Shown piece after piece: positions 1 through 64,000 of a stretch of 64,000 nt of DNA. Numbering within the stretch: position 1 is the stretch's first letter; every line of letters starts with the position of its first letter. This DNA is from Natronomonas marina (GTDB lineage: Archaea; Halobacteriota; Halobacteria; Halobacteriales; Haloarculaceae). The stretch is taken from contig NZ_CP101154.1 of assembly GCF_024298905.1 (NCBI RefSeq), forward strand, positions 3,436,932-3,500,931, written 5' to 3'. Under the pieces are notes generated by a model. It was not told the origin of the DNA. It saw only the letters and a list, made by a program, of their open reading frames with translations, and made no database searches. A program made the translations under genes and the position numbers.

Positions 1-556
1 ACTTCGAGACGAGTTTGCCGGCCCTGGGGTCCGCCGAGGCGGTCGTGATGTGGATGGTCTGCTGGTTCGAGATCGACGGCAGCGTCTGGATGAGCGCCGA
101 TCCGAGGAAGATACCCATCGTGATGTCACAGCCCGCCTGCGTGACGAGCCGCCTGTGCTCGGAACGGGCCGTGGCCGGCGAGACGTTCGTGTTGCCGAGT
201 TCGACCTCGACTTTCGCGCCGAGCATCCCGCCGCTGTTGTTGAGCTGTTCGGCGGCGAGCCGTGCGGCGTCCCACATCGACTCCCCGAGCGGCAGGTTCA
301 TCGGTGCGAGGATGCCGATACGGACCGTCTCGCCGGAGAGCAGTCCGTCGCCGTCGCCGACGTCGTCCTGGCCGGTGTCGTCCTGATTTCCGCCGTCGTT
401 CCCCGACCGGAGCCCGCTTCCGGGATACGGGTTCTGGGGCGACTGACACCCGGCGAGCCCGGCGGCGACGGCGCCACTTCCGCCGTATTTCAGGATCGAA
501 CGGCGGTCGAGCCGGCCGCCGTCGTCCTGCTGTTCGTCGTCTGGTGCGTCTGCCAT
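1..556 (-). CDS. ABC-type substrate-binding lipoprotein, N-terminal part (gene runs off window start)
   Basis: The first 185 codons are present; the rest lies before base 1. The N-terminus has a twin-arginine motif (R18-R19, RRSILK) followed by a short hydrophobic stretch and a lipobox LAGC ending at Cys37, so the protein is probably exported folded by Tat and lipid-anchored outside the cell. An acidic Gly/Asp linker follows, then the start of a type-1 periplasmic-binding fold (VRIGILAPMNLPLGESM, then AARLAAEQLNNSGGMLG), typical of branched-chain amino acid/urea/amide binding proteins (LivK, Peripla_BP_6). The ligand cannot be predicted. A TATA-like element reading CATAAAAGCC on the minus strand lies near 611-622. 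Family call is firm, specificity is not. Confidence 0.85.
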   Translation of the reverse strand, partial: MADAPDDEQQDDGGRLDRRSILKYGGSGAVAAGLAGCQSPQNPYPGSGLRSGNDGGNQDDTGQDDVGDGDGLLSGETVRIGILAPMNLPLGESMWDAARLAAEQLNNSGGMLGAKVEVELGNTNVSPATARSEHRRLVTQAGCDITMGIFLGSALIQTLPSISNQQTIHITTASADPRAGKLVSK

Positions 557-795
557 GTGTAGCCCAAGTACCGAAGTTCAACGGATGGGTGTTTCGCTGG
601 TTTTCTCCGGGCTTTTATGAAGAATCCGGCTATTGTCGCTCGCTATCGCCACTGAACGGCAGTACGCCGCCGGTATCAGAGGGGTCGGACACGTACCGTG
701 GACGATCCGAAACGGGCCGGTCCTCGTCGACGGAGCCCGCGGCTGGACGGCGTGATAGCGGCGGCGAACGGTCGGGAAAACGGCGGGATCGGCCG

Positions 796-1941
796 TTATC
801 GTCGGCGGACGACGAGCAGTGCGACCGCGAGCAGCGCCACCAGCGCGACGACCGGCGTAAAGCCCGGCGCTTCGCTTATCGTCGGCGTGTTCCGGACGGC
901 GCCACCGGCGCCGTCACCGCCGACGTTGCCCCGCGTCCGGGTGGCCTGGCTGCCGCCACCGCCCGGGGCGCTCTCGTCGGTACCGGTGGCCCGGACCCGC
1001 GTCTGCGTGGGCGTGCTGGGCGCCTGCGTCGCGGTCGGCGTGGACGTGTCGGGGACCTGTGTCGCGGTCGGCGTCGGGGTAGCACCCGACTCGGTCGGGG
1101 TGGGCGTGGCCCCGTTGCCGCTCGGGGTCGGCGTGGGCGTCGCGCCGCCGCTTTCGCCGCCGCTTCCCGCCTCGTTCGGCGGCGGCCCGAGCGTCTCGCG
1201 GGCCGCCGCCTCGCTGTCGCACTCGCAGATGTAGATGTAGTTCGAGTCCGCGAGTATCCCCGCTTTGTTGGCCTCCTCGGACGGCTCCTGGTCGGGCCCG
1301 TTGTCGGCCTCCGTCCCGTTGATGAACCCCTGTATCTGGTACCAGCCGGGTTCGCTGGTCATCTTCAGACAGGGCCCGTCGTTGGAGCCGGCGCCCTGGG
1401 CGGCCACGATGGCGTCCTCCGGGGCCGCGTACGGCGGGTCGCCGCCGAGGTCGCCCCAGTCGTAGAAGTCGATCGTGAGGCCGCCCTCCGCGAGGGTCGA
1501 ACTCTTGCGGGACTGGATGAGGTCCTCGTCGATCTGCGTCCCGCTGTCGTTGTTGCCGTAGTCGAGACCGAAGACCTTGGTGTTCTGGGTGACGTCGCAG
1601 TTGCTGTAGTCGATCCAGTCGGCCTCGAGGATTATGTTGTCGATGAACGCACCCTCCTCGGCGCCGACCTCTCTGAGCGCCTGTGCGCCCACGGCGTTGT
1701 ATTCGATGCTGGCGTTGTAGCCGTTCTGTCCGCTGTGGACCGGGTGGTTCCCCGGGTAGTGGTCGGTCCGCATCGGGAGCGTGACCGTGAAGTTCGCCTC
1801 CTCGGTGAAGTCCTCCGCCTCCGCTTTCGTGTGCTCGTCGGCCGCGACCGGTGTCACCGCCGCACCGAGAACGACAGCAGCGACGGCACCCGCTACGACG
1901 AGGGCTGCCGTAAGAGTCGATCTGGCCTGCCTCGGAATCAT
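796..1941 (-). CDS. PGF-CTERM surface protein, paralogue of the next gene upstream
   Basis: A 381-residue secreted protein of unknown function. It has a signal peptide (about residues 1-35, cleavage near PVAADEH) and a globular domain with conserved Cys (SNCDVTQNT, GPCLKMTSEPGWYQ, YICECDSE). A Thr/Pro/Ser-rich stalk with TPTPT repeats follows, and the C-terminus is PGFTPVVALVALL plus an Arg tail (about 359-381). The last part is the PGF-CTERM signal that archaeosortase A processes for lipid anchoring (family knowledge). The domain closely matches the neighbouring gene at 2150-3373, so the pair looks like a tandem duplication. The start at 1941 is preferred over longer in-frame starts because the signal peptide begins there and a TATA element (TATATAAATT on the minus strand) lies near 1993-2005. 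Confidence 0.88.
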   Translation of the reverse strand: MIPRQARSTLTAALVVAGAVAAVVLGAAVTPVAADEHTKAEAEDFTEEANFTVTLPMRTDHYPGNHPVHSGQNGYNASIEYNAVGAQALREVGAEEGAFIDNIILEADWIDYSNCDVTQNTKVFGLDYGNNDSGTQIDEDLIQSRKSSTLAEGGLTIDFYDWGDLGGDPPYAAPEDAIVAAQGAGSNDGPCLKMTSEPGWYQIQGFINGTEADNGPDQEPSEEANKAGILADSNYIYICECDSEAAARETLGPPPNEAGSGGESGGATPTPTPSGNGATPTPTESGATPTPTATQVPDTSTPTATQAPSTPTQTRVRATGTDESAPGGGGSQATRTRGNVGGDGAGGAVRNTPTISEAPGFTPVVALVALLAVALLVVRRR

Positions 1942-2149
1942 GGACGATTGTTCGTGCGATAACGTGTCTAATGGTATCGCTCCGCATACGAGGGAATTTA
2001 TATACGCCGCGATACGGCGGCGCTTCGGACGCGTCACACCGCCGGACAACGGGAATCGTCGACTCCGCTCTCGACCGATTCGGCGTCGCCGACCGCACCG
2101 AAGACGCGTCACTGGAGCCGCCGAAAACGAAGGAAGTAGAAGTCGTCGG

Positions 2150-3373
2150 TTACCGCCGGCGGACGACGAGCAGCGCGGCCGCGAGCAGCGCGACCAGCGC
2201 GACGACCGGCGTAAAGCCCGGTCCGTCGCTTATCGTCGGCGTCGCGCGGTCGGCGTTCTGGTTCTGGTTGTTCTGGTTGTTCTGGTTGTTCTGGTTGTTC
2301 TGGTTGTTCTGGTTGTTCTGGTTGTTCTGCTGATTCTGGTTGTTCTGGTTGTTCTGCTGATTCTGGTTGTTCTGCTGATTCTGGTTGTTCTGCTGATTCT
2401 GGTTGTTCTGCTGATTCTGGTTGTTCTGCTGGTTGCTGGCCTGCGTCGGCGTGGGCGTCGGCGTCGCTGTACTCGGCACCGGGGTCGGGGTCGCCGTGGG
2501 CGTGCTCCCCGACTCGGTGGGCGTCGGCGTCGCCCCACCGCCGCTCTGGGTGGGCGTCGGCGTCGCCCCACCGCCGCTGTTACCCGAGTCCTCCGCGGTC
2601 GGCGGCGGGCCGAGTTTGTTGCGGGCCTGCTGTTCGTTCTCGCAGTCGCAGATGTAGACGTAGTTCGAGTTCAGGTTGATACCGCGACGCTGCTTGTTGT
2701 CGGGTTCACACTGGGAGTTGCCCTCCTCGGTGCACTTGGTGGCGATGCTGCCGTTGGTGAAGCCCTGGAGCTGGTACCAGCCGGGTTCGCTGGTCATCGT
2801 CAGGCAGGGACCGGCGTTGGAGCCGACACCCTGGGCGGCCACGACGGCGTCGTCCGGCGAGAGGTACGGTGGCCCGCCCCCGAGGTCGCCCCAGTCGTAG
2901 AAGTCGATCGTGAGGCCACCCTGCGCGAGTGTCGAGCCCTTGCGGTGTTCGACGAGGTCCTCGTCGACGCGGGTGCCGCTGCGGGTGTTGCCCCGGTCGA
3001 TGCCGAAGACCTTCGTGTTCTGGGTGACGTCGCAGTTGCTGTAGTCGATCCACTCGGCCTCGATGATGATGAAGTTCATCCAGAGACCGTCCTCGGCACC
3101 CTGTTCGGTGAAGGCCTGCTGGCCGGTGGCGAAGTACTCGATACTGCCGTTCTGCTGGTTCTGACTGCCCGGCAGATGGTCGGTCTGTGTCGGAAGGTTG
3201 ATCGTGAAGTTGACGCCTCCATCGCTGGTATTGTACGTCGGTGCGTCCTCGCGTTCGTGCTGGTCGGCCGCGACCGTGCCGGCAAACGCCAGCACCGTCA
3301 CGCCCCCGACGGCCGACACTGCCAAAACGACCGCCAGAAGCGTCGCCGAAACTCGTTTCGTACTCTCGTCCAT
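2150..3373 (-). CDS. PGF-CTERM surface protein with a long Gln/Asn tract
   Basis: A 407-residue secreted protein of unknown function, paralogous to the product of 796-1941. The two share TIDFYDWGDLGG, SNCDVTQNTKVFG, SEPGWYQLQGF and the tripartite tail PGFTPVVALVALL plus Arg residues. The signal peptide is about residues 1-36 (FAGTVAADQ). Compared with its sister it has an extra Cys-containing insert (CTEEGNSQCEPDN) and, after the Thr/Pro stalk, a Gln/Asn-only tract at about residues 314-373. The C-terminal PGF motif predicts archaeosortase-dependent anchoring. The putative TATA box on the minus strand (TATTACATA, 3398-3408) lies about 27 bases before the start, suggesting a leaderless message. 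Confidence 0.88.
   Translation of the reverse strand: MDESTKRVSATLLAVVLAVSAVGGVTVLAFAGTVAADQHEREDAPTYNTSDGGVNFTINLPTQTDHLPGSQNQQNGSIEYFATGQQAFTEQGAEDGLWMNFIIIEAEWIDYSNCDVTQNTKVFGIDRGNTRSGTRVDEDLVEHRKGSTLAQGGLTIDFYDWGDLGGGPPYLSPDDAVVAAQGVGSNAGPCLTMTSEPGWYQLQGFTNGSIATKCTEEGNSQCEPDNKQRRGINLNSNYVYICDCENEQQARNKLGPPPTAEDSGNSGGGATPTPTQSGGGATPTPTESGSTPTATPTPVPSTATPTPTPTQASNQQNNQNQQNNQNQQNNQNQQNNQNQQNNQNNQNQQNNQNNQNNQNNQNNQNNQNNQNQNADRATPTISDGPGFTPVVALVALLAAALLVVRRR
2255..2433. repeat. Short-period repeat encoding the Gln/Asn tract
   Basis: A nearly perfect microsatellite of 9-base units (TTCTGGTTG on the plus strand) interspersed with 15-base TTCTGCTGATTCTGG units. It lies within the coding sequence of the surface protein and stays in frame, giving NNQ and NQQ runs. 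Such repeats change copy number readily by slippage, so the stalk length may vary between strains. Confidence 0.9.
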
Positions 3374-3396
3374 GCGGTACCGGACGGTTCTGGTCT

Positions 3397-3408
3397 AGTA
3401 TGTAATAG
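3397..3408 (-). promoter_or_regulatory. TATA box for the Gln/Asn-rich surface protein gene
   Basis: The minus-strand sequence CTATTACATACT is centred about 29 bases upstream of the ATG at 3373, the spacing expected for a leaderless haloarchaeal transcript. Confidence 0.5.
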
Positions 3409-3616
3409 CTGTCGCAGGGAATGTACAGCGTTTTAAATAAATGACCGAATAGAGCCGGCGAAACGCGCCACTTGTTATCGTCTGTCGTACTTCGGTCGAG
3501 GAGTCGTCCCCCCTCGGCGCCCGACGCTCGGGCGTCGAAGCCCCGTCCTGGAGCTGTTTCCGGCCTCGTGGCGATAGTTAGTAACGCCTATACGACGGCC
3601 TTACGTTGCCTCGCGT

Positions 3617-4411
3617 ATGCAACGACGCTGGGCCGCGGTCTGTATCGCCTTCTTCGTCGTCATGGCCGCGAGTGCGTACTCGGTGATGGCGCTGGCCGAG
3701 GCGCCGACCGTCGACGTCGAGGGCGAGCAGTACGGCGACGGCGACACCCTCCAGGCGAACGGCACAACCTACACCGTGACCGTCAGCGAGGGGGCGGGCG
3801 ATCTGGCCACCAACCGGACCGTCGAAAACGAGGAGACGTTTGCGAACAACACCGCCATCGACTACCGGAACGGCAGCTACAACGTCAGCATCGAACCGGG
3901 CAACGATTCGGAGTCGTTCACGCTGGTCGAGGAGTTCGACGTGACGGCGGTGCTGGAAGCCGATTCCGAGGTCGAAAACAGCACGTTCACCCGCGACGAC
4001 GGTACCGAGGTCGTCGTCTACCGCAACGGGACGACCCGGCCGCTCGAGGAGTACCTCGACCCCGAACGGGTGACGTTCTCCGAGGGCGACACCATCGAAC
4101 ACGACAACACAACCAAGACCGTCGCCAACGTCACCTCCTCGGAGGTGCTCGTGACCTGGGAGGGCCAAGAGCAGACCACCGTCGGGCTCTCGGAGGGCAA
4201 GGTGTTCGCGCTCGGCGACACGGAGTACGTCGCCACCTTCCCCGACAACAGCACGGTCGTGCTCTCGACGGACGTCGAGGGGTACGACACCTACGAGAAC
4301 AACGTCGAATACTACCAGGAGCGGACCAGCGGCCTCATGTACGTCATCATCTTCAGCGCCAGTTCCGTCTTCCTCATCGCGGCGCTGGCGTTCCTGCCCC
4401 ATCGCGGCTGA
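3617..4411 (+). CDS. Membrane-anchored extracellular protein, glycosylation-site rich
   Basis: A 264-residue protein of unknown function. It has an N-terminal hydrophobic helix (about 7-27), an extracellular acidic domain of about 210 residues, and a C-terminal membrane helix (about 240-258, YVIIFSASSVFLIAALAFL) ending in PHRG. The external domain carries many N-x-S/T sequons (NGT, NRT, NNT, NGS, NVS, NDS, NST), so it is probably heavily N-glycosylated. It stands alone downstream of two divergent surface-protein genes. I recognise no enzymatic motif. The ATG at 3617 directly begins the signal/anchor helix. Confidence 0.85.
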   Translation: MQRRWAAVCIAFFVVMAASAYSVMALAEAPTVDVEGEQYGDGDTLQANGTTYTVTVSEGAGDLATNRTVENEETFANNTAIDYRNGSYNVSIEPGNDSESFTLVEEFDVTAVLEADSEVENSTFTRDDGTEVVVYRNGTTRPLEEYLDPERVTFSEGDTIEHDNTTKTVANVTSSEVLVTWEGQEQTTVGLSEGKVFALGDTEYVATFPDNSTVVLSTDVEGYDTYENNVEYYQERTSGLMYVIIFSASSVFLIAALAFLPHRG

Positions 4412-4554
4412 CCCGTCGCGTTTCCGAGACCGCCCTCCGCAGCCTCTCGACCCGCGTCCCGTCCGCGACGTCGGTGCTCGACTCACGCTAGAGCATCCCA
4501 CGAACACCGCGCTTCGAAGGCTTTATCCGCGAACTCGACCTGATTCGACGTACT

Positions 4555-5088
4555 ATGAGTGACAAGCCCGCCTCCATGTACCGGGACATCGACAAGCCCG
4601 CGTACACGCGACGGGAGTACATCACGGGCATTCCCGGCTCGAAGGTCGCCCAGTACAAGATGGGCAACATCGACGCCGACCCCGACGACTACGACGTCCA
4701 GATCAGCCTCGTCGTCGACGAGGAGGTCCAGATTCGCCACGGCTCGCTGGAGGCCTCGCGGCTGTCGGCCAACCGCCGAATGTTGAAGGAACTCGGCGAG
4801 GACGGCGACTACAAGATGATCCTCCGGAAGTTCCCCCACCAGGTCATCCGGGAGAACAAGCAGGCGACCGGCGCCGGCGCCGACCGTGTCTCCGACGGGA
4901 TGCGGCAGGCGTTCGGGAAGATCGTCGGTACCGCCGCCCGCATCCAGCAGGGCGAGCGCCTCTTCACCGTCTGGTGTAACCCCGAGGACGCCGAGGTCGC
5001 CAAGGACGCCTTCCGCCGCGCATACAACAAGATTTCGCCGCCCTGCACCATCCGGGTCGAGCGCGGCGAGGAACTGCTCATCGCCTGA
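4555..5088 (+). CDS. rpl10e: Large-subunit ribosomal protein L10e (uL16)
   Basis: A 177-residue protein matching archaeal/eukaryotic L10e (bacterial L16), which sits near the A-site tRNA and the peptidyl-transferase region. The N-terminus [17 protein letters not shown], the internal [19 protein letters not shown] segment, which corresponds to the conserved loop reaching the catalytic centre, and full length all agree with the family. A TATA-like TTTATC sits at about 4522-4527, so the leader is very short. The gene is apparently monocistronic, with a convergent-free 130-base gap downstream. Confidence 0.97.
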
Positions 5089-5220
5089 CGCCGGCTCGTT
5101 CTCCGTACGGTTTCGTTCTCCACGACCCGACAGCGGCCGTTCCGTTCCCGGGCACGACCCCGTCGGTCGACCCGCCGCCGAACCACCGCATACAAGCCGA
5201 CCCCACCCCTGGACGGCCCC

Positions 5221-5946
5221 ATGAACCTCCCGGAGTCGACCTGGACGGACGTCCGTGACGCCGACGCCGACCTCGCGGTCCTGCCCGTCGGCAGCACGGA
5301 ACAGCACGGCCCGCACGCGCCGCTCGGGGTCGACTTCATGACCGCCGAGGCCGTCGCCGAGGCGGGCGCCGACCGCTACGCCGACGAGTACGACGGGCGG
5401 GCGCTCGTCGGCCCGACCATCCCCGTCGGCGTCGCCGAGGAGCACCGCGCCTTCGACGGCACGCTGTGGGTCGGCGAGGACACCTTCCGGGCCTACGTCC
5501 GCGAGACGATGGAGAGTCTCGCCCACCACGGTCTCGACCGCGTGGTGGTCGTCAACGGCCACGGCGGCAACGTCGACGCCCTCCGGGAGGCCTGCGGGCG
5601 GTTCACCCGCGACGGCGACGGCTACGCGGTCCCCTACACCTGGTTCGACGCCGTCGCCGTCGAGGAACTGGGCCACGCCGGTCCCGCGGAGACGTCGTTC
5701 GTCCGGCACCTCCGGCCGGAACTGGTCCACGAGGACCGCACCGAGGCGGCGGCCGACGGTGCCGCCGAGACGTGGGGCGAGTGGCTCCACGGGACGAACC
5801 TGGCGTACGATTCGGCGGAGTTCACCGACAGCGGCGTCGTCGGCGACCCGCGCGACGGCGACGCGGCGCTGGGCGAGGAACTGCTCGAGGAATCGGCGGC
5901 GGCGCTGGCGGAACTGCTCGATGCGGTTGCCCGGCGGTCGCCGTAG
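5221..5946 (+). CDS. Creatininase-family metal-dependent amidohydrolase (possible ArfB)
   Basis: A 241-residue creatininase-fold hydrolase. Metal-ligand motifs of the family are present: GSTEQHGPHAPLGVD near the N-terminus, the EEH in VGVAEEH, and VVVNGHGGN. In archaea, members of this family include ArfB, the iron-dependent deformylase acting on the formamidopyrimidine made by GTP cyclohydrolase III in riboflavin/F420 synthesis, and members of similar length are often assigned that role. Other members hydrolyse creatinine or act in MftE-like peptide maturation. The substrate is therefore an inference, and no pathway neighbours support it here. The stop codon is immediately followed by the stop of the convergent gene at 5947. 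Confidence 0.85.
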   Translation: MNLPESTWTDVRDADADLAVLPVGSTEQHGPHAPLGVDFMTAEAVAEAGADRYADEYDGRALVGPTIPVGVAEEHRAFDGTLWVGEDTFRAYVRETMESLAHHGLDRVVVVNGHGGNVDALREACGRFTRDGDGYAVPYTWFDAVAVEELGHAGPAETSFVRHLRPELVHEDRTEAAADGAAETWGEWLHGTNLAYDSAEFTDSGVVGDPRDGDAALGEELLEESAAALAELLDAVARRSP

Positions 5947-6363
5947 TTACTCCCCGTCCTCGTCGTCGGCCTCGGCGTGGGCGTCCTCGAGGGCGCCCCG
6001 GAGTTCCGGAATCGTCGCGGTGAGTTCGCTCACCTGCTCGTGGGCCGCGACGATGTCGTCCAGCAGGTCCTCGAGATCGGCGATTTCGTCCTCAAGATCG
6101 TCGGCGTCCTCGAAGGCGTCGGCCTCCTTTCCGACGGCGAACCACTTCTTTGCGTCCCGGAGGTTCGCCTCGGCGTCGCCGGTGTCGAGGGCACCCTTCA
6201 GGCCGTTGAGGACGCCCAGCGTGTTGTCGGCGTCGGCGTCCCAGACGTCGTCGGCCTCGGGGAGCGCCGCCTTCGCGTCCGCGAGACTGGATTCGACATC
6301 CTCGCGCATCTCGCTGGCCGCCTCGTCGAACAGCTCGTCGTCGTCGAGTGTCGCCTGGCTCAT
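5947..6363 (-). CDS. Acidic helical haloarchaeal protein (DUF5790-like)
   Basis: A 138-residue, very acidic, almost entirely helical protein with no Cys and no membrane segment. It begins SQATLDDDELFDEAASEMREDV and ends in a coiled-coil-like region (about 80-130) with Glu/Asp/Leu periodicity. It resembles the haloarchaeal family I remember as DUF5790; function unknown. It converges with the creatininase gene with zero bases between stops. Upstream, TTTTTAACC on the minus strand (near 6387-6395) could serve as its TATA element. Confidence 0.82.
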   Translation of the reverse strand: MSQATLDDDELFDEAASEMREDVESSLADAKAALPEADDVWDADADNTLGVLNGLKGALDTGDAEANLRDAKKWFAVGKEADAFEDADDLEDEIADLEDLLDDIVAAHEQVSELTATIPELRGALEDAHAEADDEDGE

Positions 6364-6472
6364 ACCGACCTGTTCGTCGGGCTATTGGTTAAAAACACGC
6401 CGGAAAGCGAAAGTGAAAACCGACCGCAAGAACGGGGACGGTCGGGCACGGCGCCGCCGGCCGCCGGTCGGC

Positions 6473-7504
6473 TCACTGGGGGTCGACCTGGGGATCGTCC
6501 GTGCCGCCAGCCCGTTCGGGTCCGTCGTCGGCATCGTCGCCGCTGCCGACCGCGCGGCGTCGTTCCGGCGCGAAGTCCAGTTCCTCGTCGATGGCCCCGA
6601 GGACGAACAGCGCGTAGTAGCGGAGGAACACCTGTACGAGGGCGTAGACGGCCAGTGCGACGACGGTGAACGCGAGCCCGCCGAACGCCGCCACGACGAC
6701 GATTCCGGCCGTCGCTCCGAGTCCGAACCCGACGACAACACCGAGGATGCCGCCGACGATGACCGCGGGAATCATCGCCAGGAACGCGGCGATGACGACG
6801 AGAAGGCCGCCGATGTAGGCCAGCACCGCGACGGCGACCGCGTAGGCGAGGAACTGCTTGGGCGCGCCGGCAAGCGTCGACCAGAACCGCCGCCAGCCGC
6901 CGACGACGCCGGTGTCCTCGAGTCGCATCGTCGGGACGACGAACGCCGTGGTAAAGGCGGTGACCAGACTCGTCGGGATGCCGAGGAGACCGAGGACGAC
7001 GCCGAGGTCGGCGGCCCCGAGCAGGTACTCCGTCGGCGTACCGCCGGTTCCGACCGAGGCGACGAGCAGCCCCGCCACGAGCGCGAACCCGACGAGGCCC
7101 ACCACCAGACGGAAGACGGCCAGTCCGAGCGCCTGCCCGAGATGCGTGCGTATCTCCGCGAGAGTGTCGACCTCGCCGTCCCGGAGCCACGCCAGGAACG
7201 GGAACTCCAGCATGGCGCCGACCAGAAGGAGAAGCACCCAGACGACGATCAGGGCGGCGACGATGACCGCGAGGACCTCGAGGACCGCCTGCGGGATCTC
7301 GCCGGGAAACTCCGAGGGTTGCTGCGGCGAGAACTCCCCGCCGGTGCCGGTGCCGCCGGCGCCGCCGGTCGGCAGACCGATACCGGGAGTTCCGACCAGG
7401 ATAGCGACGAAGGCCACCCACAGCCACTCCCCCAGTCCGCGGGGGCGGTACTCCCTTGTGGCGGTTATCGCGTCGCCGAGTGCGTCCAGCGCGTGGAGGG
7501 TCAT
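6473..7504 (-). CDS. Multi-pass membrane protein, haloarchaeal (DUF7544-like)
   Basis: A 343-residue integral membrane protein with about seven hydrophobic segments. It has an N-terminal cytoplasmic start (HALDALGDAITATREYRPRG), a Gly-rich extracytoplasmic loop, and tandem Gly/Ala/Val helices between about 190 and 310. The tail is charged and soluble (ERRRAVGSGDDADDGPERAGG). This layout is common in haloarchaeal membrane proteins with a glycerophosphodiesterase-like membrane domain (I recall DUF7544). No catalytic residues are obvious. It is monocistronic and divergent from nothing close by. Confidence 0.8.
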   Translation of the reverse strand: MTLHALDALGDAITATREYRPRGLGEWLWVAFVAILVGTPGIGLPTGGAGGTGTGGEFSPQQPSEFPGEIPQAVLEVLAVIVAALIVVWVLLLLVGAMLEFPFLAWLRDGEVDTLAEIRTHLGQALGLAVFRLVVGLVGFALVAGLLVASVGTGGTPTEYLLGAADLGVVLGLLGIPTSLVTAFTTAFVVPTMRLEDTGVVGGWRRFWSTLAGAPKQFLAYAVAVAVLAYIGGLLVVIAAFLAMIPAVIVGGILGVVVGFGLGATAGIVVVAAFGGLAFTVVALAVYALVQVFLRYYALFVLGAIDEELDFAPERRRAVGSGDDADDGPERAGGTDDPQVDPQ

Positions 7505-7570
7505 ACGCCCGGTTCCGCCGAGCGAGAACTTAAAACACCGGGGTAAGGCGGCACGCCGATTCCGTGACGG

Positions 7571-7921
7571 TCAGCCCTCGCGGAGTTCGTCGACGCTCAT
7601 TCGGGGGTAGTCGCCGTCCATCGCCATCGAGGTCCGGACCGTACAGCCCTCGTAGGCGACGACCATCTCGACCTCCACGAACCGGCCGGTCAGTTCGGCG
7701 TAGTCGGCCGACCGCTCGGCCAGTTCCGCCGCCAGGACCTCCTCGAGGATGTCGACGGTCACGGACTCGCAGAACGGCTGGTTCTCGATGGCTTCCTCCA
7801 TCGCCCGTTCGAGGCTGTCGGCGCTGTCGGGCGAGACCGGCGTGCCGGCGAACTGGTGGTACAGCGTCCCGAACTTGATGCCGGCCTCGAAGCAGGCCTC
7901 CTGTGGCGTCGTCGGCTCCAT
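7571..7921 (-). CDS. mptD: Archaeal dihydroneopterin aldolase MptD
   Basis: A 116-residue protein matching the archaeal dihydroneopterin aldolase family (MptD, unrelated to bacterial FolB). Members cleave 7,8-dihydroneopterin to 6-hydroxymethyl-dihydropterin in tetrahydromethanopterin/folate synthesis. Recognisable blocks are EACFEAGIKFGTLYHQFAGTPVS, split here as EACFEAGIKFG and LYHQFAGTPVS, the central ENQPFCESVTVDI segment, and the YAELTGRFVEVEMV strand. The start at 7921 is fixed by the family N-terminus MEPTTPQEACFE; a much longer in-frame extension upstream only reads antisense through other genes and repeats. It is divergent from aIF2-beta with 75 bases between starts. Confidence 0.9.
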   Translation of the reverse strand: MEPTTPQEACFEAGIKFGTLYHQFAGTPVSPDSADSLERAMEEAIENQPFCESVTVDILEEVLAAELAERSADYAELTGRFVEVEMVVAYEGCTVRTSMAMDGDYPRMSVDELREG

Positions 7922-7996
7922 GCCGGGGTTCGGGCGTGCGGCCACAAGTCGTTTCGCTCTCGGAACCCCTTTAGGTCGTGGCCGCCTCCCTCTCGT

Positions 7997-8608
7997 ATGG
8001 AATACGAAGCCAGCCTGGACCGGGCGCTGGAGGCCGTTCCCGACATCGAGTCGGGCGGCGACCGGCTCTCGGTCCCGGACGCCGACGCCCAGCCAGACGG
8101 CGCGTTCACCCGCTTCAACAACCTCGAGGCCGTCGCCGACGCCCTCAACCGGAGCACCGACCACCTCCACCGGTTCATCCAGCGGTCGCTTGCGACCTCC
8201 GGGAAACTCGAGGCGGGCGTGGGCCGCTACAACGGCGAGTTCTCCGAGCGGGAGTTCGAGGCCGCCGTCGAGGAGTACACCGAGGAGTACGTCCGCTGCA
8301 GCGAGTGTGGGCTGCCCGACACCCGCCTCGTCCAGGAGGACCGGACGATGATGCTGCGGTGTGACGCCTGTGGGGCGTTCCGGCCGGTTCAGAAGAAGAG
8401 CGGGTCGGCGACCACCCAGCAGACGAAAGACGAGGTCGAAGCCGGCGAGACCTACACCGTCGAGGTCACCGATACGGGCCGGAAGGGCGACGGCGTCGCC
8501 CACCGCGGCGACTACACTATCTTCGTGCCGGGCGCCAGCGAGGGCGACGTGGTCGAGATATTCATCGAGGACACCAGCGGCAACCTCGCGTTCTCGCGGT
8601 TGGCGTAA
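7997..8608 (+). CDS. eif2b: Translation initiation factor aIF2 beta subunit with C-terminal TRAM domain
   Basis: A 203-residue protein of the aIF2-beta/eIF5 family, part of the ternary complex carrying initiator tRNA. The N-terminal alpha/beta core (about 20-95) includes RFNNLEAVADALNR and HRFIQRSL. It is followed by a four-Cys zinc ribbon, RCSECG and RCDACG, at about 98-128. The last 60 residues form a TRAM RNA-binding domain (YTVEVTDTGRKGDGVAHRG, then IFVPGASEGD), an arrangement known in haloarchaeal beta paralogues. Family assignment is firm; a genome may hold a second, TRAM-less beta subunit. Downstream lies a block of tandem repeats. Confidence 0.95.
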   Translation: MEYEASLDRALEAVPDIESGGDRLSVPDADAQPDGAFTRFNNLEAVADALNRSTDHLHRFIQRSLATSGKLEAGVGRYNGEFSEREFEAAVEEYTEEYVRCSECGLPDTRLVQEDRTMMLRCDACGAFRPVQKKSGSATTQQTKDEVEAGETYTVEVTDTGRKGDGVAHRGDYTIFVPGASEGDVVEIFIEDTSGNLAFSRLA

Positions 8609-8630
8609 GCGAGGGCCGACCGGAGAGAGG

Positions 8631-9143
8631 ACCTCGGAATTGCGAACGGGGAACGAAGTGACCCGCGAGCAGCGAGGCCGCAGGGAGTGTAGGGCTGATC
8701 GCCGGGAGGACCTCGGAATTGCGAGCGGGGAACGAAGTGACCCGCGAGCAGCGAGGCCGCAGGGAGTGTAGGGCTGATCGCCGGGAGGACCTCGGAATTG
8801 CGAGAGGGGAACGAAGTGACCCGCGAGCAGCGAGGCCGCAGGGAGTGTAGGGCTGATCGCCGGGAGGACCTCGGAATTGCGAGCGGGGAACGAAGTGACC
8901 CGCGAGCAGCGAGGCCGCAGGGAGTGTAGGGCTGATCGCCGGGAGGACCTCGGAATTGCGAGAGGGGGAACGAAGTGACCCGCGAGCAGCGAGGCCGCAG
9001 GGAGTGTAGGGCTGATCGCCGGGAGGACCTCGGAATTGCGAGCGGGGAACGAAGTGACCCGCGAGCAGCGAGGCCGCAGGGAGTGTAGGGCTGATCGCCG
9101 GGAGGACCTCGGAATTGCGAGCGGGGAACGAAGTGACCCGCGA
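8631..9143. repeat. 79-bp tandem repeat block, six full units plus a 38-bp partial
   Basis: Units start at 8631, 8710, 8789, 8868, 8947, 9027 and 9106 with period 79 (one unit is 80 because of an extra G). Units are almost identical, differing mainly at GCGAACGGGG, GCGAGCGGGG or GCGAGAGGGG. Each unit contains a short inverted repeat GCGGG-loop-CCCGC around GAACGAAGTGA. The block fills the gap between aIF2-beta and the stop of the minus-strand gene at 9151, so this 540-base stretch holds no other gene. There are no unique spacers, so it is not a CRISPR array. Diverged copies of the core occur near 13105 and 57069. Confidence 0.95.
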
Positions 9144-9150
9144 ACGTCGA

Positions 9151-9603
9151 CTACGGCAGTGGAAGCAGGTTCTTGCCCAGTTCCAGGCTCTTCTCGACGG
9201 TCGAGGCGGTAAAGGAGAGCGTCGATGCGGGCGAGGGGAACCGGTCGCCGAACACCCACCGGTAGCTCTGGACGGGCGTCAGCGTCCCCATCGCTATGAG
9301 CATGGTCGCGGGGATGTCGACCGTGGCGTGTCCGATCGGCCGGTAGCGGGGGTTGTAGCTGTCCGTCGAGACGACCCACGCGGCGGGGTACTCCCGTATC
9401 TGGAGGTGCCGGCCGCGCTCTCGTTCCCGGTAGACGGCGGTCGCGCCCTTGTGTATCGACCACGGGAAGTTCGACCGCCGGAGGTCGATGTCCGCCGGGA
9501 GTGCCGGTTCGACGGACTTCGAGAGTCGGACCTCCTCGCCCTCTTCCAGCGAGCGGGCGAGGGTGATGGCCTCGTCCCAGTCGCCGGCGATGCGCTCGTC
9601 CAT
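9151..9603 (-). CDS. Conserved-looking haloarchaeal protein of unknown function
   Basis: A 150-residue soluble protein with normal haloarchaeal acidity at the N-terminus (DERIAGDWDEAITLARSLEEGEEVRL) and a mixed alpha/beta core (SIHKGATAVYRERERGRHLQIREYPAAWVV). There are no Cys motifs, signal peptide or membrane segments; I do not recognise the family. Its stop codon lies 8 bases beyond the end of the 79-bp tandem repeats, so repeat copy-number change would affect only its 3' flank. The TATA candidate on the minus strand is GCTTATGTCC near 9625-9634. Confidence 0.75.
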   Translation of the reverse strand: MDERIAGDWDEAITLARSLEEGEEVRLSKSVEPALPADIDLRRSNFPWSIHKGATAVYRERERGRHLQIREYPAAWVVSTDSYNPRYRPIGHATVDIPATMLIAMGTLTPVQSYRWVFGDRFPSPASTLSFTASTVEKSLELGKNLLPLP

Positions 9604-9892
9604 ACGCCCCGTAGGAGGGGCGAGGACATAAGCGACAGCAATCGGGAACGTCGGGAGACGGGTCGAACGCCGCTCGGGAGTGCCGGGGAACCGGTCGGTA
9701 AAGTGGAATGCTGTATCGGGCTGACGCGGTAGCTACCGAATCCCTATCAGGAACTGGCTGCTGAATATAGATCATGAGTCTGTCGTGACGCAATCAGTGA
9801 TTCTGAACCCTCAGGCCCGTGAATCCAGTTTTCATACTCGTATCGAACTCCTCGCCAGAACCCCTTTGTAAGCCGCCGGCGACGTGCGACTG

Positions 9893-10165
9893 ATGGGTCG
9901 GCCAACTGACCTGACTCCGCGAGATATTGACTTCTACTACGCCCACCGTGTACAGGATGTCTGGGCGGCTGTTCACGCCTGTGAACGAGTTCATGAGGAG
10001 GGGGAAAATCGTTTCGAGGCAGTCTGTGGCCTCGCCTCAGGGGATGTGTCGACAATCTCCTCGGAGGACGTGTACGACTCCGTCGAGGAAGCGTTCCGTT
10101 CGGACACGAACCCGTGTGCCCTCTGTCGCGAGACCGGAGCGTTTGCTCTGGACAGCAATAGCTGA
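9893..10165 (+). CDS. Small orphan protein with a C-terminal CxxC
   Basis: A 90-residue acidic protein of unknown function (MGRPTDLTPRDIDFYYAHR at the N-terminus). It contains single Cys residues in VHACERVHEEGENRFEAVCG and a CALC pair near the end, so a metal site is possible. The ATG at 9893 is chosen over the GTG at 9884. Base composition around it is less GC-rich than in neighbouring genes and flanking DNA holds no recognisable gene for some 200 bases on each side, consistent with acquired or decaying sequence. The competing minus-strand frame is basic and unlike a haloarchaeal protein. Moderate confidence that it is real. Confidence 0.5.
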   Translation: MGRPTDLTPRDIDFYYAHRVQDVWAAVHACERVHEEGENRFEAVCGLASGDVSTISSEDVYDSVEEAFRSDTNPCALCRETGAFALDSNS

Positions 10166-10377
10166 GCTACCGACCACATTATCCGCCGCCCGTACCGCAT
10201 CAAATGGTCTGTGCTTGGAAGGCGCACCGTGCAAGATACGCGCCCTGTATTCAGCACGCCGCCGAAAATATCGACGCGAACTGGTAGAAGCTACAACGGT
10301 ACATTCGCACACACATCTGAACACCGCCCTCCCGCCAGCCCCACGCATTATGTACCGCCGACGTAGAAGGGTAGCCA
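10166..10377. other. Intergenic stretch without a recognisable gene
   Basis: Slightly AT-richer DNA between the small orphan gene and the 100-residue membrane protein. I see no tRNA, repeat or plausible protein. A CATTATGTA element near 10347-10355 could be the TATA box of the downstream gene. Confidence 0.5.
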
Positions 10378-10680
10378 ATGGCCGACGACGACGACCGACA
10401 GCGACCCCTGCTCGACCCGACGCTGTTCGCGCCGACGGAACTGCTCGCCGAGGACGTCGACCACAGCATCGACGTCGGCGACACCAGCGTCGAGGTCCAC
10501 CACACTCTCGATGTCGACCACGAAATTCCCGTCCGCCGGATCGAGTTGGGCGTCCTCGCCTTCGCGCTGCTCGTGGTCGGGTTCGGCGTTCTCACGCCGG
10601 TCGGCGCAACCGTCCAGGTCAGCGCCGCGCTGGCCGTCGTGCTGGTCGGGAACGTCCTGGTGCGGGCGCTCGGTCGCTGA
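10378..10680 (+). CDS. Small two-helix membrane protein upstream of transporter genes
   Basis: A 100-residue protein with an acidic soluble N-terminal half (residues 1-57, DLFAP-like start DDDDRQRPLLDPTLFAPTEL) and two membrane helices (about 58-76 and 80-97) separated by a short turn. Function unknown. It is followed after 44 bases by the two MgtE-type half-transporter genes on the same strand, so it may be co-transcribed with them; an accessory role there is only a guess from position. Confidence 0.7.
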   Translation: MADDDDRQRPLLDPTLFAPTELLAEDVDHSIDVGDTSVEVHHTLDVDHEIPVRRIELGVLAFALLVVGFGVLTPVGATVQVSAALAVVLVGNVLVRALGR

Positions 10681-10724
10681 GCCTCGCCGCCGATTTTATC
10701 ACCGGACCGCGCGACGGCACCGAC

Positions 10725-11300
10725 ATGGAGGTCCGCGAGGAGGTACGGCGGATATACCGGGAGTCGGTCGGCATCCTCTCGGTGAGCCTCCTCGGCGGGC
10801 TGTTCGCGGGCGCGGTGCTGGGCAGCGACGCGATGCGGGCTGCGTTCCGGCAGTACCCCGGCCTGCTGCTGTTGCTCCCCGCCTTCCTCGCCACGCGGGG
10901 CAACGTCTACGGCGCCTTCGGTGCGCGGCTCTCCTCGGGGCTCCACCAGGGGCTCATCGAACCGGACCTGGCGTACGACGAACGGCTCGTCAACGCCGTC
11001 GTCGCCTCCTTCGTCAACGGCATCGGCATCTCGGTACTCGTCGGCGCCCTCTCGTGGGGGATCCTGCAGGCGCTCGGCCGCGAATCCGCCCGGCTGGTCG
11101 AGTTGGTCGGCATCACGTTCGTCTCGGGCGTACTGACCTCGGTCGTCCTCGTGTTCGGCCTGCTACTCCTGGTGTTCGGCAGCTACGAGTTCGGCCTCGA
11201 TCCCGACAACCTGATCGGCCCCATCGTGACGATGCTGGGCGACGTCTTCGGCGTCGTCTTCCTCTACGTCGCCGTCGTCGTCGTTGGGGTGGTGCTGTGA
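10725..11300 (+). CDS. MgtE/SLC41-type divalent cation transporter, first half
   Basis: A 191-residue protein with five predicted membrane helices that corresponds to one MgtE transmembrane domain, without the cytoplasmic N and CBS domains of bacterial MgtE. The diagnostic segment is LLLLPAFLATRGNVYGAFGARLSSGLHQG, seen here as PAFLATRGNVYGAFGARL. It overlaps the next gene, which encodes a second such domain, by four bases (GTGA), so the two halves are probably translated together and form a heterodimer resembling eukaryotic SLC41 with its two fused domains. Magnesium is the likely substrate (family inference). Confidence 0.85.
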   Translation: MEVREEVRRIYRESVGILSVSLLGGLFAGAVLGSDAMRAAFRQYPGLLLLLPAFLATRGNVYGAFGARLSSGLHQGLIEPDLAYDERLVNAVVASFVNGIGISVLVGALSWGILQALGRESARLVELVGITFVSGVLTSVVLVFGLLLLVFGSYEFGLDPDNLIGPIVTMLGDVFGVVFLYVAVVVVGVVL

Positions 11301-11860
11301 CCGACGAACTGGGCACCTGGCGGGCCCGGAGCATCGTTGCGACCATGTTCCCGCTTCTGGTCGCGCTGTCTGTCCTGGAGATGGGGTCGGGCTACGTCCT
11401 CGAAACGCTCGAGTCGACCTACCTCGACAATCCGACGCTCTTGGTGCTCGTGCCCGTCATGATAGGGATGGGCGGGAACCTCGGCGCCATCTTCTCGGCG
11501 CGACTCTCGACGCGACTGCACCTGGGGACGCTCTCGTTCGACCCTCGCGACGAGGCGCTGTGGGCCAACGTCGCCGCTATCATGCTGCTGGCGGCGACGG
11601 TCTTCTCGGCGCTGGGCGTCGCCGCCTGGGTCGTCGGCCGGACCATCGCCCGCCCGATGGCGTTCGTCGACCTGTTCGTCATCTCGGTCGTCAGCGGCCT
11701 GCTGCTGGCGGCGCTCGCCGTCGTCATCTCCGTCGCCGCGACGTACGTCTCCTACCGGCGCGGACTCGACCCCGACGACACCACCATCCCCGTCGTCACG
11801 AACGTCTGCGACATCCTCGGCGTGCTCGTCCTCTCGGGCGTCGCAACGCTCGTGCTGTAG
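11297..11860 (+). CDS. MgtE/SLC41-type divalent cation transporter, second half
   Basis: A 187-residue protein with five membrane helices and the MgtE pore motif LVPVMIGMGGNLGAIFSARLS (core PVMIGMGGNLGAIFSARL). It starts with GTG inside the TGA stop of the upstream half-gene, indicating translational coupling. It probably pairs with that product to form a complete cation pathway. A minus-strand gene for a PhoU/TrkA_C regulatory protein ends two bases downstream. I expect Mg2+ or a similar divalent ion as substrate; the ion cannot be fixed from sequence. Confidence 0.87.
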   Translation: MTDELGTWRARSIVATMFPLLVALSVLEMGSGYVLETLESTYLDNPTLLVLVPVMIGMGGNLGAIFSARLSTRLHLGTLSFDPRDEALWANVAAIMLLAATVFSALGVAAWVVGRTIARPMAFVDLFVISVVSGLLLAALAVVISVAATYVSYRRGLDPDDTTIPVVTNVCDILGVLVLSGVATLVL

Positions 11861-11862
11861 CC

Positions 11863-13065
11863 TCACGCCGCCAGGTCCCGGAACTCCGCCGCGGATGTCC
11901 GGGTCCCCTTGGCGATGACGACGTCGCCGGCGGAAAGCGTCGCGTCGGCCGCCGGCGCGAGCATCCAGTCGTCGCCCCGGCGGATGGCCAGCACGTTCAG
12001 GCCGAGTTCGGCGGTCGGGACGCCGTCGGCGACCCGCTCGCCGTCGAGGGCGCTGTCCTCGCCGACGGCGACCCGGACGAGGATCTCGTCGGACTCCTGG
12101 ACCGCCAACTCGACGACCGGGTGGACCGACAGCCCCCGGAGGACGCCCTCGGTGATGTCGAGGGCGGCGTCGCTTATCACCTCCGTCGAGACGCCGAGGT
12201 GGATGAGCCCCCGCAGCGCGACCGGGTCTTCGGCGTCGGCGGCCGCCCGGAGCAGCCACGCCTCGAACCGCGACCGCAGGGCGTCGACCTCGACCTCGAG
12301 GTTGCGCACCTCCTCGGCGAGGTCGTCGTTGTCGAAGAGGATGCTCCCGTAGGCGAGGTCGACCGCCAGTTCCGAGAGGTTCTTCATCAGGACGATGGAG
12401 TCGACGGCCCGCTCGAGGTCGTCGATCTCCGACTCGGGCAGGTCCGGCGACTCGAAGGCCTCGCCGGTGACCGTCTCGTAGACCTCGCCGACCGTCCGCT
12501 CCGGTCCCCGGAGGATACAGCGGTCGCCGGCCCGGACGGTGGTGTCGGGCCCGGGGTTGAACAGCCAGTCGTCCCCGCGGTGGATGGCGATGACGCGGAC
12601 GCCGGTCTCGCTCTCGAGGTTGATGTCGAGCAGCGTCCGGTCGGCGTACGGCGAGTCGGGCGCGACCGTGCCGCGGACGAGCACCTCGATGGCCTCCGGG
12701 AGCGCCGCCCGCATCGCATCCGGCAGCCCGATGTCCTCGAGGACGATCTTGGCGATGTCGCCGGCGGCGTCGCTGATGCGGTCGGCGCCGGCCGCCAGCC
12801 CGAGCACCGGTGCCAGCGCCTCCACCTCGTCGGGGTTGCGGGCGGCCATCATCAGGCTCATCCGCGCGCGCAACTGCAGGACGTCCATCTTCTCCTCGAG
12901 GGCGAGCACCTCCCGTGCCAGGTCCGCGTTGCCGTGCAGCACCGCCGAGTACGAGAGGTCGATGAGCAGTTCGGAGGTGTCCTTCATCTCGACCAGTAGC
13001 TCCTTGACGTTCATCGGCTCGTAGGCGACGCGCTCGGCCGGGGCCTCCCCCTCGAAGCCTGCCAT
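11863..13065 (-). CDS. PhoU domain / TrkA_C domain duplicated regulatory protein
   Basis: A 400-residue soluble protein built as a tandem duplication. Each half has a PhoU-like helical bundle (about 15-120 and 215-315; SELLIDLSYSAVLHGNADLA and SELAVDLAYGSILFDNDDLA) followed by a TrkA_C (RCK_C) domain (about 125-205 and 320-395; VIAIHRGDDWLFNPGPDT and VLAIRRGDDWMLAPAADA). RCK_C domains bind small ligands and usually gate ion transporters. In haloarchaea such proteins sit beside channel or transporter genes, here the MgtE-type pair, with which it converges at a 2-base gap. A regulatory role in cation flux is inferred. Confidence 0.88.
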   Translation of the reverse strand: MAGFEGEAPAERVAYEPMNVKELLVEMKDTSELLIDLSYSAVLHGNADLAREVLALEEKMDVLQLRARMSLMMAARNPDEVEALAPVLGLAAGADRISDAAGDIAKIVLEDIGLPDAMRAALPEAIEVLVRGTVAPDSPYADRTLLDINLESETGVRVIAIHRGDDWLFNPGPDTTVRAGDRCILRGPERTVGEVYETVTGEAFESPDLPESEIDDLERAVDSIVLMKNLSELAVDLAYGSILFDNDDLAEEVRNLEVEVDALRSRFEAWLLRAAADAEDPVALRGLIHLGVSTEVISDAALDITEGVLRGLSVHPVVELAVQESDEILVRVAVGEDSALDGERVADGVPTAELGLNVLAIRRGDDWMLAPAADATLSAGDVVIAKGTRTSAAEFRDLAA

Positions 13066-13104
13066 ACCGCTCCAATACGGAGCGGGTATGAAAAGGGTTG
13101 GTGG

Positions 13105-13170
13105 GCCGCGAGGCGCGACCGCAGGGAGCGCCTCGGACTGCGCGAGCGGGGAGCGGAGCGACCCGCGAGC
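13105..13170. repeat. Diverged single copy of the 79-bp repeat family
   Basis: The segment CCTCGGACTGCGCGAGCGGG at 13131-13150, followed by GAGCGGAGCGACCCGCGA, matches the core of the tandem unit at 8631-9143 with changes in the loop between GCGGG and CCCGC. Preceding it, GCGACCGCAGGGAGCG resembles the GCCGCAGGGAG part of the unit. It lies in the gap between two divergent genes. Confidence 0.75.
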
Positions 13171-13268
13171 GGCCGGACGGTCGCCTCACGCTGTTCGGCG
13201 ACCGCCGAACGAGCGAGGCACGACAACCGGCCCGTCGGCTTATCCCGCTCGGACCCGAAGGTGGGTCG

Positions 13269-14027
13269 ATGAGCGGCCCGAGCACCCTCGAGGTGGACCT
13301 CCACGTCCACAGCGAGGCCTCATACGACGGCCACGAGCCCGTGGAGATGATACTCGAGCACGCCGCGGACATCGACCTCGATGCCGTCGTCGTCACCGAC
13401 CACGACGTCATCTCGGCCTCGCTGGAGGCCGCCGAGCGGGCCCGTGAGTACGGTCTCGTGGGGGTTCCGGGCGTCGAGGTGTCGACCGCCGACGGCCATC
13501 TGCTGGCCATCGGTGTCGAGGAGATGCCGCCGGTCGGCCGGCCGGTCGGCGAGACCATCGACGCGGTCCAGGGGGCCGGCGGCGTCGCGGTCGTCCCGCA
13601 CCCGTTCCAGCGGACGCGTCACGGCGTCCGCAAGCGCCGCCTCAAGCGGGTCGACCCCGACGCCATCGAGACGTACAACGCCTGGCTGTTCACGGGCTAC
13701 CGGAACCGGCGGGCGCGGGCGTACGCCGGCCGGTACGGCTACCCCGCCGTCGGCGGCAGCGACGCCCACTCGCTTCTGACCGTCGGCCGCGCGTTCACCG
13801 AGATTCGGGTCGAGAGTCCCATCGCCGACGTCGAGAGCGCCGACGTCGTGGAGGCCATCCGCGCCGGCGACACCGCCATCCGCGGCCAGCGGGCGTCGCT
13901 GAAGCGCTGCAGCGGCCACTACACGAAGGCGGCCGCCCGGAAGACGGCGTGGGCCGGCCGGACCGCCGCCAGGAAGGGGTCCAACGGCGCTCGCTACGCC
14001 GTCTCGGCGGCCGTCCCGTTCGTCTGA
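13269..14027 (+). CDS. PHP-domain metal-dependent phosphoesterase
   Basis: A 252-residue PHP (polymerase and histidinol phosphatase) family protein. The metal-binding His/Asp motifs are visible: DLHVHSEASYD at the start, VVTDHDV, PGVEVST, VPHPFQ and GGSDAHSL. Such stand-alone archaeal PHP proteins hydrolyse phosphomonoesters or nucleotide phosphates, and the substrate here is unknown. The ATG at 13269 places the first motif 9 residues in, the usual position; the longer frame upstream runs through the repeat. The basic C-terminal extension (KRCSGHYTKAAARKTAWAGR) is unusual for a haloarchaeal protein and may contact nucleic acid or membrane. Confidence 0.9.
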   Translation: MSGPSTLEVDLHVHSEASYDGHEPVEMILEHAADIDLDAVVVTDHDVISASLEAAERAREYGLVGVPGVEVSTADGHLLAIGVEEMPPVGRPVGETIDAVQGAGGVAVVPHPFQRTRHGVRKRRLKRVDPDAIETYNAWLFTGYRNRRARAYAGRYGYPAVGGSDAHSLLTVGRAFTEIRVESPIADVESADVVEAIRAGDTAIRGQRASLKRCSGHYTKAAARKTAWAGRTAARKGSNGARYAVSAAVPFV

Positions 14028-14081
14028 CGGGGGCCGTCGACGCGGCGAACGCTTTTGGCCGCCGCCGCCGAGATGGGGGCC

Positions 14082-14249
14082 ATGAACCCGGTTTCGACCG
14101 CCGGTGCGGTGCTCCTGGCCGTCGGCCTCGTGGGGTACGGCGTCGGCGTCGCCGTCCCCTACCCCGGCCGGGCCTTCTCGCTGACGGCCGTCGCGCTCGG
14201 CATCGTCCTAGTGGCCATCGGCCCCTCCCTGGAGGAGGCGACGCCATGA
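14082..14249 (+). CDS. Small two-helix membrane protein coupled to corA
   Basis: A 55-residue protein made almost entirely of two hydrophobic helices (AGAVLLAVGLVGYGVGVAV and FSLTAVALGIVLVAIGPSL). Its TGA overlaps the ATG of the CorA gene (ATGA), so the two are translationally coupled. It may be an accessory subunit of the transporter or an unrelated small membrane protein; no family recognised. The ATG at 14082 is preferred over the upstream in-frame one because an archaeal-type TATA (GCTTTTGGC near 14051) sits at about the right distance. Confidence 0.7.
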   Translation: MNPVSTAGAVLLAVGLVGYGVGVAVPYPGRAFSLTAVALGIVLVAIGPSLEEATP

Positions 14250-15226
14250 CCGTCCGCGCGGTGGTCTACGACGCCGGCGGCACCACCGAGTACGACGACA
14301 TCGCGGCCGCGAGGGCCGCGAGCGGCACCACCTGGGTCCGCGTCGACGAGGCGACGACGGCCGAGATCGAGGCGGTCGCCGACGCCTTCGACATCCACCG
14401 TCTCACCGTCGACGACATCGTCAACGGGGTGCGGCCGAAGACCGAGGAGTTCCCCGAGTACACGTTCGTCCTGGTGAAGACCGCCGAGTTGACCCGCGGC
14501 GAGACGACCTTCGAGGAGGAGGTCCGCGACGAACCCGTCGGACTGTTCTTCGGCGACGACTGGCTGGTCTCGCTGTCGACCTACGACGACGACCCCATCG
14601 GCCGGGTCTGGGAGGCCGTCGTCCGGGGCGACGAGCGCCTCCTCCAGCGCGGGCCGGCCTTCACCGCCTACCGCGCCATCGACGTCGTCGTCGACGAGTA
14701 CTTCGCGCTACTCGACCACGTCGGCGACGCCATCGAGTCCATCGAGGAGGACGTCCTCGACGCGAGCGGTGCCGACGTCCTCGAGGAAATCAACGCCGTC
14801 CGGAGGGACCTGCTGTCCTTCCGCAAACTGGCGTGGCCGACCCGGGAGGCGCTGTCGGTGCTGGCCCGCGGCGACCCCGCACACGTCGAACCCGAGACGG
14901 AGAAGTACTTCCGGGATGTCTACGACCACCTCGTCCAGGTGGTCGACCTCATCGAGACGTACCGCGACCTCGTGGCCGGTGCCCGGGACATCTACCTCAA
15001 CACGCTGTCGCAGTCCAGCAACGAGGTGATGAAGGTGTTGACCGTCATCGCCACCATCTTCCTGCCGCTGACGTTCGTCGCCGGCGTCTACGGCATGAAC
15101 TTCGCCGGCGGACCGTACAACATGCCCGAACTCGGCTGGCGGTTCGGCTACCCTGCCGCGATGGCCGGCATGCTGTGTATCGGGCTGGCGATGCTGTGGG
15201 CGTTCCGCCGGAAGGAGTACCTCTAG
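14246..15226 (+). CDS. corA: CorA-family magnesium/cobalt transporter
   Basis: A 326-residue CorA. It has a large cytoplasmic funnel domain (1-260) with the long stalk helix, then two membrane helices at the C-terminus. The signature YGMNF follows the first helix (VLTVIATIFLPLTFVAGVYGMNF, core VAGVYGMNFAGGP), and the charged KEYL tail ends the protein. CorA pentamers carry Mg2+ (also Co2+, Ni2+) down the membrane potential and are gated by internal Mg2+. It is the second divalent-cation transporter within 4 kb. It overlaps the preceding 55-residue membrane protein gene by four bases. Confidence 0.95.
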   Translation: MTVRAVVYDAGGTTEYDDIAAARAASGTTWVRVDEATTAEIEAVADAFDIHRLTVDDIVNGVRPKTEEFPEYTFVLVKTAELTRGETTFEEEVRDEPVGLFFGDDWLVSLSTYDDDPIGRVWEAVVRGDERLLQRGPAFTAYRAIDVVVDEYFALLDHVGDAIESIEEDVLDASGADVLEEINAVRRDLLSFRKLAWPTREALSVLARGDPAHVEPETEKYFRDVYDHLVQVVDLIETYRDLVAGARDIYLNTLSQSSNEVMKVLTVIATIFLPLTFVAGVYGMNFAGGPYNMPELGWRFGYPAAMAGMLCIGLAMLWAFRRKEYL

Positions 15227-15306
15227 CGGGCCGCCTCCCGGGCCGCCAGTGTGCCCGGCCGCCACACCGGGCGCGGGCTTTTGTCGGTCCGTCCCCGACC
15301 ACCGGT

Positions 15307-15939
15307 ATGAGCGACACCGAACCCGTCCCGACCGTCCGCGTGTACGCCGACTACGTCTGCCCGTTCTGCTATCTCGGCTACGCCTCGCTGGAGGAGTACC
15401 GCGAGACCCGGGAGGCGCCGCTGGAGACCGACTGGCAGCCTTTCGATCTCCGTTCCCGGAAGCGGCGGTCCGACGGCAGCATCGACCACTCGGTCGACGA
15501 CGGAAAGGACGAGTCCTACTACGAGGAGGCCCGGAAGAACGTCCGACGGCTGGCCGAGGAGTACGACGTCGAGATGGCGGGCGAACTTCGCAAGGACGTC
15601 GACAGTTACGACGCCCAGCGGGTCGCGCTCCGCGCCCGCGAGGAACACCCCGACGCCTTCGAGGCGTTCCACCGGGGCGTCTTCGAGGCGCTCTGGACGG
15701 AGGCCCGCGACGTCGGCGACGCCGACGTACTGGCCGAGGTGGCGGCCGACGCCGGCCTCCCCGAGGGCTACGTCGCCGAGACGCTGGCCGACGACGACAG
15801 CGCGACGGCCCTGGAATCCGCCTTCGAGGCGGCCCAGGAACGAGGAATCACCGGCGTCCCGACGTTCGTCCACGACGAGTACGCCGCCCGCGGTGCGGTG
15901 CCACCGGAACAGCTCCGCCGGCTGGTCGAAGGGGCTTAA
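15307..15939 (+). CDS. DsbA-family (FrnE-like) thioredoxin-fold oxidoreductase
   Basis: A 210-residue protein with the FrnE/DsbA fold. The active site CPFC sits early (VYADYVCPFCYLGYASLEEY), a helical insertion follows, and the cis-Pro loop GITGVPTFV lies near residue 183. There is no signal peptide, so it acts in the cytoplasm, probably as a dithiol-disulfide oxidoreductase or a glutathione-independent isomerase; the partner is unknown. This family is frequent in haloarchaea. The ATG at 15307 gives the standard N-terminus. Confidence 0.9.
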   Translation: MSDTEPVPTVRVYADYVCPFCYLGYASLEEYRETREAPLETDWQPFDLRSRKRRSDGSIDHSVDDGKDESYYEEARKNVRRLAEEYDVEMAGELRKDVDSYDAQRVALRAREEHPDAFEAFHRGVFEALWTEARDVGDADVLAEVAADAGLPEGYVAETLADDDSATALESAFEAAQERGITGVPTFVHDEYAARGAVPPEQLRRLVEGA

Positions 15940-16002
15940 ACGGCCGGCACAGCGCGGCGTGAGGCCTATTCCCGGCCGCTCGAAGCCTCGCCCGTCCCGA
16001 AG

Positions 16003-16140
16003 ATGAACACGACACGCCTGCACGCCGGCGACGACGGCCGGTACGGCCAGTTCCGGGTCGACGGTAGCCTCGTCGTCTACGACCGGGAGAACCCCAGCGC
16101 GTGGGTCCACGTCGAGTCGCCCGCCACCGTCGAGACCTAG
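16003..16140 (+). CDS. Small haloarchaeal protein (DUF7331-like)
   Basis: A 45-residue protein (NTTRLHAGDDGRYGQFRVDG at the start, VVYDRENPSAWVHVES in the middle). It resembles a small haloarchaeal family I remember with the pattern GQFR-x(4)-VVIYDRENxxAW (DUF7331); function unknown. Its TAG stop shares the palindrome CTAG with the stop of the convergent SDR gene, an overlap of two bases (16138-16139). It is short, so confidence rests on family memory and start/stop context. Confidence 0.65.
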   Translation: MNTTRLHAGDDGRYGQFRVDGSLVVYDRENPSAWVHVESPATVET

Positions 16141-17051
16141 GGGAACTCGACGCCGGTCGCGTCCTCGGAGACCCGCCAGAGTCGCTCGGCGGTCGCCTCG
16201 TCGTACGACTGGCTCGCCGAGTGCTGTTTCTCGGGGGCGCCGCGCATGTTCAGGAGGCCGCCGGGACCGACGTAGTCGCCGCCCTCGACGTCGTCGGCCG
16301 TCGCCGCGTACAGCAGCGGCCACGCGCCGGCCTCGGCCGACTGGGCCAGGAGAGCGTTCGCGGCCTTCATCGCCAGTTTGCGGACCCTGGACCCCTCGGC
16401 CTCCGGACCGCGGTACTGGAGGTTCGTCGCCGCGTAGCCCGGGTGACAGCCCACGCTCGTCAGTTCGTCGCCGTACCGCCGGTCGAGTTCGTACGCGAAG
16501 AGGAGGTTCGCCAGTTTGCTCCGGGCGTAGGCGTCCCACTTGTCGTAGTCCTCGACGCCGTGGAGGTCCTCGAAGTCCATCTCGCCGCGGGCGTGCATGC
16601 CGCTGCTCTGGGTGACGACGCGGGGGTCGGGCGCCTCCCGCAACTGCTCGAACAGCAGGCCCGTCAGCGCGAAGTGTCCGAGGTGGTTGACGCCGAACTG
16701 CGTCTCGAAGCCGTCGGCCGTCTCGCTGCGGGGAATCGCCATCACGCCGGCGTTGTTACAGAGAACGTCGAGTCGGGCGAGTTCCTCGTCGGTCCAGGCG
16801 GCGAACGCCCGCACCGACGACAGATCCGCCAGGTCAAGTTCCCGGACGGTGAGCGACGCGCCCGGGTAGTCGTCGCGTATCCCCTCGCGGGCGCGTTCGG
16901 CGTCGTCGAGGCTCCGGCACGCCATCACGACGTGGGCACCCGCGCCGGCGAGTTCCCGGGTCGCCTCCAGTCCGATGCCGCTGTTGGCGCCGGTGACGAC
17001 GACGGTTCGACCGGTACAGTCCGGCAATTCGTCGGCAGTCCAGTCGGCCAT
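16137..17051 (-). CDS. Short-chain dehydrogenase/reductase (retinol dehydrogenase-like)
   Basis: A 304-residue SDR. The nucleotide-binding motif TGANSGIGLEATRELA is at about 16-31, NNAGVM follows strand 4, and the catalytic YARSK carries the Tyr-xxx-Lys pair. The length and C-terminal part place it among WWOX/retinol-dehydrogenase-like SDRs, which reduce or oxidise alcohols or ketones with NAD(P). The substrate is unknown. The ATG at 17051 begins ADWTADELPDCTGRTVVVTG, the normal distance before the Gly motif. It converges with the 45-residue gene. Confidence 0.92.
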   Translation of the reverse strand: MADWTADELPDCTGRTVVVTGANSGIGLEATRELAGAGAHVVMACRSLDDAERAREGIRDDYPGASLTVRELDLADLSSVRAFAAWTDEELARLDVLCNNAGVMAIPRSETADGFETQFGVNHLGHFALTGLLFEQLREAPDPRVVTQSSGMHARGEMDFEDLHGVEDYDKWDAYARSKLANLLFAYELDRRYGDELTSVGCHPGYAATNLQYRGPEAEGSRVRKLAMKAANALLAQSAEAGAWPLLYAATADDVEGGDYVGPGGLLNMRGAPEKQHSASQSYDEATAERLWRVSEDATGVEFP

Positions 17052-17177
17052 ACGCCCACCTCGGGGGCCGGCCGAATACGTCTTCCGCGACGGCGGCAAC
17101 CGGAACTGCGTTCACTATTTATATGCCCGTTCATGTCAGGCGAAACGCCGATGCGTGCGGGACCGCCGGATACTGGT

Positions 17178-17585
17178 ATGCGTCAGGCACACCTGCGAGC
17201 GCTGCTCGCCGTCGCCGCGTTCTGTCTGGCGGTCGGTGCCCTCGGCGGCGTCGCCGCTGCCCAGGACCTCGGCGACTCGGAAATCGACTCGAACACCTCC
17301 GTCACGGTCGACGACCAGGGCGGGTTCGCCAGCGTCGAGTGCGTCGGCTCCCCCACCGAGCACGACTGCGACAAGCGCGGCGCGCTCGACGCCGGGCCTG
17401 TCGCAATCGACTACGAGGGGTTCAACGACGACAGCCTCGAGAAGCGCTCGTCGAACTTCGGCGACACCTTCGTCATCACGGTGGGCGACCGGCAGTTCAC
17501 CGTCGCGTTCACCTGTGACATCGGTCTCGAAGCCCCCGAGGGCAACCCCTGTCCGGTCGAACCGCCCGACCCCGGCGGCAACTGA
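17178..17585 (+). CDS. Small secreted haloarchaeal protein with four cysteines
   Basis: A 135-residue exported protein of unknown function. The signal peptide is about residues 1-27 (LLAVAAFCLAVGALGGVAAAQ). The mature part has three Cys in SVECVGSPTEHDCDKRG and FTCDIGLE and a fourth in the Pro-rich tail NPCPVEPPDPGG, allowing two disulfides. There is no membrane anchor or PGF motif, so it is probably released or wall-associated. Of several in-frame ATGs, 17178 is chosen because it starts the signal peptide and lies about 60 bases from the TATA box TATTTATATG at 17116-17125. Confidence 0.8.
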   Translation: MRQAHLRALLAVAAFCLAVGALGGVAAAQDLGDSEIDSNTSVTVDDQGGFASVECVGSPTEHDCDKRGALDAGPVAIDYEGFNDDSLEKRSSNFGDTFVITVGDRQFTVAFTCDIGLEAPEGNPCPVEPPDPGGN

Positions 17586-17672
17586 ACCGACAGCGACCGC
17601 CCCGGTCCTTCCGTTTCACGTCCCGACACGGCCCACAGAGTATAGGCCGCTCGCGTCCGAACCCGTTCTCGA

Positions 17673-18416
17673 ATGCCGGCTATCCAGACGAGAGAGCTGT
17701 CGAAGCGGTACGGTGACGTGGTCGCGCTCGACTCGCTCTCTTTGGCCGTCGAGGACGGCGAGTGCTACGGCTTCCTCGGGCCGAACGGCGCGGGCAAGTC
17801 GACCACCATCAACATCCTGACCGGCCAGCTCGTCCCGGACTCGGGTGAGGCACGGGTCGCCGGCGTCGACCCCGTCGAGACGCCCGTCGAGGCCCGGCGA
17901 CGCGTCGGCATCCTGCCGGAGAGCGGCCGGCCCCCCTCGTTTCTGACCGTCCGGGAGTACTTCGAGTTCGCCGCCACGACCCGCGGGCTCGAGGAGTCGA
18001 CGATGGACGAGCGGGTCGACCGCTGGGCCGAGCGCCTCGAGTTCGCCCACAAGCTCGACACGCTGTGCACCGACCTCTCGCAGGGCGAACGGCAGAAGGT
18101 GCTCATCACGCAGGCGTTCATCCACGAGCCGCGGGTCGTCTTCATCGACGAGCCGCTGACGAACCTCGACCCCATCATGCAGGAGCGGGTCAAGGAGTTC
18201 TTCGAGACCTACCGGTCGGCCGGCAACACGCTGTTCCTGTCGACGCACTTCGTGGAGACGGCCGCCGAGGTCTGCACCCAGGTCGGCATCATCAACCGCG
18301 GGCGGCTGCTGGAGGAGCTGCGGCCCCGCGGGATGGACGGCGACGCCCTGCTCGACCGGTTCTTCACGTCGGTCGACGAGGACGTGACCGAGGCCACCCT
18401 CACGAGGTCGGCATGA
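17673..18416 (+). CDS. ABC transporter ATP-binding protein
   Basis: A 247-residue ATPase of the ABC-2 exporter type. Walker A is GPNGAGKST (about 39-47), the signature is LSQGERQK rather than LSGGQ, Walker B is VVFIDEPLTNLD and the switch His is in LSTHFVE. It energises the permease encoded directly downstream, with which it overlaps by four bases (ATGA). The cargo is unknown; related haloarchaeal pairs are annotated only as multidrug or unspecified exporters. Confidence 0.93.
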   Translation: MPAIQTRELSKRYGDVVALDSLSLAVEDGECYGFLGPNGAGKSTTINILTGQLVPDSGEARVAGVDPVETPVEARRRVGILPESGRPPSFLTVREYFEFAATTRGLEESTMDERVDRWAERLEFAHKLDTLCTDLSQGERQKVLITQAFIHEPRVVFIDEPLTNLDPIMQERVKEFFETYRSAGNTLFLSTHFVETAAEVCTQVGIINRGRLLEELRPRGMDGDALLDRFFTSVDEDVTEATLTRSA

Positions 18417-19840
18417 GCCTCTCGACGGGCTACCTCCTGCGGCTGATGGCCATAGAGGAGTGGCGACTGCACAGCCGCACCTTCGGCGGGCGACGGTTCG
18501 CGCTGTTTCCGGTGTTCGTCGCCGCCGTCGCCGGCGGCACCGCCGCCTTCTTCGCGCTTGCGGACGCCGAGACCGGCCTGCTCGTCGACGGCCTGCACCT
18601 GGTCGTCGCCGCGCTCGGCCTGCAGGTCGGCACCGTCGGTCTCGTCGGCCGCGACGCCCTCGAGGACCTGCTCGGGGAGACGACGCTGCTGCTGTTCTCG
18701 GCACGCACCCTCCCCGTCGAGCCCCGAACGCTCCTCGTCGCCTTCCTCGTGAAGGACGTCGCGTACTACGCCGTCCTCTTTCTGCTGCCGCTGACGGTCG
18801 GACTCGTCCCGCTGGTGGTCATGGCGGACGTGGCGGCGACGCGGCTCCCGCTGCTTTTCGTCACGAGCGTCGGCGTCTTCGCGGTCGGCGTCGCCGCCAG
18901 TTTCGCGCTGGTGGGCATCCACACCCGCTCGCGGGTCGCCTCGGCGCTGGTCGCGCTGGGCGCCGTCGCCGCGCTCGTCGTCGACGGCGGTCGCCTGCTG
19001 GCGTTCACGCCGTACGGTCTTCTGTCGGGAATCACGCCGGCGGCCGTCGTCGGCAGCGTCCTGAGTCCCGTCGCGCTCGGTGCGGTCGGTGTCGGGCTGT
19101 TCCGGTTCGACCGCCGGACGCCGACCCGGACCGCCGACGACCGCTTCGGGACGCTGCACCGGGCGCTCGGCGCGGCCGACACGCAGGGCCTCCTGGCGAA
19201 GTCGCTGCTGGACGTCGTCCGCTCGTCGGGCGGGCTCTGGAAGGTCGTCTTCTCGCAGGGGCTGGTCTTCGCCGTCCTGGCCGTCCTGCTGGCATTCCTG
19301 CCGGACGTGGTGCCGGTCCGACCCGAACCCGGCCTCACCATCGCCGGCGTGCTCGCGCTCGGCTCGTTCACGACCTACAACTGGCTCTGCCAGTTCGACG
19401 ACACGGACTTCTACCTCCGGTATCCGGTCGAGCTATCCGAGGTCTTCCGGGCGAAACTGCTGGGCTTCTGTCTGCTGGCGCTGCCGTCGGGGCTGGCCTT
19501 CCTCGGCGCCGGCGTCCTCGTGTTCGGCACCGGGACGATGCTCGTCGGCGTCGCCGTCTTCGCGCCGCTGTGTCTGTACGTCTTCGGCGTCACCACCTAC
19601 GTCGCCGGGCTGGAACCGACCGAACTCCTGTTCGACACGCCCGTCTTCGCCGGCTTCACGCTGGCGATGATGGTCGTCCTCATCCCGCTGGTGGTCGCCG
19701 CCATCGCGTTCACGCTGGCGCCGACGGGGCTGGCGCTCGGCAGCGTCGCCTACGCCGCGCTGTCGGGGGTCGCCGGCATCGCGCTGTACCGACGGGCCGG
19801 GCCGCGGTGGGAGCGGAAGGCACTCGCCGGGACGGACTGA
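18413..19840 (+). CDS. ABC-2-type permease, partner of the preceding ATPase
   Basis: A 475-residue integral membrane protein with about ten to twelve hydrophobic segments. It starts in a short amphipathic helix (YLLRLMAIEEWRLHSRTFGG), the usual beginning of ABC-2 subunits, and has a soluble loop with FGTLHRALGAADTQGLLAKSL in the middle. Together with the ATPase it forms an exporter of unknown substrate. The last 91 bases of the gene overlap the convergent glycosyltransferase gene on the other strand. The start is fixed by translational coupling at 18413. Confidence 0.88.
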   Translation: MSLSTGYLLRLMAIEEWRLHSRTFGGRRFALFPVFVAAVAGGTAAFFALADAETGLLVDGLHLVVAALGLQVGTVGLVGRDALEDLLGETTLLLFSARTLPVEPRTLLVAFLVKDVAYYAVLFLLPLTVGLVPLVVMADVAATRLPLLFVTSVGVFAVGVAASFALVGIHTRSRVASALVALGAVAALVVDGGRLLAFTPYGLLSGITPAAVVGSVLSPVALGAVGVGLFRFDRRTPTRTADDRFGTLHRALGAADTQGLLAKSLLDVVRSSGGLWKVVFSQGLVFAVLAVLLAFLPDVVPVRPEPGLTIAGVLALGSFTTYNWLCQFDDTDFYLRYPVELSEVFRAKLLGFCLLALPSGLAFLGAGVLVFGTGTMLVGVAVFAPLCLYVFGVTTYVAGLEPTELLFDTPVFAGFTLAMMVVLIPLVVAAIAFTLAPTGLALGSVAYAALSGVAGIALYRRAGPRWERKALAGTD

Positions 19841-21561
19841 GCGGCCCGGGCGTCCCGGTCGACGAAGACGACCATCCCGTCGAAGGACGACCCGCCAGTG
19901 GTCCGGTGGAGGAAGCCGTACCGCTCGTAGTCGTCCGGGATTCGCTCGCGGAGGTCGTCGTCGACCGCCAGCCGTCCCGCTTCCCGCCGGCACTCGACGG
20001 TCCTGTCGAGCGTACAGTCGGCCTCCGCGACCACCACGGGCGGTAGCTCCTCCGGAACCGCGTCGGCGCTGCCCGCACAGGTCACCGACGCGCCCGGGCC
20101 TTCGAGGTACCACGCCAGCGGGAGCGTCCGGGTCCAGCGGATGCATTCGGGGCTCCGGAACCCGCCGTCGCCGACGAAGTCGTCGCTGCCGTAGACGAGG
20201 ACGTCGGGACCGGACTCGTGGGTGGCAGCGACGGCGGCTATCTCGTCGACCGGCTGGCGCATCTCCTGCTGTGGCTGGGCGAACTGCACCAGGTCGTTGT
20301 CCGGGCTGGTCGGCTGGACGAACGCGGCCGAGGCGCCGACGACGGCCACCTGCCCGACGACGAGGACGAGGAGGACGCCGACGATGCCGGCGCTGATGCG
20401 GTCGGCGTCGGCCAGTGCCTCCCGGCCCACCTCGATTAGCGTCCCGAGGCCGACCGCCGCCGGCACCGAGAGCGGCACCAGGGCGTTGACGATTATCCAG
20501 GCGCCCCAGATGTCGGTCCCGAGCGGGTAGCCGACGACGCTGGCGAACCCCCAGTAGCTACAGCCGAGGACGAGCTTTCGGGCCTCCTCGCGGCGAGTCA
20601 GTTCCGCGAGAAAGCCGGCGACCGAGAGGACGACGAGTGCGCCGGCGTACTCGACGCTCGTCGACACGAACCGCTCGAGGTTGCTCCGGTAGGCGGCGAG
20701 GTCCTTCTCCTCGCCCTGGCCGAACCAGTACTCCATCCCCGTCCGGATGTCCGTCCACATCGTGTCGAAGGTGGCGCCGAGGTTGCCGGTCCAGAGTCCC
20801 GCGTCGCCGCCACGGGGCGCGTACAGGAAGACGACGACGGCGACGGCGACGGCCGCGGCGCCGAGCAGATAGGCGCCCGCCGCGTACAGCCGGCGTTTCG
20901 CGGGGTCGCGGCGGTATCGCTCCCGGCGCGCCTCGACCCACTCGCCCAGCGTGGTCCGGGCGCCGACGGGCGGCGCGAGACCGACTCGGCTCCCGGCCAG
21001 CAGCAGCCCCGTCGCACCGAACCAACAGAGGACGTAGACGACGGCGTTCTCCTTGGCGCCGAAGCCGAGCGCCAGGAACGACGCTGCGACGAGGAGATAG
21101 CCGTGTCCGTCGCCGTCGTACCACCGGACCAGCGCGGCGAAGGCGACGAAGCAGAAGGCGGCGACGAACACCGTCGACCGCGCGAACCGCGAGTAGTACA
21201 GGAGGATGGGGTCGACCGCAAGGAAGACGGCGAGCGCGACGACCTCGACATCGTCGAGGTGCTGGCGGAACCACAGCGCCACGAGCGGCAGCAGGCCGCC
21301 CACGAGGGCGACCGGCGCCCGCATCACGAAGTCCGAGGCGCCGAAGACCGCGAACAGCGCCGCGTGGAGGTGCTGCATCAGCGGACCGTGGATGATGTAC
21401 CGGTAACTGGTCGCGCCGGTTTCGAGGTAGTCCAGCCCCCACCAGGCGACGCGGGCCTCATCGAAGTGGGCGACCCGCGACCCCAGCAGGACGAACCGGG
21501 CCACGAGCGCGAGGACGGTGATAGCGACGACGGCCCGGACGGTTCGGTCGCCGCGGTTCAT
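19750..21561 (-). CDS. Agl23-type membrane glycosyltransferase (TIGR03663 family)
   Basis: A 603-residue GT-C-like membrane protein. The first extracytoplasmic loop carries the acidic motif HFDEARVAWWGLDYL, and about ten membrane helices are followed by a soluble extracellular domain (about 400-600). This is the architecture of the archaeal TIGR03663 family, called flippase activity-associated protein Agl23 in haloarchaeal N-glycosylation (family memory). It may transfer a sugar from a dolichol carrier. The last 30 residues (after VFVDRDARAAQ) are basic and Ser/Pro-rich and are encoded antisense to the end of the ABC permease, suggesting a lost stop codon. The ATG at 21561 starts the first helix. 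Confidence 0.87.
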   Translation of the reverse strand: MNRGDRTVRAVVAITVLALVARFVLLGSRVAHFDEARVAWWGLDYLETGATSYRYIIHGPLMQHLHAALFAVFGASDFVMRAPVALVGGLLPLVALWFRQHLDDVEVVALAVFLAVDPILLYYSRFARSTVFVAAFCFVAFAALVRWYDGDGHGYLLVAASFLALGFGAKENAVVYVLCWFGATGLLLAGSRVGLAPPVGARTTLGEWVEARRERYRRDPAKRRLYAAGAYLLGAAAVAVAVVVFLYAPRGGDAGLWTGNLGATFDTMWTDIRTGMEYWFGQGEEKDLAAYRSNLERFVSTSVEYAGALVVLSVAGFLAELTRREEARKLVLGCSYWGFASVVGYPLGTDIWGAWIIVNALVPLSVPAAVGLGTLIEVGREALADADRISAGIVGVLLVLVVGQVAVVGASAAFVQPTSPDNDLVQFAQPQQEMRQPVDEIAAVAATHESGPDVLVYGSDDFVGDGGFRSPECIRWTRTLPLAWYLEGPGASVTCAGSADAVPEELPPVVVAEADCTLDRTVECRREAGRLAVDDDLRERIPDDYERYGFLHRTTGGSSFDGMVVFVDRDARAAQSVPASAFRSHRGPARRYSAMPATPDSAA

Positions 21562-21749
21562 CGACGGGCGTCGGGGGCGGACGGGCGGGCGGTCGAGCTA
21601 TCCTGGCGGGCGACGACCCCGCGGGGGCGACAGCCGGCGGGCGGTCGACCCCGGGACGGACGGGGGCCAGCGGGCGGCCGAACCGGGCGAGGACGGGCGG
21701 TCATGGGCGAGCACTCGGAGAGGTCGGGCAAATGTCTTTTCGTCCCGTC

Positions 21750-23255
21750 TCAGCGGTCCAGGCCGTAGAGGGCGCCGAACTTCGAGTCGGCGTACTCGAG
21801 GAAGTGGTCGGCGGTGAACGGCTCGCCCGTCGCCCGCTCTATCAGGTCGTCGGTGGTGTAGCGCTGACCGTGGGCGTGGACGTTGTCGGTGAGCCACTCG
21901 TGCAACGGGCCGAACTCGCCGCCCCGGACCTTCCCGGCAAGGTCGTCGATGTCGGATTCCGCGGCGGCGTACAGCTGTGCGGCGAGGACGCTGCCGAGCG
22001 AGTAGGTGGGGAAGTAGCCGAACGAGCCGTGGCTCCAGTGGATGTCCTGCAGACAGCCCTCGCCGTCGGCGTCGGGCCGGACGCCGAGGTACTCCTCCAT
22101 CCTGTCGTTCCAGACCGCCGGCACCTCCGCGACGTCGAGGTCGCCGGCGATCAGGTCGCGCTCGATCTCGAACCGGAGGATGATGTGGAGGTGGTAGGTG
22201 AGTTCGTCGGCCTCGACCCGGATGAGGTTGTCCTCGTAGACCTGGTTCGCGGCCTCGTAGGCCTGCCGCGAGGTGAGGTCGGTCCCGTACTGCTCGTTGA
22301 ACCGGGGGACGAACCCCTCCCAGAACGCCTCGGTACGACCGACGTGGTTCTCCCAGAGCCTCGATTGGGATTCGTGGACGGTCAGCCCGCGGTGCTCGCC
22401 CAGCGGCGTCCCGTAGTCGTCCGTCGAGAGCCCCTGGGTGTAGGTGGCGTGACCGAACTCGTGGATGGTCGACCCCAGCGAGTCCAGCGGCTCGGACTCG
22501 TCGAACCGCGTGGTGACGCGGGCGTCGAACTGCGTGCCGCTGGAGAAGGGGTGCGGCGCGGTGTCGAGGCGGCCGTGCTCGAAGTCGTAGCCGAGCGTCT
22601 CGAGCGTCTCGCGGGCCAGCGCCATCTGGTCGGCCTCGGGGAACGTGCCCTCGACCGTGTAGAGGTCGGCGTCGGTCTCGCGGATGTCGTCGATGAGCGG
22701 GACCAGCCTGTCGCGGAGTCGCTCGAGAACGCGCTCGGCCGTCTCGAGGTCGATGTACGGCTCGTAGTCCGCGAAGAGGACCGCGTAGGGGTCGGCGTCG
22801 GGGTCGATGTGCTCGGCGTACTCCCGCTTGAGGTCCAGCAGGCGCTCGACGGTGGGCGCGAACGTCTCCCAGTCGTCGTTCTCCTTGGCCTCCTGCCAGA
22901 CCGGGTGGGCGTCGCTCGTTGCCTCGCTTATCTCCTCGACGAGGTCGGTCGGGACCTTCGCCTTCCGGTCGTACTGGCGGCGAATCTCGCGGACGACGGC
23001 CGCCTGCTCGGCCGGCAGGTCGGCGCCGTCGAGGTCCTCCAGCCAGGCGCCGACATCGTCGTCGACGAGCAACTCGTGCTGCATCCCGGAGATGGCGCCG
23101 CGCTGCTTCGCCCGGGCCGGGGTGCCCCCCTCCGGCATCATCACTTCCTGGTCCCACGAGAGGACCATGTTGGCGTCGCCGAGGTACGTCGACCGGCCGT
23201 ACTGCTCCAGCAGGTCGTCGTAGGCCTCGGGGACCGAGGATTGCTCCGTTGCCAT
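21750..23255 (-). CDS. M32-family carboxypeptidase (carboxypeptidase Taq type)
   Basis: A 501-residue zinc carboxypeptidase, the normal length of the M32 family. The zinc motif HEFGH is within STIHEFGHATYTQGL, and upstream and downstream family blocks are present (LSWDQEVMMPEGG near the N-terminus, ESQSRLWEN after the zinc site, and IRVEADELTYHLHIILRFE split around the second Glu). It removes C-terminal residues from peptides in the cytoplasm, with broad specificity except Pro. The start at 23255 is chosen because the family begins close to ATEQSSVPEAYDDLLEQY; an in-frame ATG nine codons upstream is less likely. Confidence 0.95.
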   Translation of the reverse strand: MATEQSSVPEAYDDLLEQYGRSTYLGDANMVLSWDQEVMMPEGGTPARAKQRGAISGMQHELLVDDDVGAWLEDLDGADLPAEQAAVVREIRRQYDRKAKVPTDLVEEISEATSDAHPVWQEAKENDDWETFAPTVERLLDLKREYAEHIDPDADPYAVLFADYEPYIDLETAERVLERLRDRLVPLIDDIRETDADLYTVEGTFPEADQMALARETLETLGYDFEHGRLDTAPHPFSSGTQFDARVTTRFDESEPLDSLGSTIHEFGHATYTQGLSTDDYGTPLGEHRGLTVHESQSRLWENHVGRTEAFWEGFVPRFNEQYGTDLTSRQAYEAANQVYEDNLIRVEADELTYHLHIILRFEIERDLIAGDLDVAEVPAVWNDRMEEYLGVRPDADGEGCLQDIHWSHGSFGYFPTYSLGSVLAAQLYAAAESDIDDLAGKVRGGEFGPLHEWLTDNVHAHGQRYTTDDLIERATGEPFTADHFLEYADSKFGALYGLDR

Positions 23256-23330
23256 GCCCGACACTGCGGGTTCCCGCGTCAAGAAGCCACGGTTAGCGGG
23301 TCCGTCTCGGGGTCGGGGACCGCCCCCCGG

Positions 23331-24407
23331 TTAGCCCCACGTCTCCGCGACGCGCCGGTATATTTCCGCGCACCGCTCGACCACCTCGAAGGAGACGGAC
23401 TCGTCGGCGGTGTGTGCCTCGCCCGGTTCGGCGGCCCCGCAGACGACGGTGGTCGTTCCGGCGCGACCCGCCAGCCACCCGGCGTCCGTCGCGTGCGGTT
23501 TGACCACCGACTCGGGCGTCCCCGCCTGGGCGGCGTCGGCCGCCGAAAGCACCGCGTCGGCGAACTCGCCGTCGTCGCAGGCCATCGGCGGGAGGTCCTG
23601 GTCCACCTCGAGGGAGACGCCGGGCACCGACTCGACGGCGCCGAGGTCGGCCCGCTCGCCGGGCACCGTCCGCTCGTCGACCGTGAACGCACAGCGCTCG
23701 GGGACGACGTTCCAGGCGCTGCCGCCCTCGATCTCGGTGACGACGACGCTGCCCTCGAGGTCGTGGCCCAGCACTGTCGCCCCCGGCACCGCCGCCGACC
23801 GGACGAGCGAAACCGCCTCCGTCGCCCGGTAGATGGCGTTCTCGCCGGCCTCGGGTTCGCTGGCGTGGGCTGCCGTCCCCGCTGCGACGACGGTGGCGCC
23901 GCGACGGCCCTTGTGGGCGACGGCGACGTCGGTCACCCCCTCGGCGGAGTAGCCGGTCGAGCCCTCGCCGACGACGGCGTAGTCCGGCGCGAAGCCGTCC
24001 TCGATTGCGGCCCGACAGCCGACGCCGCCGGACTCCTCGCCGACGAAGGAGGCGAAGACGAGTTCGCAGGCCGGGTCCGCGTCGGCGAAGGCGACCATCG
24101 CGGCCGCGAGACTGCCCTTCATGTCGGCGGCGCCGCGGCCGTACAGCCGACCGTCCCGTTCCTGGAGGACGTACTCGCCGTCCTCGCGCTGGGAGTCGTC
24201 CGGTTCGACGACGTCGTGGTGGCCGACCAGCGCGAGCGACGTGTCGGCGCCGGTGTTCCGCCGGGCGACGACGTTGCCCGCCCCGTCGCGGGCGAGGGCC
24301 GCGTCGGTGTGTTCGGCGAGCCAGGACTCGATTCGGTCGCCCGCCGTGGTCTCGTCGTCGTGGCTGGGCGTGGCGACGAGTTGGCGGGTCAACTCGCGGA
24401 CAGACAT
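23331..24407 (-). CDS. M20-family metallopeptidase (ArgE/DapE-like deacylase)
   Basis: A 358-residue di-zinc amidohydrolase. Ligand motifs are LVGHHDVVEP, GRGAADMKGSLA and SFVGEESGGVGC, with a dimerisation domain insert (about 165-270) and a final His in EPGEAHTADES. M20 enzymes deacylate N-acyl amino acids (ArgE, DapE, LysK-like) or cleave dipeptides. No biosynthetic neighbours point to a particular substrate. The start at 24407 yields SVRELTRQLVATPSHDDET, the usual N-terminus. It is divergent from the PIN-ATPase gene. Confidence 0.9.
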   Translation of the reverse strand: MSVRELTRQLVATPSHDDETTAGDRIESWLAEHTDAALARDGAGNVVARRNTGADTSLALVGHHDVVEPDDSQREDGEYVLQERDGRLYGRGAADMKGSLAAAMVAFADADPACELVFASFVGEESGGVGCRAAIEDGFAPDYAVVGEGSTGYSAEGVTDVAVAHKGRRGATVVAAGTAAHASEPEAGENAIYRATEAVSLVRSAAVPGATVLGHDLEGSVVVTEIEGGSAWNVVPERCAFTVDERTVPGERADLGAVESVPGVSLEVDQDLPPMACDDGEFADAVLSAADAAQAGTPESVVKPHATDAGWLAGRAGTTTVVCGAAEPGEAHTADESVSFEVVERCAEIYRRVAETWG

Positions 24408-24508
24408 CGTCGGAGCGAGGTGGCGAGGGGGCTTCAGTTCCGGGGTCGGCTTCGTCGCGGGCCGGTCGGACGCCCCGCCGCGTGGGGGTCGTGAACGACC
24501 CATCATCG

Positions 24509-24516
24509 TATTTATA
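24509..24516 (+). promoter_or_regulatory. TATA box of the PIN-ATPase gene
   Basis: TATTTATA centred about 28 bases before the ATG at 24541, the arrangement expected for a leaderless transcript. Confidence 0.65.
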
Positions 24517-24540
24517 CGCCTCGGTACCCCTATTTCAGGT

Positions 24541-26400
24541 ATGAATATTCTGCCGGACACGAGCGCGGTCGTCGACGGCCGCGTGTCGGAACGCGTCGAG
24601 CAGGAGGGCTTCGACGGGACCGTCTACGTCGCGGAGGCCGTCGTCGGCGAACTGGAGGCCCAGGCCAACGACGGCCGCGAGAGCGGCTGGGAGGGCCTCG
24701 AGGAACTGCAACGGCTCGCCGACTACGCCGATTCGGGCGACATCACCGTCGAGTACGTCGGCCGCCGGCCCGACGCCGTCGAGAAGCGGGACGCCGGCGA
24801 GGGCGAAATCGACGCCATCATCCGTGAGTTGGCCGCCGAGTACGGCGCGACGCTTCTGACCAGCGACATCGTCCAGAGCGAGGTCGCCGAGGCCAAGGGA
24901 CTCGCCGTCGAGTACGTCGAACCCCGGACGGACGACGGCGACGATGACGACGAACTCGCAATCGAGCAGTACTTCGACGAGGAGACGATGTCGGTCCACC
25001 TCAAGACCGGCGTCGCGCCGATGGCCAAGCGCGGCACCGTCGGCGAGATGAGTTACGAGCACATCGGCGAGGACGTCCTGACCGAGGAGCAGATGCGGTC
25101 GTTCGCCACCGACGTCGTCGACACCGCTCGCTCCGCCTCGGAGGGGTTCGTCGAGCTCTCCCACCCCGGCATGACAATCGTCCAGATCCGTGACCTCCGC
25201 ATCGCCGTCGCGGAGCCGCCCTTCTCGGACGCCATCGAGGTGACCGCCGTCCGTCCCATCGTCAAGACCGAACTGGACGACTACGAGTTCGCCGACGAAC
25301 TCCGGGACCGACTGGCCGGACGACAGCGGGGCGTCCTCATCTCGGGGTCGCCCGGCGCCGGGAAGTCGACGTTCGCACAGGCGGTCGCGGAGTTCCTCAA
25401 CGACGCCGGATTCGCGGTCAAGACGATGGAGAAACCCCGTGACCTCCAGGTCGGTCCCGAAATCACGCAGTACACCGAACTGGGCGGTTCGATGGAGAAC
25501 ACCGCCGACTCGCTTTTGATGGTCCGGCCCGACTACACCATCTACGACGAGGTCCGCAAGACCTCGGACTTCGAGACGTTCGCGGACATGCGGATGGCCG
25601 GCGTCGGCATGATCGGTGTCGTCCACGCGACCCGTGCCATCGACGCTCTCCAGCGACTCGTCGGCCGCGTCGAACTCGGGATGATCCCGCAGGTCGTCGA
25701 CACCGTCGTCTACATCGAGGCCGGGGAGGTCGACACCGTCTACGACGTCTCCACGGAGGTGAAGGTGCCCCACGGCCTCGTCGAGGAGGATCTGGCCCGG
25801 CCCGTCATCGTCATCGAGGACTTCGAGACCGGCAAGCCGGCCTACGAGATTTACACCTTCAACCGTCAGGTCGTCACCGTCCCGCTGGAGGGCGCCGACG
25901 GCGAGGCCGAGTCCAGCGGCGTCGAGCGCGTCGCCAAGCAGGAGATCGAGCGCGAAATCCGGTCGGCCGCCCGCGGCCACGTCGAGGTCGAACTGAAGGG
26001 CGGCAACGAGGCCGTCGCCTACGTCGAGGACGACGACATCTCCTACGTCATCGGGAAGGGCGGCGGCCGCATCAGCAAGATCGAGGACCGCCTCGGAATC
26101 GACATCGACGTCCGAACCTTCTCGGAACGCCCCGGCGGCAAGAGCGCCACGAGCGGCGCGGGCGGCGGTGGCGGCACTGCTGGCGAGGTCGTGACCCCGG
26201 AGGTGACCAATCGCCACGTCGTCATCCCGCTGGGCGCCCACGAGGGCGAGACCGTCGAGGTGCGGGCCGACGGCGAGTACCTCTTCACCGCCACCGTCTC
26301 CCGGGGCGGCGAAATCCAGGTCTCGCGCGGGTCCGCCATCGCCGAGGAACTGGAGGCGGCCATCGACCACGGCCGACAGGTGACCGTCGTTCCGCAGTAA
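24541..26400 (+). CDS. PINA: PIN-domain, secretion-type ATPase, KH-domain protein
   Basis: A 619-residue archaeal PINA. The N-terminal PIN nuclease fold (about 1-120) has acidic residues in ILPDTSAVVDGR, EAVVGELE, GEGEIDAIIRELA and LLTSDIVQ. A type II/IV secretion-like hexameric ATPase core follows, with Walker A GSPGAGKST at 269-277 and Walker B region PDYTIYDEVRK. A KH domain (about 505-545, YVIGKGGGRISKIEDRLG) and a TRAM-like C-terminus complete it. In Sulfolobus the orthologue promotes Holliday-junction branch migration with Hjc, so a role in replication-fork or recombination processing is plausible (family knowledge). Its TAA stop is the first base triplet of a large inverted repeat. Confidence 0.93.
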   Translation: MNILPDTSAVVDGRVSERVEQEGFDGTVYVAEAVVGELEAQANDGRESGWEGLEELQRLADYADSGDITVEYVGRRPDAVEKRDAGEGEIDAIIRELAAEYGATLLTSDIVQSEVAEAKGLAVEYVEPRTDDGDDDDELAIEQYFDEETMSVHLKTGVAPMAKRGTVGEMSYEHIGEDVLTEEQMRSFATDVVDTARSASEGFVELSHPGMTIVQIRDLRIAVAEPPFSDAIEVTAVRPIVKTELDDYEFADELRDRLAGRQRGVLISGSPGAGKSTFAQAVAEFLNDAGFAVKTMEKPRDLQVGPEITQYTELGGSMENTADSLLMVRPDYTIYDEVRKTSDFETFADMRMAGVGMIGVVHATRAIDALQRLVGRVELGMIPQVVDTVVYIEAGEVDTVYDVSTEVKVPHGLVEEDLARPVIVIEDFETGKPAYEIYTFNRQVVTVPLEGADGEAESSGVERVAKQEIEREIRSAARGHVEVELKGGNEAVAYVEDDDISYVIGKGGGRISKIEDRLGIDIDVRTFSERPGGKSATSGAGGGGGTAGEVVTPEVTNRHVVIPLGAHEGETVEVRADGEYLFTATVSRGGEIQVSRGSAIAEELEAAIDHGRQVTVVPQ

Positions 26401-26406
26401 CACCCA

Positions 26407-26412
26407 CTTTTT
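26407..26412 (+). terminator. T-run terminator after the PIN-ATPase gene
   Basis: CTTTTT occurs 7 bases after the stop codon; T-runs act as archaeal terminators. The identical element on the opposite strand follows the convergent gene. Confidence 0.5.
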
Positions 26413-26915
26413 ACACGACCCCCTCCGGGGGTCGGCAAAAACGTGGGGAAAATATGCGCGCATGCTCCTTTCGGCGGGCCTTCGGCTCGCCTCCAGTCCG
26501 CGCGCGCTACGGCGATTCGGCGCCTCCGGCGCCTCATCGCCGGGAACCGCCTCGGGGGCGACCTGACGGACGCCCCCTCGGCGGATGCTATCCACTGTAT
26601 TCGGTCGAGCGTCGAAACCGGACGTTCCGTATCGGCAGTCTAAACCCGAGAACTCCCGGTCGGAGTTCGTCACCGGTCATCGCCGGTGAGTCGAAGCGAT
26701 AGGAAATCGAAACCCCCGGCCAGTATCCGCCGAGCGGGGCCTTCGAAGAAGGCCCCCGAGGCGGTTCCCGGCGACGAACGAGCGAAGCGAGTGAGTCGCC
26801 GTAGCGCGCGACGACTAACGCTCAGCCGACCGCAGGGAGGCTGAGCGGCTGGAGGAGCGCGCGCATATTTTCCCCACGTTTTTGCCGGCCCTCTCGCTGC
26901 GCGAGAGGGCCGTGT

Positions 26916-26921
26916 AAAAAG
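26916..26921 (-). terminator. T-run terminator after the winged-helix gene
   Basis: On the minus strand CTTTTT follows the stop codon by 7 bases. It is the exact mirror copy of the terminator on the other side of the palindrome. Confidence 0.5.
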
Positions 26922-26927
26922 TGGGTG

Positions 26928-27209
26928 TTAGTCGTCGGAGGCGGCCGCGTCGGTGCCGCCGTCGGCGGCGGCCTCGACCGGCGCCTCGATTTCGTAGAGG
27001 TTCTGCCGTGCGTCTGCGAAGTACACGTCCTCGGTGACGATGTCGATCTCTTCGAGGCGTTCGAGCGCGTACCGAACCGTTCGGGCCGACAGCATCGACT
27101 CCTCGACGATGTCCTTCTGGGTCATCGGCCCGTTGTACTCGAGCACCTTGTAGACGAGTTTCGCGCTTGGTGGGAGGTCCGAGAGGTCTTCCCCGTCAGA
27201 ATCGGCCAT
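26928..27209 (-). CDS. Winged helix-turn-helix protein (MarR/ArsR-like)
   Basis: A 93-residue DNA-binding protein. The winged helix covers about 15-75: SAKLVYKVLEYNGPMTQKDIVEESMLSARTVRYALERLEEI, seen here as GPMTQKDIVEESMLSARTV and ALERLEEIDIV. The tail is Ala/Asp-rich and disordered. Such small regulators are common and conserved in haloarchaea; no target is known. A TATAAAG-type element on the minus strand near 27238-27244 sits about 30 bases before the ATG, so the message has little or no leader. It converges with the PIN-ATPase gene across the palindrome. Confidence 0.88.
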   Translation of the reverse strand: MADSDGEDLSDLPPSAKLVYKVLEYNGPMTQKDIVEESMLSARTVRYALERLEEIDIVTEDVYFADARQNLYEIEAPVEAAADGGTDAAASDD

Positions 27210-27341
27210 CTGTGCCCAAAAATAGGGTAGCCATGTGTATAAAGATTGAGCCCAACGTGTGGGGTATCCGACGGCGACGCGCCCGCTCGGCCGCGGCGTC
27301 GGAACGAACCGCTTTTGCCGCCGGACGGACGAAGGTGGAGT

Positions 27342-27659
27342 ATGGCAACCGATACGGCCGAGCGCCGGGCCGCACACGTCCGCGGCGTGACGGTCACGTT
27401 CCTCGCGTGTCTGGCCGGCGTCGTCGCGGCGGTAATCTCCGGGAGCGTCGCCAGCGGCGCGACGGACCCCCTCGGCGTCTACGTACTCGCCGCCGCCATC
27501 GTCGCGCAGTTCCCGCTCCACCGGGCGCTGGAGGCGGCCGGCGTCGACCTCGACGTCGAGGAGTTCGGCGCGAAGGACTACCTCTACGTGGCCTTCATGA
27601 CGTTCGCGCTGTGGTTCGTCTGCTGGACGATCCTCCTGACGACGGGAACGACCGTCTAA
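27342..27659 (+). CDS. EMC6-like small membrane protein
   Basis: A 105-residue protein with three hydrophobic helices (about 17-38, 44-62 and 84-103), resembling the archaeal EMC6-like family that is related to a subunit of the eukaryotic ER membrane protein complex. A role in membrane protein insertion is known for the eukaryotic complex and only suspected in archaea. The last base of its TAA stop is the first base of the RLI/ABCE1 ATG, so both are made from one transcript. The ATG at 27342 is preferred; the longer in-frame version would overlap the divergent promoter. Confidence 0.78.
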   Translation: MATDTAERRAAHVRGVTVTFLACLAGVVAAVISGSVASGATDPLGVYVLAAAIVAQFPLHRALEAAGVDLDVEEFGAKDYLYVAFMTFALWFVCWTILLTTGTTV

Positions 27660-29494
27660 TGGCCGACGACAGCATCGCCGTCGTCGACCTGGACCGCTGT
27701 CAGCCCGACCGGTGCAACTACGAGTGTGCGAACTTCTGCCCGCCGAACCGGACGGGCGAGGAGTGTATCGTCACCCGCGAGGAGCGCCACGGCGAGGACG
27801 GCCTCTACGCCGGCGCCCCCGACCAGGTCTCCATCTCCGAGGAACTCTGCCTCGGCGAGACCTGCGGCATCTGCGTCGAGAAGTGCCCCTTCGACGCCCT
27901 CGAGATAATCAACCTGCCGCAGGAACTCGACGAGGAGCCGACCCACCGCTACGGCGAGAACAGTTTCGCGCTGTACGGCCTGCCGGCGCCTCAGGAGGGA
28001 CGGGTCACCGGCATCCTCGGGCCGAACGGCATCGGGAAGACGACCGCCGTCCACGCGTTGGCCGGCGAGATCACGCCGAACCTCGGCCGCTTCGACGAGG
28101 AACCGGACTGGGAGACGGTACTCGAGGCCTACCGCGGCACCGAACTGCAGGGCTTCCTCCGGGACCTCCAGGATGGCGAGGTGACCGTCGCCCGCAAGCC
28201 GCAGTACGTCGACCGCATCCCTGACAGCTTCGACGGGAAGACCGAGGAACTGCTGGCCGGCGTCGACGAGCGCGGCGTCGCGGACGAACTGGTCGAGCGG
28301 CTCGGCATCGGCCCCGTGGTCGACCAGCCCATCGACACGCTGTCGGGCGGCGAACTCCAGCGGGTGGCGCTGGCGGCGACGCTGGTCCGGGACGCCGACT
28401 TCTACTTCCTCGACGAGATCACGCCGTACCTCGACATCGGCCAGCGGGTCACGGCTGCCCGACTCGTTCAGGAACTCTCGGCCGAGGGCCGCTCGATGCT
28501 CGTCGTCGAGCACGACCTGGCGGTGCTGGACCTGCTGGCGGACGCCCTGCACGTCGCCTACGGCGAACCCGGCGTTTTCGGCGTCGTCACACCGCCGAAG
28601 TCCACGAAATCGGGCATCAACGAGTACCTCGAGGGCTACCTGGAGAACGAGAACATGCGCATCCGGCCGGAGGCAATCGAGTTCGAGGAGCACGCCCCCC
28701 GGACGGTGTCCCACGGCGACACGCTCGTCGAGTACCCGGACCTGACGAAGTCCTACGGCGAGGGCGAGTTCACGCTGGAGGTCGAGGGCGGCGAGATACG
28801 CGAAAACGAGGTGCTCGGCATCGTCGGACCGAACGGCATCGGGAAGTCGACGTTTGCGAAACTGCTGGCGGGGCGGCTCGACCCCGACGAGGGAAGCTTC
28901 GACGCCGCGCTGGACATCTCCTACAAGCCCCAGTACGTCGAGATCGACCAGCACATGCGCGTCGACGCCTTCCTCCGCTCCATCACCGACGAGTTCGGGA
29001 CCTCCTACTGGAACACCGAGATCGCCCAGCCGCTCCAGCTGGAGCGGATCATGGAGCAGAACCTCACCGACCTCTCCGGCGGCGAGCGCCAGCGGGTCGC
29101 AATCGCGGCCTGTCTCTCGAAGGAGGCCGACCTCTATTTGCTGGACGAACCCTCCGCACACCTCGACGTCGAACAGCGGGTGCTGGCGACGCGGGCCATC
29201 CGGCGCTACACGGAGAAACACGACGCGACCGCGATGGTCATCGACCACGACATCTACATGATCGACCTGCTGTCGGACCGGCTGCAGGTCTTCGACGGCG
29301 AACCCGCCGCGCACGGCCGCGCCGGTCGACCCGTCCCGATGCGGGAGGGGATGAACGCCTTCCTCTCGAACCTCGACGTCACGTTCCGCCGCGACGAGCG
29401 GACCGGCCGTCCCCGCATCAACAAACCCGGCTCCCAGAAGGACCGCGAGCAGAAGGCCGAAGGCGAGTACTACTACGCGCCGACCGACGAGTAG
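27659..29494 (+). CDS. rli: Ribosome recycling factor RLI/ABCE1
   Basis: A 611-residue twin-ATPase with an N-terminal iron-sulfur domain. Eight or more Cys in CQPDRCNYECANFCPPN and LGETCGICVEKCPFD hold two [4Fe-4S] clusters. Walker A motifs are GPNGIGKTT (121-129) and GPNGIGKST (390-398), and signatures LSGGELQRV and LSGGERQRV. ABCE1 splits post-termination ribosomes and takes part in initiation, and is essential in archaea. Full length and all motifs are intact. It is translationally coupled to the EMC6-like gene upstream (1-base overlap). Confidence 0.97.
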   Translation: MADDSIAVVDLDRCQPDRCNYECANFCPPNRTGEECIVTREERHGEDGLYAGAPDQVSISEELCLGETCGICVEKCPFDALEIINLPQELDEEPTHRYGENSFALYGLPAPQEGRVTGILGPNGIGKTTAVHALAGEITPNLGRFDEEPDWETVLEAYRGTELQGFLRDLQDGEVTVARKPQYVDRIPDSFDGKTEELLAGVDERGVADELVERLGIGPVVDQPIDTLSGGELQRVALAATLVRDADFYFLDEITPYLDIGQRVTAARLVQELSAEGRSMLVVEHDLAVLDLLADALHVAYGEPGVFGVVTPPKSTKSGINEYLEGYLENENMRIRPEAIEFEEHAPRTVSHGDTLVEYPDLTKSYGEGEFTLEVEGGEIRENEVLGIVGPNGIGKSTFAKLLAGRLDPDEGSFDAALDISYKPQYVEIDQHMRVDAFLRSITDEFGTSYWNTEIAQPLQLERIMEQNLTDLSGGERQRVAIAACLSKEADLYLLDEPSAHLDVEQRVLATRAIRRYTEKHDATAMVIDHDIYMIDLLSDRLQVFDGEPAAHGRAGRPVPMREGMNAFLSNLDVTFRRDERTGRPRINKPGSQKDREQKAEGEYYYAPTDE

Positions 29495-29589
29495 CCGCGT
29501 CGACGGACCGGCGGTGGTAGCCGCTCCAACGGGACCAGCAGCCACCGGACGGGGAACCGTTAAACGCTCCAGCCGAGTACGGCGAGCGT

Positions 29590-30084
29590 ATGGTGCTGCC
29601 GGAGGGTCGGAAGTCGCTCGGCGTGCTCCTGGCGGTCCTGGGAGCGGCCGCCGTCGTCGGCGCGCTCCTGGCGGGCGGCGTGCTCCTTTCGCAGGTGCAG
29701 GCCTCGGGCTACACCCACACCGTCACCCCCGCCGAGGACGCCCGCTGTGACGCCGGCGGCGCGCCGGCCGACGCCCGCTACGAGTACGCCGACCTCTCGC
29801 CGAAGGGCCAGACGGTGGTCGACAGGGCCGTCTCACGACCCGAACAGCCCGTCCGGACCGGGGTCGCCGTCGGCGACTTCCAGTACGGCGGTCTGCTCGA
29901 TCCGGGACCGCCGCAGTACGTCCTGGTCGACGGCGACTGTTACCGGCTGACGGCGAGGGCCGTCGGCGTCGCCGACCCCCGGACGTTCGTCTTCACGACC
30001 GTTCTGGTCAGCGTCGCGTTCGTCGGCGTTTTGGGACTGCTCGGCGTCCTCGGCGGCGGTCTCCTCTATCGCGCGTACGACTGA
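29590..30084 (+). CDS. Membrane protein with an extracytoplasmic domain between two helices
   Basis: A 164-residue protein. A membrane helix at about 10-34 is followed by a roughly 95-residue external domain (DARCDAGGAPADARYEYADL, VGDFQYGGLLDPGPPQYV) with Cys residues that could form one disulfide. A second helix at about 135-158 ends RAYD. The YEYADLSPKGQTVVDRAV segment recurs in haloarchaeal membrane proteins of unknown function. A GTTAAAC element near 29557 could be its TATA box. Confidence 0.8.
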   Translation: MVLPEGRKSLGVLLAVLGAAAVVGALLAGGVLLSQVQASGYTHTVTPAEDARCDAGGAPADARYEYADLSPKGQTVVDRAVSRPEQPVRTGVAVGDFQYGGLLDPGPPQYVLVDGDCYRLTARAVGVADPRTFVFTTVLVSVAFVGVLGLLGVLGGGLLYRAYD

Positions 30085-30138
30085 CGGCCGGGTCGCCGTC
30101 CCGGCGACGACGGCTGCTTCCTCCCCGACGGCCCCGTT

Positions 30139-31224
30139 TCAGACGTACTCGGGGAGCCGACGCGAGCGGGCCGACCCCTCGACGAACGGCAACGGCGCGA
30201 GGTCGGCGTCGACCTCCTCGCCGTCGATTCGGACCGTCACGGCGTCGGCCTCCAGCCCGTAGTCGACGACGGCGAGCGCGATCGGCGCCTCCACCGTCGG
30301 ACCGTGGCTGCCGCGGGTGACCTCGCCGACCGAGGCGTCGCCCTCGAAGACGGCGGCGCCGGCGTCGGGGACCGCGTCGGGCCGGAGACCGACCAGTTTC
30401 CGGGAGGGTCGCCCCCGGTTCTCGATCTTGGAGACGACCTCCTGGCCGACGTAACAGCCCTTCTCGAAGTCGAGGGCGTTGCGGACGCCGACGACGTTGG
30501 GGACGGAGCCTTCGAGTTCGGTGTCGAACAGCGGCGTTCCCGCCTCCAGCGTCAGGTCGTCCCAGGTGTCGTAGCCGAAGGGCGCGGCGTTGAGTCCGTG
30601 GTTCACGAGGGCGTCGAAGACGCCGGCGGCGTCGTCGGCCGCACAGACGACCTCGTAGCCCTCCTCGCCGGCCAGGTCGTCGGTGCGGACGACGGTGACG
30701 CCCCAGTCGCCGACGGTCCCGCGGACGAAGGCGAGCGGGTCGTCCGGCGTGCCGGGACCGGTCAGCACGGAGGCGATCTTCTCGGTGGCCTTCGGACCGT
30801 GGACGCCGAAGACGCCGAGGTCGTCGGTCGCGGCCCGAACCTCGACGTCCTGGATGAACGTCTTCTCGGCCCACTCCTCGGCCAGCGGTTCGGCCCGCTG
30901 TGGCGGGACGAAACAGAGCAGGCGCTCGTCGGCGTTGTAGACGTAGAGGTCGGTCTCGATGGCGCCCTGCGGGTCCAGCAGGAGCGCGTAGACGCCCCGG
31001 CCGTCCTCGGGTGGGACGCGGTTCGAGACGGCGTTGTCGACGAACTCGACGCGGTCGTCGCCGGTCACCTCGACGACCCCGTACCCCATCTCGACGACGC
31101 CGACGACGTTCCGGACCGCGCGGTGGGCCCGCTCGGGACGGCCGTAGTTGGCCACGACGCGGCGGCCGCCGCGCTCGGCGAACGTCGCCCCGTGTGCCTC
31201 GTGGATGTCCGCGACGACTGTCAT
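30139..31224 (-). CDS. ygfZ: YgfZ/GcvT-like tetrahydrofolate-binding iron-sulfur assembly protein
   Basis: A 361-residue protein with the aminomethyltransferase (GcvT) fold. It carries the YgfZ signature KGCYVGQE with Cys at about 257, which separates it from true glycine-cleavage T protein. YgfZ/IBA57 proteins use folate to help mature or repair certain [4Fe-4S] enzymes. No glycine cleavage genes are nearby, and aconitase, a typical client type, lies elsewhere in the window. The start at 31224 matches the haloarchaeal N-terminus TVVADIHEAHGATF. Confidence 0.9.
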   Translation of the reverse strand: MTVVADIHEAHGATFAERGGRRVVANYGRPERAHRAVRNVVGVVEMGYGVVEVTGDDRVEFVDNAVSNRVPPEDGRGVYALLLDPQGAIETDLYVYNADERLLCFVPPQRAEPLAEEWAEKTFIQDVEVRAATDDLGVFGVHGPKATEKIASVLTGPGTPDDPLAFVRGTVGDWGVTVVRTDDLAGEEGYEVVCAADDAAGVFDALVNHGLNAAPFGYDTWDDLTLEAGTPLFDTELEGSVPNVVGVRNALDFEKGCYVGQEVVSKIENRGRPSRKLVGLRPDAVPDAGAAVFEGDASVGEVTRGSHGPTVEAPIALAVVDYGLEADAVTVRIDGEEVDADLAPLPFVEGSARSRRLPEYV

Positions 31225-31287
31225 TGCCGGTTCAAGGCGCCGCCGCGGTAAAACAGCCGCGGGTCCGTCCCGGGTCGGCGGGGAGTC

Positions 31288-31599
31288 TCAGACGCCGAGC
31301 CGCTCGCGGACCCGCTCGAACAGCGACCGCTCGTCGGTCTCGTCGCCGTCGGACTCCGTGTCGGGGTCGGGAACGACGCGGTCGTCGGGGTAGATACGCA
31401 TCGGTTCGTCGTCGTTCTCGACGGTGATGAGCCCCGCCTGCTTGAGGTCGGCCAGCGCCGATTCGAGGTCGTCGATGTCGACGTCGGCGTCGGAGCGGAG
31501 TTCGAACACCGTCATTCCTTCTTCGGTCCGCTCGACGAGCGCATCGAGCACGGCGACCTGCGTGTCCTCGCGGTCGCGGTACTCCCCCTTCGCCTGCAT
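31288..31599 (-). CDS. Winged-helix-like haloarchaeal protein (DUF6432-like)
   Basis: A 103-residue acidic protein. Residues 10-70 predict a winged helix (DTQVAVLDALVERTEEGMTV, DLESALADLKQAGLITVEND), and the end is a short helix SLFERVRERLGV. I recall this as DUF6432, a haloarchaeal family. It could be a regulator or an adaptor; no target is known. It shares the divergent upstream region with the zinc-ribbon gene at 31698. Confidence 0.83.
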   Translation of the reverse strand: MQAKGEYRDREDTQVAVLDALVERTEEGMTVFELRSDADVDIDDLESALADLKQAGLITVENDDEPMRIYPDDRVVPDPDTESDGDETDERSLFERVRERLGV

Positions 31600-31697
31600 A
31601 CGTGAGGGTTTTGCGCGGAGGTCTCTTAACCGTTCGCCGGGTCGGTCGCCGACTCGCGTCTCAAGTTTTATGCCCCCGAGACGGCCACACCACCACG

Positions 31698-32315
31698 ATG
31701 GGACTGAAGTGTTCGCTACTGGGCCACTCCTTCGAGCCCGCCGACTTCGAGCAGGAACGGAAGGAGCAGGGCTCCGAGGTCGTGACCGTCCACCGGGAGA
31801 TAGAGCGCTGCGTCCGCTGCGGGGAGGAACGGGTCGTCTCCGAGAGTACCGAAGTGACCGCGGTCGTCGACGAGGAGGAGGTCGACCTCGACGACGACGG
31901 AGGTGGCGAGACGGCCGTCGGCGGGGCCGTCGACAGGAGCGGCGTCGCCGACGCCGGCGAGACCCTGGAGGGCGGCGAGTACGAGGCCCGCGACCCCGCA
32001 GAGGAGGACGCCGAGATACTCACCGACGAGGAGCCCGAACGGGAACCGGGCGCCTGGCCCGACGACCCCGACGAGTCGTGGGACCCCGAGGAGGCGCCGA
32101 CGCCGGCCCCCGAGGAGGACGCCGGTGACGGCGGTGACGACGCCGATGTCGACCCCGTCCAGCCGGACGAGGAGACCCTCTCGGGTATCACGGTCCCCGA
32201 GGGGACCATCGTCTGTACCGAGTGCGAGTTCAGCGTTGAGGCCGACTCCTCCTACCGGGACGGCGACCCCTGTCCGGAGTGCGGCGCGTGGCTGACGAGC
32301 GAGCGAAATCGGTAA
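31698..32315 (+). CDS. Zinc-ribbon protein with acidic linker (DUF7093-like)
   Basis: A 205-residue soluble protein. Each end carries a CxxC-type zinc ribbon: CSLLGH with CVRCGEE at the N-terminus (about 5-40), and CTECEFS with CPECGAW at the C-terminus (about 175-200). Between them is a roughly 120-residue Glu/Asp/Pro-rich disordered linker. I recall a haloarchaeal family DUF7093 with this layout; function unknown, nucleic-acid or protein binding likely. The ATG at 31698 is preferred because a TTTTATG TATA-like element at 31665-31671 lies about 30 bases upstream, ruling out longer frames. Confidence 0.82.
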   Translation: MGLKCSLLGHSFEPADFEQERKEQGSEVVTVHREIERCVRCGEERVVSESTEVTAVVDEEEVDLDDDGGGETAVGGAVDRSGVADAGETLEGGEYEARDPAEEDAEILTDEEPEREPGAWPDDPDESWDPEEAPTPAPEEDAGDGGDDADVDPVQPDEETLSGITVPEGTIVCTECEFSVEADSSYRDGDPCPECGAWLTSERNR

Positions 32316-32340
32316 ACCATCGGCTTCCGATACCACCACC

Positions 32341-32733
32341 ATGGAAGAGTACAAGATGCGTCGCGGCGAGTACCTCGAGGAGCGCGTACCGGACCTGGAG
32401 GGCACCATCGAGGAGTACTTCGGACCCATCACCGGGACGGAGGAGTTCAAGGGGAGCGACCTCTACGTCGTCGAGGAGCCGGACAACCCCGTCTTCGACC
32501 GGGTCGTCGCCGGGGCGGTCTCCTACTCCGGCAAGAAGGACAAACTCGCCGTCGACTTCCACGAGCGCGAACTGGAGGAACTGATGGAGACGGGCGACGT
32601 CGACGCCGCCGGCGACGCCAACGACGCCAAGAACGACTTCCTGCTCGAGTGTACCGGCCGGGACGCCAAGTCCCGCCGCGAGTCGATGAAGCGGGCCGTC
32701 GAGGACGACGCCGAGAAGCCCGACAACGTCTGA
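32341..32733 (+). CDS. Haloarchaeal conserved protein (DUF5611-like)
   Basis: A 130-residue acidic soluble protein (EEYKMRRGEYLEERVPDLEG at the start; DAKNDFLLECTGRDAKSRR near the end). I recall it as the DUF5611 family, widespread in haloarchaea and methanogens. Function unknown. It lies 25 bases after the zinc-ribbon gene on the same strand, so the two may be co-transcribed. Its stop is followed without gap by the stop of the convergent small gene. Confidence 0.85.
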   Translation: MEEYKMRRGEYLEERVPDLEGTIEEYFGPITGTEEFKGSDLYVVEEPDNPVFDRVVAGAVSYSGKKDKLAVDFHERELEELMETGDVDAAGDANDAKNDFLLECTGRDAKSRRESMKRAVEDDAEKPDNV

Positions 32734-32910
32734 TTACATCACCGACGGCGCGCGCCTCTCGTAGGCACCCTCGGCCAACAGTGCTTCGAGGCTCTCGTAG
32801 GGAACGAACGCCAGGAACTCCTCGTCGGCGTCGTAGCAGTCGATGCCGTGGTCGCGCTTCTCGTAGGCCGCACACTCCAGTTGGCCGTTCGGGAGGATGG
32901 CCCGGTACAT
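32734..32910 (-). CDS. Small haloarchaeal protein, about 58 residues
   Basis: A 58-residue protein ([20 protein letters not shown] start, [15 protein letters not shown] core) with a compact beta-rich look and one to two Cys. Similar small proteins occur across haloarchaea; function unknown. The ATG at 32910 is chosen from family pattern; the longer in-frame extension is antisense to thiD-thiN and not plausible. It is divergent from thiD-thiN with 82 bases between starts. Confidence 0.72.
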
Positions 32911-32992
32911 GCCAGACCGTACGCCCGCGGTGGGGGAAGGCGTTTCGCCGGTTACCATCACCGATTTGTAGTAACGGAGAATAACACGACAC

Positions 32993-34378
32993 ATGAGCGA
33001 GACGCGCACGCCGGCCCCGGTCGACCGCCCGGTCGTGTTGACGATTGCGGGCAGCGATTCGGGCGGCGGTGCCGGCATCCAGGCCGACCTGAAGACCATC
33101 GAGGCGACCGGCGGGTTCGGCACCTCGGCCGTGACCGCCGTGACCGCCCAGAACACGACGGGAGTCGAGTCCAGTCACGTCCTCCCCGTCGAGGAACTGG
33201 CGGCACAGATCGACGCGGTGCTCTCGGACTTCGACGTCCGGGCGGTCAAGACCGGCATGCTGGCGACGGCCGAAGTGGTCGAGACGGTGACGGCGTACGC
33301 CGCCGACCTGGAGTGTCCGCTCGTCGTCGACCCGGTGATGGTGGCGGCGACCGGCGACCGCCTGCTGACCGAGGACGCGGAGGCCGCCTACGAGGACCTG
33401 CTCGCCGAGGCGACGCTCGCCACGCCGAACGCCGACGAGGCGGCGGTGCTGACCGGCGTCGAACCCAGCGACGAGGCGGGCGCCCGTCTCGCGGGCCAGC
33501 GCCTGCTGGCGATGGGCGTCGACGCCGCCCTGGTGAAGGGCGGTCACGTCCCCGGCGAGGAGGTGCTGGACACCCTCGTGACCGGGGACACCATCGAGAC
33601 GGCGCGACACCCCCGCGTCGACACCGACGCGACCCACGGGTCGGGGTGTGCGCTGTCGGCGGCCATCGCCACCCGACTGGCCCACGGCGAACCGCTGGTC
33701 GACGCCGTCGGCCGTAGCGTCGCCTTCATGGAGCGGGCCGTCCGGTACCACCACGACGTCGGCGAGGGGCCGGGCGCGGTCCACCACCTGGTCGCGCTCC
33801 GGAACGAGGCGCGGCGGCACGAGACCGCCGAGTCCGTCGCGGACCTCGTCGGGTGGTTCGAGCGGGAGAACGTCCGCACGCTGGTCCCGGAGGTCGGCAT
33901 GAACGTCGTCGGGGCGACGCCGTACGCCGAGTCGACGGCCGAGACCGCCGCCGTCGAGGGGCGCATCACGAAGACGCTGGAAGGCGTCCGGGCCAACCGC
34001 GGCGTCCGGTTCGGCGCCTCCAGCCACGTCGCCCGCTTTTTGCTCGCGGCCCGCGAGCACAGCCCCGGGTTGCGCTTCGCGGTCAACTGCCGGTTCGACG
34101 ACGACGTCGAGGCCGCGCTCGAATCGCTGGGGTGGCCCGTCGCCGAGTACGACCGTGCGGCCGAACCGGACGACGCCGCCGGCACGATGGACTGGGGCGC
34201 CGAGCAGGCGTTCGCCGGCGCCGGCGAGCGACCGGTCGCCGTCGTCGACCGCGGCGACGTGGGCAAGGAGGCGATGACCAAGCTCGTCGCCGGCGAGGCG
34301 GGGACGCTCGGCGAGCGACTCCTCGAGTTGCGTGCGACCCTGTCAGAGCTCGGTACTGGCGCCGACGACGGAGACTGA
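32993..34378 (+). CDS. thiD: ThiD-ThiN: HMP(-P) kinase fused to thiamine-phosphate synthase
   Basis: A 461-residue bifunctional enzyme of thiamine synthesis. The N-terminal ThiD kinase (about 10-265) phosphorylates hydroxymethylpyrimidine and its phosphate; motifs are [19 protein letters not shown] and the C-terminal catalytic [13 protein letters not shown]. The C-terminal ThiN domain (about 280-455) is the archaeal thiamine-phosphate synthase replacing ThiE ([35 protein letters not shown]). I see no TPP riboswitch in the 82-base upstream gap. The last 36 bases overlap the convergent gene at 34343. Confidence 0.95.
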
Positions 34379-34633
34379 CTCGCTGGTGCCGTCGACGGCG
34401 GTGTACTCGCCGTCCTGCTCGACCTCGACGGGTCCGAACTCGTAGCGACCCGTACTGGAGAGTCCCTCGGGTGCCTCCGTGAAGTAGGTGAGTTCGCCGT
34501 CGCCGCTGGCCTGCAGGATGACGCGCTTGCCGTTCTCGGTCTCCTCGACGGCAACGGCGTCGCCGAAGGCGGTGTCGACGGTCCAGGCGGCCGGAATCGT
34601 GTCCGCGACGCGGCCGTCCTCGGTCGCAACCAC
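34343..34633 (-). CDS. Small acidic haloarchaeal protein, start uncertain
   Basis: A 96-residue acidic protein of unknown function (ATEDGRVADTIPAAWTVDTA start; GELTYFTEAPEGLSSTGRYEF core), probably all-beta. Composition is typical haloarchaeal, which supports it as real rather than a shadow. The start is taken as GTG at 34633, the last possible start before the sequence becomes Arg-rich. It is divergent from alaX with 66 bases between, and its stop lies 36 bases inside the end of thiD-thiN. Confidence 0.65.
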   Translation of the reverse strand: MVATEDGRVADTIPAAWTVDTAFGDAVAVEETENGKRVILQASGDGELTYFTEAPEGLSSTGRYEFGPVEVEQDGEYTAVDGTSESVSVVGASTEL

Positions 34634-34699
34634 CGGCCGACGTCTGAAGCGGGCGACGGCCCCGACCGCTTTTGACGGTCCGGCGGTTACGAGCCGTCG

Positions 34700-35425
34700 A
34701 TGACCGACCTGCTGTACCTCCCCGACGCCGACGACGTGACCTCGTTCACGGCGACGGTGGTCGAGGCGACCGACGAGTACGTCGTCCTCGACGGCACCTA
34801 CTTCTACCCCGAGGGCGGGGGCCAGCCACCGGACCACGGCGAACTGTCGTGGCCGGGCGGCCGCGCCGAAATCGAGGGTGCCCGGAAGGACCACGGCGAC
34901 GTCCGCCACGAAGTCGCCGAGATAGCGGGCGACCCGCCCGAGGCGGGCACGACCGTCGAGGCTGAGATCGACGCAGAGCGCCGCGCGACCCTCTCGCGGA
35001 TGCACACCGCACAGCACGTCGTCAGCAGGGTCGTCCTCGACGAGTACGGCGCCGAGACGGCGGGCAACCAGGTCGGCGCCGAACGCTCCCGAATCGACTT
35101 CGAGCCCGCCGACTTCGACGACGCCGATCTCGAACGAATCGAGCGCCTGTCCAACGAGGCCCTCGACAGGGACCTCGAAGTCGAGAAGGAGAACCGCCCC
35201 CGCGAGCGGGTCGAACGCGAGGTCGACGAGGGGCGGGCGCTGCTGGGGCTGATTCCGGACTCGGTGGACCCGCTCCGGGTGGTCGAAATCGAGGAGTTCG
35301 ACATGTGTCCCTGTGGCGGGACCCACGTCGATTCACTCGGCGACGTCGGCCGAATCGAAGTGGTCGACCGGACCTCGAAGGGCGCCGAGGTCGAGCGGAT
35401 CGCCTTCGAGTTGCGCGAGAACTAA
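34700..35425 (+). CDS. alaX: Alanyl-tRNA editing protein AlaX
   Basis: A 241-residue free-standing editing protein related to the AlaRS editing domain. It hydrolyses Ser- or Gly-tRNA(Ala). Zinc ligands are HTAQH (about 107-111) and CPCGGTH (Cys and His near 198-204), and the N-terminal strand YFYPEGGGQPPDHG is present. The length suggests AlaX-M, which recognises mischarged tRNA(Ala) in trans. Complete and well conserved. Confidence 0.95.
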   Translation: MTDLLYLPDADDVTSFTATVVEATDEYVVLDGTYFYPEGGGQPPDHGELSWPGGRAEIEGARKDHGDVRHEVAEIAGDPPEAGTTVEAEIDAERRATLSRMHTAQHVVSRVVLDEYGAETAGNQVGAERSRIDFEPADFDDADLERIERLSNEALDRDLEVEKENRPRERVEREVDEGRALLGLIPDSVDPLRVVEIEEFDMCPCGGTHVDSLGDVGRIEVVDRTSKGAEVERIAFELREN

Positions 35426-35435
35426 GCCGGGGGCG

Positions 35436-35606
35436 CTACGTCTCCTGGATGTGGCCCTTCAGCGTCTCGACGGTCTCCTCGTCGAGTTCGAGTTCCGGGT
35501 GGGCGTCGGCGGCGTGAGCCTCCGCCTGTTCGAGTATCTCGGCTTCCGTCTCGGCCTCGATGGTCGCCTCACAGCCGTCGACGACGCAGTGGAGTTCCTT
35601 CGACAT
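35436..35606 (-). CDS. DUF1059-family small protein
   Basis: A 56-residue protein. The pattern CVVDGCEATIEAETEAEILEQ, shown as CVVDGCEATIEAETE, with HAADAHPELEL matches the DUF1059 family, a CxxxxC-type small protein predicted to bind metal through Cys and His. Function unknown. The start at 35606 gives SKELHCVVDG, the family N-terminus. It converges with alaX across 10 bases. Confidence 0.8.
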   Translation of the reverse strand: MSKELHCVVDGCEATIEAETEAEILEQAEAHAADAHPELELDEETVETLKGHIQET

Positions 35607-35751
35607 GGCCTCTGCTAGCAGGTAGCGCGCTCGCATAACGCTGGGTCGGTCGTGCGCCACGGTCGCGATACCGGGGCGGCGTCCCCCGACGGGCCGCCGG
35701 CCCGACCGCCGTTCCGTCACGCTTTACCTCCCGGCCGCCGCCGGTAGCCAC

Positions 35752-38403
35752 ATGGCATCGGGTATCGTCGGGGAGTTCTTCGCGCTGAAGGAGGAGGCCG
35801 AGGCGGACGTCCTGGCGATGCAGTTGGGCGATTTCTACGAGTTCTTCGGCGAGGACGCCCGCCTCGTCGGCGAGGAACTGGACCTGAAGCTCTCCGAGAA
35901 GGGCTCCGGCGGGGAGACCTACGACATGGCCGGCGTCCCGGTCGACGACCTCGAACCGTACCTGACGGCGCTGGTCGAGCGGGGTTACCGGGTGGCCGTC
36001 GCCGACCAGCGCGATGACGACGGCGACGTGACCCGCGAAATCGCCCGCGTGGTCACCCCCGGGACGCTGCTGTCGCCGGACGGCGACGACGCCCGGTACC
36101 TCGCCGCCGTCGTCGCCGCCGACGACGGGTACGGCCTCGCCTTCTGCGAGGTGACGACGGGCCGGTTCCGGACCGCGTCGGTGTCGGGACCGGACGCGAC
36201 GGGGCGCGCACTGACGGAACTGTACCGGTTTGCGCCCGTCGAGGTGCTGCCGGGACCGACCGCTCGCAGCGACGACGACCTGCTGGCGACGCTGGACGAA
36301 CGGCTCGACACCCGCATCACCCACCACGAGACGGACGCCTTCGCGCCCGGCCGGGCGAGACACGCGCTCCGCGAGCAGTTCGGCGAGGCCGTCGACGCCG
36401 TCGGCCTCGACGACGGGGCGGCCGTCGCGGCAGCCGGTGCCGTCGTCGACTACGTCGCCGAGACGGGCGTCGGCGCGCTCGCGTCGGTGACCCGGCTGGG
36501 CACCTACGCTCCCGACGACCACGTCGCCGTCGACGCGACGACCCAGCGCAACCTCGAGTTGACCGAGACGATGACCGGCAGCGGGCAGTCGCTGCTGGCG
36601 ACGCTGGACCACACCGAGACGAGCGCCGGCGGGCGCCTGCTCCGGGAGTGGCTCACGCGGCCGCTGCGACGGCGGGGCGAACTCCGGCGTCGGCAGTCGG
36701 CCGTCGGCGCGCTGACAGAGGACGCCATCGTCCGGGAGCGACTCCGGGAGTTGCTCGCCGACGCCTACGACCTCGAACGGGTCGCCTCCCGGGCAGTCTC
36801 TGGCAACGCCGGCGCCGACGCTCTCCTGCGGGCCCGAGAGACGCTGGCGCTGGTGCCCGAGTTGCGCGAGGCCGTCGCGGGGTCGTCCCGGCTGTCGGAG
36901 TCGCCGGTGGCGGACCTCCTTGAGGAGCTGGACGGCGACGCAGTCGACGAACTCCGCGAGGAACTGTCGGCGCTGGCCGACGACCCGCCGAAGACCCTCC
37001 ACGAGGGCGGCCTCATCGAGCGGGGCTACGATGAGGACCTGGACGAACTCGTCGCCCGCCACGAGGCCGCCGAGGAGTGGTTCGACGGCCTCGCCGACCG
37101 CGAGAAGCGCCGCCACGACCTCACGCACGTCACCGTCGACCGGAACAAGACCGACGGCTACTACGTCCAGGTCGGCAAGTCCGAGACCGACGACGTGCCC
37201 GAGAGCTACGAGGGCATCAAGACGCTGAAGAACGCCGAGCGGTACGTCTTCGACGAACTGCGGGAGCGGGAGCGCGAACTGCTCCGCATGGAGGAGGAGC
37301 GCGCCGACCGCGAGTACGAGGCGTTCTGCCGACTCCGGGAGTCGGTTGCCGAGTCGGCCGAGTTGCTACAGGCGGTCGGGCGGGCGCTGGCGGAACTGGA
37401 CGTCTTCTGCTCGCTGGCGGCCCACGCCGCCCGACACGGCTGGTGCCGGCCGGAGTTGACCGACGAGCGGGTGCTGGCGGTCGAGGCGGGCCGGCACCCG
37501 GTCGTCGAGACGGACGTCGAGTTCGTCCCGAACGACCTCTACCTGGACCGCGAGCGGCGCTTCCTGCTCGTCACGGGACCGAACATGTCCGGCAAGTCGA
37601 CGTACATGCGGCAGGCCGCACTGGTTACGCTGCTCGCCCAGGTCGGCTCGTTCGTCCCCGCCGACGCCGCCACGGTGGGGCTGGTCGACGGCGTCTACAC
37701 CCGCGTGGGCGCGCTGGACGAACTCGCCGAGGGCCGCTCGACGTTCATGGTCGAGATGCAGGAACTGTCGAACATCCTCCACTCGGCGACCGAGGAGTCG
37801 CTGGTGGTGCTCGACGAGGTGGGCCGCGGCACCGCCACCTACGACGGCATCTCCATCGCGTGGGCCGCCACGGAGTACCTCCACAACGAGGTCGGCGCCT
37901 TCACGCTGTTTGCGACTCACTACCACGAACTGACGACGCTGGCCGAGGAGCTACCGCGCGTCGAGAACGTCCATGTGGCCGCGACCGAGCGCGAGGGGGA
38001 CGTGACCTTCCTCCGGACCGTTGAGGAGGGACCGACCGACCGCTCCTACGGGGTCCACGTCGCCGAATTGGCGGGCGTGCCGGGCCCCGTCGTCGACCGC
38101 GCCCGTGACGTCCTCGACCGCCTCCGGTCCGAGCGGGCAATCGAGGCGAAGGGCGGCGGCGACGGCCCGGTCCAGACGGTGTTCGACCTCGGGAGCGGCG
38201 AGTTCCGGGGCGGTGACACCGACGGGAGCGGCGACGGTCCCGACCGGGAGGCGACCGCCTCCGACGGCGGCGACGGGACGGCGCTCGACCCCGAGACCGA
38301 GGCGGTCCTCTCGGAGTTGCGCGAGGCCGACCTCGATACGACGCCGCCGGTCGAGGTGCTGTCGACGGTCCGGGAGTGGCAGCGCCGCCTCGACGACGAG
38401 TGA
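35752..38403 (+). CDS. mutS: DNA mismatch repair ATPase MutS
   Basis: An 883-residue MutS1-type protein with all domains. The mismatch-probing motif GDFYEFF is at 26-32 (Phe28 and Glu30), followed by connector, lever and clamp. The ATPase has Walker A GPNMSGKST at 609-617, LVVLDEVGRGT and FATHYHEL. The C-terminal tail is acidic and ends in a short helical dimerisation-like region (SELREADLDTTPPVEVLSTV). It recognises mispairs and recruits MutL, whose gene lies 3 kb downstream on the same strand. MutS1/MutL pairs in haloarchaea are thought to have come from bacteria. Complete, no missing residues. Confidence 0.97.
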   Translation: MASGIVGEFFALKEEAEADVLAMQLGDFYEFFGEDARLVGEELDLKLSEKGSGGETYDMAGVPVDDLEPYLTALVERGYRVAVADQRDDDGDVTREIARVVTPGTLLSPDGDDARYLAAVVAADDGYGLAFCEVTTGRFRTASVSGPDATGRALTELYRFAPVEVLPGPTARSDDDLLATLDERLDTRITHHETDAFAPGRARHALREQFGEAVDAVGLDDGAAVAAAGAVVDYVAETGVGALASVTRLGTYAPDDHVAVDATTQRNLELTETMTGSGQSLLATLDHTETSAGGRLLREWLTRPLRRRGELRRRQSAVGALTEDAIVRERLRELLADAYDLERVASRAVSGNAGADALLRARETLALVPELREAVAGSSRLSESPVADLLEELDGDAVDELREELSALADDPPKTLHEGGLIERGYDEDLDELVARHEAAEEWFDGLADREKRRHDLTHVTVDRNKTDGYYVQVGKSETDDVPESYEGIKTLKNAERYVFDELRERERELLRMEEERADREYEAFCRLRESVAESAELLQAVGRALAELDVFCSLAAHAARHGWCRPELTDERVLAVEAGRHPVVETDVEFVPNDLYLDRERRFLLVTGPNMSGKSTYMRQAALVTLLAQVGSFVPADAATVGLVDGVYTRVGALDELAEGRSTFMVEMQELSNILHSATEESLVVLDEVGRGTATYDGISIAWAATEYLHNEVGAFTLFATHYHELTTLAEELPRVENVHVAATEREGDVTFLRTVEEGPTDRSYGVHVAELAGVPGPVVDRARDVLDRLRSERAIEAKGGGDGPVQTVFDLGSGEFRGGDTDGSGDGPDREATASDGGDGTALDPETEAVLSELREADLDTTPPVEVLSTVREWQRRLDDE

Positions 38404-38552
38404 GACGGAACCGCGGGAACGGTTGGCAGGACCGAAACACCCGATTCCAGCGTTCAAACGCTCTCTCCGTCGCGTTCGACGATGCACGTTTCAACCCGCC
38501 GTAAATAGGAGGGAGCGAACACAACCGGCTGGAGCTACTGGTTCTAGTCGCT

Positions 38553-39578
38553 ATGAGTGACACGTCGACACCGCTCGACTCGCTGTTCGAGACCCAGCGG
38601 ACCCTCATCGACCGGACCATCGAGACACAGGAGAAGCTCAATCGACAGGGGCTGGACCTGACGCGGGAGGCGGTACGCCCGCTCGTCGGCGTCGCGCCCG
38701 GTGCCGACGAGGACGCCGAGGACCAGCTCGAGGACGCCTTCGACCAGATAGAGGACACGCAGGCGGAGCTGTTCGATGACATCCAGGGCGCCGCCGAGCG
38801 CGGCGTCGACACCTCCGAGGAGGTCACCGGCTGGTCGGTCGACCTCTTCGAGGGGGGCTTCGAGCGCCTCCGGGAGGCCGGCGAGGACGTCGAAGCCGAG
38901 ATAGAGGAGACGGCCGAAGCCGTCGAGGAAGAGGTCGAAGACGCGGCCGAGGACGTCGAGGCGGAGATAGACGAGGCCGCCGAAACCGTCGAGGAGGAAC
39001 TCGAAGAGGCCGCCGAAACCGTCGAGGAGGAACTCGAAGAGGCCGCCGAAACCGTCGAGGAGGAACTCGAAGAGGCCGCCGAAACCGTCGAGGAAGCCGC
39101 CGACGAGGCCGCCGAGACGACGGAGGATACCGTCGAGTCCGCCGGGACGACCGCCGAGGAGTTCCTCGATGACCTGGAGGCCGACGTCGACGCCACCGTC
39201 GAGGAGTTCGAGGAGTTCCGCTCGACGCTGGCGGCGGAGTCCGAGGTCGTCGACGACGACGCCGTCGAGGGGCTGGTCGAGTCCGGAATCGGGACGCTCT
39301 CGGACCTCGCCGAGGCGGAGGCCGAGGCGGTCGCCGACGCCGCCGACGCGACGGAGGCCGAGGCAGAGGAACTGCTCGACGTCGCCGTCGAGGCGGAAGG
39401 CGAGGCCATCGCCGACCTGGAGGGCATCGGCAAGACCTACTCCGACCGTCTCGCCGACGCGGGCATCCGGACCCAGGGCGACCTCGCCCAGTCCAGCGCC
39501 GACGAGGTGGCCGACGCCGCCGGCGTGAGCGAGGACCGCGCCGGCGAGTGGGTCCAGCGCGCACAGCAGCAGGCCTGA
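38553..39578 (+). CDS. Coiled-coil protein with 11-residue repeats and C-terminal helix-hairpin-helix
   Basis: A 341-residue, extremely acidic, helical protein. Residues 1-100 resemble a phasin-like helical bundle (LFETQRTLIDRTIETQEKLN). Residues 105-200 form a coiled coil in which EAAETVEEELE (11 residues, 33 bp) is repeated nearly four times. The last 55 residues are a helix-hairpin-helix domain (LEGIGKTYSDRLADAGIRT then VADAAGVSEDRAGEWV), as in DUF4332/HHH_5 proteins that bind DNA or dimerise. It lies between mutS and mutL; involvement in repair is only suggested by position. Function otherwise unknown. Confidence 0.85.
   Translation: MSDTSTPLDSLFETQRTLIDRTIETQEKLNRQGLDLTREAVRPLVGVAPGADEDAEDQLEDAFDQIEDTQAELFDDIQGAAERGVDTSEEVTGWSVDLFEGGFERLREAGEDVEAEIEETAEAVEEEVEDAAEDVEAEIDEAAETVEEELEEAAETVEEELEEAAETVEEELEEAAETVEEAADEAAETTEDTVESAGTTAEEFLDDLEADVDATVEEFEEFRSTLAAESEVVDDDAVEGLVESGIGTLSDLAEAEAEAVADAADATEAEAEELLDVAVEAEGEAIADLEGIGKTYSDRLADAGIRTQGDLAQSSADEVADAAGVSEDRAGEWVQRAQQQA
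38973..39093 (+). repeat. 33-bp in-frame tandem repeat in the coiled-coil gene
   Basis: Units beginning at 38973, 39006, 39039 and 39072 are essentially identical at the DNA level (last one partial), encoding an 11-residue hendecad. Near-perfect DNA identity implies recent expansion or slippage. Confidence 0.85.
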
Positions 39579-39660
39579 CGGCCCGACGAATCGGGGGCGG
39601 GCGACGCGGCCCCCGGCCGGACCGACAGAGTATTTCCTTCGGGCACCGACGACTAGGCGG

Positions 39661-41037
39661 ATGGCGACCCAAGGCGTCGCCCGGTCCCGGCTCGACCGCC
39701 TCGAGGAGCGTCTCGGCCGCCTCGACGAGTTCCTCGACCGCCACTGGCTTTCGCTGCTGGTCGCCACGGTCGTCGTCGTGTTCGCCGGGGCGACGGCCGG
39801 GCGGTTCCTCCTGACTCCCTTCGCGGTGAACCGCGACTCGGCGCTGTTCCAGCACGCCGGCTGGTACGTCCTGCAGGGAGCGACGCCGTACGTCGACTTC
39901 TTCGACGTCAAGCCGCCGCTGATCTACGCCGTGACGGCGGTGCTGGCCGCGCTCTCGGGCGGGAACATGGCCGTCCTGCACCTGCTGAGCGTGGCCGTCG
40001 GCACCGCTGCCGTCGGCGCGGGCGTCGTGCTGGTGGGCGTCCTCACCCACCGGCTGACCGGCGACGGCACCGCCGCCTACGCCGCCGGCGTGTCGCTGTT
40101 CGTCTTTCCGACGGTGTACGCGTTCCCGAGCCTCGGCATCCGCCCGAAGTACCTCGCGTTCTGCTTCGGGATGGGAGCGCTGGTGCTGGCTGTCGACGAC
40201 AGGCCTGGAGCGAGCGGCGCCGCCGCCGCGGCGAGCGCCGGCTTCTGGCAACTGGGGGTCCTCGTGGCCGGTCTCGTCGTCGCCGTCGGCTACCGGCGCG
40301 GCGGCCGGCGCGGGGCGGCCCTGGCGGTCGCCGGCGGGGTCGCGGTCGCGGCCGCCGTCGTCGCGCCCTTCGTCGCCGCCGGCTTGGTCGTCCCGCTGGT
40401 CGTCGAGACGGTCGTCGCGCCGGTCTACGCCGTCGAGCGGTACACGCTCGCGGGTCGGCTCCTCGAGGCCATCGTCGAGGTGGGAGTGGCCGGCGTCGCC
40501 CTCCTCGTCGTCGGCGCCTACGGCTGGATTCGGGGACTCGACCGGGCGGGACGGTACTGGTGGGTCGCGGTCGGCGGCGCCGCCTACGCGCTGCAGGCGC
40601 TCCTCGAGATGCAGGGCGCCATCGAACTGGTGTTCCTGTTCGCGTTCGTCGGGGTCGGCGCCGGGGCGGTCGTCGCGGGGCGGCGGAGCTCCGACCGGCG
40701 GCTCCGGGTGCTGGCGGTCGTCATCCTGCTGGCGGCGGCGAACGGCTACTGGGCGGCCGGCCCGGTCACGCCCATCAAAGACGAGGTCGAGGCCGCACAG
40801 GAGTCGGTCGGCGTCTCGGACTACGAACGGCTCCCCGAGCGGCCCGCCGACGCGCCGTCGATGTCGACCGTCTACTGGGAGAAGCGACGGCCCGAGCGGT
40901 GTCACTACCGGTTCGGGAAGAAACAGCGGTACTTCGCGGCGGAGACCGGCGGCAGCCTCGAGAAATCGCGGTGCGGACAGTGGCCCTTCGCGTCGCCGCC
41001 CCGCGAGTGGTTGCTGGAGCGTGCGCTGCCGGGGTGA
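39661..41037 (+). CDS. GT-C-type glycosyltransferase (DolP-mannose mannosyltransferase-like)
   Basis: A 458-residue multi-pass membrane protein. After a first helix, the loop NRDSALFQHAGWYVLQGATP carries the Asp expected of GT-C enzymes. About ten helices follow, then an extracytoplasmic C-terminal segment with Cys (ERCHYRFGKK, KSRCGQWPF). Haloarchaeal relatives are annotated as dolichyl-phosphate-mannose mannosyltransferase-like. It may glycosylate surface proteins, which the window encodes in number. The ATG at 39661 starts a coiled, charged N-terminus (RLDRLEERLGRLDEFL). Confidence 0.82.
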   Translation: MATQGVARSRLDRLEERLGRLDEFLDRHWLSLLVATVVVVFAGATAGRFLLTPFAVNRDSALFQHAGWYVLQGATPYVDFFDVKPPLIYAVTAVLAALSGGNMAVLHLLSVAVGTAAVGAGVVLVGVLTHRLTGDGTAAYAAGVSLFVFPTVYAFPSLGIRPKYLAFCFGMGALVLAVDDRPGASGAAAAASAGFWQLGVLVAGLVVAVGYRRGGRRGAALAVAGGVAVAAAVVAPFVAAGLVVPLVVETVVAPVYAVERYTLAGRLLEAIVEVGVAGVALLVVGAYGWIRGLDRAGRYWWVAVGGAAYALQALLEMQGAIELVFLFAFVGVGAGAVVAGRRSSDRRLRVLAVVILLAAANGYWAAGPVTPIKDEVEAAQESVGVSDYERLPERPADAPSMSTVYWEKRRPERCHYRFGKKQRYFAAETGGSLEKSRCGQWPFASPPREWLLERALPG

Positions 41038-41066
41038 GCCGTGCGGCGGCCGGAGAAGCGGGGCGC

Positions 41067-41369
41067 CTACATCACCCGCGTCTTCGAGTCGACATCGAAC
41101 CGGTAGAGTTCGGGTTCGCCGGCGAGGTGGGCGGCGATGTCCGCCTGGAAGGACTCGAAGTGGTCGCTGGACATGTGTGCGTCGACGGCGTCGGCGTCCT
41201 CGTACTCCTCGACGACCCGGACCGTGTTGGGCGACTCGACGTCGGTCGTCACGCAGTAGTCGACGACGCCGTCCTCGGCGCGGGACTGCTCGGCCAACTC
41301 CTCCAGCAGGTCCAGGGCGGCTTCCCGGCTGTCGGAGGCGATGGGCATCTCCGCGTGCATCACTATCAT
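41067..41369 (-). CDS. ABM-domain protein (antibiotic biosynthesis monooxygenase-like)
   Basis: A 100-residue ferredoxin-like-fold protein of the ABM family (IVMHAEMPIASDSREAALDL, VVEEYEDADAVDAHMSSDHF). Family members include quinol monooxygenases and unknown small oxygenases, usually dimers. His residues in the AHMSSDHFESF block are typical. The ATG at 41369 is preferred over GTG at 41378. Substrate unknown. It is divergent from mutL. Confidence 0.85.
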   Translation of the reverse strand: MIVMHAEMPIASDSREAALDLLEELAEQSRAEDGVVDYCVTTDVESPNTVRVVEEYEDADAVDAHMSSDHFESFQADIAAHLAGEPELYRFDVDSKTRVM

Positions 41370-41423
41370 ACACGTCACCGAGGACGAGCAGCGACAAAAG
41401 CGTTCGTGCCGCGGGGTCGCCTG

Positions 41424-41431
41424 GATTTATA
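41424..41431 (+). promoter_or_regulatory. TATA box of mutL
   Basis: GATTTATACC around 41424-41433 lies about 37 bases before the mutL ATG, giving mutL its own promoter with a short leader. Confidence 0.5.
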
Positions 41432-41464
41432 CCTCGCCGCCCGAAGTATCGGTAGCATCCCGAC

Positions 41465-43495
41465 ATGACCCCGGACATCCGCGAACTCGACGCCGAGACC
41501 CGCGACCGGATCGCGGCCGGCGAGGTGGTCGAGCGACCCGCCTCGGTCGTCAAGGAACTCGTCGAGAACGCCCTCGACGCCGACGCGACCCGAATCACCG
41601 TCGAAGTCGAGGCGGGCGGCACCGAGCGAATCGCCGTCGGCGACGACGGCGTAGGGATGTCCGAGACCGACGCCCGGAAGGCGATAGAGGAGCACACGAC
41701 GAGCAAACTCCGGGCCATCGACGAGTTGGACGCCATCGGCACGCTGGGCTTTCGCGGCGAGGCGCTGCACGCCATCGGATCGGTCTCGCGGATGGCGATA
41801 CGGACGAAGCCCCGTGGCGGTAGCCGGGGGACCGAACTCGTCGTCGAGGGTGGCGACCGCCTCGAGTGCGGGCCGGTCGGCTGTCCCGAGGGGACGACCG
41901 TCGAGGTGACGGACCTGTTCGGCAACGTCCCGGCCCGCCGGAAATACCTCAAGACGGCCGCGACGGAGTTCGACCACGTCCAGTCGGTCGTGGCGGGCTA
42001 CGCGCTGGCCAACCCGGACGTGGCCATCACCCTGACCCACGACGGCCGGGAACGCTTCTCGACGGCCGGCGACGGCGACCGGCGGAACGCGGCACTCGCG
42101 GTGTACGGCCGCGAGGTGGCCGCCTCGATGATACCCGTCGGCGCGGCCCGCGAGGACGCCGACGCCGTCGACGGACCGCTGGACGGCGTCGAGGGGCTGG
42201 TCAGCCACCCCGAGACCAACCGCGCAGGCCGGGAGTACGTGACGACGCTGGTCGACGGCCGGTACGTGACCGCGAGCGTCGTCCGCGAAGCGGTCGTCGA
42301 CGCCTACGGCGCACAGCTCGCGCCCGACCGGTACCCCTTCGCCGTCGTCGACATCGACGTGCCACCAGGCGGCGTCGACGTGAACGTCCACCCCCGGAAA
42401 CTGGAGGTGCTGTTCGCCGACGACGAGGGGGCCCGCGAGCAGGTCCGCGAGGCGGTGCGGTCGGCGCTGCTGGCGGAGGGTCTCGTCCGCTCGCGGGCGC
42501 CGCGCGGACGGTCGGCGCCGGAGCAGACCGAAATCCCCGACGACGCGAGTTCGGGGTCGGCGGAGCGTCCACCGGAAACGGGGGCGGGTCGGGACGCGGG
42601 GGACGCTTCGGGTGGAACCGCCGACGCGACGAGTCGGGACACCGGGAACGGCGGCGAGACGGGGACGGACGCGGGTGCGCTCGACGACGCCGGCGAGACG
42701 GGGCCGACCGGCCGGGCAACTCCCTCGTCCGCACCGCCGAGTGAACCGGCCGACTCCCCCGGCGACGGGGCGACGAGCGAGGAAGCGGACGGCACCGACG
42801 GGCGGACGGACGCCCCCGGCAAGCCGGCGTTCCGGGAGGCGCCGACCCAGCGGACCCTCGGCGGGGAGGCCACGACGGGCACGCCGGAGGACCTCGAACG
42901 GCTGCCGTCGATGGAGGTGCTCGGGCAGTACGACGACACCTACCTCGTCGCGGAGACGGCCGACGGACTGCTCCTGGTCGACCAGCACGCCGCCGACGAG
43001 CGGGTCAACTACGAGCGGCTCCGGGAGCGGTTCGCGGGCGACGTGACGACCCAGGCGCTGGCCGACCCGGTCGAACTGGAACTGACGGCCCGCGAAGCCG
43101 CCCTCTTCGAACGCTACCGGGACGCGCTCGCCCGTCTGGGGTTCCACGCGAACCGGGTCGACGACCGAACGGTCGAGGTCACGACCGTTCCCGCGCTCGT
43201 CGCCGAGGCTGGCGACCCGTCGGTCGTCCGCGACGTGCTATCCGACCTGGTCGGTGGCGAAGGGACGGCGGAGGGAACCGTCGAGAGCATCGCCGATGAC
43301 CTGCTCGCCGACATGGCTTGCTACCCGTCGATTACGGGGAACACGTCGCTGACCGACGGGTCGGTCGTCGACCTGCTTTCGGCGCTCGACGAGTGTGAAA
43401 ACCCGTGGGCGTGTCCGCACGGAAGGCCGGTACTGATCCAGATCGACTCGGACGAGATCGAGGACCGCTTCGAGCGGGACTACCCCGGTCACTAA
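41465..43495 (+). CDS. mutL: DNA mismatch repair protein MutL with endonuclease motif
   Basis: A 676-residue MutL. The GHKL ATPase (1-330) has ENALDADAT, DDGVGMS, and GFRGEALHAIGSVS. A 130-residue acidic Gly/Thr-rich linker follows (about 345-475). The C-terminal domain carries DQHAADERVNYE (506-517), matching the DQHA-x2-E-x4-E endonuclease motif, and CPHGRP (650-655), so this MutL should nick DNA itself, as in organisms lacking MutH. Works with MutS encoded 3 kb upstream. The ATG at 41465 follows the promoter closely. Confidence 0.96.
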   Translation: MTPDIRELDAETRDRIAAGEVVERPASVVKELVENALDADATRITVEVEAGGTERIAVGDDGVGMSETDARKAIEEHTTSKLRAIDELDAIGTLGFRGEALHAIGSVSRMAIRTKPRGGSRGTELVVEGGDRLECGPVGCPEGTTVEVTDLFGNVPARRKYLKTAATEFDHVQSVVAGYALANPDVAITLTHDGRERFSTAGDGDRRNAALAVYGREVAASMIPVGAAREDADAVDGPLDGVEGLVSHPETNRAGREYVTTLVDGRYVTASVVREAVVDAYGAQLAPDRYPFAVVDIDVPPGGVDVNVHPRKLEVLFADDEGAREQVREAVRSALLAEGLVRSRAPRGRSAPEQTEIPDDASSGSAERPPETGAGRDAGDASGGTADATSRDTGNGGETGTDAGALDDAGETGPTGRATPSSAPPSEPADSPGDGATSEEADGTDGRTDAPGKPAFREAPTQRTLGGEATTGTPEDLERLPSMEVLGQYDDTYLVAETADGLLLVDQHAADERVNYERLRERFAGDVTTQALADPVELELTAREAALFERYRDALARLGFHANRVDDRTVEVTTVPALVAEAGDPSVVRDVLSDLVGGEGTAEGTVESIADDLLADMACYPSITGNTSLTDGSVVDLLSALDECENPWACPHGRPVLIQIDSDEIEDRFERDYPGH

Positions 43496-43573
43496 TCGGG
43501 GCACTTACGAAACAAATCCCGGCATTTCGCCACAGGAGTGGATATTTAGGTAAAACGCGATTCATATATAATA

Positions 43574-43581
43574 TTTTTATA
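43574..43581 (+). promoter_or_regulatory. TATA box of the nucleotidyltransferase/HEPN operon
   Basis: A strongly AT-rich stretch ending in TTTTTATA lies about 26 bases before the ATG at 43604, fitting a leaderless bicistronic transcript. Confidence 0.6.
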
Positions 43582-43603
43582 GTAGTGGTCCGTGACACGG
43601 CAT

Positions 43604-44299
43604 ATGAACCGCGAGACGGATAGTACGAATCCGCCGGGGGCATCTATTTCTCTTTCGATACCCCCTTCGGATCCGGATTTATTCAAACACAAGGCGACGA
43701 GCGATGTCCTTCTCTTTTTGACCAACCACCGGTTCAGTGACTTTTCACTGCGCGAACTCGCAACGCAGATCGGTCATTCCCACCAGTCCGTCCGACGGGC
43801 AGTGAACGTTCTCAGTGCGAACGATCTGGTCGTTGAATCTCCGGAAAGCAACCGACGGCTCGTCGAGATCAACAGACAGCGGCTGTCTATCCCGAACGAT
43901 CCGATCCTCCGAATCCCCCAATCGGGGTATCACCGACCGGTCAAAACTGCGGTCACGAGGCTTCGTGAGAGCGTCGACGACCTCGTCGGCATCGTCCTGT
44001 ACGGAAGTGTCGCTCGGGGCGACGCTGACCGACGGAGCGATATCGATCTCTGGGTGTTGACTCGCTCCGGGCGGGCCGAAAGCCAACGAGAAGCGAATGC
44101 GATCGCCCGTGACCTCGAAGACACGGAGTTCGATGGTGATCGGTACGCGTACGATATCGACGTCGAGACAGTCCAGTCGATTCCGGCCTACACCGAGGAT
44201 ATCCGGGAGATCGTCGTTTCGGGGATCCCGGTCTACAAGACGAGTGACTTCGAAACCGTCGAAAACCTCCTCTTGGAGCACGGAGCGACCGATGAGTAA
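43604..44299 (+). CDS. Winged-helix/minimal nucleotidyltransferase fusion (antitoxin-like)
   Basis: A 231-residue protein. The N-terminal winged helix (about 28-92, HRFSDFSLRELATQIGHSH, SVRRAVNVLSANDLV) is fused to a polymerase-beta-type nucleotidyltransferase. Its signature is GSVARGDADRRSDIDLWVL at 134-152, with catalytic Asp146 and Asp148. In known MNT/HEPN pairs (MntA-HepT) the nucleotidyltransferase neutralises the HEPN RNase by AMPylation, and here the HEPN gene overlaps by 8 bases. The HTH suggests autoregulation. Codon and base composition are less GC-rich than in neighbours, and the protein is less acidic, consistent with transfer. The ATG at 43604 is preferred over GTG 43592. Confidence 0.87.
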   Translation: MNRETDSTNPPGASISLSIPPSDPDLFKHKATSDVLLFLTNHRFSDFSLRELATQIGHSHQSVRRAVNVLSANDLVVESPESNRRLVEINRQRLSIPNDPILRIPQSGYHRPVKTAVTRLRESVDDLVGIVLYGSVARGDADRRSDIDLWVLTRSGRAESQREANAIARDLEDTEFDGDRYAYDIDVETVQSIPAYTEDIREIVVSGIPVYKTSDFETVENLLLEHGATDE

Positions 44300-44792
44300 C
44301 GGTTCGGACCCGTCCGCTGTGCTCGCAGCACTCGACCGCGCACAGGATGCCTTCGAGATGGTCGGACACGGTCGGACAGCGTTCGAGGACGGGATTAGTG
44401 CCGACGAAGACTGGAAGACACAGCTGACGAAAGCGTGTCGCCTCCTCAAGGTCGTCCAGTCACAGGATGGGTACTACACGGCCGTCATCGAGGTCTGTTT
44501 CGGCGCGATCGAACGGTCGATCGAGGCGTACGCGCTCTCGATGACGAACGATACGCTCCAGGACTTTCAGGATCACCAGTTTGCCTACGAGCGTGCCCAC
44601 CAGATCGGGCTGTTCGAGCGAGAGACTGCCGAGGCGATGAACGACCTCTACAGCGAGAACCGGACCGAAAGTTATTACGGCGGCTGGCGTCCAACCCAAG
44701 AACAGGCGGAAGCAATGACCGACCTCGCCAGTGCGGTCCATCGGTTCGCAGTGAGTCAGATTCGGGACGGTGGCGTCTGTCTGTGTGACTGA
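44292..44792 (+). CDS. HEPN-domain protein partnered with the nucleotidyltransferase (toxin-like)
   Basis: A 166-residue all-helical protein with HEPN character: long helices WKTQLTKACRLLKVVQSQDG and AIERSIEAYALSMTN, then the segment YSENRTESYYGG (120-131). Canonical HEPN RNases have R-x(4-6)-H; here Arg124 is followed at +4 and +5 by Tyr128 and Tyr129 with no His, so catalysis may differ or be lost. It overlaps the upstream nucleotidyltransferase gene by 8 bases. A toxin role is inferred from the pairing. Two Cys at the C-terminus (CLCD) are unusual. Confidence 0.82.
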   Translation: MSNGSDPSAVLAALDRAQDAFEMVGHGRTAFEDGISADEDWKTQLTKACRLLKVVQSQDGYYTAVIEVCFGAIERSIEAYALSMTNDTLQDFQDHQFAYERAHQIGLFERETAEAMNDLYSENRTESYYGGWRPTQEQAEAMTDLASAVHRFAVSQIRDGGVCLCD

Positions 44793-45041
44793 CTGCGCTC
44801 GACAGGTCAGGAGTACGATCGACCGGGATACACCCACCGAACGGACGCCATCGGCCTCACTCTCCGAGTCGTTCGAGCGCTACTTACAGGACAAGGAGAA
44901 AGGACGCGGCTGCGAAGGCGGAAACTACCGCCGAAACGCCGCTTGCGACTCGACCGATTTGCGGAGTGGACCGCCGGCGGGTGCGTCTCGACCGTCGAAT
45001 CGGCCCGCGAATTGAAACCGATGGAGCGCGAGGTGCCCGCT

Positions 45042-45971
45042 ATGCAACTGACGACGCTCGGCGGGGCGGCCCTCCGGCTGGCGCCGCGGGGAACCGAACG
45101 GCTCGAGACGGCCGACGCCCTGTCGGTGGACGTCGAGGGCGCGGAGTGCAACGCGGCGGTGGCCGCGAGCCGACTGGGCGCCGACGCGGCCTGGCTCTCC
45201 CGGCTCCCCGACGACCCGCTGGGGCGACGCGTCGCGGGTGAACTCCGGGGCCACGAGGTCGAGGTGCTGGCGCCGTTCGGCGGGGGTCGACAGGGCCTGA
45301 CGTTCTTCGAGCGCGGAGCGACGCCCCGCGAGGACGGCCGCGTCGACGACCGGGCGGGGGCGGCCGTCGAGGGGCTGGACTTCGACTCGCTGCCGACCGA
45401 GCGGGTCGAGGTGGCGGACGTCGCCTACGTCGCGGCGGGGACGCCGACGACCTCGACGGGGCTGGCGGAGGCGACCGCGAAGTTCCTGAAGACGGCGCGG
45501 GACGGTGGCGCGACGACCGCGCTCGGCCTGCTCGACGCGGCGGCCGTGGCGGACGATTCGGACACCGACACCCTCGAGGGGCTGTTGCCGGCGGTGGACG
45601 TGCTGGTGGCGACAGCACCGGCCGTCGAGGCCGCCTTCGGTCGGAGCGGCGAGCCGACGCGAGTGACCCACGCGCTGGCCTCCAATCGCGGCTTCGAGAC
45701 GGTGGCACTGCTGCGGGACGGCGACGCGGCGGCCTGGCACGACTCGACCGTCCACGAGTTCGCGCTCCCGGCCGTCGAGACGGTGGACGTGACCGGTGCC
45801 GTCGACGCCTTCGCCGGGGCGTTCCTGGTCGGCCTCGTCGACGGCGAGGTGAAGACGGCGCTGCGCGGGGCGGTCGCCGCCGACGCCCTGGTGAAGACGA
45901 CGCCGGGGGCACTGCCGGTGTTCACCCGGTCGGAACTGGAGGCGGTCGGCGAGACCGTCGAGCGGCCCTAG
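45042..45971 (+). CDS. PfkB-family sugar kinase with altered signature
   Basis: A 309-residue ribokinase-fold protein resembling haloarchaeal sugar/KDG kinases (LTTLGGAALRLAPRGTERLE start). The second PfkB signature, normally DTTGAGDAF, reads DVTGAVDAF: the catalytic Asp remains but a Gly of the anion hole is Val. The first signature (usually GGxxxN) reads EGAECNAAVA. Activity or substrate may therefore differ from classical members. The ATG at 45042 is chosen because relatives start at this point; an earlier ATG at 45021 is possible. Its end overlaps the convergent TetR gene by 4 bases. Confidence 0.85.
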   Translation: MQLTTLGGAALRLAPRGTERLETADALSVDVEGAECNAAVAASRLGADAAWLSRLPDDPLGRRVAGELRGHEVEVLAPFGGGRQGLTFFERGATPREDGRVDDRAGAAVEGLDFDSLPTERVEVADVAYVAAGTPTTSTGLAEATAKFLKTARDGGATTALGLLDAAAVADDSDTDTLEGLLPAVDVLVATAPAVEAAFGRSGEPTRVTHALASNRGFETVALLRDGDAAAWHDSTVHEFALPAVETVDVTGAVDAFAGAFLVGLVDGEVKTALRGAVAADALVKTTPGALPVFTRSELEAVGETVERP

Positions 45972-46558
45972 CGGGCGGCGAGCCACCCGTCGACGGCGTC
46001 CTCGACGACTGCCTCCCGGACGGTTTGGGGGGCGGCGTCGTCGCCGAGGGTGACCCACCGGATGCGGGCGCCCTGGACCGCCGCGAGCAGGTGGGCGGCA
46101 GCACGCGTCGCGTCGACGTTCCTGAACGTGCCGTCGTCGACCCCTCGCTCGACGACCGCGGCGACGGCGGCGTGGACCCGGGCGTCGTTCTCCGCCAGCT
46201 GCTCGCGGAAGGCCTCGTTGTGGGGTGCCTGTGCCCGCAGTTCCAGGAGGGCGGTGTGGAACGCGCGGTGTTCCTCGATGCCCCGCTCGTCGCCGAAGAG
46301 GAACATATCGACGAGCTCGACGAGCTGGTCGCGGGGGTCGTCGGTGTCGGCGTCGGCGACCCGCTCCTCGAACCGTTCGAGCAAGTGGGCGAGCAGCTCG
46401 ACGAGCAGGTCCTCCTTGGTGTCGAAGTGGTAGTGTAGAAGCGACTTGCTGCAGTCGCACTCGTCGGCGATGTCCTGCATCGTGAGCGACGCGTAGCCCT
46501 GTTCGCAGAGCGCCCTGTAGGTCGCGTCCATGATGCGCTCGCGGGTCTCGGCCGCCAT
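45968..46558 (-). CDS. TetR/AcrR-family transcriptional regulator
   Basis: A 196-residue repressor. The N-terminal helix-turn-helix is TRERIMDATYRALCEQGYASLTMQDIADECDCSKSLLHYHFDTKED, seen as MQDIADECDCSKSLLHYHF. The ligand-binding domain is helical, acidic and not similar to a specific subclass. An inverted repeat between its TATA box and ATG (46562-46579) is probably its own operator, implying autoregulation. No transporter gene is adjacent, so the regulon is unknown. It converges with the PfkB gene. Confidence 0.93.
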   Translation of the reverse strand: MAAETRERIMDATYRALCEQGYASLTMQDIADECDCSKSLLHYHFDTKEDLLVELLAHLLERFEERVADADTDDPRDQLVELVDMFLFGDERGIEEHRAFHTALLELRAQAPHNEAFREQLAENDARVHAAVAAVVERGVDDGTFRNVDATRAAAHLLAAVQGARIRWVTLGDDAAPQTVREAVVEDAVDGWLAAR

Positions 46559-46561
46559 TGT

Positions 46562-46579
46562 TGACTGACTAGTCAGTTA
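46562..46579. promoter_or_regulatory. Palindromic operator of the TetR gene
   Basis: TGACTGACTAGTCAGTTA is an inverted repeat with one mismatch, centred on CTAG. It lies between a TATA-like element (minus strand ATTAAAAAGC, 46581-46590) and the ATG at 46558, so a bound repressor would cover the transcription start of this leaderless gene. Confidence 0.75.
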
Positions 46580-46699
46580 GGCTTTTTAATGCTTGCGGGT
46601 TTCGCGGTCGAAGGACCGCCTCGACCGGGAGCGCCGGCGTGATATTGTGTCCCACGCTTAGCCACGAAATTTATATCCCGCTGTCGACGACCGGGGAAC

Positions 46700-47836
46700 A
46701 TGAGGTTTCGAGCAGCAGCGTTGGCGATGCTACTGGTCGCGTCGGCCGTCGGAGCGGCGGCGGCACCGGCCGCGACCCAGCAGGCCGAAGGTGAAGCGTA
46801 CAGCGGGGCGCTCGTCGAGTTCGAGACGACGAGCGCCGCCGTCTCGGACTACGCCGTCGACGGGTCGGTCGTCGTCGAGAACGTGACGGCCCAGTCCGCA
46901 AGCGAGTCCGGACTCGGGCTGGACGCCGGCCTCGAGAGCGTCACGAGCGTGAACGGCTCCGTGGCGGGCGTCGACCTCGGCGCCGACGCGGCGGCGACGG
47001 TGACGACCGAGAGCGGCGCGGAGATGGAGGCCCACGACAACCAGCGTGGCGTCCTCCAGATCCACGCCGGCGGCGAGAGCCAGGTCGTCCAGGCCGACGT
47101 CAGCGGCGAGGCCGAAGCCGAGAGCGACGAGCGCGTCGTCGTCTCGAACGGCGACGGCAGCCAGGGCGCCTTCATCGTCGTCGGCGACGGTGAGACCACC
47201 GTCAACGAGGAGGGCGACGTCGTCGCCCGACTCGAGGGCGACAGCCAGCTCGTCTACCGCCAGTACGAGGGCGAGCGCACCGATTCCGACCGCAAGCAGG
47301 AGCGGATGATCCGGAACGGGACCGCGACCGCCGAGGTGTACGTCCACGGCGCCGCCGAGAGCGGCAGCGACGCGGAGGACAACGCCACGAGCGTCGTCGA
47401 GTACGGGCAGGACACCACCGTCGAGGTGCAGGAACACAGCGAGAGCGAGATCAACGTGACCGCCGAGCGCTCCCAGAGCCAGGGGAAAGTCGTCATCACG
47501 ACCGTCTCCGAGGAGGCGTTCGGCAGCGCCGAGAGCACCGAGGTGTTCGTCGACGGCGAGGCTGCCGCCGAGGTCGACTCCTACGGCGAGGTTCGGTCGG
47601 CCGCCCAGGGCGGCGAGGAATCGGCCTACATGGTCCGTCAGGACTCCAGCGCGTCGGCGGCCACGGACGTCGTGGTCGGGGTCAACCACTTCTCCGAGCG
47701 GTCGATCAGCATGCAGAGCGACGGCGAGACCGGCGGCGACGGCGGTCTCTCCGGCGCAGATGGCCCCGGGTTCGGCGCCCTCGTGGCGCTAGCGGCCCTC
47801 GGCGCGGCGTTCGTTGCAGCCCGGTACCGAGCGTAA
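46700..47836 (+). CDS. PGF-CTERM surface protein, first of a tandem pair
   Basis: A 378-residue secreted protein of unknown function. The signal peptide is about residues 1-27 (AMLLVASAVGAAAAPA). The mature part is repetitive beta-rich sequence with Ser/Glu/Asp and Val (SGEAEAESDERVVVSNGDG, SDRKQERMIRNGTATAEVYV), several N-glycosylation sites and no Cys. The C-terminus GPGFGALVALAALGAAF plus RYRA is a PGF-CTERM sorting signal. It is closely similar throughout to the next gene. TATA box TTTATAT near 46670-46676. Confidence 0.88.
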   Translation: MRFRAAALAMLLVASAVGAAAAPAATQQAEGEAYSGALVEFETTSAAVSDYAVDGSVVVENVTAQSASESGLGLDAGLESVTSVNGSVAGVDLGADAAATVTTESGAEMEAHDNQRGVLQIHAGGESQVVQADVSGEAEAESDERVVVSNGDGSQGAFIVVGDGETTVNEEGDVVARLEGDSQLVYRQYEGERTDSDRKQERMIRNGTATAEVYVHGAAESGSDAEDNATSVVEYGQDTTVEVQEHSESEINVTAERSQSQGKVVITTVSEEAFGSAESTEVFVDGEAAAEVDSYGEVRSAAQGGEESAYMVRQDSSASAATDVVVGVNHFSERSISMQSDGETGGDGGLSGADGPGFGALVALAALGAAFVAARYRA

Positions 47837-47879
47837 ACGACAATCCTTAAGTTATCAACAAGTCAATTCAATGACGCGT

Positions 47880-49094
47880 ATGAACATCAGAGCGACTGCC
47901 CTCGCAGCCCTGCTGGTCACGTCCGTGATCGGCGCCGCCGCGGCGCCGGCGGCGACCCAGCAGGCGGAGGGCGAAGCGTACAGCGGGACGTTCGTACAGT
48001 TCGAGACGGCGAGTAGCGCGGTCACGGATTACGCGGTCGACGGATCGGTCGTCGTCGAGAACGTGACCGTCCAGTCCGCGAGCGAGACCGACGGCGGCAT
48101 CGGTCTCGACGCCGGCATCTCCTCGAGCATCGTCGGCTCGGCGGTCGAACTCGAGACCCAGGCCGACGCGGCGGCGACGGTGGCCTTCGGCAGCGGCGCC
48201 GAGATGGAGACCCACGACAACCAGCGTGGCGTCGTCCAGCTCACGGCCAGCGACGGCGACCAGATCGTCCAAGCCAACGTCAGCGGCGAGGCCGAAGCCG
48301 AGAGCGACGAACGCGTCGTCGTCTCGAACGGCGACGGCACGCAGGGGACCTTCATCGTCGTCGGCGACGGCAACGTCACGACGGGCGACGACGGCCAGGT
48401 GACTGCCCGGGTCGAGGAGGACAGCCAGCTCGTCTACCGCCAGTACGACGAGGAACGGAGCGAGTCCGACCGCAAGCAGGAGCGGATGATCCGGAACGGG
48501 ACCGCGACGGCCGAGGTGTACGTCTACGGTGCCGCCGAGAGCGGCGCGAACGCCTCCGACGACGCGGAGGACAACGCCACGAGCGTCGTCGAGTACGGGC
48601 AGGACACCACCGTCGAGGTGCAGGAGCGCAGCGAGAGCAGCGTCAACATGACCGTCGAGCGCGCCGAGAGCCAGGGGAAGGTCGTCATCACGACCGTCTC
48701 CGAGTCCACAGTCGAGAACGCCGAGGACATCGAGGTCTACGTCGACGGCGAGGCCGCCGCGCAGGCGGACTCCTACAGCGAGGTTCGCTCGGCGACGAAC
48801 GACGGCGAGCAGTCCCGGTACCTCGTCCGGCAGGACTCCAGCGCTCAGGCCGCCGCGGACGTGGTCGTCGGCATCAACCACTTCTCCGAGCGGTCGGTCA
48901 GCATGCAGAGCGCCGAGGGCAACGAGTCGACCGACGACTCGATGGACGACGGCAACGAGTCCGACAGCGAGGACGACTCGGCGGAGGGCGACCAGGCCGA
49001 CGACGGCACCAGCGGTGACGGTGCCGGCTTCGGCGTCGTCGCCGTCGTCGCCGCGCTGGCGGCCGCGCTCGTCGCGGTTCGCCGCCGTCCGTAA
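47880..49094 (+). CDS. Surface protein paralogue with degenerate PGF-CTERM (GAGF) tail
   Basis: A 404-residue paralogue of the preceding protein, with long identical stretches (SGEAEAESDERVVVSNGDG, SDRKQERMIRNGTATAEVY, EDNATSVVEYGQDTTVEVQ). It has an additional acidic Ser/Asp/Glu spacer before the tail (DDSMDDGNESDSEDDSAEG). The tail is GAGFGVVAVVAALAAALVAV plus RRRP, that is, the sorting motif has Ala where Pro is expected. The start at 47880 aligns with the paralogue's start; ATG 47871 is also possible. The gap to the first gene is only 43 bases and contains a CCTTAAGTTAT promoter-like element, so it could have its own leaderless transcript. Confidence 0.87.
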   Translation: MNIRATALAALLVTSVIGAAAAPAATQQAEGEAYSGTFVQFETASSAVTDYAVDGSVVVENVTVQSASETDGGIGLDAGISSSIVGSAVELETQADAAATVAFGSGAEMETHDNQRGVVQLTASDGDQIVQANVSGEAEAESDERVVVSNGDGTQGTFIVVGDGNVTTGDDGQVTARVEEDSQLVYRQYDEERSESDRKQERMIRNGTATAEVYVYGAAESGANASDDAEDNATSVVEYGQDTTVEVQERSESSVNMTVERAESQGKVVITTVSESTVENAEDIEVYVDGEAAAQADSYSEVRSATNDGEQSRYLVRQDSSAQAAADVVVGINHFSERSVSMQSAEGNESTDDSMDDGNESDSEDDSAEGDQADDGTSGDGAGFGVVAVVAALAAALVAVRRRP

Positions 49095-49274
49095 CCCCCA
49101 GCCGTCCGGTTCGGACGAAACGTGACGTTTTAACACCCGCTTTACTCGCCCCAGTCGTGCGAAGGCGGGTCGATCCGCCGATACTGCTTGTCGTCCCGAC
49201 CGTCGAGGCGGCCGTCGCTGACTGCCCGCTGTTAGATCACCCGTACTTAAGTGATGTCGAACGGAGGATCCGGT

Positions 49275-50486
49275 ATGTCCCGTCTACTGCGGCTTCTCGT
49301 CGTAGCGATGATCGTGGGGTGGTCGTTCGGGTCCGTGGGGATCGCCGCGGCGCAGTCGGAGACGACGCTCACCGTCTCGGTCGTCGACAGCGACGGCGAT
49401 CCCGTCGCGGACGCGGACGTTACCGCCACCTGGGACGGCGGTAGCACCACGGAGACGACCGCCGCCAACGGCCGGGCGTTCGTCGACGTCCGGGAGGGTG
49501 CCGACGTCGAACTCAACGTGACCCACCCCGACTACGTCCGCAATCACCCCCTCGTGGTCTCGGACGCCGCCGAGGAGGACGTGACCGTCGACGTGGCCCG
49601 GAAGGGTCGCTCGACCGTCGTCGTGCGGAACGCCGACGGCCAGCCGCTGGACGGGGTGGCCGTCGAGTTCCAGAAGGGACAGTTCCGCATCGACGCCCGG
49701 GGCGAGACCGACGAGGACGGCCGGTTCCGAACCGACACGATAGAGCAGGGCGTCTACGAGGTCACCGCCGTCAAGCCGGGATACTTCGAGCGGGAGATAG
49801 AGACGACCGTCGAAAGCGACAGCCGACGGGAGATCGAACTGGAGCGCGGGACGGTCCAACTGGAGGTCACCGTCGTCGACGACCACTTCGAGGACCCCCG
49901 GACCATCGAGGAGGCGAGTGTGAGCATCGACGACGAGGAAGGCGAGGTCGCCGTCGTGCGGACCTCCGGCGGGACGGCCTCGCTCAGCGTCGACGTGAAC
50001 AACCGCTACACGGTCGCCGTCCGGAAGGACGGCTATCTGGAGCGCGACACGACGGTCACTGTCCGCGAGCGGGATCGCTCGGTCGAGATCGCCACCCAGC
50101 GCGTCCCGCGGCTGACGCTCGAACCGCGGAACGACCGTGTCGTGGTCGGCGAGAGCACGACGGTCGAGGTGGTCAACGCCTACGGCGAACCCGTCGCGGG
50201 CGCGGCGGTCCTCAGGAACAACGAGACGGTCGGCGAGACCGACCGCGAGGGCGAACTCGTCATCACGATACCGGCGGCCGGCGACCAGACGCTCCGCGCG
50301 ACGCAGGGCGACCTCGAATCCGAACGCGTCGTCGTCGAGGGCGTCGAACCCGCCGAGACCGACCCGTCCGGGACATCGGGGACGGCGTCGACCGCGACGG
50401 GGACGGAATCAGAGGGTCCCGGCTTCGGCGTCGTCGTCACCCTTGTCGGTCTCGTCGGGGCGGCACTCCTGGCCCGTCGCCGCTGA
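49275..50486 (+). CDS. PGF-CTERM surface protein with carboxypeptidase-regulatory-like repeats
   Basis: A 403-residue secreted protein. The signal peptide is about residues 1-27. Three or four beta-sandwich repeats of the CarboxypepD_reg type follow (VVDSDGDPVADADVTATWDG, VVRNADGQPLDGVAVEF, VVNAYGEPVAGAAVL). A Thr/Ser/Gly stalk and a PGF-CTERM tail (GPGFGVVVTLVGLVGAALLA plus RRR) end it. Such repeats act as structural stalks, and no catalytic domain is present. A CTTAAG TATA-like element at 49246-49251 lies about 27 bases before the ATG at 49275, which favours this start over ATG 49254. Confidence 0.88.
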   Translation: MSRLLRLLVVAMIVGWSFGSVGIAAAQSETTLTVSVVDSDGDPVADADVTATWDGGSTTETTAANGRAFVDVREGADVELNVTHPDYVRNHPLVVSDAAEEDVTVDVARKGRSTVVVRNADGQPLDGVAVEFQKGQFRIDARGETDEDGRFRTDTIEQGVYEVTAVKPGYFEREIETTVESDSRREIELERGTVQLEVTVVDDHFEDPRTIEEASVSIDDEEGEVAVVRTSGGTASLSVDVNNRYTVAVRKDGYLERDTTVTVRERDRSVEIATQRVPRLTLEPRNDRVVVGESTTVEVVNAYGEPVAGAAVLRNNETVGETDREGELVITIPAAGDQTLRATQGDLESERVVVEGVEPAETDPSGTSGTASTATGTESEGPGFGVVVTLVGLVGAALLARRR

Positions 50487-50529
50487 CGACACCGGGGCGT
50501 TTTACGTCGCCCCAGCGCAACGCCCCCGT

Positions 50530-51894
50530 ATGGCCGACGGGGAGACCGACGGCGATGCCGGCGTCCGGTCGATCCTCCGGCGGTTCCTGGCGCTGGAACG
50601 GGACGTGCTCGTTCTCTCGGTTGCGATGTTCGCGTTCAGCCTCGGCTTCCAGATGACGAGCCGCTACGTCCCGCGGTACATGTCGGCGCTGGGCGCCGGC
50701 GCGGTCGCCATCGGGCTGTTCGGCACGTTCGGGAACCTCGTGAGCGCGGTCTACCCCTATCCCGGCGGTGCCGTCTCCGACCGGATCGGCTCGCGGCGCG
50801 CGCTGACGCTTTTCGGTCTCGCCTCGACGGTCGGGTTCATCGTGTGGCTGTTCGCCGAGCGGTTCGGGACGCTCACCGTTCCGGCGGTCGGGACGACCCT
50901 CGAGGTGGCGGGCCGAGAGGTGGTCGTCGGCTGGCTCGACCCCGCCGTCCTCCCGGTCGGTATCTTCCTCGGACTGCTGTTCGCACAGGCCTGGAAGTCC
51001 TTCGGCCTCGGGGCGACGTTCGCCATCGTCAAGCAGGCGGTCGAACCCGACCGGCTGGCGACGGGGTTCGCAAGCACCGAGACCTTCCGCCGGACCGCGT
51101 TCCTCGTGGGGCCACTCCTGGCAGCGGCCGTGCTCGCGGCCTTCAGCTTCGAGACGGGGTTCCGGGCCGTGCTGGCGATTGCCGCCGGCTTCGGTCTGCT
51201 GGCGACGGTCGCACAGCACCTCCTCTACGACGCTGGCGAGGACGCGGTCGGCAGGTCCTTCGAGGGACTCGGGACCGTCCTCGCCGACCTCCGGTCGATG
51301 CCGGAACCGATGCGGCCGCTGCTCGTCGCCGACACCGTCGTCCGGTTCGCAAACGGGATGGTGTACGTCTTCTTCGTCATCGTCGTCACGGAGTTCCTCG
51401 CGGTCGGCGTGACGCTGCCCGTCGTCGGCCGGCTCTCGCCGGAGTCGTACTTCGGCGTCCTGCTCGCGGTCGAGATGCTGGTGGCGCTGGCGGTGATGGT
51501 GCCCGTCTCGCGGCTGTCGCGCCGCGTGGGGCTGAAACCGGTCGTCGCCGTCGGCTTCGCCGTCTACGCGGTCTTTCCCGTGCTGCTCGTCAACGCGCCG
51601 GCGGACCCGTTCGTCGTGGCGCTGCTCTTTGCGGTCTCCGGGTTGCGGTTCGCGGGCCTGCCGGCGCACAAGGCGCTCATCGTCGGGCCCGCCGAGACCG
51701 GCGCCGGCGGGCGGGTGACCGGCACCTACTACCTCGTCAGGAACGTCGTCGTCATCCCGTCGGCGGCCGTCGGCGGCGCGGTCTACGCCGTCTCGCCGCG
51801 TGCGGCCTTCACCGTGGCGTCGGCCATCGGGCTGGTCGGGGTGGCGCTGTTCCTCCGCTTCGGCGAGGAGTTCGAGGCGGCCGTCGCGGGCTAG
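50530..51894 (+). CDS. MFS transporter
   Basis: A 454-residue major facilitator with twelve predicted helices. The motif GGAVSDRIGSRRAL between helices 2 and 3 is the MFS signature loop. A cytoplasmic charged segment lies at the centre (about 240-265), and helix 5 contains PLLAAAVLAAF. Substrate unknown. Its TAG stop shares CTAG with the convergent small gene, an overlap of three bases. It follows the surface-protein gene by 43 bases but has its own GTTTTACG promoter-like element near 50498. Confidence 0.87.
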   Translation: MADGETDGDAGVRSILRRFLALERDVLVLSVAMFAFSLGFQMTSRYVPRYMSALGAGAVAIGLFGTFGNLVSAVYPYPGGAVSDRIGSRRALTLFGLASTVGFIVWLFAERFGTLTVPAVGTTLEVAGREVVVGWLDPAVLPVGIFLGLLFAQAWKSFGLGATFAIVKQAVEPDRLATGFASTETFRRTAFLVGPLLAAAVLAAFSFETGFRAVLAIAAGFGLLATVAQHLLYDAGEDAVGRSFEGLGTVLADLRSMPEPMRPLLVADTVVRFANGMVYVFFVIVVTEFLAVGVTLPVVGRLSPESYFGVLLAVEMLVALAVMVPVSRLSRRVGLKPVVAVGFAVYAVFPVLLVNAPADPFVVALLFAVSGLRFAGLPAHKALIVGPAETGAGGRVTGTYYLVRNVVVIPSAAVGGAVYAVSPRAAFTVASAIGLVGVALFLRFGEEFEAAVAG

Positions 51895-52082
51895 GCCGCC
51901 CGGAACTCGCCGTGCTTGACGCCGAGACCGAACGCCAGCAGGCCGAACACCAGCATCGAGGGTGCGACCATCATCAGGATAGTCCGGGTGGCCATCGGTA
52001 TCGGGCTGGCGATGAGTCCGCCGACGCCCACCGCGACGACGGCCAGCAGGGCACCGAGCGCGACGGGGAGGGTGAACTTCAT
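51891..52082 (-). CDS. Small two-helix membrane protein (DUF7333-like)
   Basis: A 63-residue protein with two membrane helices (LPVALGALLAVVAVGVGGLI and ILMMVAPSMLVFGLLAFGLG) and a short tail KHGEFRAA. I recall this pattern as haloarchaeal DUF7333; function unknown. The ATG at 52082 is preferred over 52109 because a TATA-like GATATTATG on the minus strand (52108-52116) sits about 28 bases before it. Convergent overlap with the MFS gene. Confidence 0.78.
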   Translation of the reverse strand: MKFTLPVALGALLAVVAVGVGGLIASPIPMATRTILMMVAPSMLVFGLLAFGLGVKHGEFRAA

Positions 52083-52144
52083 GCCCGACGCTTGGAGTCT
52101 GGACGACATAATATCCCCGTCTCCGGCAGTCCCGCCCGGACGGG

Positions 52145-53200
52145 CTACGGGAATCGAATCGTCTCCGTCGCGGGGTCGACCTCGACGCGGCCGCCGAGCG
52201 GCAGCGGCGCTATCGGCGTCGTGTGGCCCCAGTCGAGACCGAGCACGACCGGCGCCTCGGGAGCGTAGCGGCCGACCGTCTCGACGACCGTCCCGTAGAT
52301 GCGCTCGCGGTAGGCTTCCCGCTCTTCCCGCGGCGGTTCGGTGAGGTGGCTCCGGGTCGCCGGCCGCCCGAGCAGGACTGCGTCGAACCGCTCGAGGAGT
52401 CCACGCTCGCCGAGGCAGGTCAGCGTCGCGGCGACCTCCTCGGGTTCGGGAATCCACTCGGAGGTCTCGAGACACAGCACCGCCCCCTCCAGCGCCTCGA
52501 CGGGCGGGAGGTACCGGTCGGTCGCCAGGTGCCACTCGACGATGGCGCGGTTACCACCCCACAGTCGGCCAGAGACGGCCCTCTCGCCGCCAGCCCACCG
52601 CGGTCCGGGGTTCGGCTCGTAGGTCGGCGGGGTTCCCATCTTCGAGGGGTCGGTCCACCACGCCGCGGGCTCGTCGGTCCACTCGTCGCTGGCCTCGAGT
52701 TCGCCCAGCGAGTCCTCGAAGAACGCCCGCCGGCAGTAGCGTTCCGTGTACTCCGGCAGTTCGCCCGGGATAGCGAGTTCGTTCATCAACTGGGCGCCGT
52801 TGTAGGAGACGACGCCGGCCCGCCACAGGAACAGGCCGAGGTTGGTGTTGTCGCTCATCCCGAAGAATCGCGTGGGGTTCGCCCGGAGCACGTCGGCGTC
52901 GAGATGCTTCAGGATCCGGAGCTGGTCGGAGCCGCCGATGGTGGCGACGACGCCGACGACGTCGGGATCGCGGAACGCGGCGTGGATGTCGGCGGCCCGC
53001 GCCCGCGGGCTGTCGTCCAGGAACGCGTTGCTCTGGCGGGCGGTCGGGTAGACGACCGGCTCGAGGTCGAAGACGTCGCGGAGCCGCTGGAGGCCCAACT
53101 CGAAGACGTGCGAGGCGTCGTGGGCACCGCCGCTGGAGGGCGCGACGACGGCGACGCGGTCACCGGGCGACAGCGGCGGCGGCGTGACGAACTCGTCCAT
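52145..53200 (-). CDS. S66-family serine peptidase (LD-carboxypeptidase/MccF-like)
   Basis: A 351-residue S66 peptidase. The nucleophile Ser is in FFGMSDNTNLG (GxSDN), and the Glu and His of the triad are expected in CLETSEW and LDWGHTTPIAPLP. The N-terminus LSPGDRVAVVAPSSGG is typical. MccF-like members detoxify microcin C-like nucleotide-peptides; LD-carboxypeptidases act on murein, which archaea lack, so a detoxification or peptide-processing role is more likely (inference). Complete. Confidence 0.92.
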   Translation of the reverse strand: MDEFVTPPPLSPGDRVAVVAPSSGGAHDASHVFELGLQRLRDVFDLEPVVYPTARQSNAFLDDSPRARAADIHAAFRDPDVVGVVATIGGSDQLRILKHLDADVLRANPTRFFGMSDNTNLGLFLWRAGVVSYNGAQLMNELAIPGELPEYTERYCRRAFFEDSLGELEASDEWTDEPAAWWTDPSKMGTPPTYEPNPGPRWAGGERAVSGRLWGGNRAIVEWHLATDRYLPPVEALEGAVLCLETSEWIPEPEEVAATLTCLGERGLLERFDAVLLGRPATRSHLTEPPREEREAYRERIYGTVVETVGRYAPEAPVVLGLDWGHTTPIAPLPLGGRVEVDPATETIRFP

Positions 53201-53265
53201 GGCGGGCCGTCGGCCGAGGCCGGCAAAAACCTTCCTCGCGGGTGACAGAGAGTGACGTGGCCCGA

Positions 53266-54027
53266 TCAGCTAATCGAGAAGCCGCCGTCGACGACGAGGC
53301 CGTGGCCGGTGACGAAGGAAGCTTCCTCCGACAGCAGGAAGGCGATGGCGTCGGCGACCTCCTCGGGTTCGCCGAGGCGCTTCAGCGGGTACTGCTGGGC
53401 GGCCTGCTCCTTCGCGGCCTCGGGGTCGTCCTTCGACTCGAAGTACTGGTCGCCCAGCGGCGTCTCGATGAAGCCGGGGCAGACCGCATTGGCGCGGACG
53501 CCGTCGCGGCCGGCCTCGGCGGCGACGGCGCGGGTGAAGTTCAACACGGCGCCCTTCGTCAGCGAGTACACCGACTGGCGGGCCATCCCGAGGAAGGAGG
53601 CCAGCGACCCGACGTTGACGATGGCGCCCGACTCCTGGGCCTTCAGGTGCGGCAGCGTGGCCCGACAGCCGTTCCAGACGCCCCGGAGGTTCACGTCGAG
53701 GACGTACTCGAAGGTGGTGTCGGTGACGTCCTCGACGGTCGCCGGCGGGTGGCCGATGCCGGCGTTGTTGACCACGCAGTCGAGACCGTACTCCTCGACG
53801 GTCGTCTCGACGACGGCCTCGAACTCGTCGGCGTCGGTCACGTCGAGGTGGTGGAAGACGGCGTCGCCGCCGGCCTCCTCGACGGCCGCGACGGTCGCCT
53901 CGCCGCCCTCGTCGTCGATGTCGGTTGCGACGACGAACCCACCGGCCTCGGCGACGTTCAGGGCGGTCGCTCGTCCGATGCCCGACCCCGCGCCCGTGAT
54001 GAACACCGTATCGTTCTCGAATCGCAT
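53266..54027 (-). CDS. Short-chain dehydrogenase/reductase (classical)
   Basis: A 253-residue classical SDR. Cofactor motif TGAGSGIGRATA is near 11-22, NNAGIG at about 87-92, catalytic YSLTK near 151-155 and PGFIETPLG follows. Acidic ATDIDDEGG after strand 2 (Asp) indicates preference for NAD(H). Acts on an unknown hydroxy or keto substrate. A leaderless promoter with TATAAAAC at 54051-54058 (minus: GTTTTATA) lies 27 bases before the ATG at 54027. Confidence 0.93.
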   Translation of the reverse strand: MRFENDTVFITGAGSGIGRATALNVAEAGGFVVATDIDDEGGEATVAAVEEAGGDAVFHHLDVTDADEFEAVVETTVEEYGLDCVVNNAGIGHPPATVEDVTDTTFEYVLDVNLRGVWNGCRATLPHLKAQESGAIVNVGSLASFLGMARQSVYSLTKGAVLNFTRAVAAEAGRDGVRANAVCPGFIETPLGDQYFESKDDPEAAKEQAAQQYPLKRLGEPEEVADAIAFLLSEEASFVTGHGLVVDGGFSIS

Positions 54028-54050
54028 AGCCGTACGATGGTAGGGCCGAG

Positions 54051-54058
54051 TATAAAAC
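54051..54058 (-). promoter_or_regulatory. TATA box of the SDR gene
   Basis: On the minus strand GTTTTATA is centred 27 bases before the ATG at 54027, a clear leaderless-promoter geometry. Confidence 0.65.
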
Positions 54059-54159
54059 CTCGCTAACGGCGGAGCGGGGCGTGGACGCGCGACCCCGAAC
54101 GCCGCCGACGGACCGCCCCCGAAGGACGGGCTTTTGACGCTCGCCGCTCTCGGTACGGT

Positions 54160-54603
54160 ATGGACGCGTACATAGAGGGCGTCCGGGTCGCCGAGACGCC
54201 GGGCGGACTCGCGGCGGTCGTGACCCTCGGCGTCGACGGGACCGGTGACGTGCTGCCCATCTTCATCGGCGTCGAGGAGGCCACGAGCATCGCCCGCGGC
54301 CTCGACGCCGAGGACATCGGCCGACCGCTGACCCACGACCTCTTTCTGGACGTGATGGAGGAACTCGGCGGTCGCGTCGAGCGGGTCGTCGTCACGGACC
54401 TGGAGGACGACACCTACCTCGCGGACCTCCACGTAAACACGCCGCGGGCCGACGCCGTGGTCGACGCCCGCCCGAGCGACTCGCTGGCGCTCGCGGCACG
54501 GACCAACGCCGACATCGAGGTCACCGAGACGGTGTTCGAGGCCGGCAGCGAACCGCTCGAGGAGTACGACGAACTCGACGACGTCCGGGAGCTGATGCCA
54601 TGA
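54160..54603 (+). CDS. DUF151 / bifunctional nuclease family protein
   Basis: A 147-residue protein of the BFN (DUF151) family: VLPIFIGVEEATSIARGLD, TDLEDDTYLADLHV, ARPSDSLALAARTNADIEV. Plant and Thermotoga members bind or cleave nucleic acid; the archaeal role is not established. Its TGA stop overlaps the ATG of hisE (ATGA), so the two are co-translated, a linkage frequent in haloarchaea. Confidence 0.92.
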   Translation: MDAYIEGVRVAETPGGLAAVVTLGVDGTGDVLPIFIGVEEATSIARGLDAEDIGRPLTHDLFLDVMEELGGRVERVVVTDLEDDTYLADLHVNTPRADAVVDARPSDSLALAARTNADIEVTETVFEAGSEPLEEYDELDDVRELMP

Positions 54604-54902
54604 GCGACGGCGAGGATGTCGACGAAATCGTCTCCGAACTGTTCGCGGTCATCGAGTCCCGGAAGGCCGAACTCCCCGAGGACTCCTACACGGCCTCGCT
54701 TTTCACCCACGAGAAGGGCGAGAACGCCGTCCTCGAGAAACTGGGCGAGGAGACGACCGAACTCGTCCTCGCTGCCAAGGACGACGACGACGACGAACTG
54801 ACCCACGAGGCCGCCGACATCGTCTACCACCTGCTCGTGCTGCTGTCGATGAAGGACCTGGACCTGGCCGACCTGCGGGCGGAGCTCCGCGAGCGGCGCT
54901 GA
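54600..54902 (+). CDS. hisE: Phosphoribosyl-ATP pyrophosphohydrolase HisE
   Basis: A 100-residue MazG-like all-helical enzyme catalysing the second step of histidine synthesis, PR-ATP to PR-AMP. The metal-binding motif is KLGEETTELVLAAKD with EAADIVYHLLVLL. As usual in haloarchaea it is a stand-alone protein, separate from HisI, and not beside other his genes. Coupled to the DUF151 gene by an ATGA overlap. Confidence 0.95.
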   Translation: MSDGEDVDEIVSELFAVIESRKAELPEDSYTASLFTHEKGENAVLEKLGEETTELVLAAKDDDDDELTHEAADIVYHLLVLLSMKDLDLADLRAELRERR

Positions 54903-54904
54903 CC

Positions 54905-55099
54905 CTACGCGGCGTTCGGGTGGGTGTCGATGTGGTGGACCGCCGACGGCGACAGCAGCCGGCCGCTCGGCAACTCGACCCAGCCGTTGGCCCGTACCGT
55001 CGCCGCCCCCTCGTGGAGGACCGTCTCGCCGTCGGGGTCGGCGTAGACGACCACTCGGTCGTGGTCGTCCTCGAAGAACTCGCGGAAGACGTCTGCCAT
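54905..55099 (-). CDS. Small haloarchaeal protein of unknown function
   Basis: A 64-residue protein (ADVFREFFEDDHDRVVVYAD start; GWVELPSGRLLSPSAVHHID end). It is acidic, without Cys or membrane segments, and looks like a small beta domain. The ATG at 55099 gives the most natural N-terminus; an upstream ATG at 55120 would add MLATAGA. It converges with hisE across two bases. Confidence 0.7.
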   Translation of the reverse strand: MADVFREFFEDDHDRVVVYADPDGETVLHEGAATVRANGWVELPSGRLLSPSAVHHIDTHPNAA

Positions 55100-55162
55100 C
55101 GCCCCTGCGGTTGCGAGCATACGTCCGGATTTTCCTCGAGCGGAAAAAAGCGTACCGGGTGG

Positions 55163-55483
55163 CTACTGGCGCTCGAAGCGGTACGTGACGATTTCGCTCG
55201 TGTCGTCCCACTCGAAGTCGCCGGGGTGGACCTGCTCCATCCGGGCCCTGTAGGCCTCCAGCGACGGCGACCCCTCGCGTTTCGCGTCGGCGTCGGTGAG
55301 GTCGCCGAGCGTGCGCTCCTCGACGGCCGTCACCTCGAAGACGGTGCCGTCGAGTTCGAAGGTGTCGCCGGCCTCGGCGTAGCGGTTCGAGCCGCCGCGG
55401 CTGAGCTGTGTCACGTCGCCCGCGAGGGCGGCCTCCTGGACGCGGTCGTTCGGGAGCAGGGCGTCGGGGTCGATGCGTGCCAT
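55163..55483 (-). CDS. ASCH-domain-like protein
   Basis: A 106-residue protein resembling ASCH/PUA-like beta-barrel domains (GDTFELDGTVFEVTAVEERTLGDL in the core; AYRARMEQVHPGDFEWDD; IVTYRFE). ASCH domains bind RNA or act as small RNA-associated enzymes; the archaeal role is not known. The ATG at 55483 gives ARIDPDALLPNDRV. A DUF5518-type membrane gene follows upstream on the same strand. Confidence 0.8.
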   Translation of the reverse strand: MARIDPDALLPNDRVQEAALAGDVTQLSRGGSNRYAEAGDTFELDGTVFEVTAVEERTLGDLTDADAKREGSPSLEAYRARMEQVHPGDFEWDDTSEIVTYRFERQ

Positions 55484-55507
55484 ACCGCACCTGGGGGCCG
55501 CGGACAC

Positions 55508-55870
55508 TTAACCGGCGAGGAGCCCACCAATAGCGCCGCCGATGGCGCTGTCGACGGCGAAGACGAGTGCGACGACCGCGGCGACGGCGAAGACGCCGAG
55601 GCCGCCGACGATGCCCGCCGGGCCGCCGACCGCGGTTCCGACGAGCGTGACGAACGCGGCCAGCGCGACGGCGGCGACGAGACCCCCGAAGGCGCCCGCC
55701 AGCAGGCCGTGCCAGGCACCGCTTGCGAGACCGCCCCCGGCGAGGGCGCCGGCGGTCAGGCCCGCGATCAGTCCCGCGCCGACGTGGCCGATCACCGGCA
55801 GGGCGAACGCGAAGAGGCTGGCGACGACGCCGACGACGAACCCGATGAGAACCGCACTCCAGTCGGTCAT
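55508..55870 (-). CDS. Gly/Ala-rich membrane protein (DUF5518-like)
   Basis: A 120-residue protein with four hydrophobic helices rich in Gly and Ala (GFVVGVVASLFAFALPVIGH start; AGAFGGLVAAVALAAFVTLV; GAIGGLLAG end). I recall this class as DUF5518; function unknown. The start at 55870 begins TDWSAVLIG. It may be co-transcribed with the ASCH gene (24-base gap). Confidence 0.82.
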   Translation of the reverse strand: MTDWSAVLIGFVVGVVASLFAFALPVIGHVGAGLIAGLTAGALAGGGLASGAWHGLLAGAFGGLVAAVALAAFVTLVGTAVGGPAGIVGGLGVFAVAAVVALVFAVDSAIGGAIGGLLAG

Positions 55871-55987
55871 GGGTGTAGTTGGTCGCCGGCGGGCAAACCG
55901 CTGTCGGCCGCGGGGCGGCCACGCAGTGAGGAGTCCTCGGCAGCCACGCTTCGCCCCCTCGTCGGCGAATCGGGCGGATACGCGGCG

Positions 55988-55993
55988 CTTATA
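55988..55993 (+). promoter_or_regulatory. TATA box of the NOG1 gene
   Basis: CTTATA centred 27 bases before the ATG at 56017; leaderless geometry. Confidence 0.6.
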
Positions 55994-56016
55994 CGGTCGG
56001 ATACACAAACCGGGGT

Positions 56017-56994
56017 ATGCACTTCGAAGACCTTCCGACGACGCCCCGGTCGGAGGAGCTGGTCGACAAGGCGTTCTCGCGGGCGGCGCGGGCGGGGCGG
56101 GCCAAGCAGGGCAAGGAGGCCCAGGAATCGATGCTGCAGACGGCCGCGAACATCCTCTCCGACAACCTCCAGAACGTCGTGACGACGTGGCCGGACTTCG
56201 ACGACGTCGACGCCTTCTACTACGAGTTCGCCGACGCGACGCTTTCCGACACCGACGTGGGGGGCGTCGATGCCCTCCGGCAGGACCTCTCTTCGGTGAT
56301 GAGCGCCGGTCGGCAGGCCGAAAACATCAAGGAGGAGTACCAGGGCCGCATCCGGACGGCAGACACCGAGACGGCCCGGAAGCTCCGCAAGCAGGCCTTC
56401 GCCCGCCTGGCGGACGTGACCGAGGGGGTCGCCGACGAACTGCTGACCATCGGCGAGGCCCGCGACGCCTTGCACACCCTACCCGACATCCGCGCCGACG
56501 AGCCGGCCATCGTCGTCGCCGGCTACCCCAACGTCGGCAAGTCCTCCTTCGTCAACCGCCTGACGAACGCCGACAACGAGACGGCCGCCTACCCTTACAC
56601 CACGACGCGGCTGAACGTCGGCCACCTCGAACGGGAGCACGTCCGCTACCAGCTGGTCGACACGCCCGGCCTGCTCGACCGGCCGGCCGAGGAGCGCAAC
56701 GCCATCGAATCGCAGGCCGTTTCGGCACTGACACACCTGGCCGACGCGGTGCTCGTCCTGCTCGACGCCAGCGAGGAGTGCGGCTACCCGCTGGAGCGAC
56801 AACTGGACCTGCTTTCGGAACTGGAGGCGGCCTTCGACGTCCCGGTGCTGTCGGTCTGCAACAAATCGGATCGGTCGCGGGACGTCGAGGCGGACCACTA
56901 CATGAGCGTCGAGACCGGCGAGAACGTCGACGGGGTGCTGGAGGCGGCCGTCGAGGCCATCGGGTACGAGCCCGAGTTGCCGTTCGAGGAGTAG
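56017..56994 (+). CDS. NOG1-family GTPase, ribosome assembly
   Basis: A 325-residue Obg-type GTPase of the archaeal/eukaryotic NOG1 group, which acts in large-subunit maturation. An N-terminal helical domain (1-160) precedes the G domain: G1 GYPNVGKSS at 169-177, G2 around TTTRLNVG, G3 DTPGLLDRP, G4 NKSD. The C-terminal extension of the eukaryotic protein is absent, as in archaea. Directly after the stop is a perfect 8-bp hairpin (56995-57021) and then repeats. Confidence 0.93.
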   Translation: MHFEDLPTTPRSEELVDKAFSRAARAGRAKQGKEAQESMLQTAANILSDNLQNVVTTWPDFDDVDAFYYEFADATLSDTDVGGVDALRQDLSSVMSAGRQAENIKEEYQGRIRTADTETARKLRKQAFARLADVTEGVADELLTIGEARDALHTLPDIRADEPAIVVAGYPNVGKSSFVNRLTNADNETAAYPYTTTRLNVGHLEREHVRYQLVDTPGLLDRPAEERNAIESQAVSALTHLADAVLVLLDASEECGYPLERQLDLLSELEAAFDVPVLSVCNKSDRSRDVEADHYMSVETGENVDGVLEAAVEAIGYEPELPFEE

Positions 56995-57021
56995 CGTGGT
57001 TCGGAGCGAGCGAGAACCACG
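56995..57021 (+). terminator. Hairpin following the NOG1 gene
   Basis: CGTGGTTC and GAACCACG flank an 11-base loop (GGAGCGAGCGA), starting on the base after the TAG stop. Its loop resembles the loop core of the dispersed GCGGG/CCCGC repeats. A terminator function is possible but there is no T-run, so it may be a repeat element instead. Confidence 0.5.
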
Positions 57022-57068
57022 GAGATACGAACGGCGACCGGCGGGAGCCGTGAGTAGGGAGACGCCAA

Positions 57069-57185
57069 GCGTAGCGAGGCGTCTCCGAAACTCCGAGCGG
57101 GGAGCGGTAGCGACCCGCGAGCAGGGCGGTCGAGCGTAGCGAGGCGTCTCCGAAATTCCGAGCGGGGAGCGGTAGCGACCCGCGA
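57069..57185. repeat. Two copies of a 65-bp repeat related to the 79-bp family
   Basis: Units begin at 57069 and 57134 with GCGTAGCGAGGCGTCTCCGA and contain GAGCGGGGAGCGGTAGCGAC followed by CCGCGA. The GCGGG-loop-CCCGC core is shared with the 79-bp tandem block at 8631 and the copy near 13131. The remaining bases of the 400-base gap (56995-57395) hold only the NOG1 hairpin and the aconitase promoter. Confidence 0.85.
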
Positions 57186-57362
57186 GGAGTAGCGTCGCTG
57201 CTGTATCCTCGTGCGACGCCGGTCGACGGTACCGTCGACGCCACCGTCCGTACCCGTCCATTGAAGATTGTAACCTTCGTTCCGGTTAGTCTCGACGTTC
57301 GTAAGCCGCGAATATTGCCGAACCGGCCGAGGGAGACCGCAAGACGTGGCGAACACGCCGGA

Positions 57363-57369
57363 TTTATAT
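57363..57369 (+). promoter_or_regulatory. TATA box of the aconitase gene
   Basis: TTTATAT about 30 bases before the ATG at 57396, giving a transcript with almost no leader. Confidence 0.65.
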
Positions 57370-57395
57370 CTGTGGGCAGTCGATAGTCTGACGTT

Positions 57396-59381
57396 ATGGG
57401 ACAGACGCTCACCGAAAAGATTCTCGATGACCACCTCGTCGAGGGCGACCTCGAGACGGGAGAGGAGATCGGGATCGAGATCGACCAGGTGCTCACACAG
57501 GACACGACGGGCACGTTCGTGTGGCTGCAGTTCGAGGCGCTCGGCCTGGACGAGGTCCAGACCGAACTCGCGGCGCAGTACTGCGACCACCAGACCTACC
57601 AGTTCGACTTCAAGAACACGGACGACCACCGCTTCCTCCGGTCGGCCGCGGGCAAGTACGGCGCCTACTTCAGCCGCCCCGGTAACGGCATCTGCCACAA
57701 CGTCCACAAGGAGAACTTCGCCGCGCCCGGCAAGACGCTGCTCGGCAGCGACTCACACACACCGACGCCCGGCGGCCTCGGCCAGCTGGCCATCGGCGCC
57801 GGCGGCATCGACATCTCCGTGGCGATGGGCGGCGGCGCCTACTACATCGAGATGCCCGAGGTCGTCGAGGTCCGCCTCGAGGGCGAACTCGGCGAGTGGG
57901 CGACCGCGAAGGACGTCATCCTGCACCTCCTGCAGGAGCTTTCGGTCAAGGGCGGCGTCGGCAAGGTGCTGGAGTACACTGGCCCCGGCGTCGAGACGCT
58001 GAGCGTCCCCGAGCGGACGACCATCACGAACATGGGCACGGAGCTCGGCGCGACCTCCTCCATCTTCCCGACCGACGAGAAGACGAAGGACTGGCTCTCG
58101 CGGCTCGACCGCGAGGAGGAGCACGTCGACCTCCAGCCCGACGAGGACGCCGAGTACGCCGACCAGATCACGGTCGACCTCTCGGAAATCGAGCCGCTCA
58201 TCGCGACGCCGTCGATGCCGGACAACGTCGTGCCCGTCCGCGAGGTCGCCGGCACCGACGTCGACCAGGTCATCATCGGCTCCTGTACGAACGGCGCTTA
58301 CGAGGACATCCTCCCCGGCGCGAAGATGCTGGAGGGCCGCACCACCGACCGGAAGACCGAGATGATCGTCGCACCCGGCTCCAAGCAGGCCTCCGAGATG
58401 CTGGCCCGCGAGGGCTGGACCGCGGAGATGATGGCCGCCGGCGTCAACTTCTCCGAGGCGACCTGCGGCGCCTGTATCGGCATCGGTCACGTTCCGGCCT
58501 CCGATTCGGTCTCGCTGCGGACGTTCAACCGCAACTTCGAGGGCCGGTCGGGCATCGAGGACGACAACGTCTACCTCTGTTCGCCGGAGGTCGCCACCGC
58601 GGCGGCCATCGCTGGCGAGATCGTCGACCCGCGCGACCTGGCCGACGAGCTCGGGGACCTCGAGGACCCCGGCTTCGAGATGGGCGACAAGTACGGCCCC
58701 GGCATGGGCAAGGACGACCCGGACCTCATCGCCCCCGACGAGGCCGTTGACGACGAACTCATCAAGGGTCCGAACATCGGTGACGTGCCGCTGAAGGACC
58801 CACTCGACGCCGAACTCGAAGGTCCGGCCCTGCTGAAGATGGAGGACAACATCACGACCGACCACATCATCCCGGCGACCCAGGACATCCTGATGTACCG
58901 GTCGAACATCCCGAAGCTCTCGGAGTTCACGCTGTCGCGGGTCGACGAGACCTTCGCCCAGCGGGCGCTCGACAGCGACGGCGGCTTCCTCGTCGCCGGC
59001 GAGAACTACGGGCAGGGCTCCTCCCGCGAGCACGCGGCGCTGTGCCCGATGTACCTCGGCGTCGAGGGCGTGCTGGCCCAGAGCTTCGCCCGCATCCACA
59101 AGGCGAACCTGTTCAACTTCGGTCTCATCCCGCTGCAGATCGACGAGGCCGACTACGAGAACATCGAGCAGGGCGACGACATCGAAATCGTCGACGACGT
59201 CGCCGAGGCCGTCTCCTCCGGCCAGGAGGAGTTCACCGTCCGCATCAACGACGAGTGGGAACTCACCGCGACGCTGGACGCCTCCGAGCGCGAGCGCCGC
59301 ATCCTCGCCGACGGCGGCAAGCTACCGCACGTCAAGAAGCAGCACGAGGAAGGCTCCGGCGCCGCGCCCGCCGACGACTGA
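57396..59381 (+). CDS. acn: Aconitate hydratase
   Basis: A 661-residue aconitase converting citrate to isocitrate in the TCA cycle. [4Fe-4S] ligands are Cys297 (IIGSCTNGAY) and Cys357 with Cys360 (TCGACIGIGH). Other blocks are LLGSDSHTPTPGGLGQLAIG, PSMPDNVVPVREV and, in the swivel domain, ENYGQGSSREHAAL. The length is shorter than bacterial AcnA (about 890) and nearer to the mitochondrial-type/AcnB-free archaeal form. Highly codon-adapted, monocistronic, with a T-run after the gene. Confidence 0.96.
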   Translation: MGQTLTEKILDDHLVEGDLETGEEIGIEIDQVLTQDTTGTFVWLQFEALGLDEVQTELAAQYCDHQTYQFDFKNTDDHRFLRSAAGKYGAYFSRPGNGICHNVHKENFAAPGKTLLGSDSHTPTPGGLGQLAIGAGGIDISVAMGGGAYYIEMPEVVEVRLEGELGEWATAKDVILHLLQELSVKGGVGKVLEYTGPGVETLSVPERTTITNMGTELGATSSIFPTDEKTKDWLSRLDREEEHVDLQPDEDAEYADQITVDLSEIEPLIATPSMPDNVVPVREVAGTDVDQVIIGSCTNGAYEDILPGAKMLEGRTTDRKTEMIVAPGSKQASEMLAREGWTAEMMAAGVNFSEATCGACIGIGHVPASDSVSLRTFNRNFEGRSGIEDDNVYLCSPEVATAAAIAGEIVDPRDLADELGDLEDPGFEMGDKYGPGMGKDDPDLIAPDEAVDDELIKGPNIGDVPLKDPLDAELEGPALLKMEDNITTDHIIPATQDILMYRSNIPKLSEFTLSRVDETFAQRALDSDGGFLVAGENYGQGSSREHAALCPMYLGVEGVLAQSFARIHKANLFNFGLIPLQIDEADYENIEQGDDIEIVDDVAEAVSSGQEEFTVRINDEWELTATLDASERERRILADGGKLPHVKKQHEEGSGAAPADD

Positions 59382-59398
59382 ACCGTCACCTTCTCCGT

Positions 59399-59404
59399 AT
59401 TTTT
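59399..59404 (+). terminator. T-run after aconitase
   Basis: TATTTTT begins 18 bases after the aconitase stop; archaeal terminators are often such T-runs. Could alternatively be an upstream promoter element of the structured stretch that follows. Confidence 0.4.
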
Positions 59405-59500
59405 CGCGGCGAACAGCGACGGCTGTGCCGGGCGTCGAGCGAGCGACGCGAGCCGACGGCTCCGGGGAGCGTTCGGTTCTGGTCGCAAAAGCGCCCGGTA

Positions 59501-59604
59501 CGACCGCCCCAGGGGGGTGAGGGATGGTGTGGGGCGGTCGCTACCTGGCGTGTGAAAGCGGGGTGGGGGGTGGGGATGCACCCAAATGGGTGCGTCCGAT
59601 TCTT
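59501..59604 (+). ncRNA. Candidate structured RNA / hairpin-rich intergenic segment
   Basis: In the 323-base gap between aconitase and RimI, CGACCGCCCC (59501-59510) pairs perfectly with GGGGCGGTCG (59531-59540). Farther on, GGATGCACCCA (59574-59584) pairs with TGGGTGCGTCC (59587-59597) with one G-U wobble and is followed by GATTCTTT. Between them is a G-run cluster (59560-59575). This looks like two stem-loops ending in a T-rich tail, as in a small RNA or 3' UTR element. Neither transcription nor strand is proven; I recognise no known RNA class. The rest of the gap shows nothing. Confidence 0.4.
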
Positions 59605-59675
59605 TACGCTGTAGGTACATGAATCTTCTGGCCTGACGGCCGAACGCCCGGCGCGGGACCGACCTGCCGGTAGGC

Positions 59676-59682
59676 ATTTATC
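59676..59682 (+). promoter_or_regulatory. TATA box of rimI
   Basis: ATTTATC centred 26 bases upstream of the GTG at 59705; it decides this start for a leaderless GTG-initiated gene. Confidence 0.6.
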
Positions 59683-59704
59683 GGTCTCGGCGCTACACCC
59701 CGGC

Positions 59705-60166
59705 GTGACCACAGCCACGGCGCGGACCGAGACGGCGGTCCGCGAGGCCGTCCGCGCGGACCTGCTGGAGGTGTTCCGCATCGAGAAGCGGTCGTTCCCG
59801 CAGCCGTGGCCCTACGCTGCCTTCGAGCGGTTCCTCGGTGAACCGGCCTTCCTGGTCGCGGACGACGGCGGCGTGGTCGGCTACGTCGTCGCCGACACGA
59901 TGCCGAACCACGGCACCTCGATGGGCCACGTCAAGGACCTCGCGGTCGACCCCGACCGCCGCGGGGAGGGCATCGGTCGACTGTTGCTCGGCGAGGCGCT
60001 GGGCCGGCTCTTCGTCGAGGGGGCCGGACGGGTAAAACTCGAGGTGAGGGCGGACAACGAGGCCGCACAGTCACTCTATCGTGATTTCGGCTTCGAGACC
60101 CACCACGTCATTCCCGCCTACTACGACGACGGCGAGGACGCCCACATCATGGTCCGGGGCCGGTAG
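59705..60166 (+). CDS. rimI: Ribosomal-protein-alanine N-acetyltransferase RimI
   Basis: A 153-residue GNAT acetyltransferase. The acetyl-CoA motif is VDPDRRGEGIGRLLLGEAL, followed by LEVRADNEAAQSLYRDFGF and the ending HIMVRG. RimI/Ard1-type archaeal enzymes acetylate protein N-termini, the closest annotated substrate being ribosomal proteins. The GTG start at 59705 is supported by a TATA box 26 bases upstream. Confidence 0.9.
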   Translation: MTTATARTETAVREAVRADLLEVFRIEKRSFPQPWPYAAFERFLGEPAFLVADDGGVVGYVVADTMPNHGTSMGHVKDLAVDPDRRGEGIGRLLLGEALGRLFVEGAGRVKLEVRADNEAAQSLYRDFGFETHHVIPAYYDDGEDAHIMVRGR

Positions 60167-60205
60167 GGACGCAGGCGTTTTGCGGCTGGAACGCAGAGGG
60201 CGGGT

Positions 60206-60676
60206 ATGGGATACGCCTGTCCGGTCTGTTCGGATCCCCAGGCCGACACGGGACACCTCGCCAACCACCTCGCGTTCACCGCCATGCTCGGCGACGAGGG
60301 CCACGAGGCGTGGCTGGAGGAGCACGCCCCCGACTGGGGCGAGATGGGCGAATCCGAACTCGCCGACGCCATCGCCGACGGCGTCGAGGAGACGGAGTTC
60401 CCGCAGGTCTTCGAGGACACCGCCGGTGGCCTGGACGACGGCGGCGACCCGCCGGCCGAACGCTCCGGCGCCCTCTTCGAGGAGGAAGGACACGACCACG
60501 ACCACGGACACGGACCCCGGCCCGGCCGCGAGCACGCCCACGGCGGCGAGACGATTGACGAGGAGACGGAAGCCATCCTCGAGGAGGCCCGCGAGATGAC
60601 CCGGGAGATGCTCGGCGACGAGGCCGACGAGGACGGCGACGCGGACGAGACGGGGAGCGAGGATAACAACGGGTAA
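60206..60676 (+). CDS. Cys/His-rich haloarchaeal protein (DUF5810-like)
   Basis: A 156-residue protein. The N-terminus has a zinc-finger-like block CPVCSDPQADTGHLANHLA (CxxC and HxxxH, about 5-21). A His/Asp-rich segment follows (HDHDHGHGPRPGREHAHGG) and then a very acidic C-terminus. I recall the family as DUF5810. Possibly metal handling or a nucleic-acid adaptor; unproven. It leads the same-strand series ending with the NUDIX gene. Confidence 0.85.
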   Translation: MGYACPVCSDPQADTGHLANHLAFTAMLGDEGHEAWLEEHAPDWGEMGESELADAIADGVEETEFPQVFEDTAGGLDDGGDPPAERSGALFEEEGHDHDHGHGPRPGREHAHGGETIDEETEAILEEAREMTREMLGDEADEDGDADETGSEDNNG

Positions 60677-60701
60677 CATCCCTCCGGCCGTACCGGCGGG
60701 T

Positions 60702-61124
60702 ATGCGCAGGGAGGGACGGCTGGCACCCGAGACGTGGGCCGACGCCCGCGACCGTTTCGAGGCGTTCGGACCGACCGCCCAGACGGTCGTCCGGGAGGTC
60801 GCCAGGGCCATGGAGTTCGACCGCGAGGAGTACGACGAGCGCGTCACCGCCGACGTGGTGGAGACGGCGAGACAGGCCATGTTCGCCGAGCAGTTGGCGG
60901 TCCGGGTCGACGACGAAGACGCCTTCGCCGAGTGGCGCGAGACCTCGACGGTCGAGGTCCGCGTGGTCGGTCACGACGAGGCCGAGCGGGTCGCCTGGCA
61001 CGTCGCGCCGGCCGCCGACCGGGCCGTCGCCGCGACCTTCCAGTCCGAACCCGAGGCGGCCGTCTCGACCGTCCGGCGGATGGCGTTCAACCGAATCTAC
61101 CGCGAGGAGCTATGCGAACGATAA
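60702..61124 (+). CDS. Haloarchaeal conserved protein (DUF5809-like)
   Basis: A 140-residue soluble protein (REGRLAPETWADARDRFEAF start; ESEPEAAV-like strand QSEPEAAVSTVRRMAFNRIY end), without Cys motifs or membrane segments. I recall it as DUF5809, usually next to the DUF5810 gene as here (25-base gap). Function unknown. Its end overlaps the next gene by 13 bases. Confidence 0.85.
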   Translation: MRREGRLAPETWADARDRFEAFGPTAQTVVREVARAMEFDREEYDERVTADVVETARQAMFAEQLAVRVDDEDAFAEWRETSTVEVRVVGHDEAERVAWHVAPAADRAVAATFQSEPEAAVSTVRRMAFNRIYREELCER

Positions 61125-61546
61125 CCCGGAACGCGGTGCTTGTCATCGTCGGCCTGCTGGTCGTGTTGCTCGCGCTCGGCGCGCTCCCGAGTCTCATCCA
61201 GACCGGCGACCCCTACTACGTCGAGGCGACGGTCGTCGACGGGTCCGGACCGGCCATCGCGGGCGAGAACATCTCCGAGCGGCGCTTCCCGTACACCTTC
61301 GGCGCGATTGCGGCCGCCGAGTCCGGCGCCGACCCCGCCCGCTCGGAGCCGTACTACACCGGCGTCGTCGGGTTCAAGGAGGCGTTCACGCACACGCCGT
61401 TCTCGGAGTTTTCGGAGTTCGAGACCCGCAACCCCGCCGCGGTCGAGCGAGCCGACGACTCGCCGGTCGGCGACATCGCCTACCTCCGGGCCAACGGCAC
61501 GCGCTACCGGCTCGAAATCGTCCGGGTGCCGGAGGCGAGCGGATGA
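61112..61546 (+). CDS. Single-helix membrane protein, operon with NUDIX
   Basis: A 144-residue protein with one N-terminal membrane helix (AVLVIVGLLVVLLALGALP) and an external domain of about 110 residues (DPYYVEATVVDGSGPAIAGE; RTRYRLEIV-like end TRYRLEIVRVPEASG). Function unknown. It starts 13 bases before the end of the DUF5809 gene and its TGA overlaps the NUDIX ATG, so all three are co-translated. Confidence 0.85.
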   Translation: MRTITRNAVLVIVGLLVVLLALGALPSLIQTGDPYYVEATVVDGSGPAIAGENISERRFPYTFGAIAAAESGADPARSEPYYTGVVGFKEAFTHTPFSEFSEFETRNPAAVERADDSPVGDIAYLRANGTRYRLEIVRVPEASG

Positions 61547-62136
61547 GCCGCGACCCGAGTCCCGCCGACCACGAGTGGCGGGTCGTCGAGTCGGCCACCG
61601 AGTACGAGACGGGCTGGTACACCGGCGGCTACGACCTCGTCGAGTTGCCCGACGGCCGCGAGAAACGCTACTACTGGGCGGAGCTACCGCCCGCGGTCGT
61701 CGTCGTCGCGGTCGTCGAATCGCCGTCGTCGCTGGGGCTGCCGCCCGTCGAGTCCGACGGGCCGGCGGTCGTGATGGTCGAGCAGTTCCGCCCGACCATT
61801 CGGGAACTGTGCTACGAACTGCCGGCCGGCATCGTCGAGGACGGCGAGAGCTACGCCGAGGCCGGCACCCGGGAACTCGAAGAGGAGGTCGGCATCGTCG
61901 CAGACGAGGTCGAACTGCTGGAGGAGTTCTGGTGTTCGACGGGCGTGTTGCGCCACGAGCGGGGCATCGTCACCGCCGAGGGGTTCACGCCCGGCGAGCG
62001 GAAACTCGACGGCAGCGAGTTCCTCGATGTCCGGACCGTGCCGCTCGATGACGCGCTCGACGTCGCCCGCGGCGGGTCGGCCAACGACGCCACCATCGAG
62101 GGGCTGCTGCTGGCGGAGGCGGACGGCTATCTGTAG
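61543..62136 (+). CDS. NUDIX hydrolase, ADP-ribose pyrophosphatase-like
   Basis: A 197-residue NUDIX enzyme. The NUDIX box is intact (GIVEDGE, then seven residues, then RELEEEVGI), giving the Mg2+-binding helix. The upstream VVMVEQFRPTIRELCYELPAG segment is typical of ADP-ribose and nucleoside-diphosphate-sugar hydrolases. Likely cleaves ADP-ribose-like substrates to AMP and sugar phosphate; specificity not shown. Coupled by ATGA overlap to the membrane protein gene. Confidence 0.92.
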   Translation: MSRDPSPADHEWRVVESATEYETGWYTGGYDLVELPDGREKRYYWAELPPAVVVVAVVESPSSLGLPPVESDGPAVVMVEQFRPTIRELCYELPAGIVEDGESYAEAGTRELEEEVGIVADEVELLEEFWCSTGVLRHERGIVTAEGFTPGERKLDGSEFLDVRTVPLDDALDVARGGSANDATIEGLLLAEADGYL

Positions 62137-62173
62137 CCCGGTCGCTTAAGCCGCTCGTGGCCCTTCCGTCGGT

Positions 62174-62533
62174 ATGGACGGCGAGATTTCGGCCGAGGAA
62201 CTGCGCGAGCTACTCGATAGCGGCGCGGACGTCCGGGTCGTCGACATCCGATCGCCGGCGGCGTTCCGCCGCGGACACATCCCCGGCAGCGAGAACGTCC
62301 CCTTCGAGGCGCTGACCGACCGCATCGAGTCCGTCGCCGACGCCGAACGGGTCGTCACGGTCTGTCCCCACGGGCAGGCCAGCGTCCAGGCGGCCCGCCT
62401 CGTCGGCGCCTTCGAGGGTTTCACCGGCCGCGTCGATTCGCTGGCGCCGGGCATCGAGGGGTGGCCCTACGACCTGGAGACCGACGGCGAACGGGAGTCG
62501 GCGCCGGACGAGGGGCCGGAAGCGCCGTTCTGA
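62174..62533 (+). CDS. Rhodanese-like sulfurtransferase
   Basis: A 119-residue single-domain rhodanese. The catalytic loop is VCPHGQASVQAA with the persulfide Cys, preceded by VVDIRSPAAFRRGHIPGSENVP. It transfers sulfur or acts as a phosphatase-like adaptor; the partner is unknown. It follows the NUDIX gene by 37 bases and may be on the same transcript. Confidence 0.92.
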   Translation: MDGEISAEELRELLDSGADVRVVDIRSPAAFRRGHIPGSENVPFEALTDRIESVADAERVVTVCPHGQASVQAARLVGAFEGFTGRVDSLAPGIEGWPYDLETDGERESAPDEGPEAPF

Positions 62534-62599
62534 CCGCTGGCGGCGCTCGCGAACGGCGAAAAACGGGAGAACGGCGCTCGACGCGCGGTCAGAGGGCGG

Positions 62600-62905
<306 letters not shown>

Positions 62906-62918
62906 CTACACGACGGCC

Positions 62919-62927
62919 GTATTAAAC
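62919..62927 (-). promoter_or_regulatory. TATA box of the aIF1 gene
   Basis: Minus-strand GTTTAATAC centred 30 bases before the ATG at 62893, squeezed directly after the stop of the upstream gene. Confidence 0.6.
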
Positions 62928-62928
62928 A

Positions 62929-64000
62929 CTATCGGGACCCTGTATCCGGCTTTTTTAGTCGATGCGGCAGTCGAGACCGCTCCTCGAGCAGGTCGGCCAG
63001 CAGGTCGGCGGCCTCGGCGGCATCGGCCTCGTCGACGCCGTGGCCGTACCTGGCGCGCTCGTGCAGTTCCCCGAGCCGCCTGGCCCGCTCGTCGCTGTGA
63101 GCGAGGAACGCCCGGGCCGTCTCGCCGGGGGCCCGCTCCCGGCCCGCCCGCTCCTCGAGGTGGACGACCCGGTGGAAGGCGCCGGTGACGACCGCCTCCG
63201 GCGGGCCGTCGGGGAGCCGCCGCAGCCACAGTTCCCGGTAGAGGCGGCGGTCGGCGCCGGTCCGGCGACCCACGGCGGCCAGCCCCGCCAGCACGACGAG
63301 TCCGAAGCCCGCCTGCTCGCGGCTCGGCAGCGGTACCGCCGGGACGGTGGGACCGTCGCCGCCGCTGCCGCCGGCGGTTTCGTCGCCGCCGGGCGTCGGG
63401 CCGGCACTGCCGGAGTCGTTCCCGGGCGACGGGGCGCTCCCGTCGTCGGTGGGCGTGGCGGTCGGCTCGGGGGTCCCGCTATCCAATTCGGAGTCGCCGG
63501 AGTCGTTCGTGTCGACGGCCGGAGCGCCGTCCTCGCGGGCGGCGGCCAGCCGCTGGCGCTCGGCCCGCTCGCGGGGCGTCGACGGCGTCGGGTCGAACTT
63601 CACCCAGCCCTGCTCCGGGAAGTAGACCTCGACCCACGCGTGGGAGTTGTACCCCCGGACGACCCACTCGTCGTCGGCGACCTGCTGGCCCGGCGTGTAG
63701 CCGACCGCGAAGCGGGCGGGAATCCCCTGCGTTCGCAGCATTGTCACCATCGTGGTTGCGAAGTAGGTACAGTAGCCGGCGTCCATCCCGAAGAGGAACC
63801 GGTCGGCGACGTTGCCGCTCGGCCGATCGACGTCCAGCGAGTACTCGTAGTTGTTCTCGAGGTACCGTTCGACGACGCGGGCGGTGTCGTAGGGGTTGTC
63901 GGCGTTGGCCGTCAGCCGGGCGGTCCGCTCGCCGACCCGGTCGGGGGTGCTGGCGGGCAACTGGGTGTAGCGCCGCTCGATTCCGTCCGGGTACTCCGTG
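62929..64000 (-). CDS. Transglutaminase-like / DUF4129 membrane protein, C-terminal part (runs off window end)
   Basis: The last 357 codons are present; the reading frame is open to base 64000, and an internal TTG is not the true start. A transglutaminase-like domain has the catalytic Cys in MDAGYCTYFATTMVTMLR, shown as GYCTYFATT, His in YNSHAWVEVYFPEQGW and Asp in KFDPTPSTP. A Ser/Thr/Pro/Gly linker, one membrane helix (FGLVVLAGLAAVG) and a cytoplasmic DUF4129 helical domain (GELHERARYGHGVDEADAAE) follow. Haloarchaeal relatives have several N-terminal membrane helices, expected beyond the window. Commonly encoded next to a DUF58 gene and a MoxR ATPase; not testable here. Confidence 0.9.
   Translation of the reverse strand, partial: TEYPDGIERRYTQLPASTPDRVGERTARLTANADNPYDTARVVERYLENNYEYSLDVDRPSGNVADRFLFGMDAGYCTYFATTMVTMLRTQGIPARFAVGYTPGQQVADDEWVVRGYNSHAWVEVYFPEQGWVKFDPTPSTPRERAERQRLAAAREDGAPAVDTNDSGDSELDSGTPEPTATPTDDGSAPSPGNDSGSAGPTPGGDETAGGSGGDGPTVPAVPLPSREQAGFGLVVLAGLAAVGRRTGADRRLYRELWLRRLPDGPPEAVVTGAFHRVVHLEERAGRERAPGETARAFLAHSDERARRLGELHERARYGHGVDEADAAEAADLLADLLEERSRLPHRLKKPDTGSR

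Follow-up and report, generated by a model that had tools for sequence, protein, structure and literature searches.

Structured intergenic repeats of the ERIC, BOX and RUP types are ~100-200 bp long, and those of the BOX type are modular; to our knowledge, neither strict gene-end spacing nor in-place subtype swapping is known for any of them. The REP, BIME and REPIN sequences of bacteria are dispersed extragenic palindromes present in many copies; some lie no more than 15 nt from a stop codon, and some form inverted pairs. REPs are 20-40 bp long and are served by RAYT (Y1) transposases, and in E. coli the REPs located within 15 nt of a stop codon stall ribosomes (PMC12306157). Among haloarchaea, the PATEs and SMR-A repeats of Haloquadratum are transposase-free, bear palindromes, have divergent copies and make no target duplication, and other small repeats insert into the palindromes of Haloquadratum repeats (PMC3119063). 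PATEs in particular are derivatives of IS605-type transposons; their palindromes are near-terminal, and they have a short target oligonucleotide (PMC3119063). Archaeal T-stretch terminators have five T just past the gene, and the T5C motif terminates 95% of transcripts in Haloferax volcanii (PMC7237163).

We compared these systems with a repeat found between two convergent genes of Natronomonas marina, which proved to belong to a dispersed element. Like REPs, the element is extragenic and lies near stop codons, and it shares with PATEs and SMR-A repeats their haloarchaeal hosts, palindromes, divergent copies and lack of transposase; no target duplication was seen for it. In contrast to REPs, it is ~120-250 nt long (191 positions in our covariance model, compared with the short 20-40 bp palindrome), contains four ordered hairpins with conserved linkers, occurs singly at gene ends and shows no correlation with Y1 transposases. 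It is set apart from PATEs by their published description, in which there is no link to stop codons or strand; on inspection, the sequence between the stop codon and the element varied, unlike the fixed 5' target oligonucleotide of PATE/IS605 elements, and no transposase gene adjoined the copies inspected. The five T are shared with the archaeal terminators, but ordinary T-stretch terminators lack a fixed, conserved, structured module of 120-250 nt after the T-run. REPs and PATEs/SMRs were the nearest kinds in the open-licence literature searched, and none had the same architecture or gene-end spacing. Likewise, no known structured RNA matched at the gathering score (Rfam 15), which agrees with the preliminary description, to whose author no described element of such form was known.

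Two facing copies between convergent genes

The window analysed is a stretch of 64,000 nt of the Natronomonas marina genome. In this window, a gene for a PIN-domain ATPase on the + strand (24520..26400, start approximate; Pfam PIN and T2SSE domains) converges with a winged-helix gene on the - strand (Pfam HTH_24). The entire gap between them, 26398-26930, is 533 bp long and includes the TAA stop codons of the PIN/ATPase gene (26398..26400, +) and of the winged-helix gene (26928..26930, -). As the preliminary description had noted, the sequence revealed an inverted repeat that spans the whole gap from both stop codons, T-runs included, with an outermost block that is exact over 20/20 bases. A repeat finder resolved the arms into blocks of 33 nt (97%), 28 nt (93%), 26 nt (96%), 37 nt (76%) and 17 nt (88%) and showed that each arm holds hairpins of its own. 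The side hairpins differ in sequence between the arms, and self-complementarity without gaps amounts to only 172/533, as the pairing of the arms is gapped. Upon folding, one strand of the gap gave -375.5 kcal/mol compared with -232.7±7.5 for shuffled sequences (z -19.2) and the other gave -365.8 compared with -238.0±7.7 (z -16.7), neither value being reached in 100 shuffles; the check proposed earlier thus placed both strands far beyond chance.

The arms are indeed inverted, but they do not form a single long palindrome. The gap consists of two facing copies of a dispersed, structured element of ~190 bp around a unique 132-bp centre (26590..26721), for which a single 21-bp match was the only relative found. 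Copy A (26404..26589) begins 3 nt past the stop codon of the PIN/ATPase gene, lies on the strand of that gene and matches the covariance model with 181.8 bits; copy B (26722..26924) begins 3 nt past the other stop codon, lies on the strand of the winged-helix gene (-) and matches with 189.3 bits. In copy A, the 5' strand of the first helix, P1, which is supported by covariation, is CCAC-TTTTT-ACACG (26404..26417) with the sense T5 at 26408-26412. It is followed by a variable hairpin within P1, ACCCCCTCCGGGGGT (26418..26432, helix 2 of the alignment), and by the 3' strand of P1, CGGCAAAAACGTGGG (26433..26447), as judged from the sequence and the alignment. Three more hairpins occupy 26448..26580 in the alignment, together with the conserved linkers GAAAATAT, CTACGG and GGGAACC, and the copy stops sharply at GCGGATGCT (26581..26589), after which alignment and flank comparison revealed only locus-specific sequence. 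The sense T5 of copy B reads AAAAA on the + strand (26916..26920, -).

Copies A and B share 76% identity (rank 29), whereas copy A shows 85.5% identity with a copy 230 kb away and copy B shows 82.3% identity with copies in other genomes. Since each arm is nearer to copies elsewhere than to its partner, arm-to-arm conversion, which had been suggested as a means of upkeep, does not maintain them. The palindrome exists because each of the two genes carries a copy and not because its arms correct each other.

Architecture of the element and evidence for P1

In the orientation of the upstream gene, the copies retrieved share one plan: a stop codon, 0-6 nt, CCAC-TTTTT-RCACG, at least one variable hairpin, CGGC-AAAAA-CGTGG, GGAAAATAT, a hairpin with an internal loop, CTACGG, a hairpin, GAACCGC, a hairpin and GCGGATGCT. 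P1 corresponds to CCAC-TTTTT…AAAAA-GTGG, and every copy ends with GGATGCT. Both ends are sharp, and the sequence outside them is locus-specific. The covariance model, with four hairpin regions, was built from a 17-copy alignment containing 37 pairs, of which 18 were changed on both sides. Paired cells made up 94.9% of this alignment, compared with 80.9±1.0% after shuffling and 39-49% when the structure was slid. P1 is invariant among these 17 sequences, and its pairing is therefore uninformative there. Among subtypes, its outer stem varies on both sides (CCA/TGG, CGA/TCG, GCA/TGC, GAA/TTC and others), and 46 of 53 distinct flank pairs were fully complementary, compared with 21.5±2.7 and a maximum of 30 with shuffled partners. 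P1 is a real, covarying helix.

Five copies in the Natronomonas marina genome (L018, L019, L024, L028 and L033) share a common stretch 3' of GGATGCT, GTTTCAGTTTMCAAGGAGTGAATCRGCCGCTCG, and words resembling it are also present in some spacers of genome G004. We looked for a conserved promoter 3' of GGATGCT and found scattered TATA-like words only, and the element was rejected as an antisense RNA gene. Small double-hairpin inserts were also observed within the hairpins of some copies (L192, L193, L166, L168, L163, L195, L210, L026, L033 and L035), for example GTGGCGGC..GCCGCCACGTCCATTCGGTTGCGGGC..GCCCGCAACC and GTTCGAGAGACGCC..GGCGTCTCTCGTCATCACGAGAG..CTCTCGAAC; these resemble a separate REPIN- or SMR-like family.

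The folded form may act in the RNA of the upstream gene, as a 3' untranslated region whose linkers bind a protein, or which protects against 3' exonucleases or slows ribosomes at the stop codon. The single orientation relative to the gene is consistent with such a role, as are the conserved unpaired linkers between covarying helices and the ribosome stalling caused by REPs close to stop codons (PMC12306157). In the stems of the element, G-U pairs outnumber A-C mismatches (94 vs 57), while upstream coding hairpins show 513 vs 704 (Fisher p 3e-6), and this excess favours sense-strand folding. However, it weakens when the stem threshold is changed (p 0.17 and 0.71), and G-U accounts for only ~3% of stem pairs, so that the stems are nearly perfect and closer to DNA-level perfection. 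Moreover, the T5 precedes the structure, and most transcripts should therefore end before the structure is made. Taken together, we consider a sense-strand RNA element unlikely. Correction of imperfect palindromes during replication could be another source of perfect, covarying hairpins, and for this reason we claim no RNA function from covariation alone. A strand test with UNCG tetraloops was uninformative, as its excess was traced to the conserved linker CTACGG.

Position relative to gene ends

We surveyed 183 non-redundant copies, 146 of which had a long reading frame ending nearby. In 134/146, 3-12 nt (mode 6-7) separate the stop codon from the start of the T-run, which lies on the strand of the gene. 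The upstream genes include housekeeping genes identified with Pfam as PurH-like, succinyl-CoA ligase, glutamine synthetase and DNA polymerase DP2, and the gene at L018 is PcrB (Pfam). The DP2 gene at L118 (3155-5200) contains an intein with a LAGLIDADG domain. One copy lies 7 nt after tRNA-Met, and another (L235) follows a tRNA-like 3' end that was read by eye, although the tRNA program did not report a tRNA there; translation is therefore not needed.

The mapped copies demonstrate that both genes of a convergent pair can have a copy of their own. In genome G004, pairs of copies closer than 600 bp were all convergent (11/11; tandem 0, divergent 0), and some of the close pairs face the promoter of the next gene instead of a second stop codon. 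Seven inverted pairs in this genome (including L128, L131 and L135) have spacers of 67-69 bp and join two different subtypes. The sequences of these spacers look unrelated despite their constant length. At L021 (2191-3519), an IS630-like transposase gene pair is inserted between convergent copies that lie 37 bp apart in a relative (L040). An autonomous gene between inverted copies was sought in the Natronomonas marina genome, and only an IS630-like insertion and ordinary genes were present.

Distribution among haloarchaeal genomes

The preliminary description had proposed a search of haloarchaeal genomes by sequence and covariance model, and this search revealed a dispersed family in many of them. 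The 533-bp query gave dozens of partial matches of one arm each in its own genome and many further copies in relatives from the genus. With the covariance model, we found 33 copies in the Natronomonas marina genome, as many as ~94-97 in relatives, and matches in 17/20 genomes of the genus, where near-complete genomes hold from 0 copies (G001 and G019) to ~97 (G004). In the family, 97/116 genomes and 21/22 genera had matches, with E-values that are rough owing to a short calibration; in the order, matches were found in 57/146 genomes, also with rough E-values and with the weak distant matches inspected in part. Carriers include Natronomonas, Haloarcula and Halorientalis, among them the culturable N. 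gomsonensis and Haloarcula argentinensis/japonica, and the distant copies inspected have the same landmarks at the same place after stop codons. We found no copy in the plasmid or phage records searched. These are apparently an undescribed family of hairpin-rich gene-end cassettes in many salt-loving archaea, with up to ~100 per genome. The range of copy numbers within Natronomonas would permit a presence/absence search for a partner protein.

Gain, decay and replacement

Two relatives have the same gene pair without the element; the gaps measure 172 and 194 bp, the stop codons are different and neither T5 nor A5 is present. The preliminary description had held that absence of homologous palindromes from relatives, together with freely diverging arms in other strains and no transcript over the region, would point to a neutral accident. 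The outcome is mixed. A single inverted duplication, accidental or produced by assembly, would fit the absence at this gene pair. However, dozens of other gene ends carry the element in a structurally conserved form, which argues against an accident: in independent genomes, members of the family lie at other genes, show compensatory changes and keep a fixed spacing, and the arms here are not identical. A neutral accident or assembly artefact is refuted by this family-wide conservation, and we regard it as extremely improbable.

Comparison of 20 gene ends across four relatives revealed patchy occupancy. A T5 was present no more than 30 nt from the stop codon at 32/32 occupied orthologous sites and at 2/41 sites scored as empty, and on inspection the two T5-bearing "empty" sites held an unrecognised or decayed copy. 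Remnants were found in several empty sites, and sites have decayed in some species. Three species that are ~95% identical can carry different subtypes at the same gene end, with flanks matching on both sides. In one clean recent event, G002 has ~491 nt directly after a stop codon (a copy, a ~68-nt spacer and an inverted copy) where G003 and G016, both ~95% identical, have ~21 nt; the ~21 nt were replaced, with no target duplication. Single copies lack a terminal inverted repeat, and inverted pairs have one. At the level of sequence, these comparisons document gain, decay and replacement of the element at gene ends.

Such turnover could be that of a mobile element that is selfish, non-autonomous and sharply bounded, which would insert or replace at the least harmful sites and whose terminator activity would be a by-product or camouflage. 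The high dispersed copy number with large differences between species, the sharp ends with locus-specific flanks, the recent event in G002, the different subtypes at one gene end in close species and the nested hairpin inserts are all consistent with mobility. In contrast, we saw no target duplication and no copy in plasmid or phage records, the copies within a genome are old (median identity 74-75%), and the spacing of 6-7 nt from the stop codon is hard to obtain from random insertion and selection. Reverse transcriptase (PF00078) is found in 0/20 Natronomonas genomes, some of them incomplete drafts, and a retroelement or group II intron was rejected on this basis. IS200-type transposase (PF01797) is present in element-free genomes (5 in G001 and 3 in G006) and scarce in rich ones (1 in G004, and 1 in G000 with a stop inside); it did not track copy number, some of the rich genomes being incomplete drafts, and a RAYT/IS200 partner was rejected on this basis. 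We consider a selfish mobile element somewhat unlikely.

Proposed function

The alignments, searches and position survey together demonstrate a sequence family with a conserved predicted architecture, strict orientation and a set distance from gene ends. We give about an even chance to the reading that this dispersed gene-end element, located 3 nt past each stop codon in the present locus, is in each copy a compact two-way transcription terminator or insulator. Termination would be the simplest use of a T5 fixed 6-7 nt past the gene end, and the T5 just after gene ends lends weight to the earlier suggestion that the repeat bears on transcription termination. On the strand of the gene, the T5 ~7 nt past its end would stop the mRNA or tRNA precursor. 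On the opposite strand, RNA polymerase arriving from the neighbour would transcribe three G+C-rich hairpins and then TTTT and TTTTT, an arrangement like that of a bacterial-type terminator, and would be stopped before it entered the gene in antisense. In copy B, sequence inspection placed the T-runs that would be met in this way at TTTTCCCCACGTTTTT (26868..26883, +), after the hairpins. As each copy would stop both strands, the facing copies would insulate the PIN/ATPase gene from the winged-helix gene. The bidirectional role is what we infer from these motifs and their order.

Several observations argue against this reading. The T5 of the element precedes an A or G, in contrast to the H. volcanii motif with its final C. 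A terminator needs less than the conserved unpaired linkers (GAAAATAT, CTACGG, GAACC and GGATGCT), which suggest that a protein or a folded RNA is involved in recognition. Within a single genus the element is patchy (0 to ~97 copies), which indicates that genes can do without it, and its sites decay in some species. A terminator role leaves the linkers, the sharp ends and the exchange of subtypes unexplained; these point to a recognising factor. As a broader and tentative proposal, which is possible but doubtful at present, the copies may be exchangeable structured cassettes found across the order. A route involving neither retroelements nor IS200 would set these cassettes, which comprise several subtypes, at a constant spacing behind protein and tRNA genes; close species would swap one for another in place, and the cassettes would mark the boundaries of transcription.

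A structured element found across the order in dozens of copies per genome, at a near-fixed distance from gene ends and absent from both Rfam and the papers searched, would constitute a new class of archaeal genome feature. That subtypes are exchanged in place at the same gene end between species that are ~95% identical implies a replacement process with no known enzyme. The element also allows a direct test of the means by which haloarchaea, whose convergent genes are densely packed, keep transcription out of neighbouring genes.
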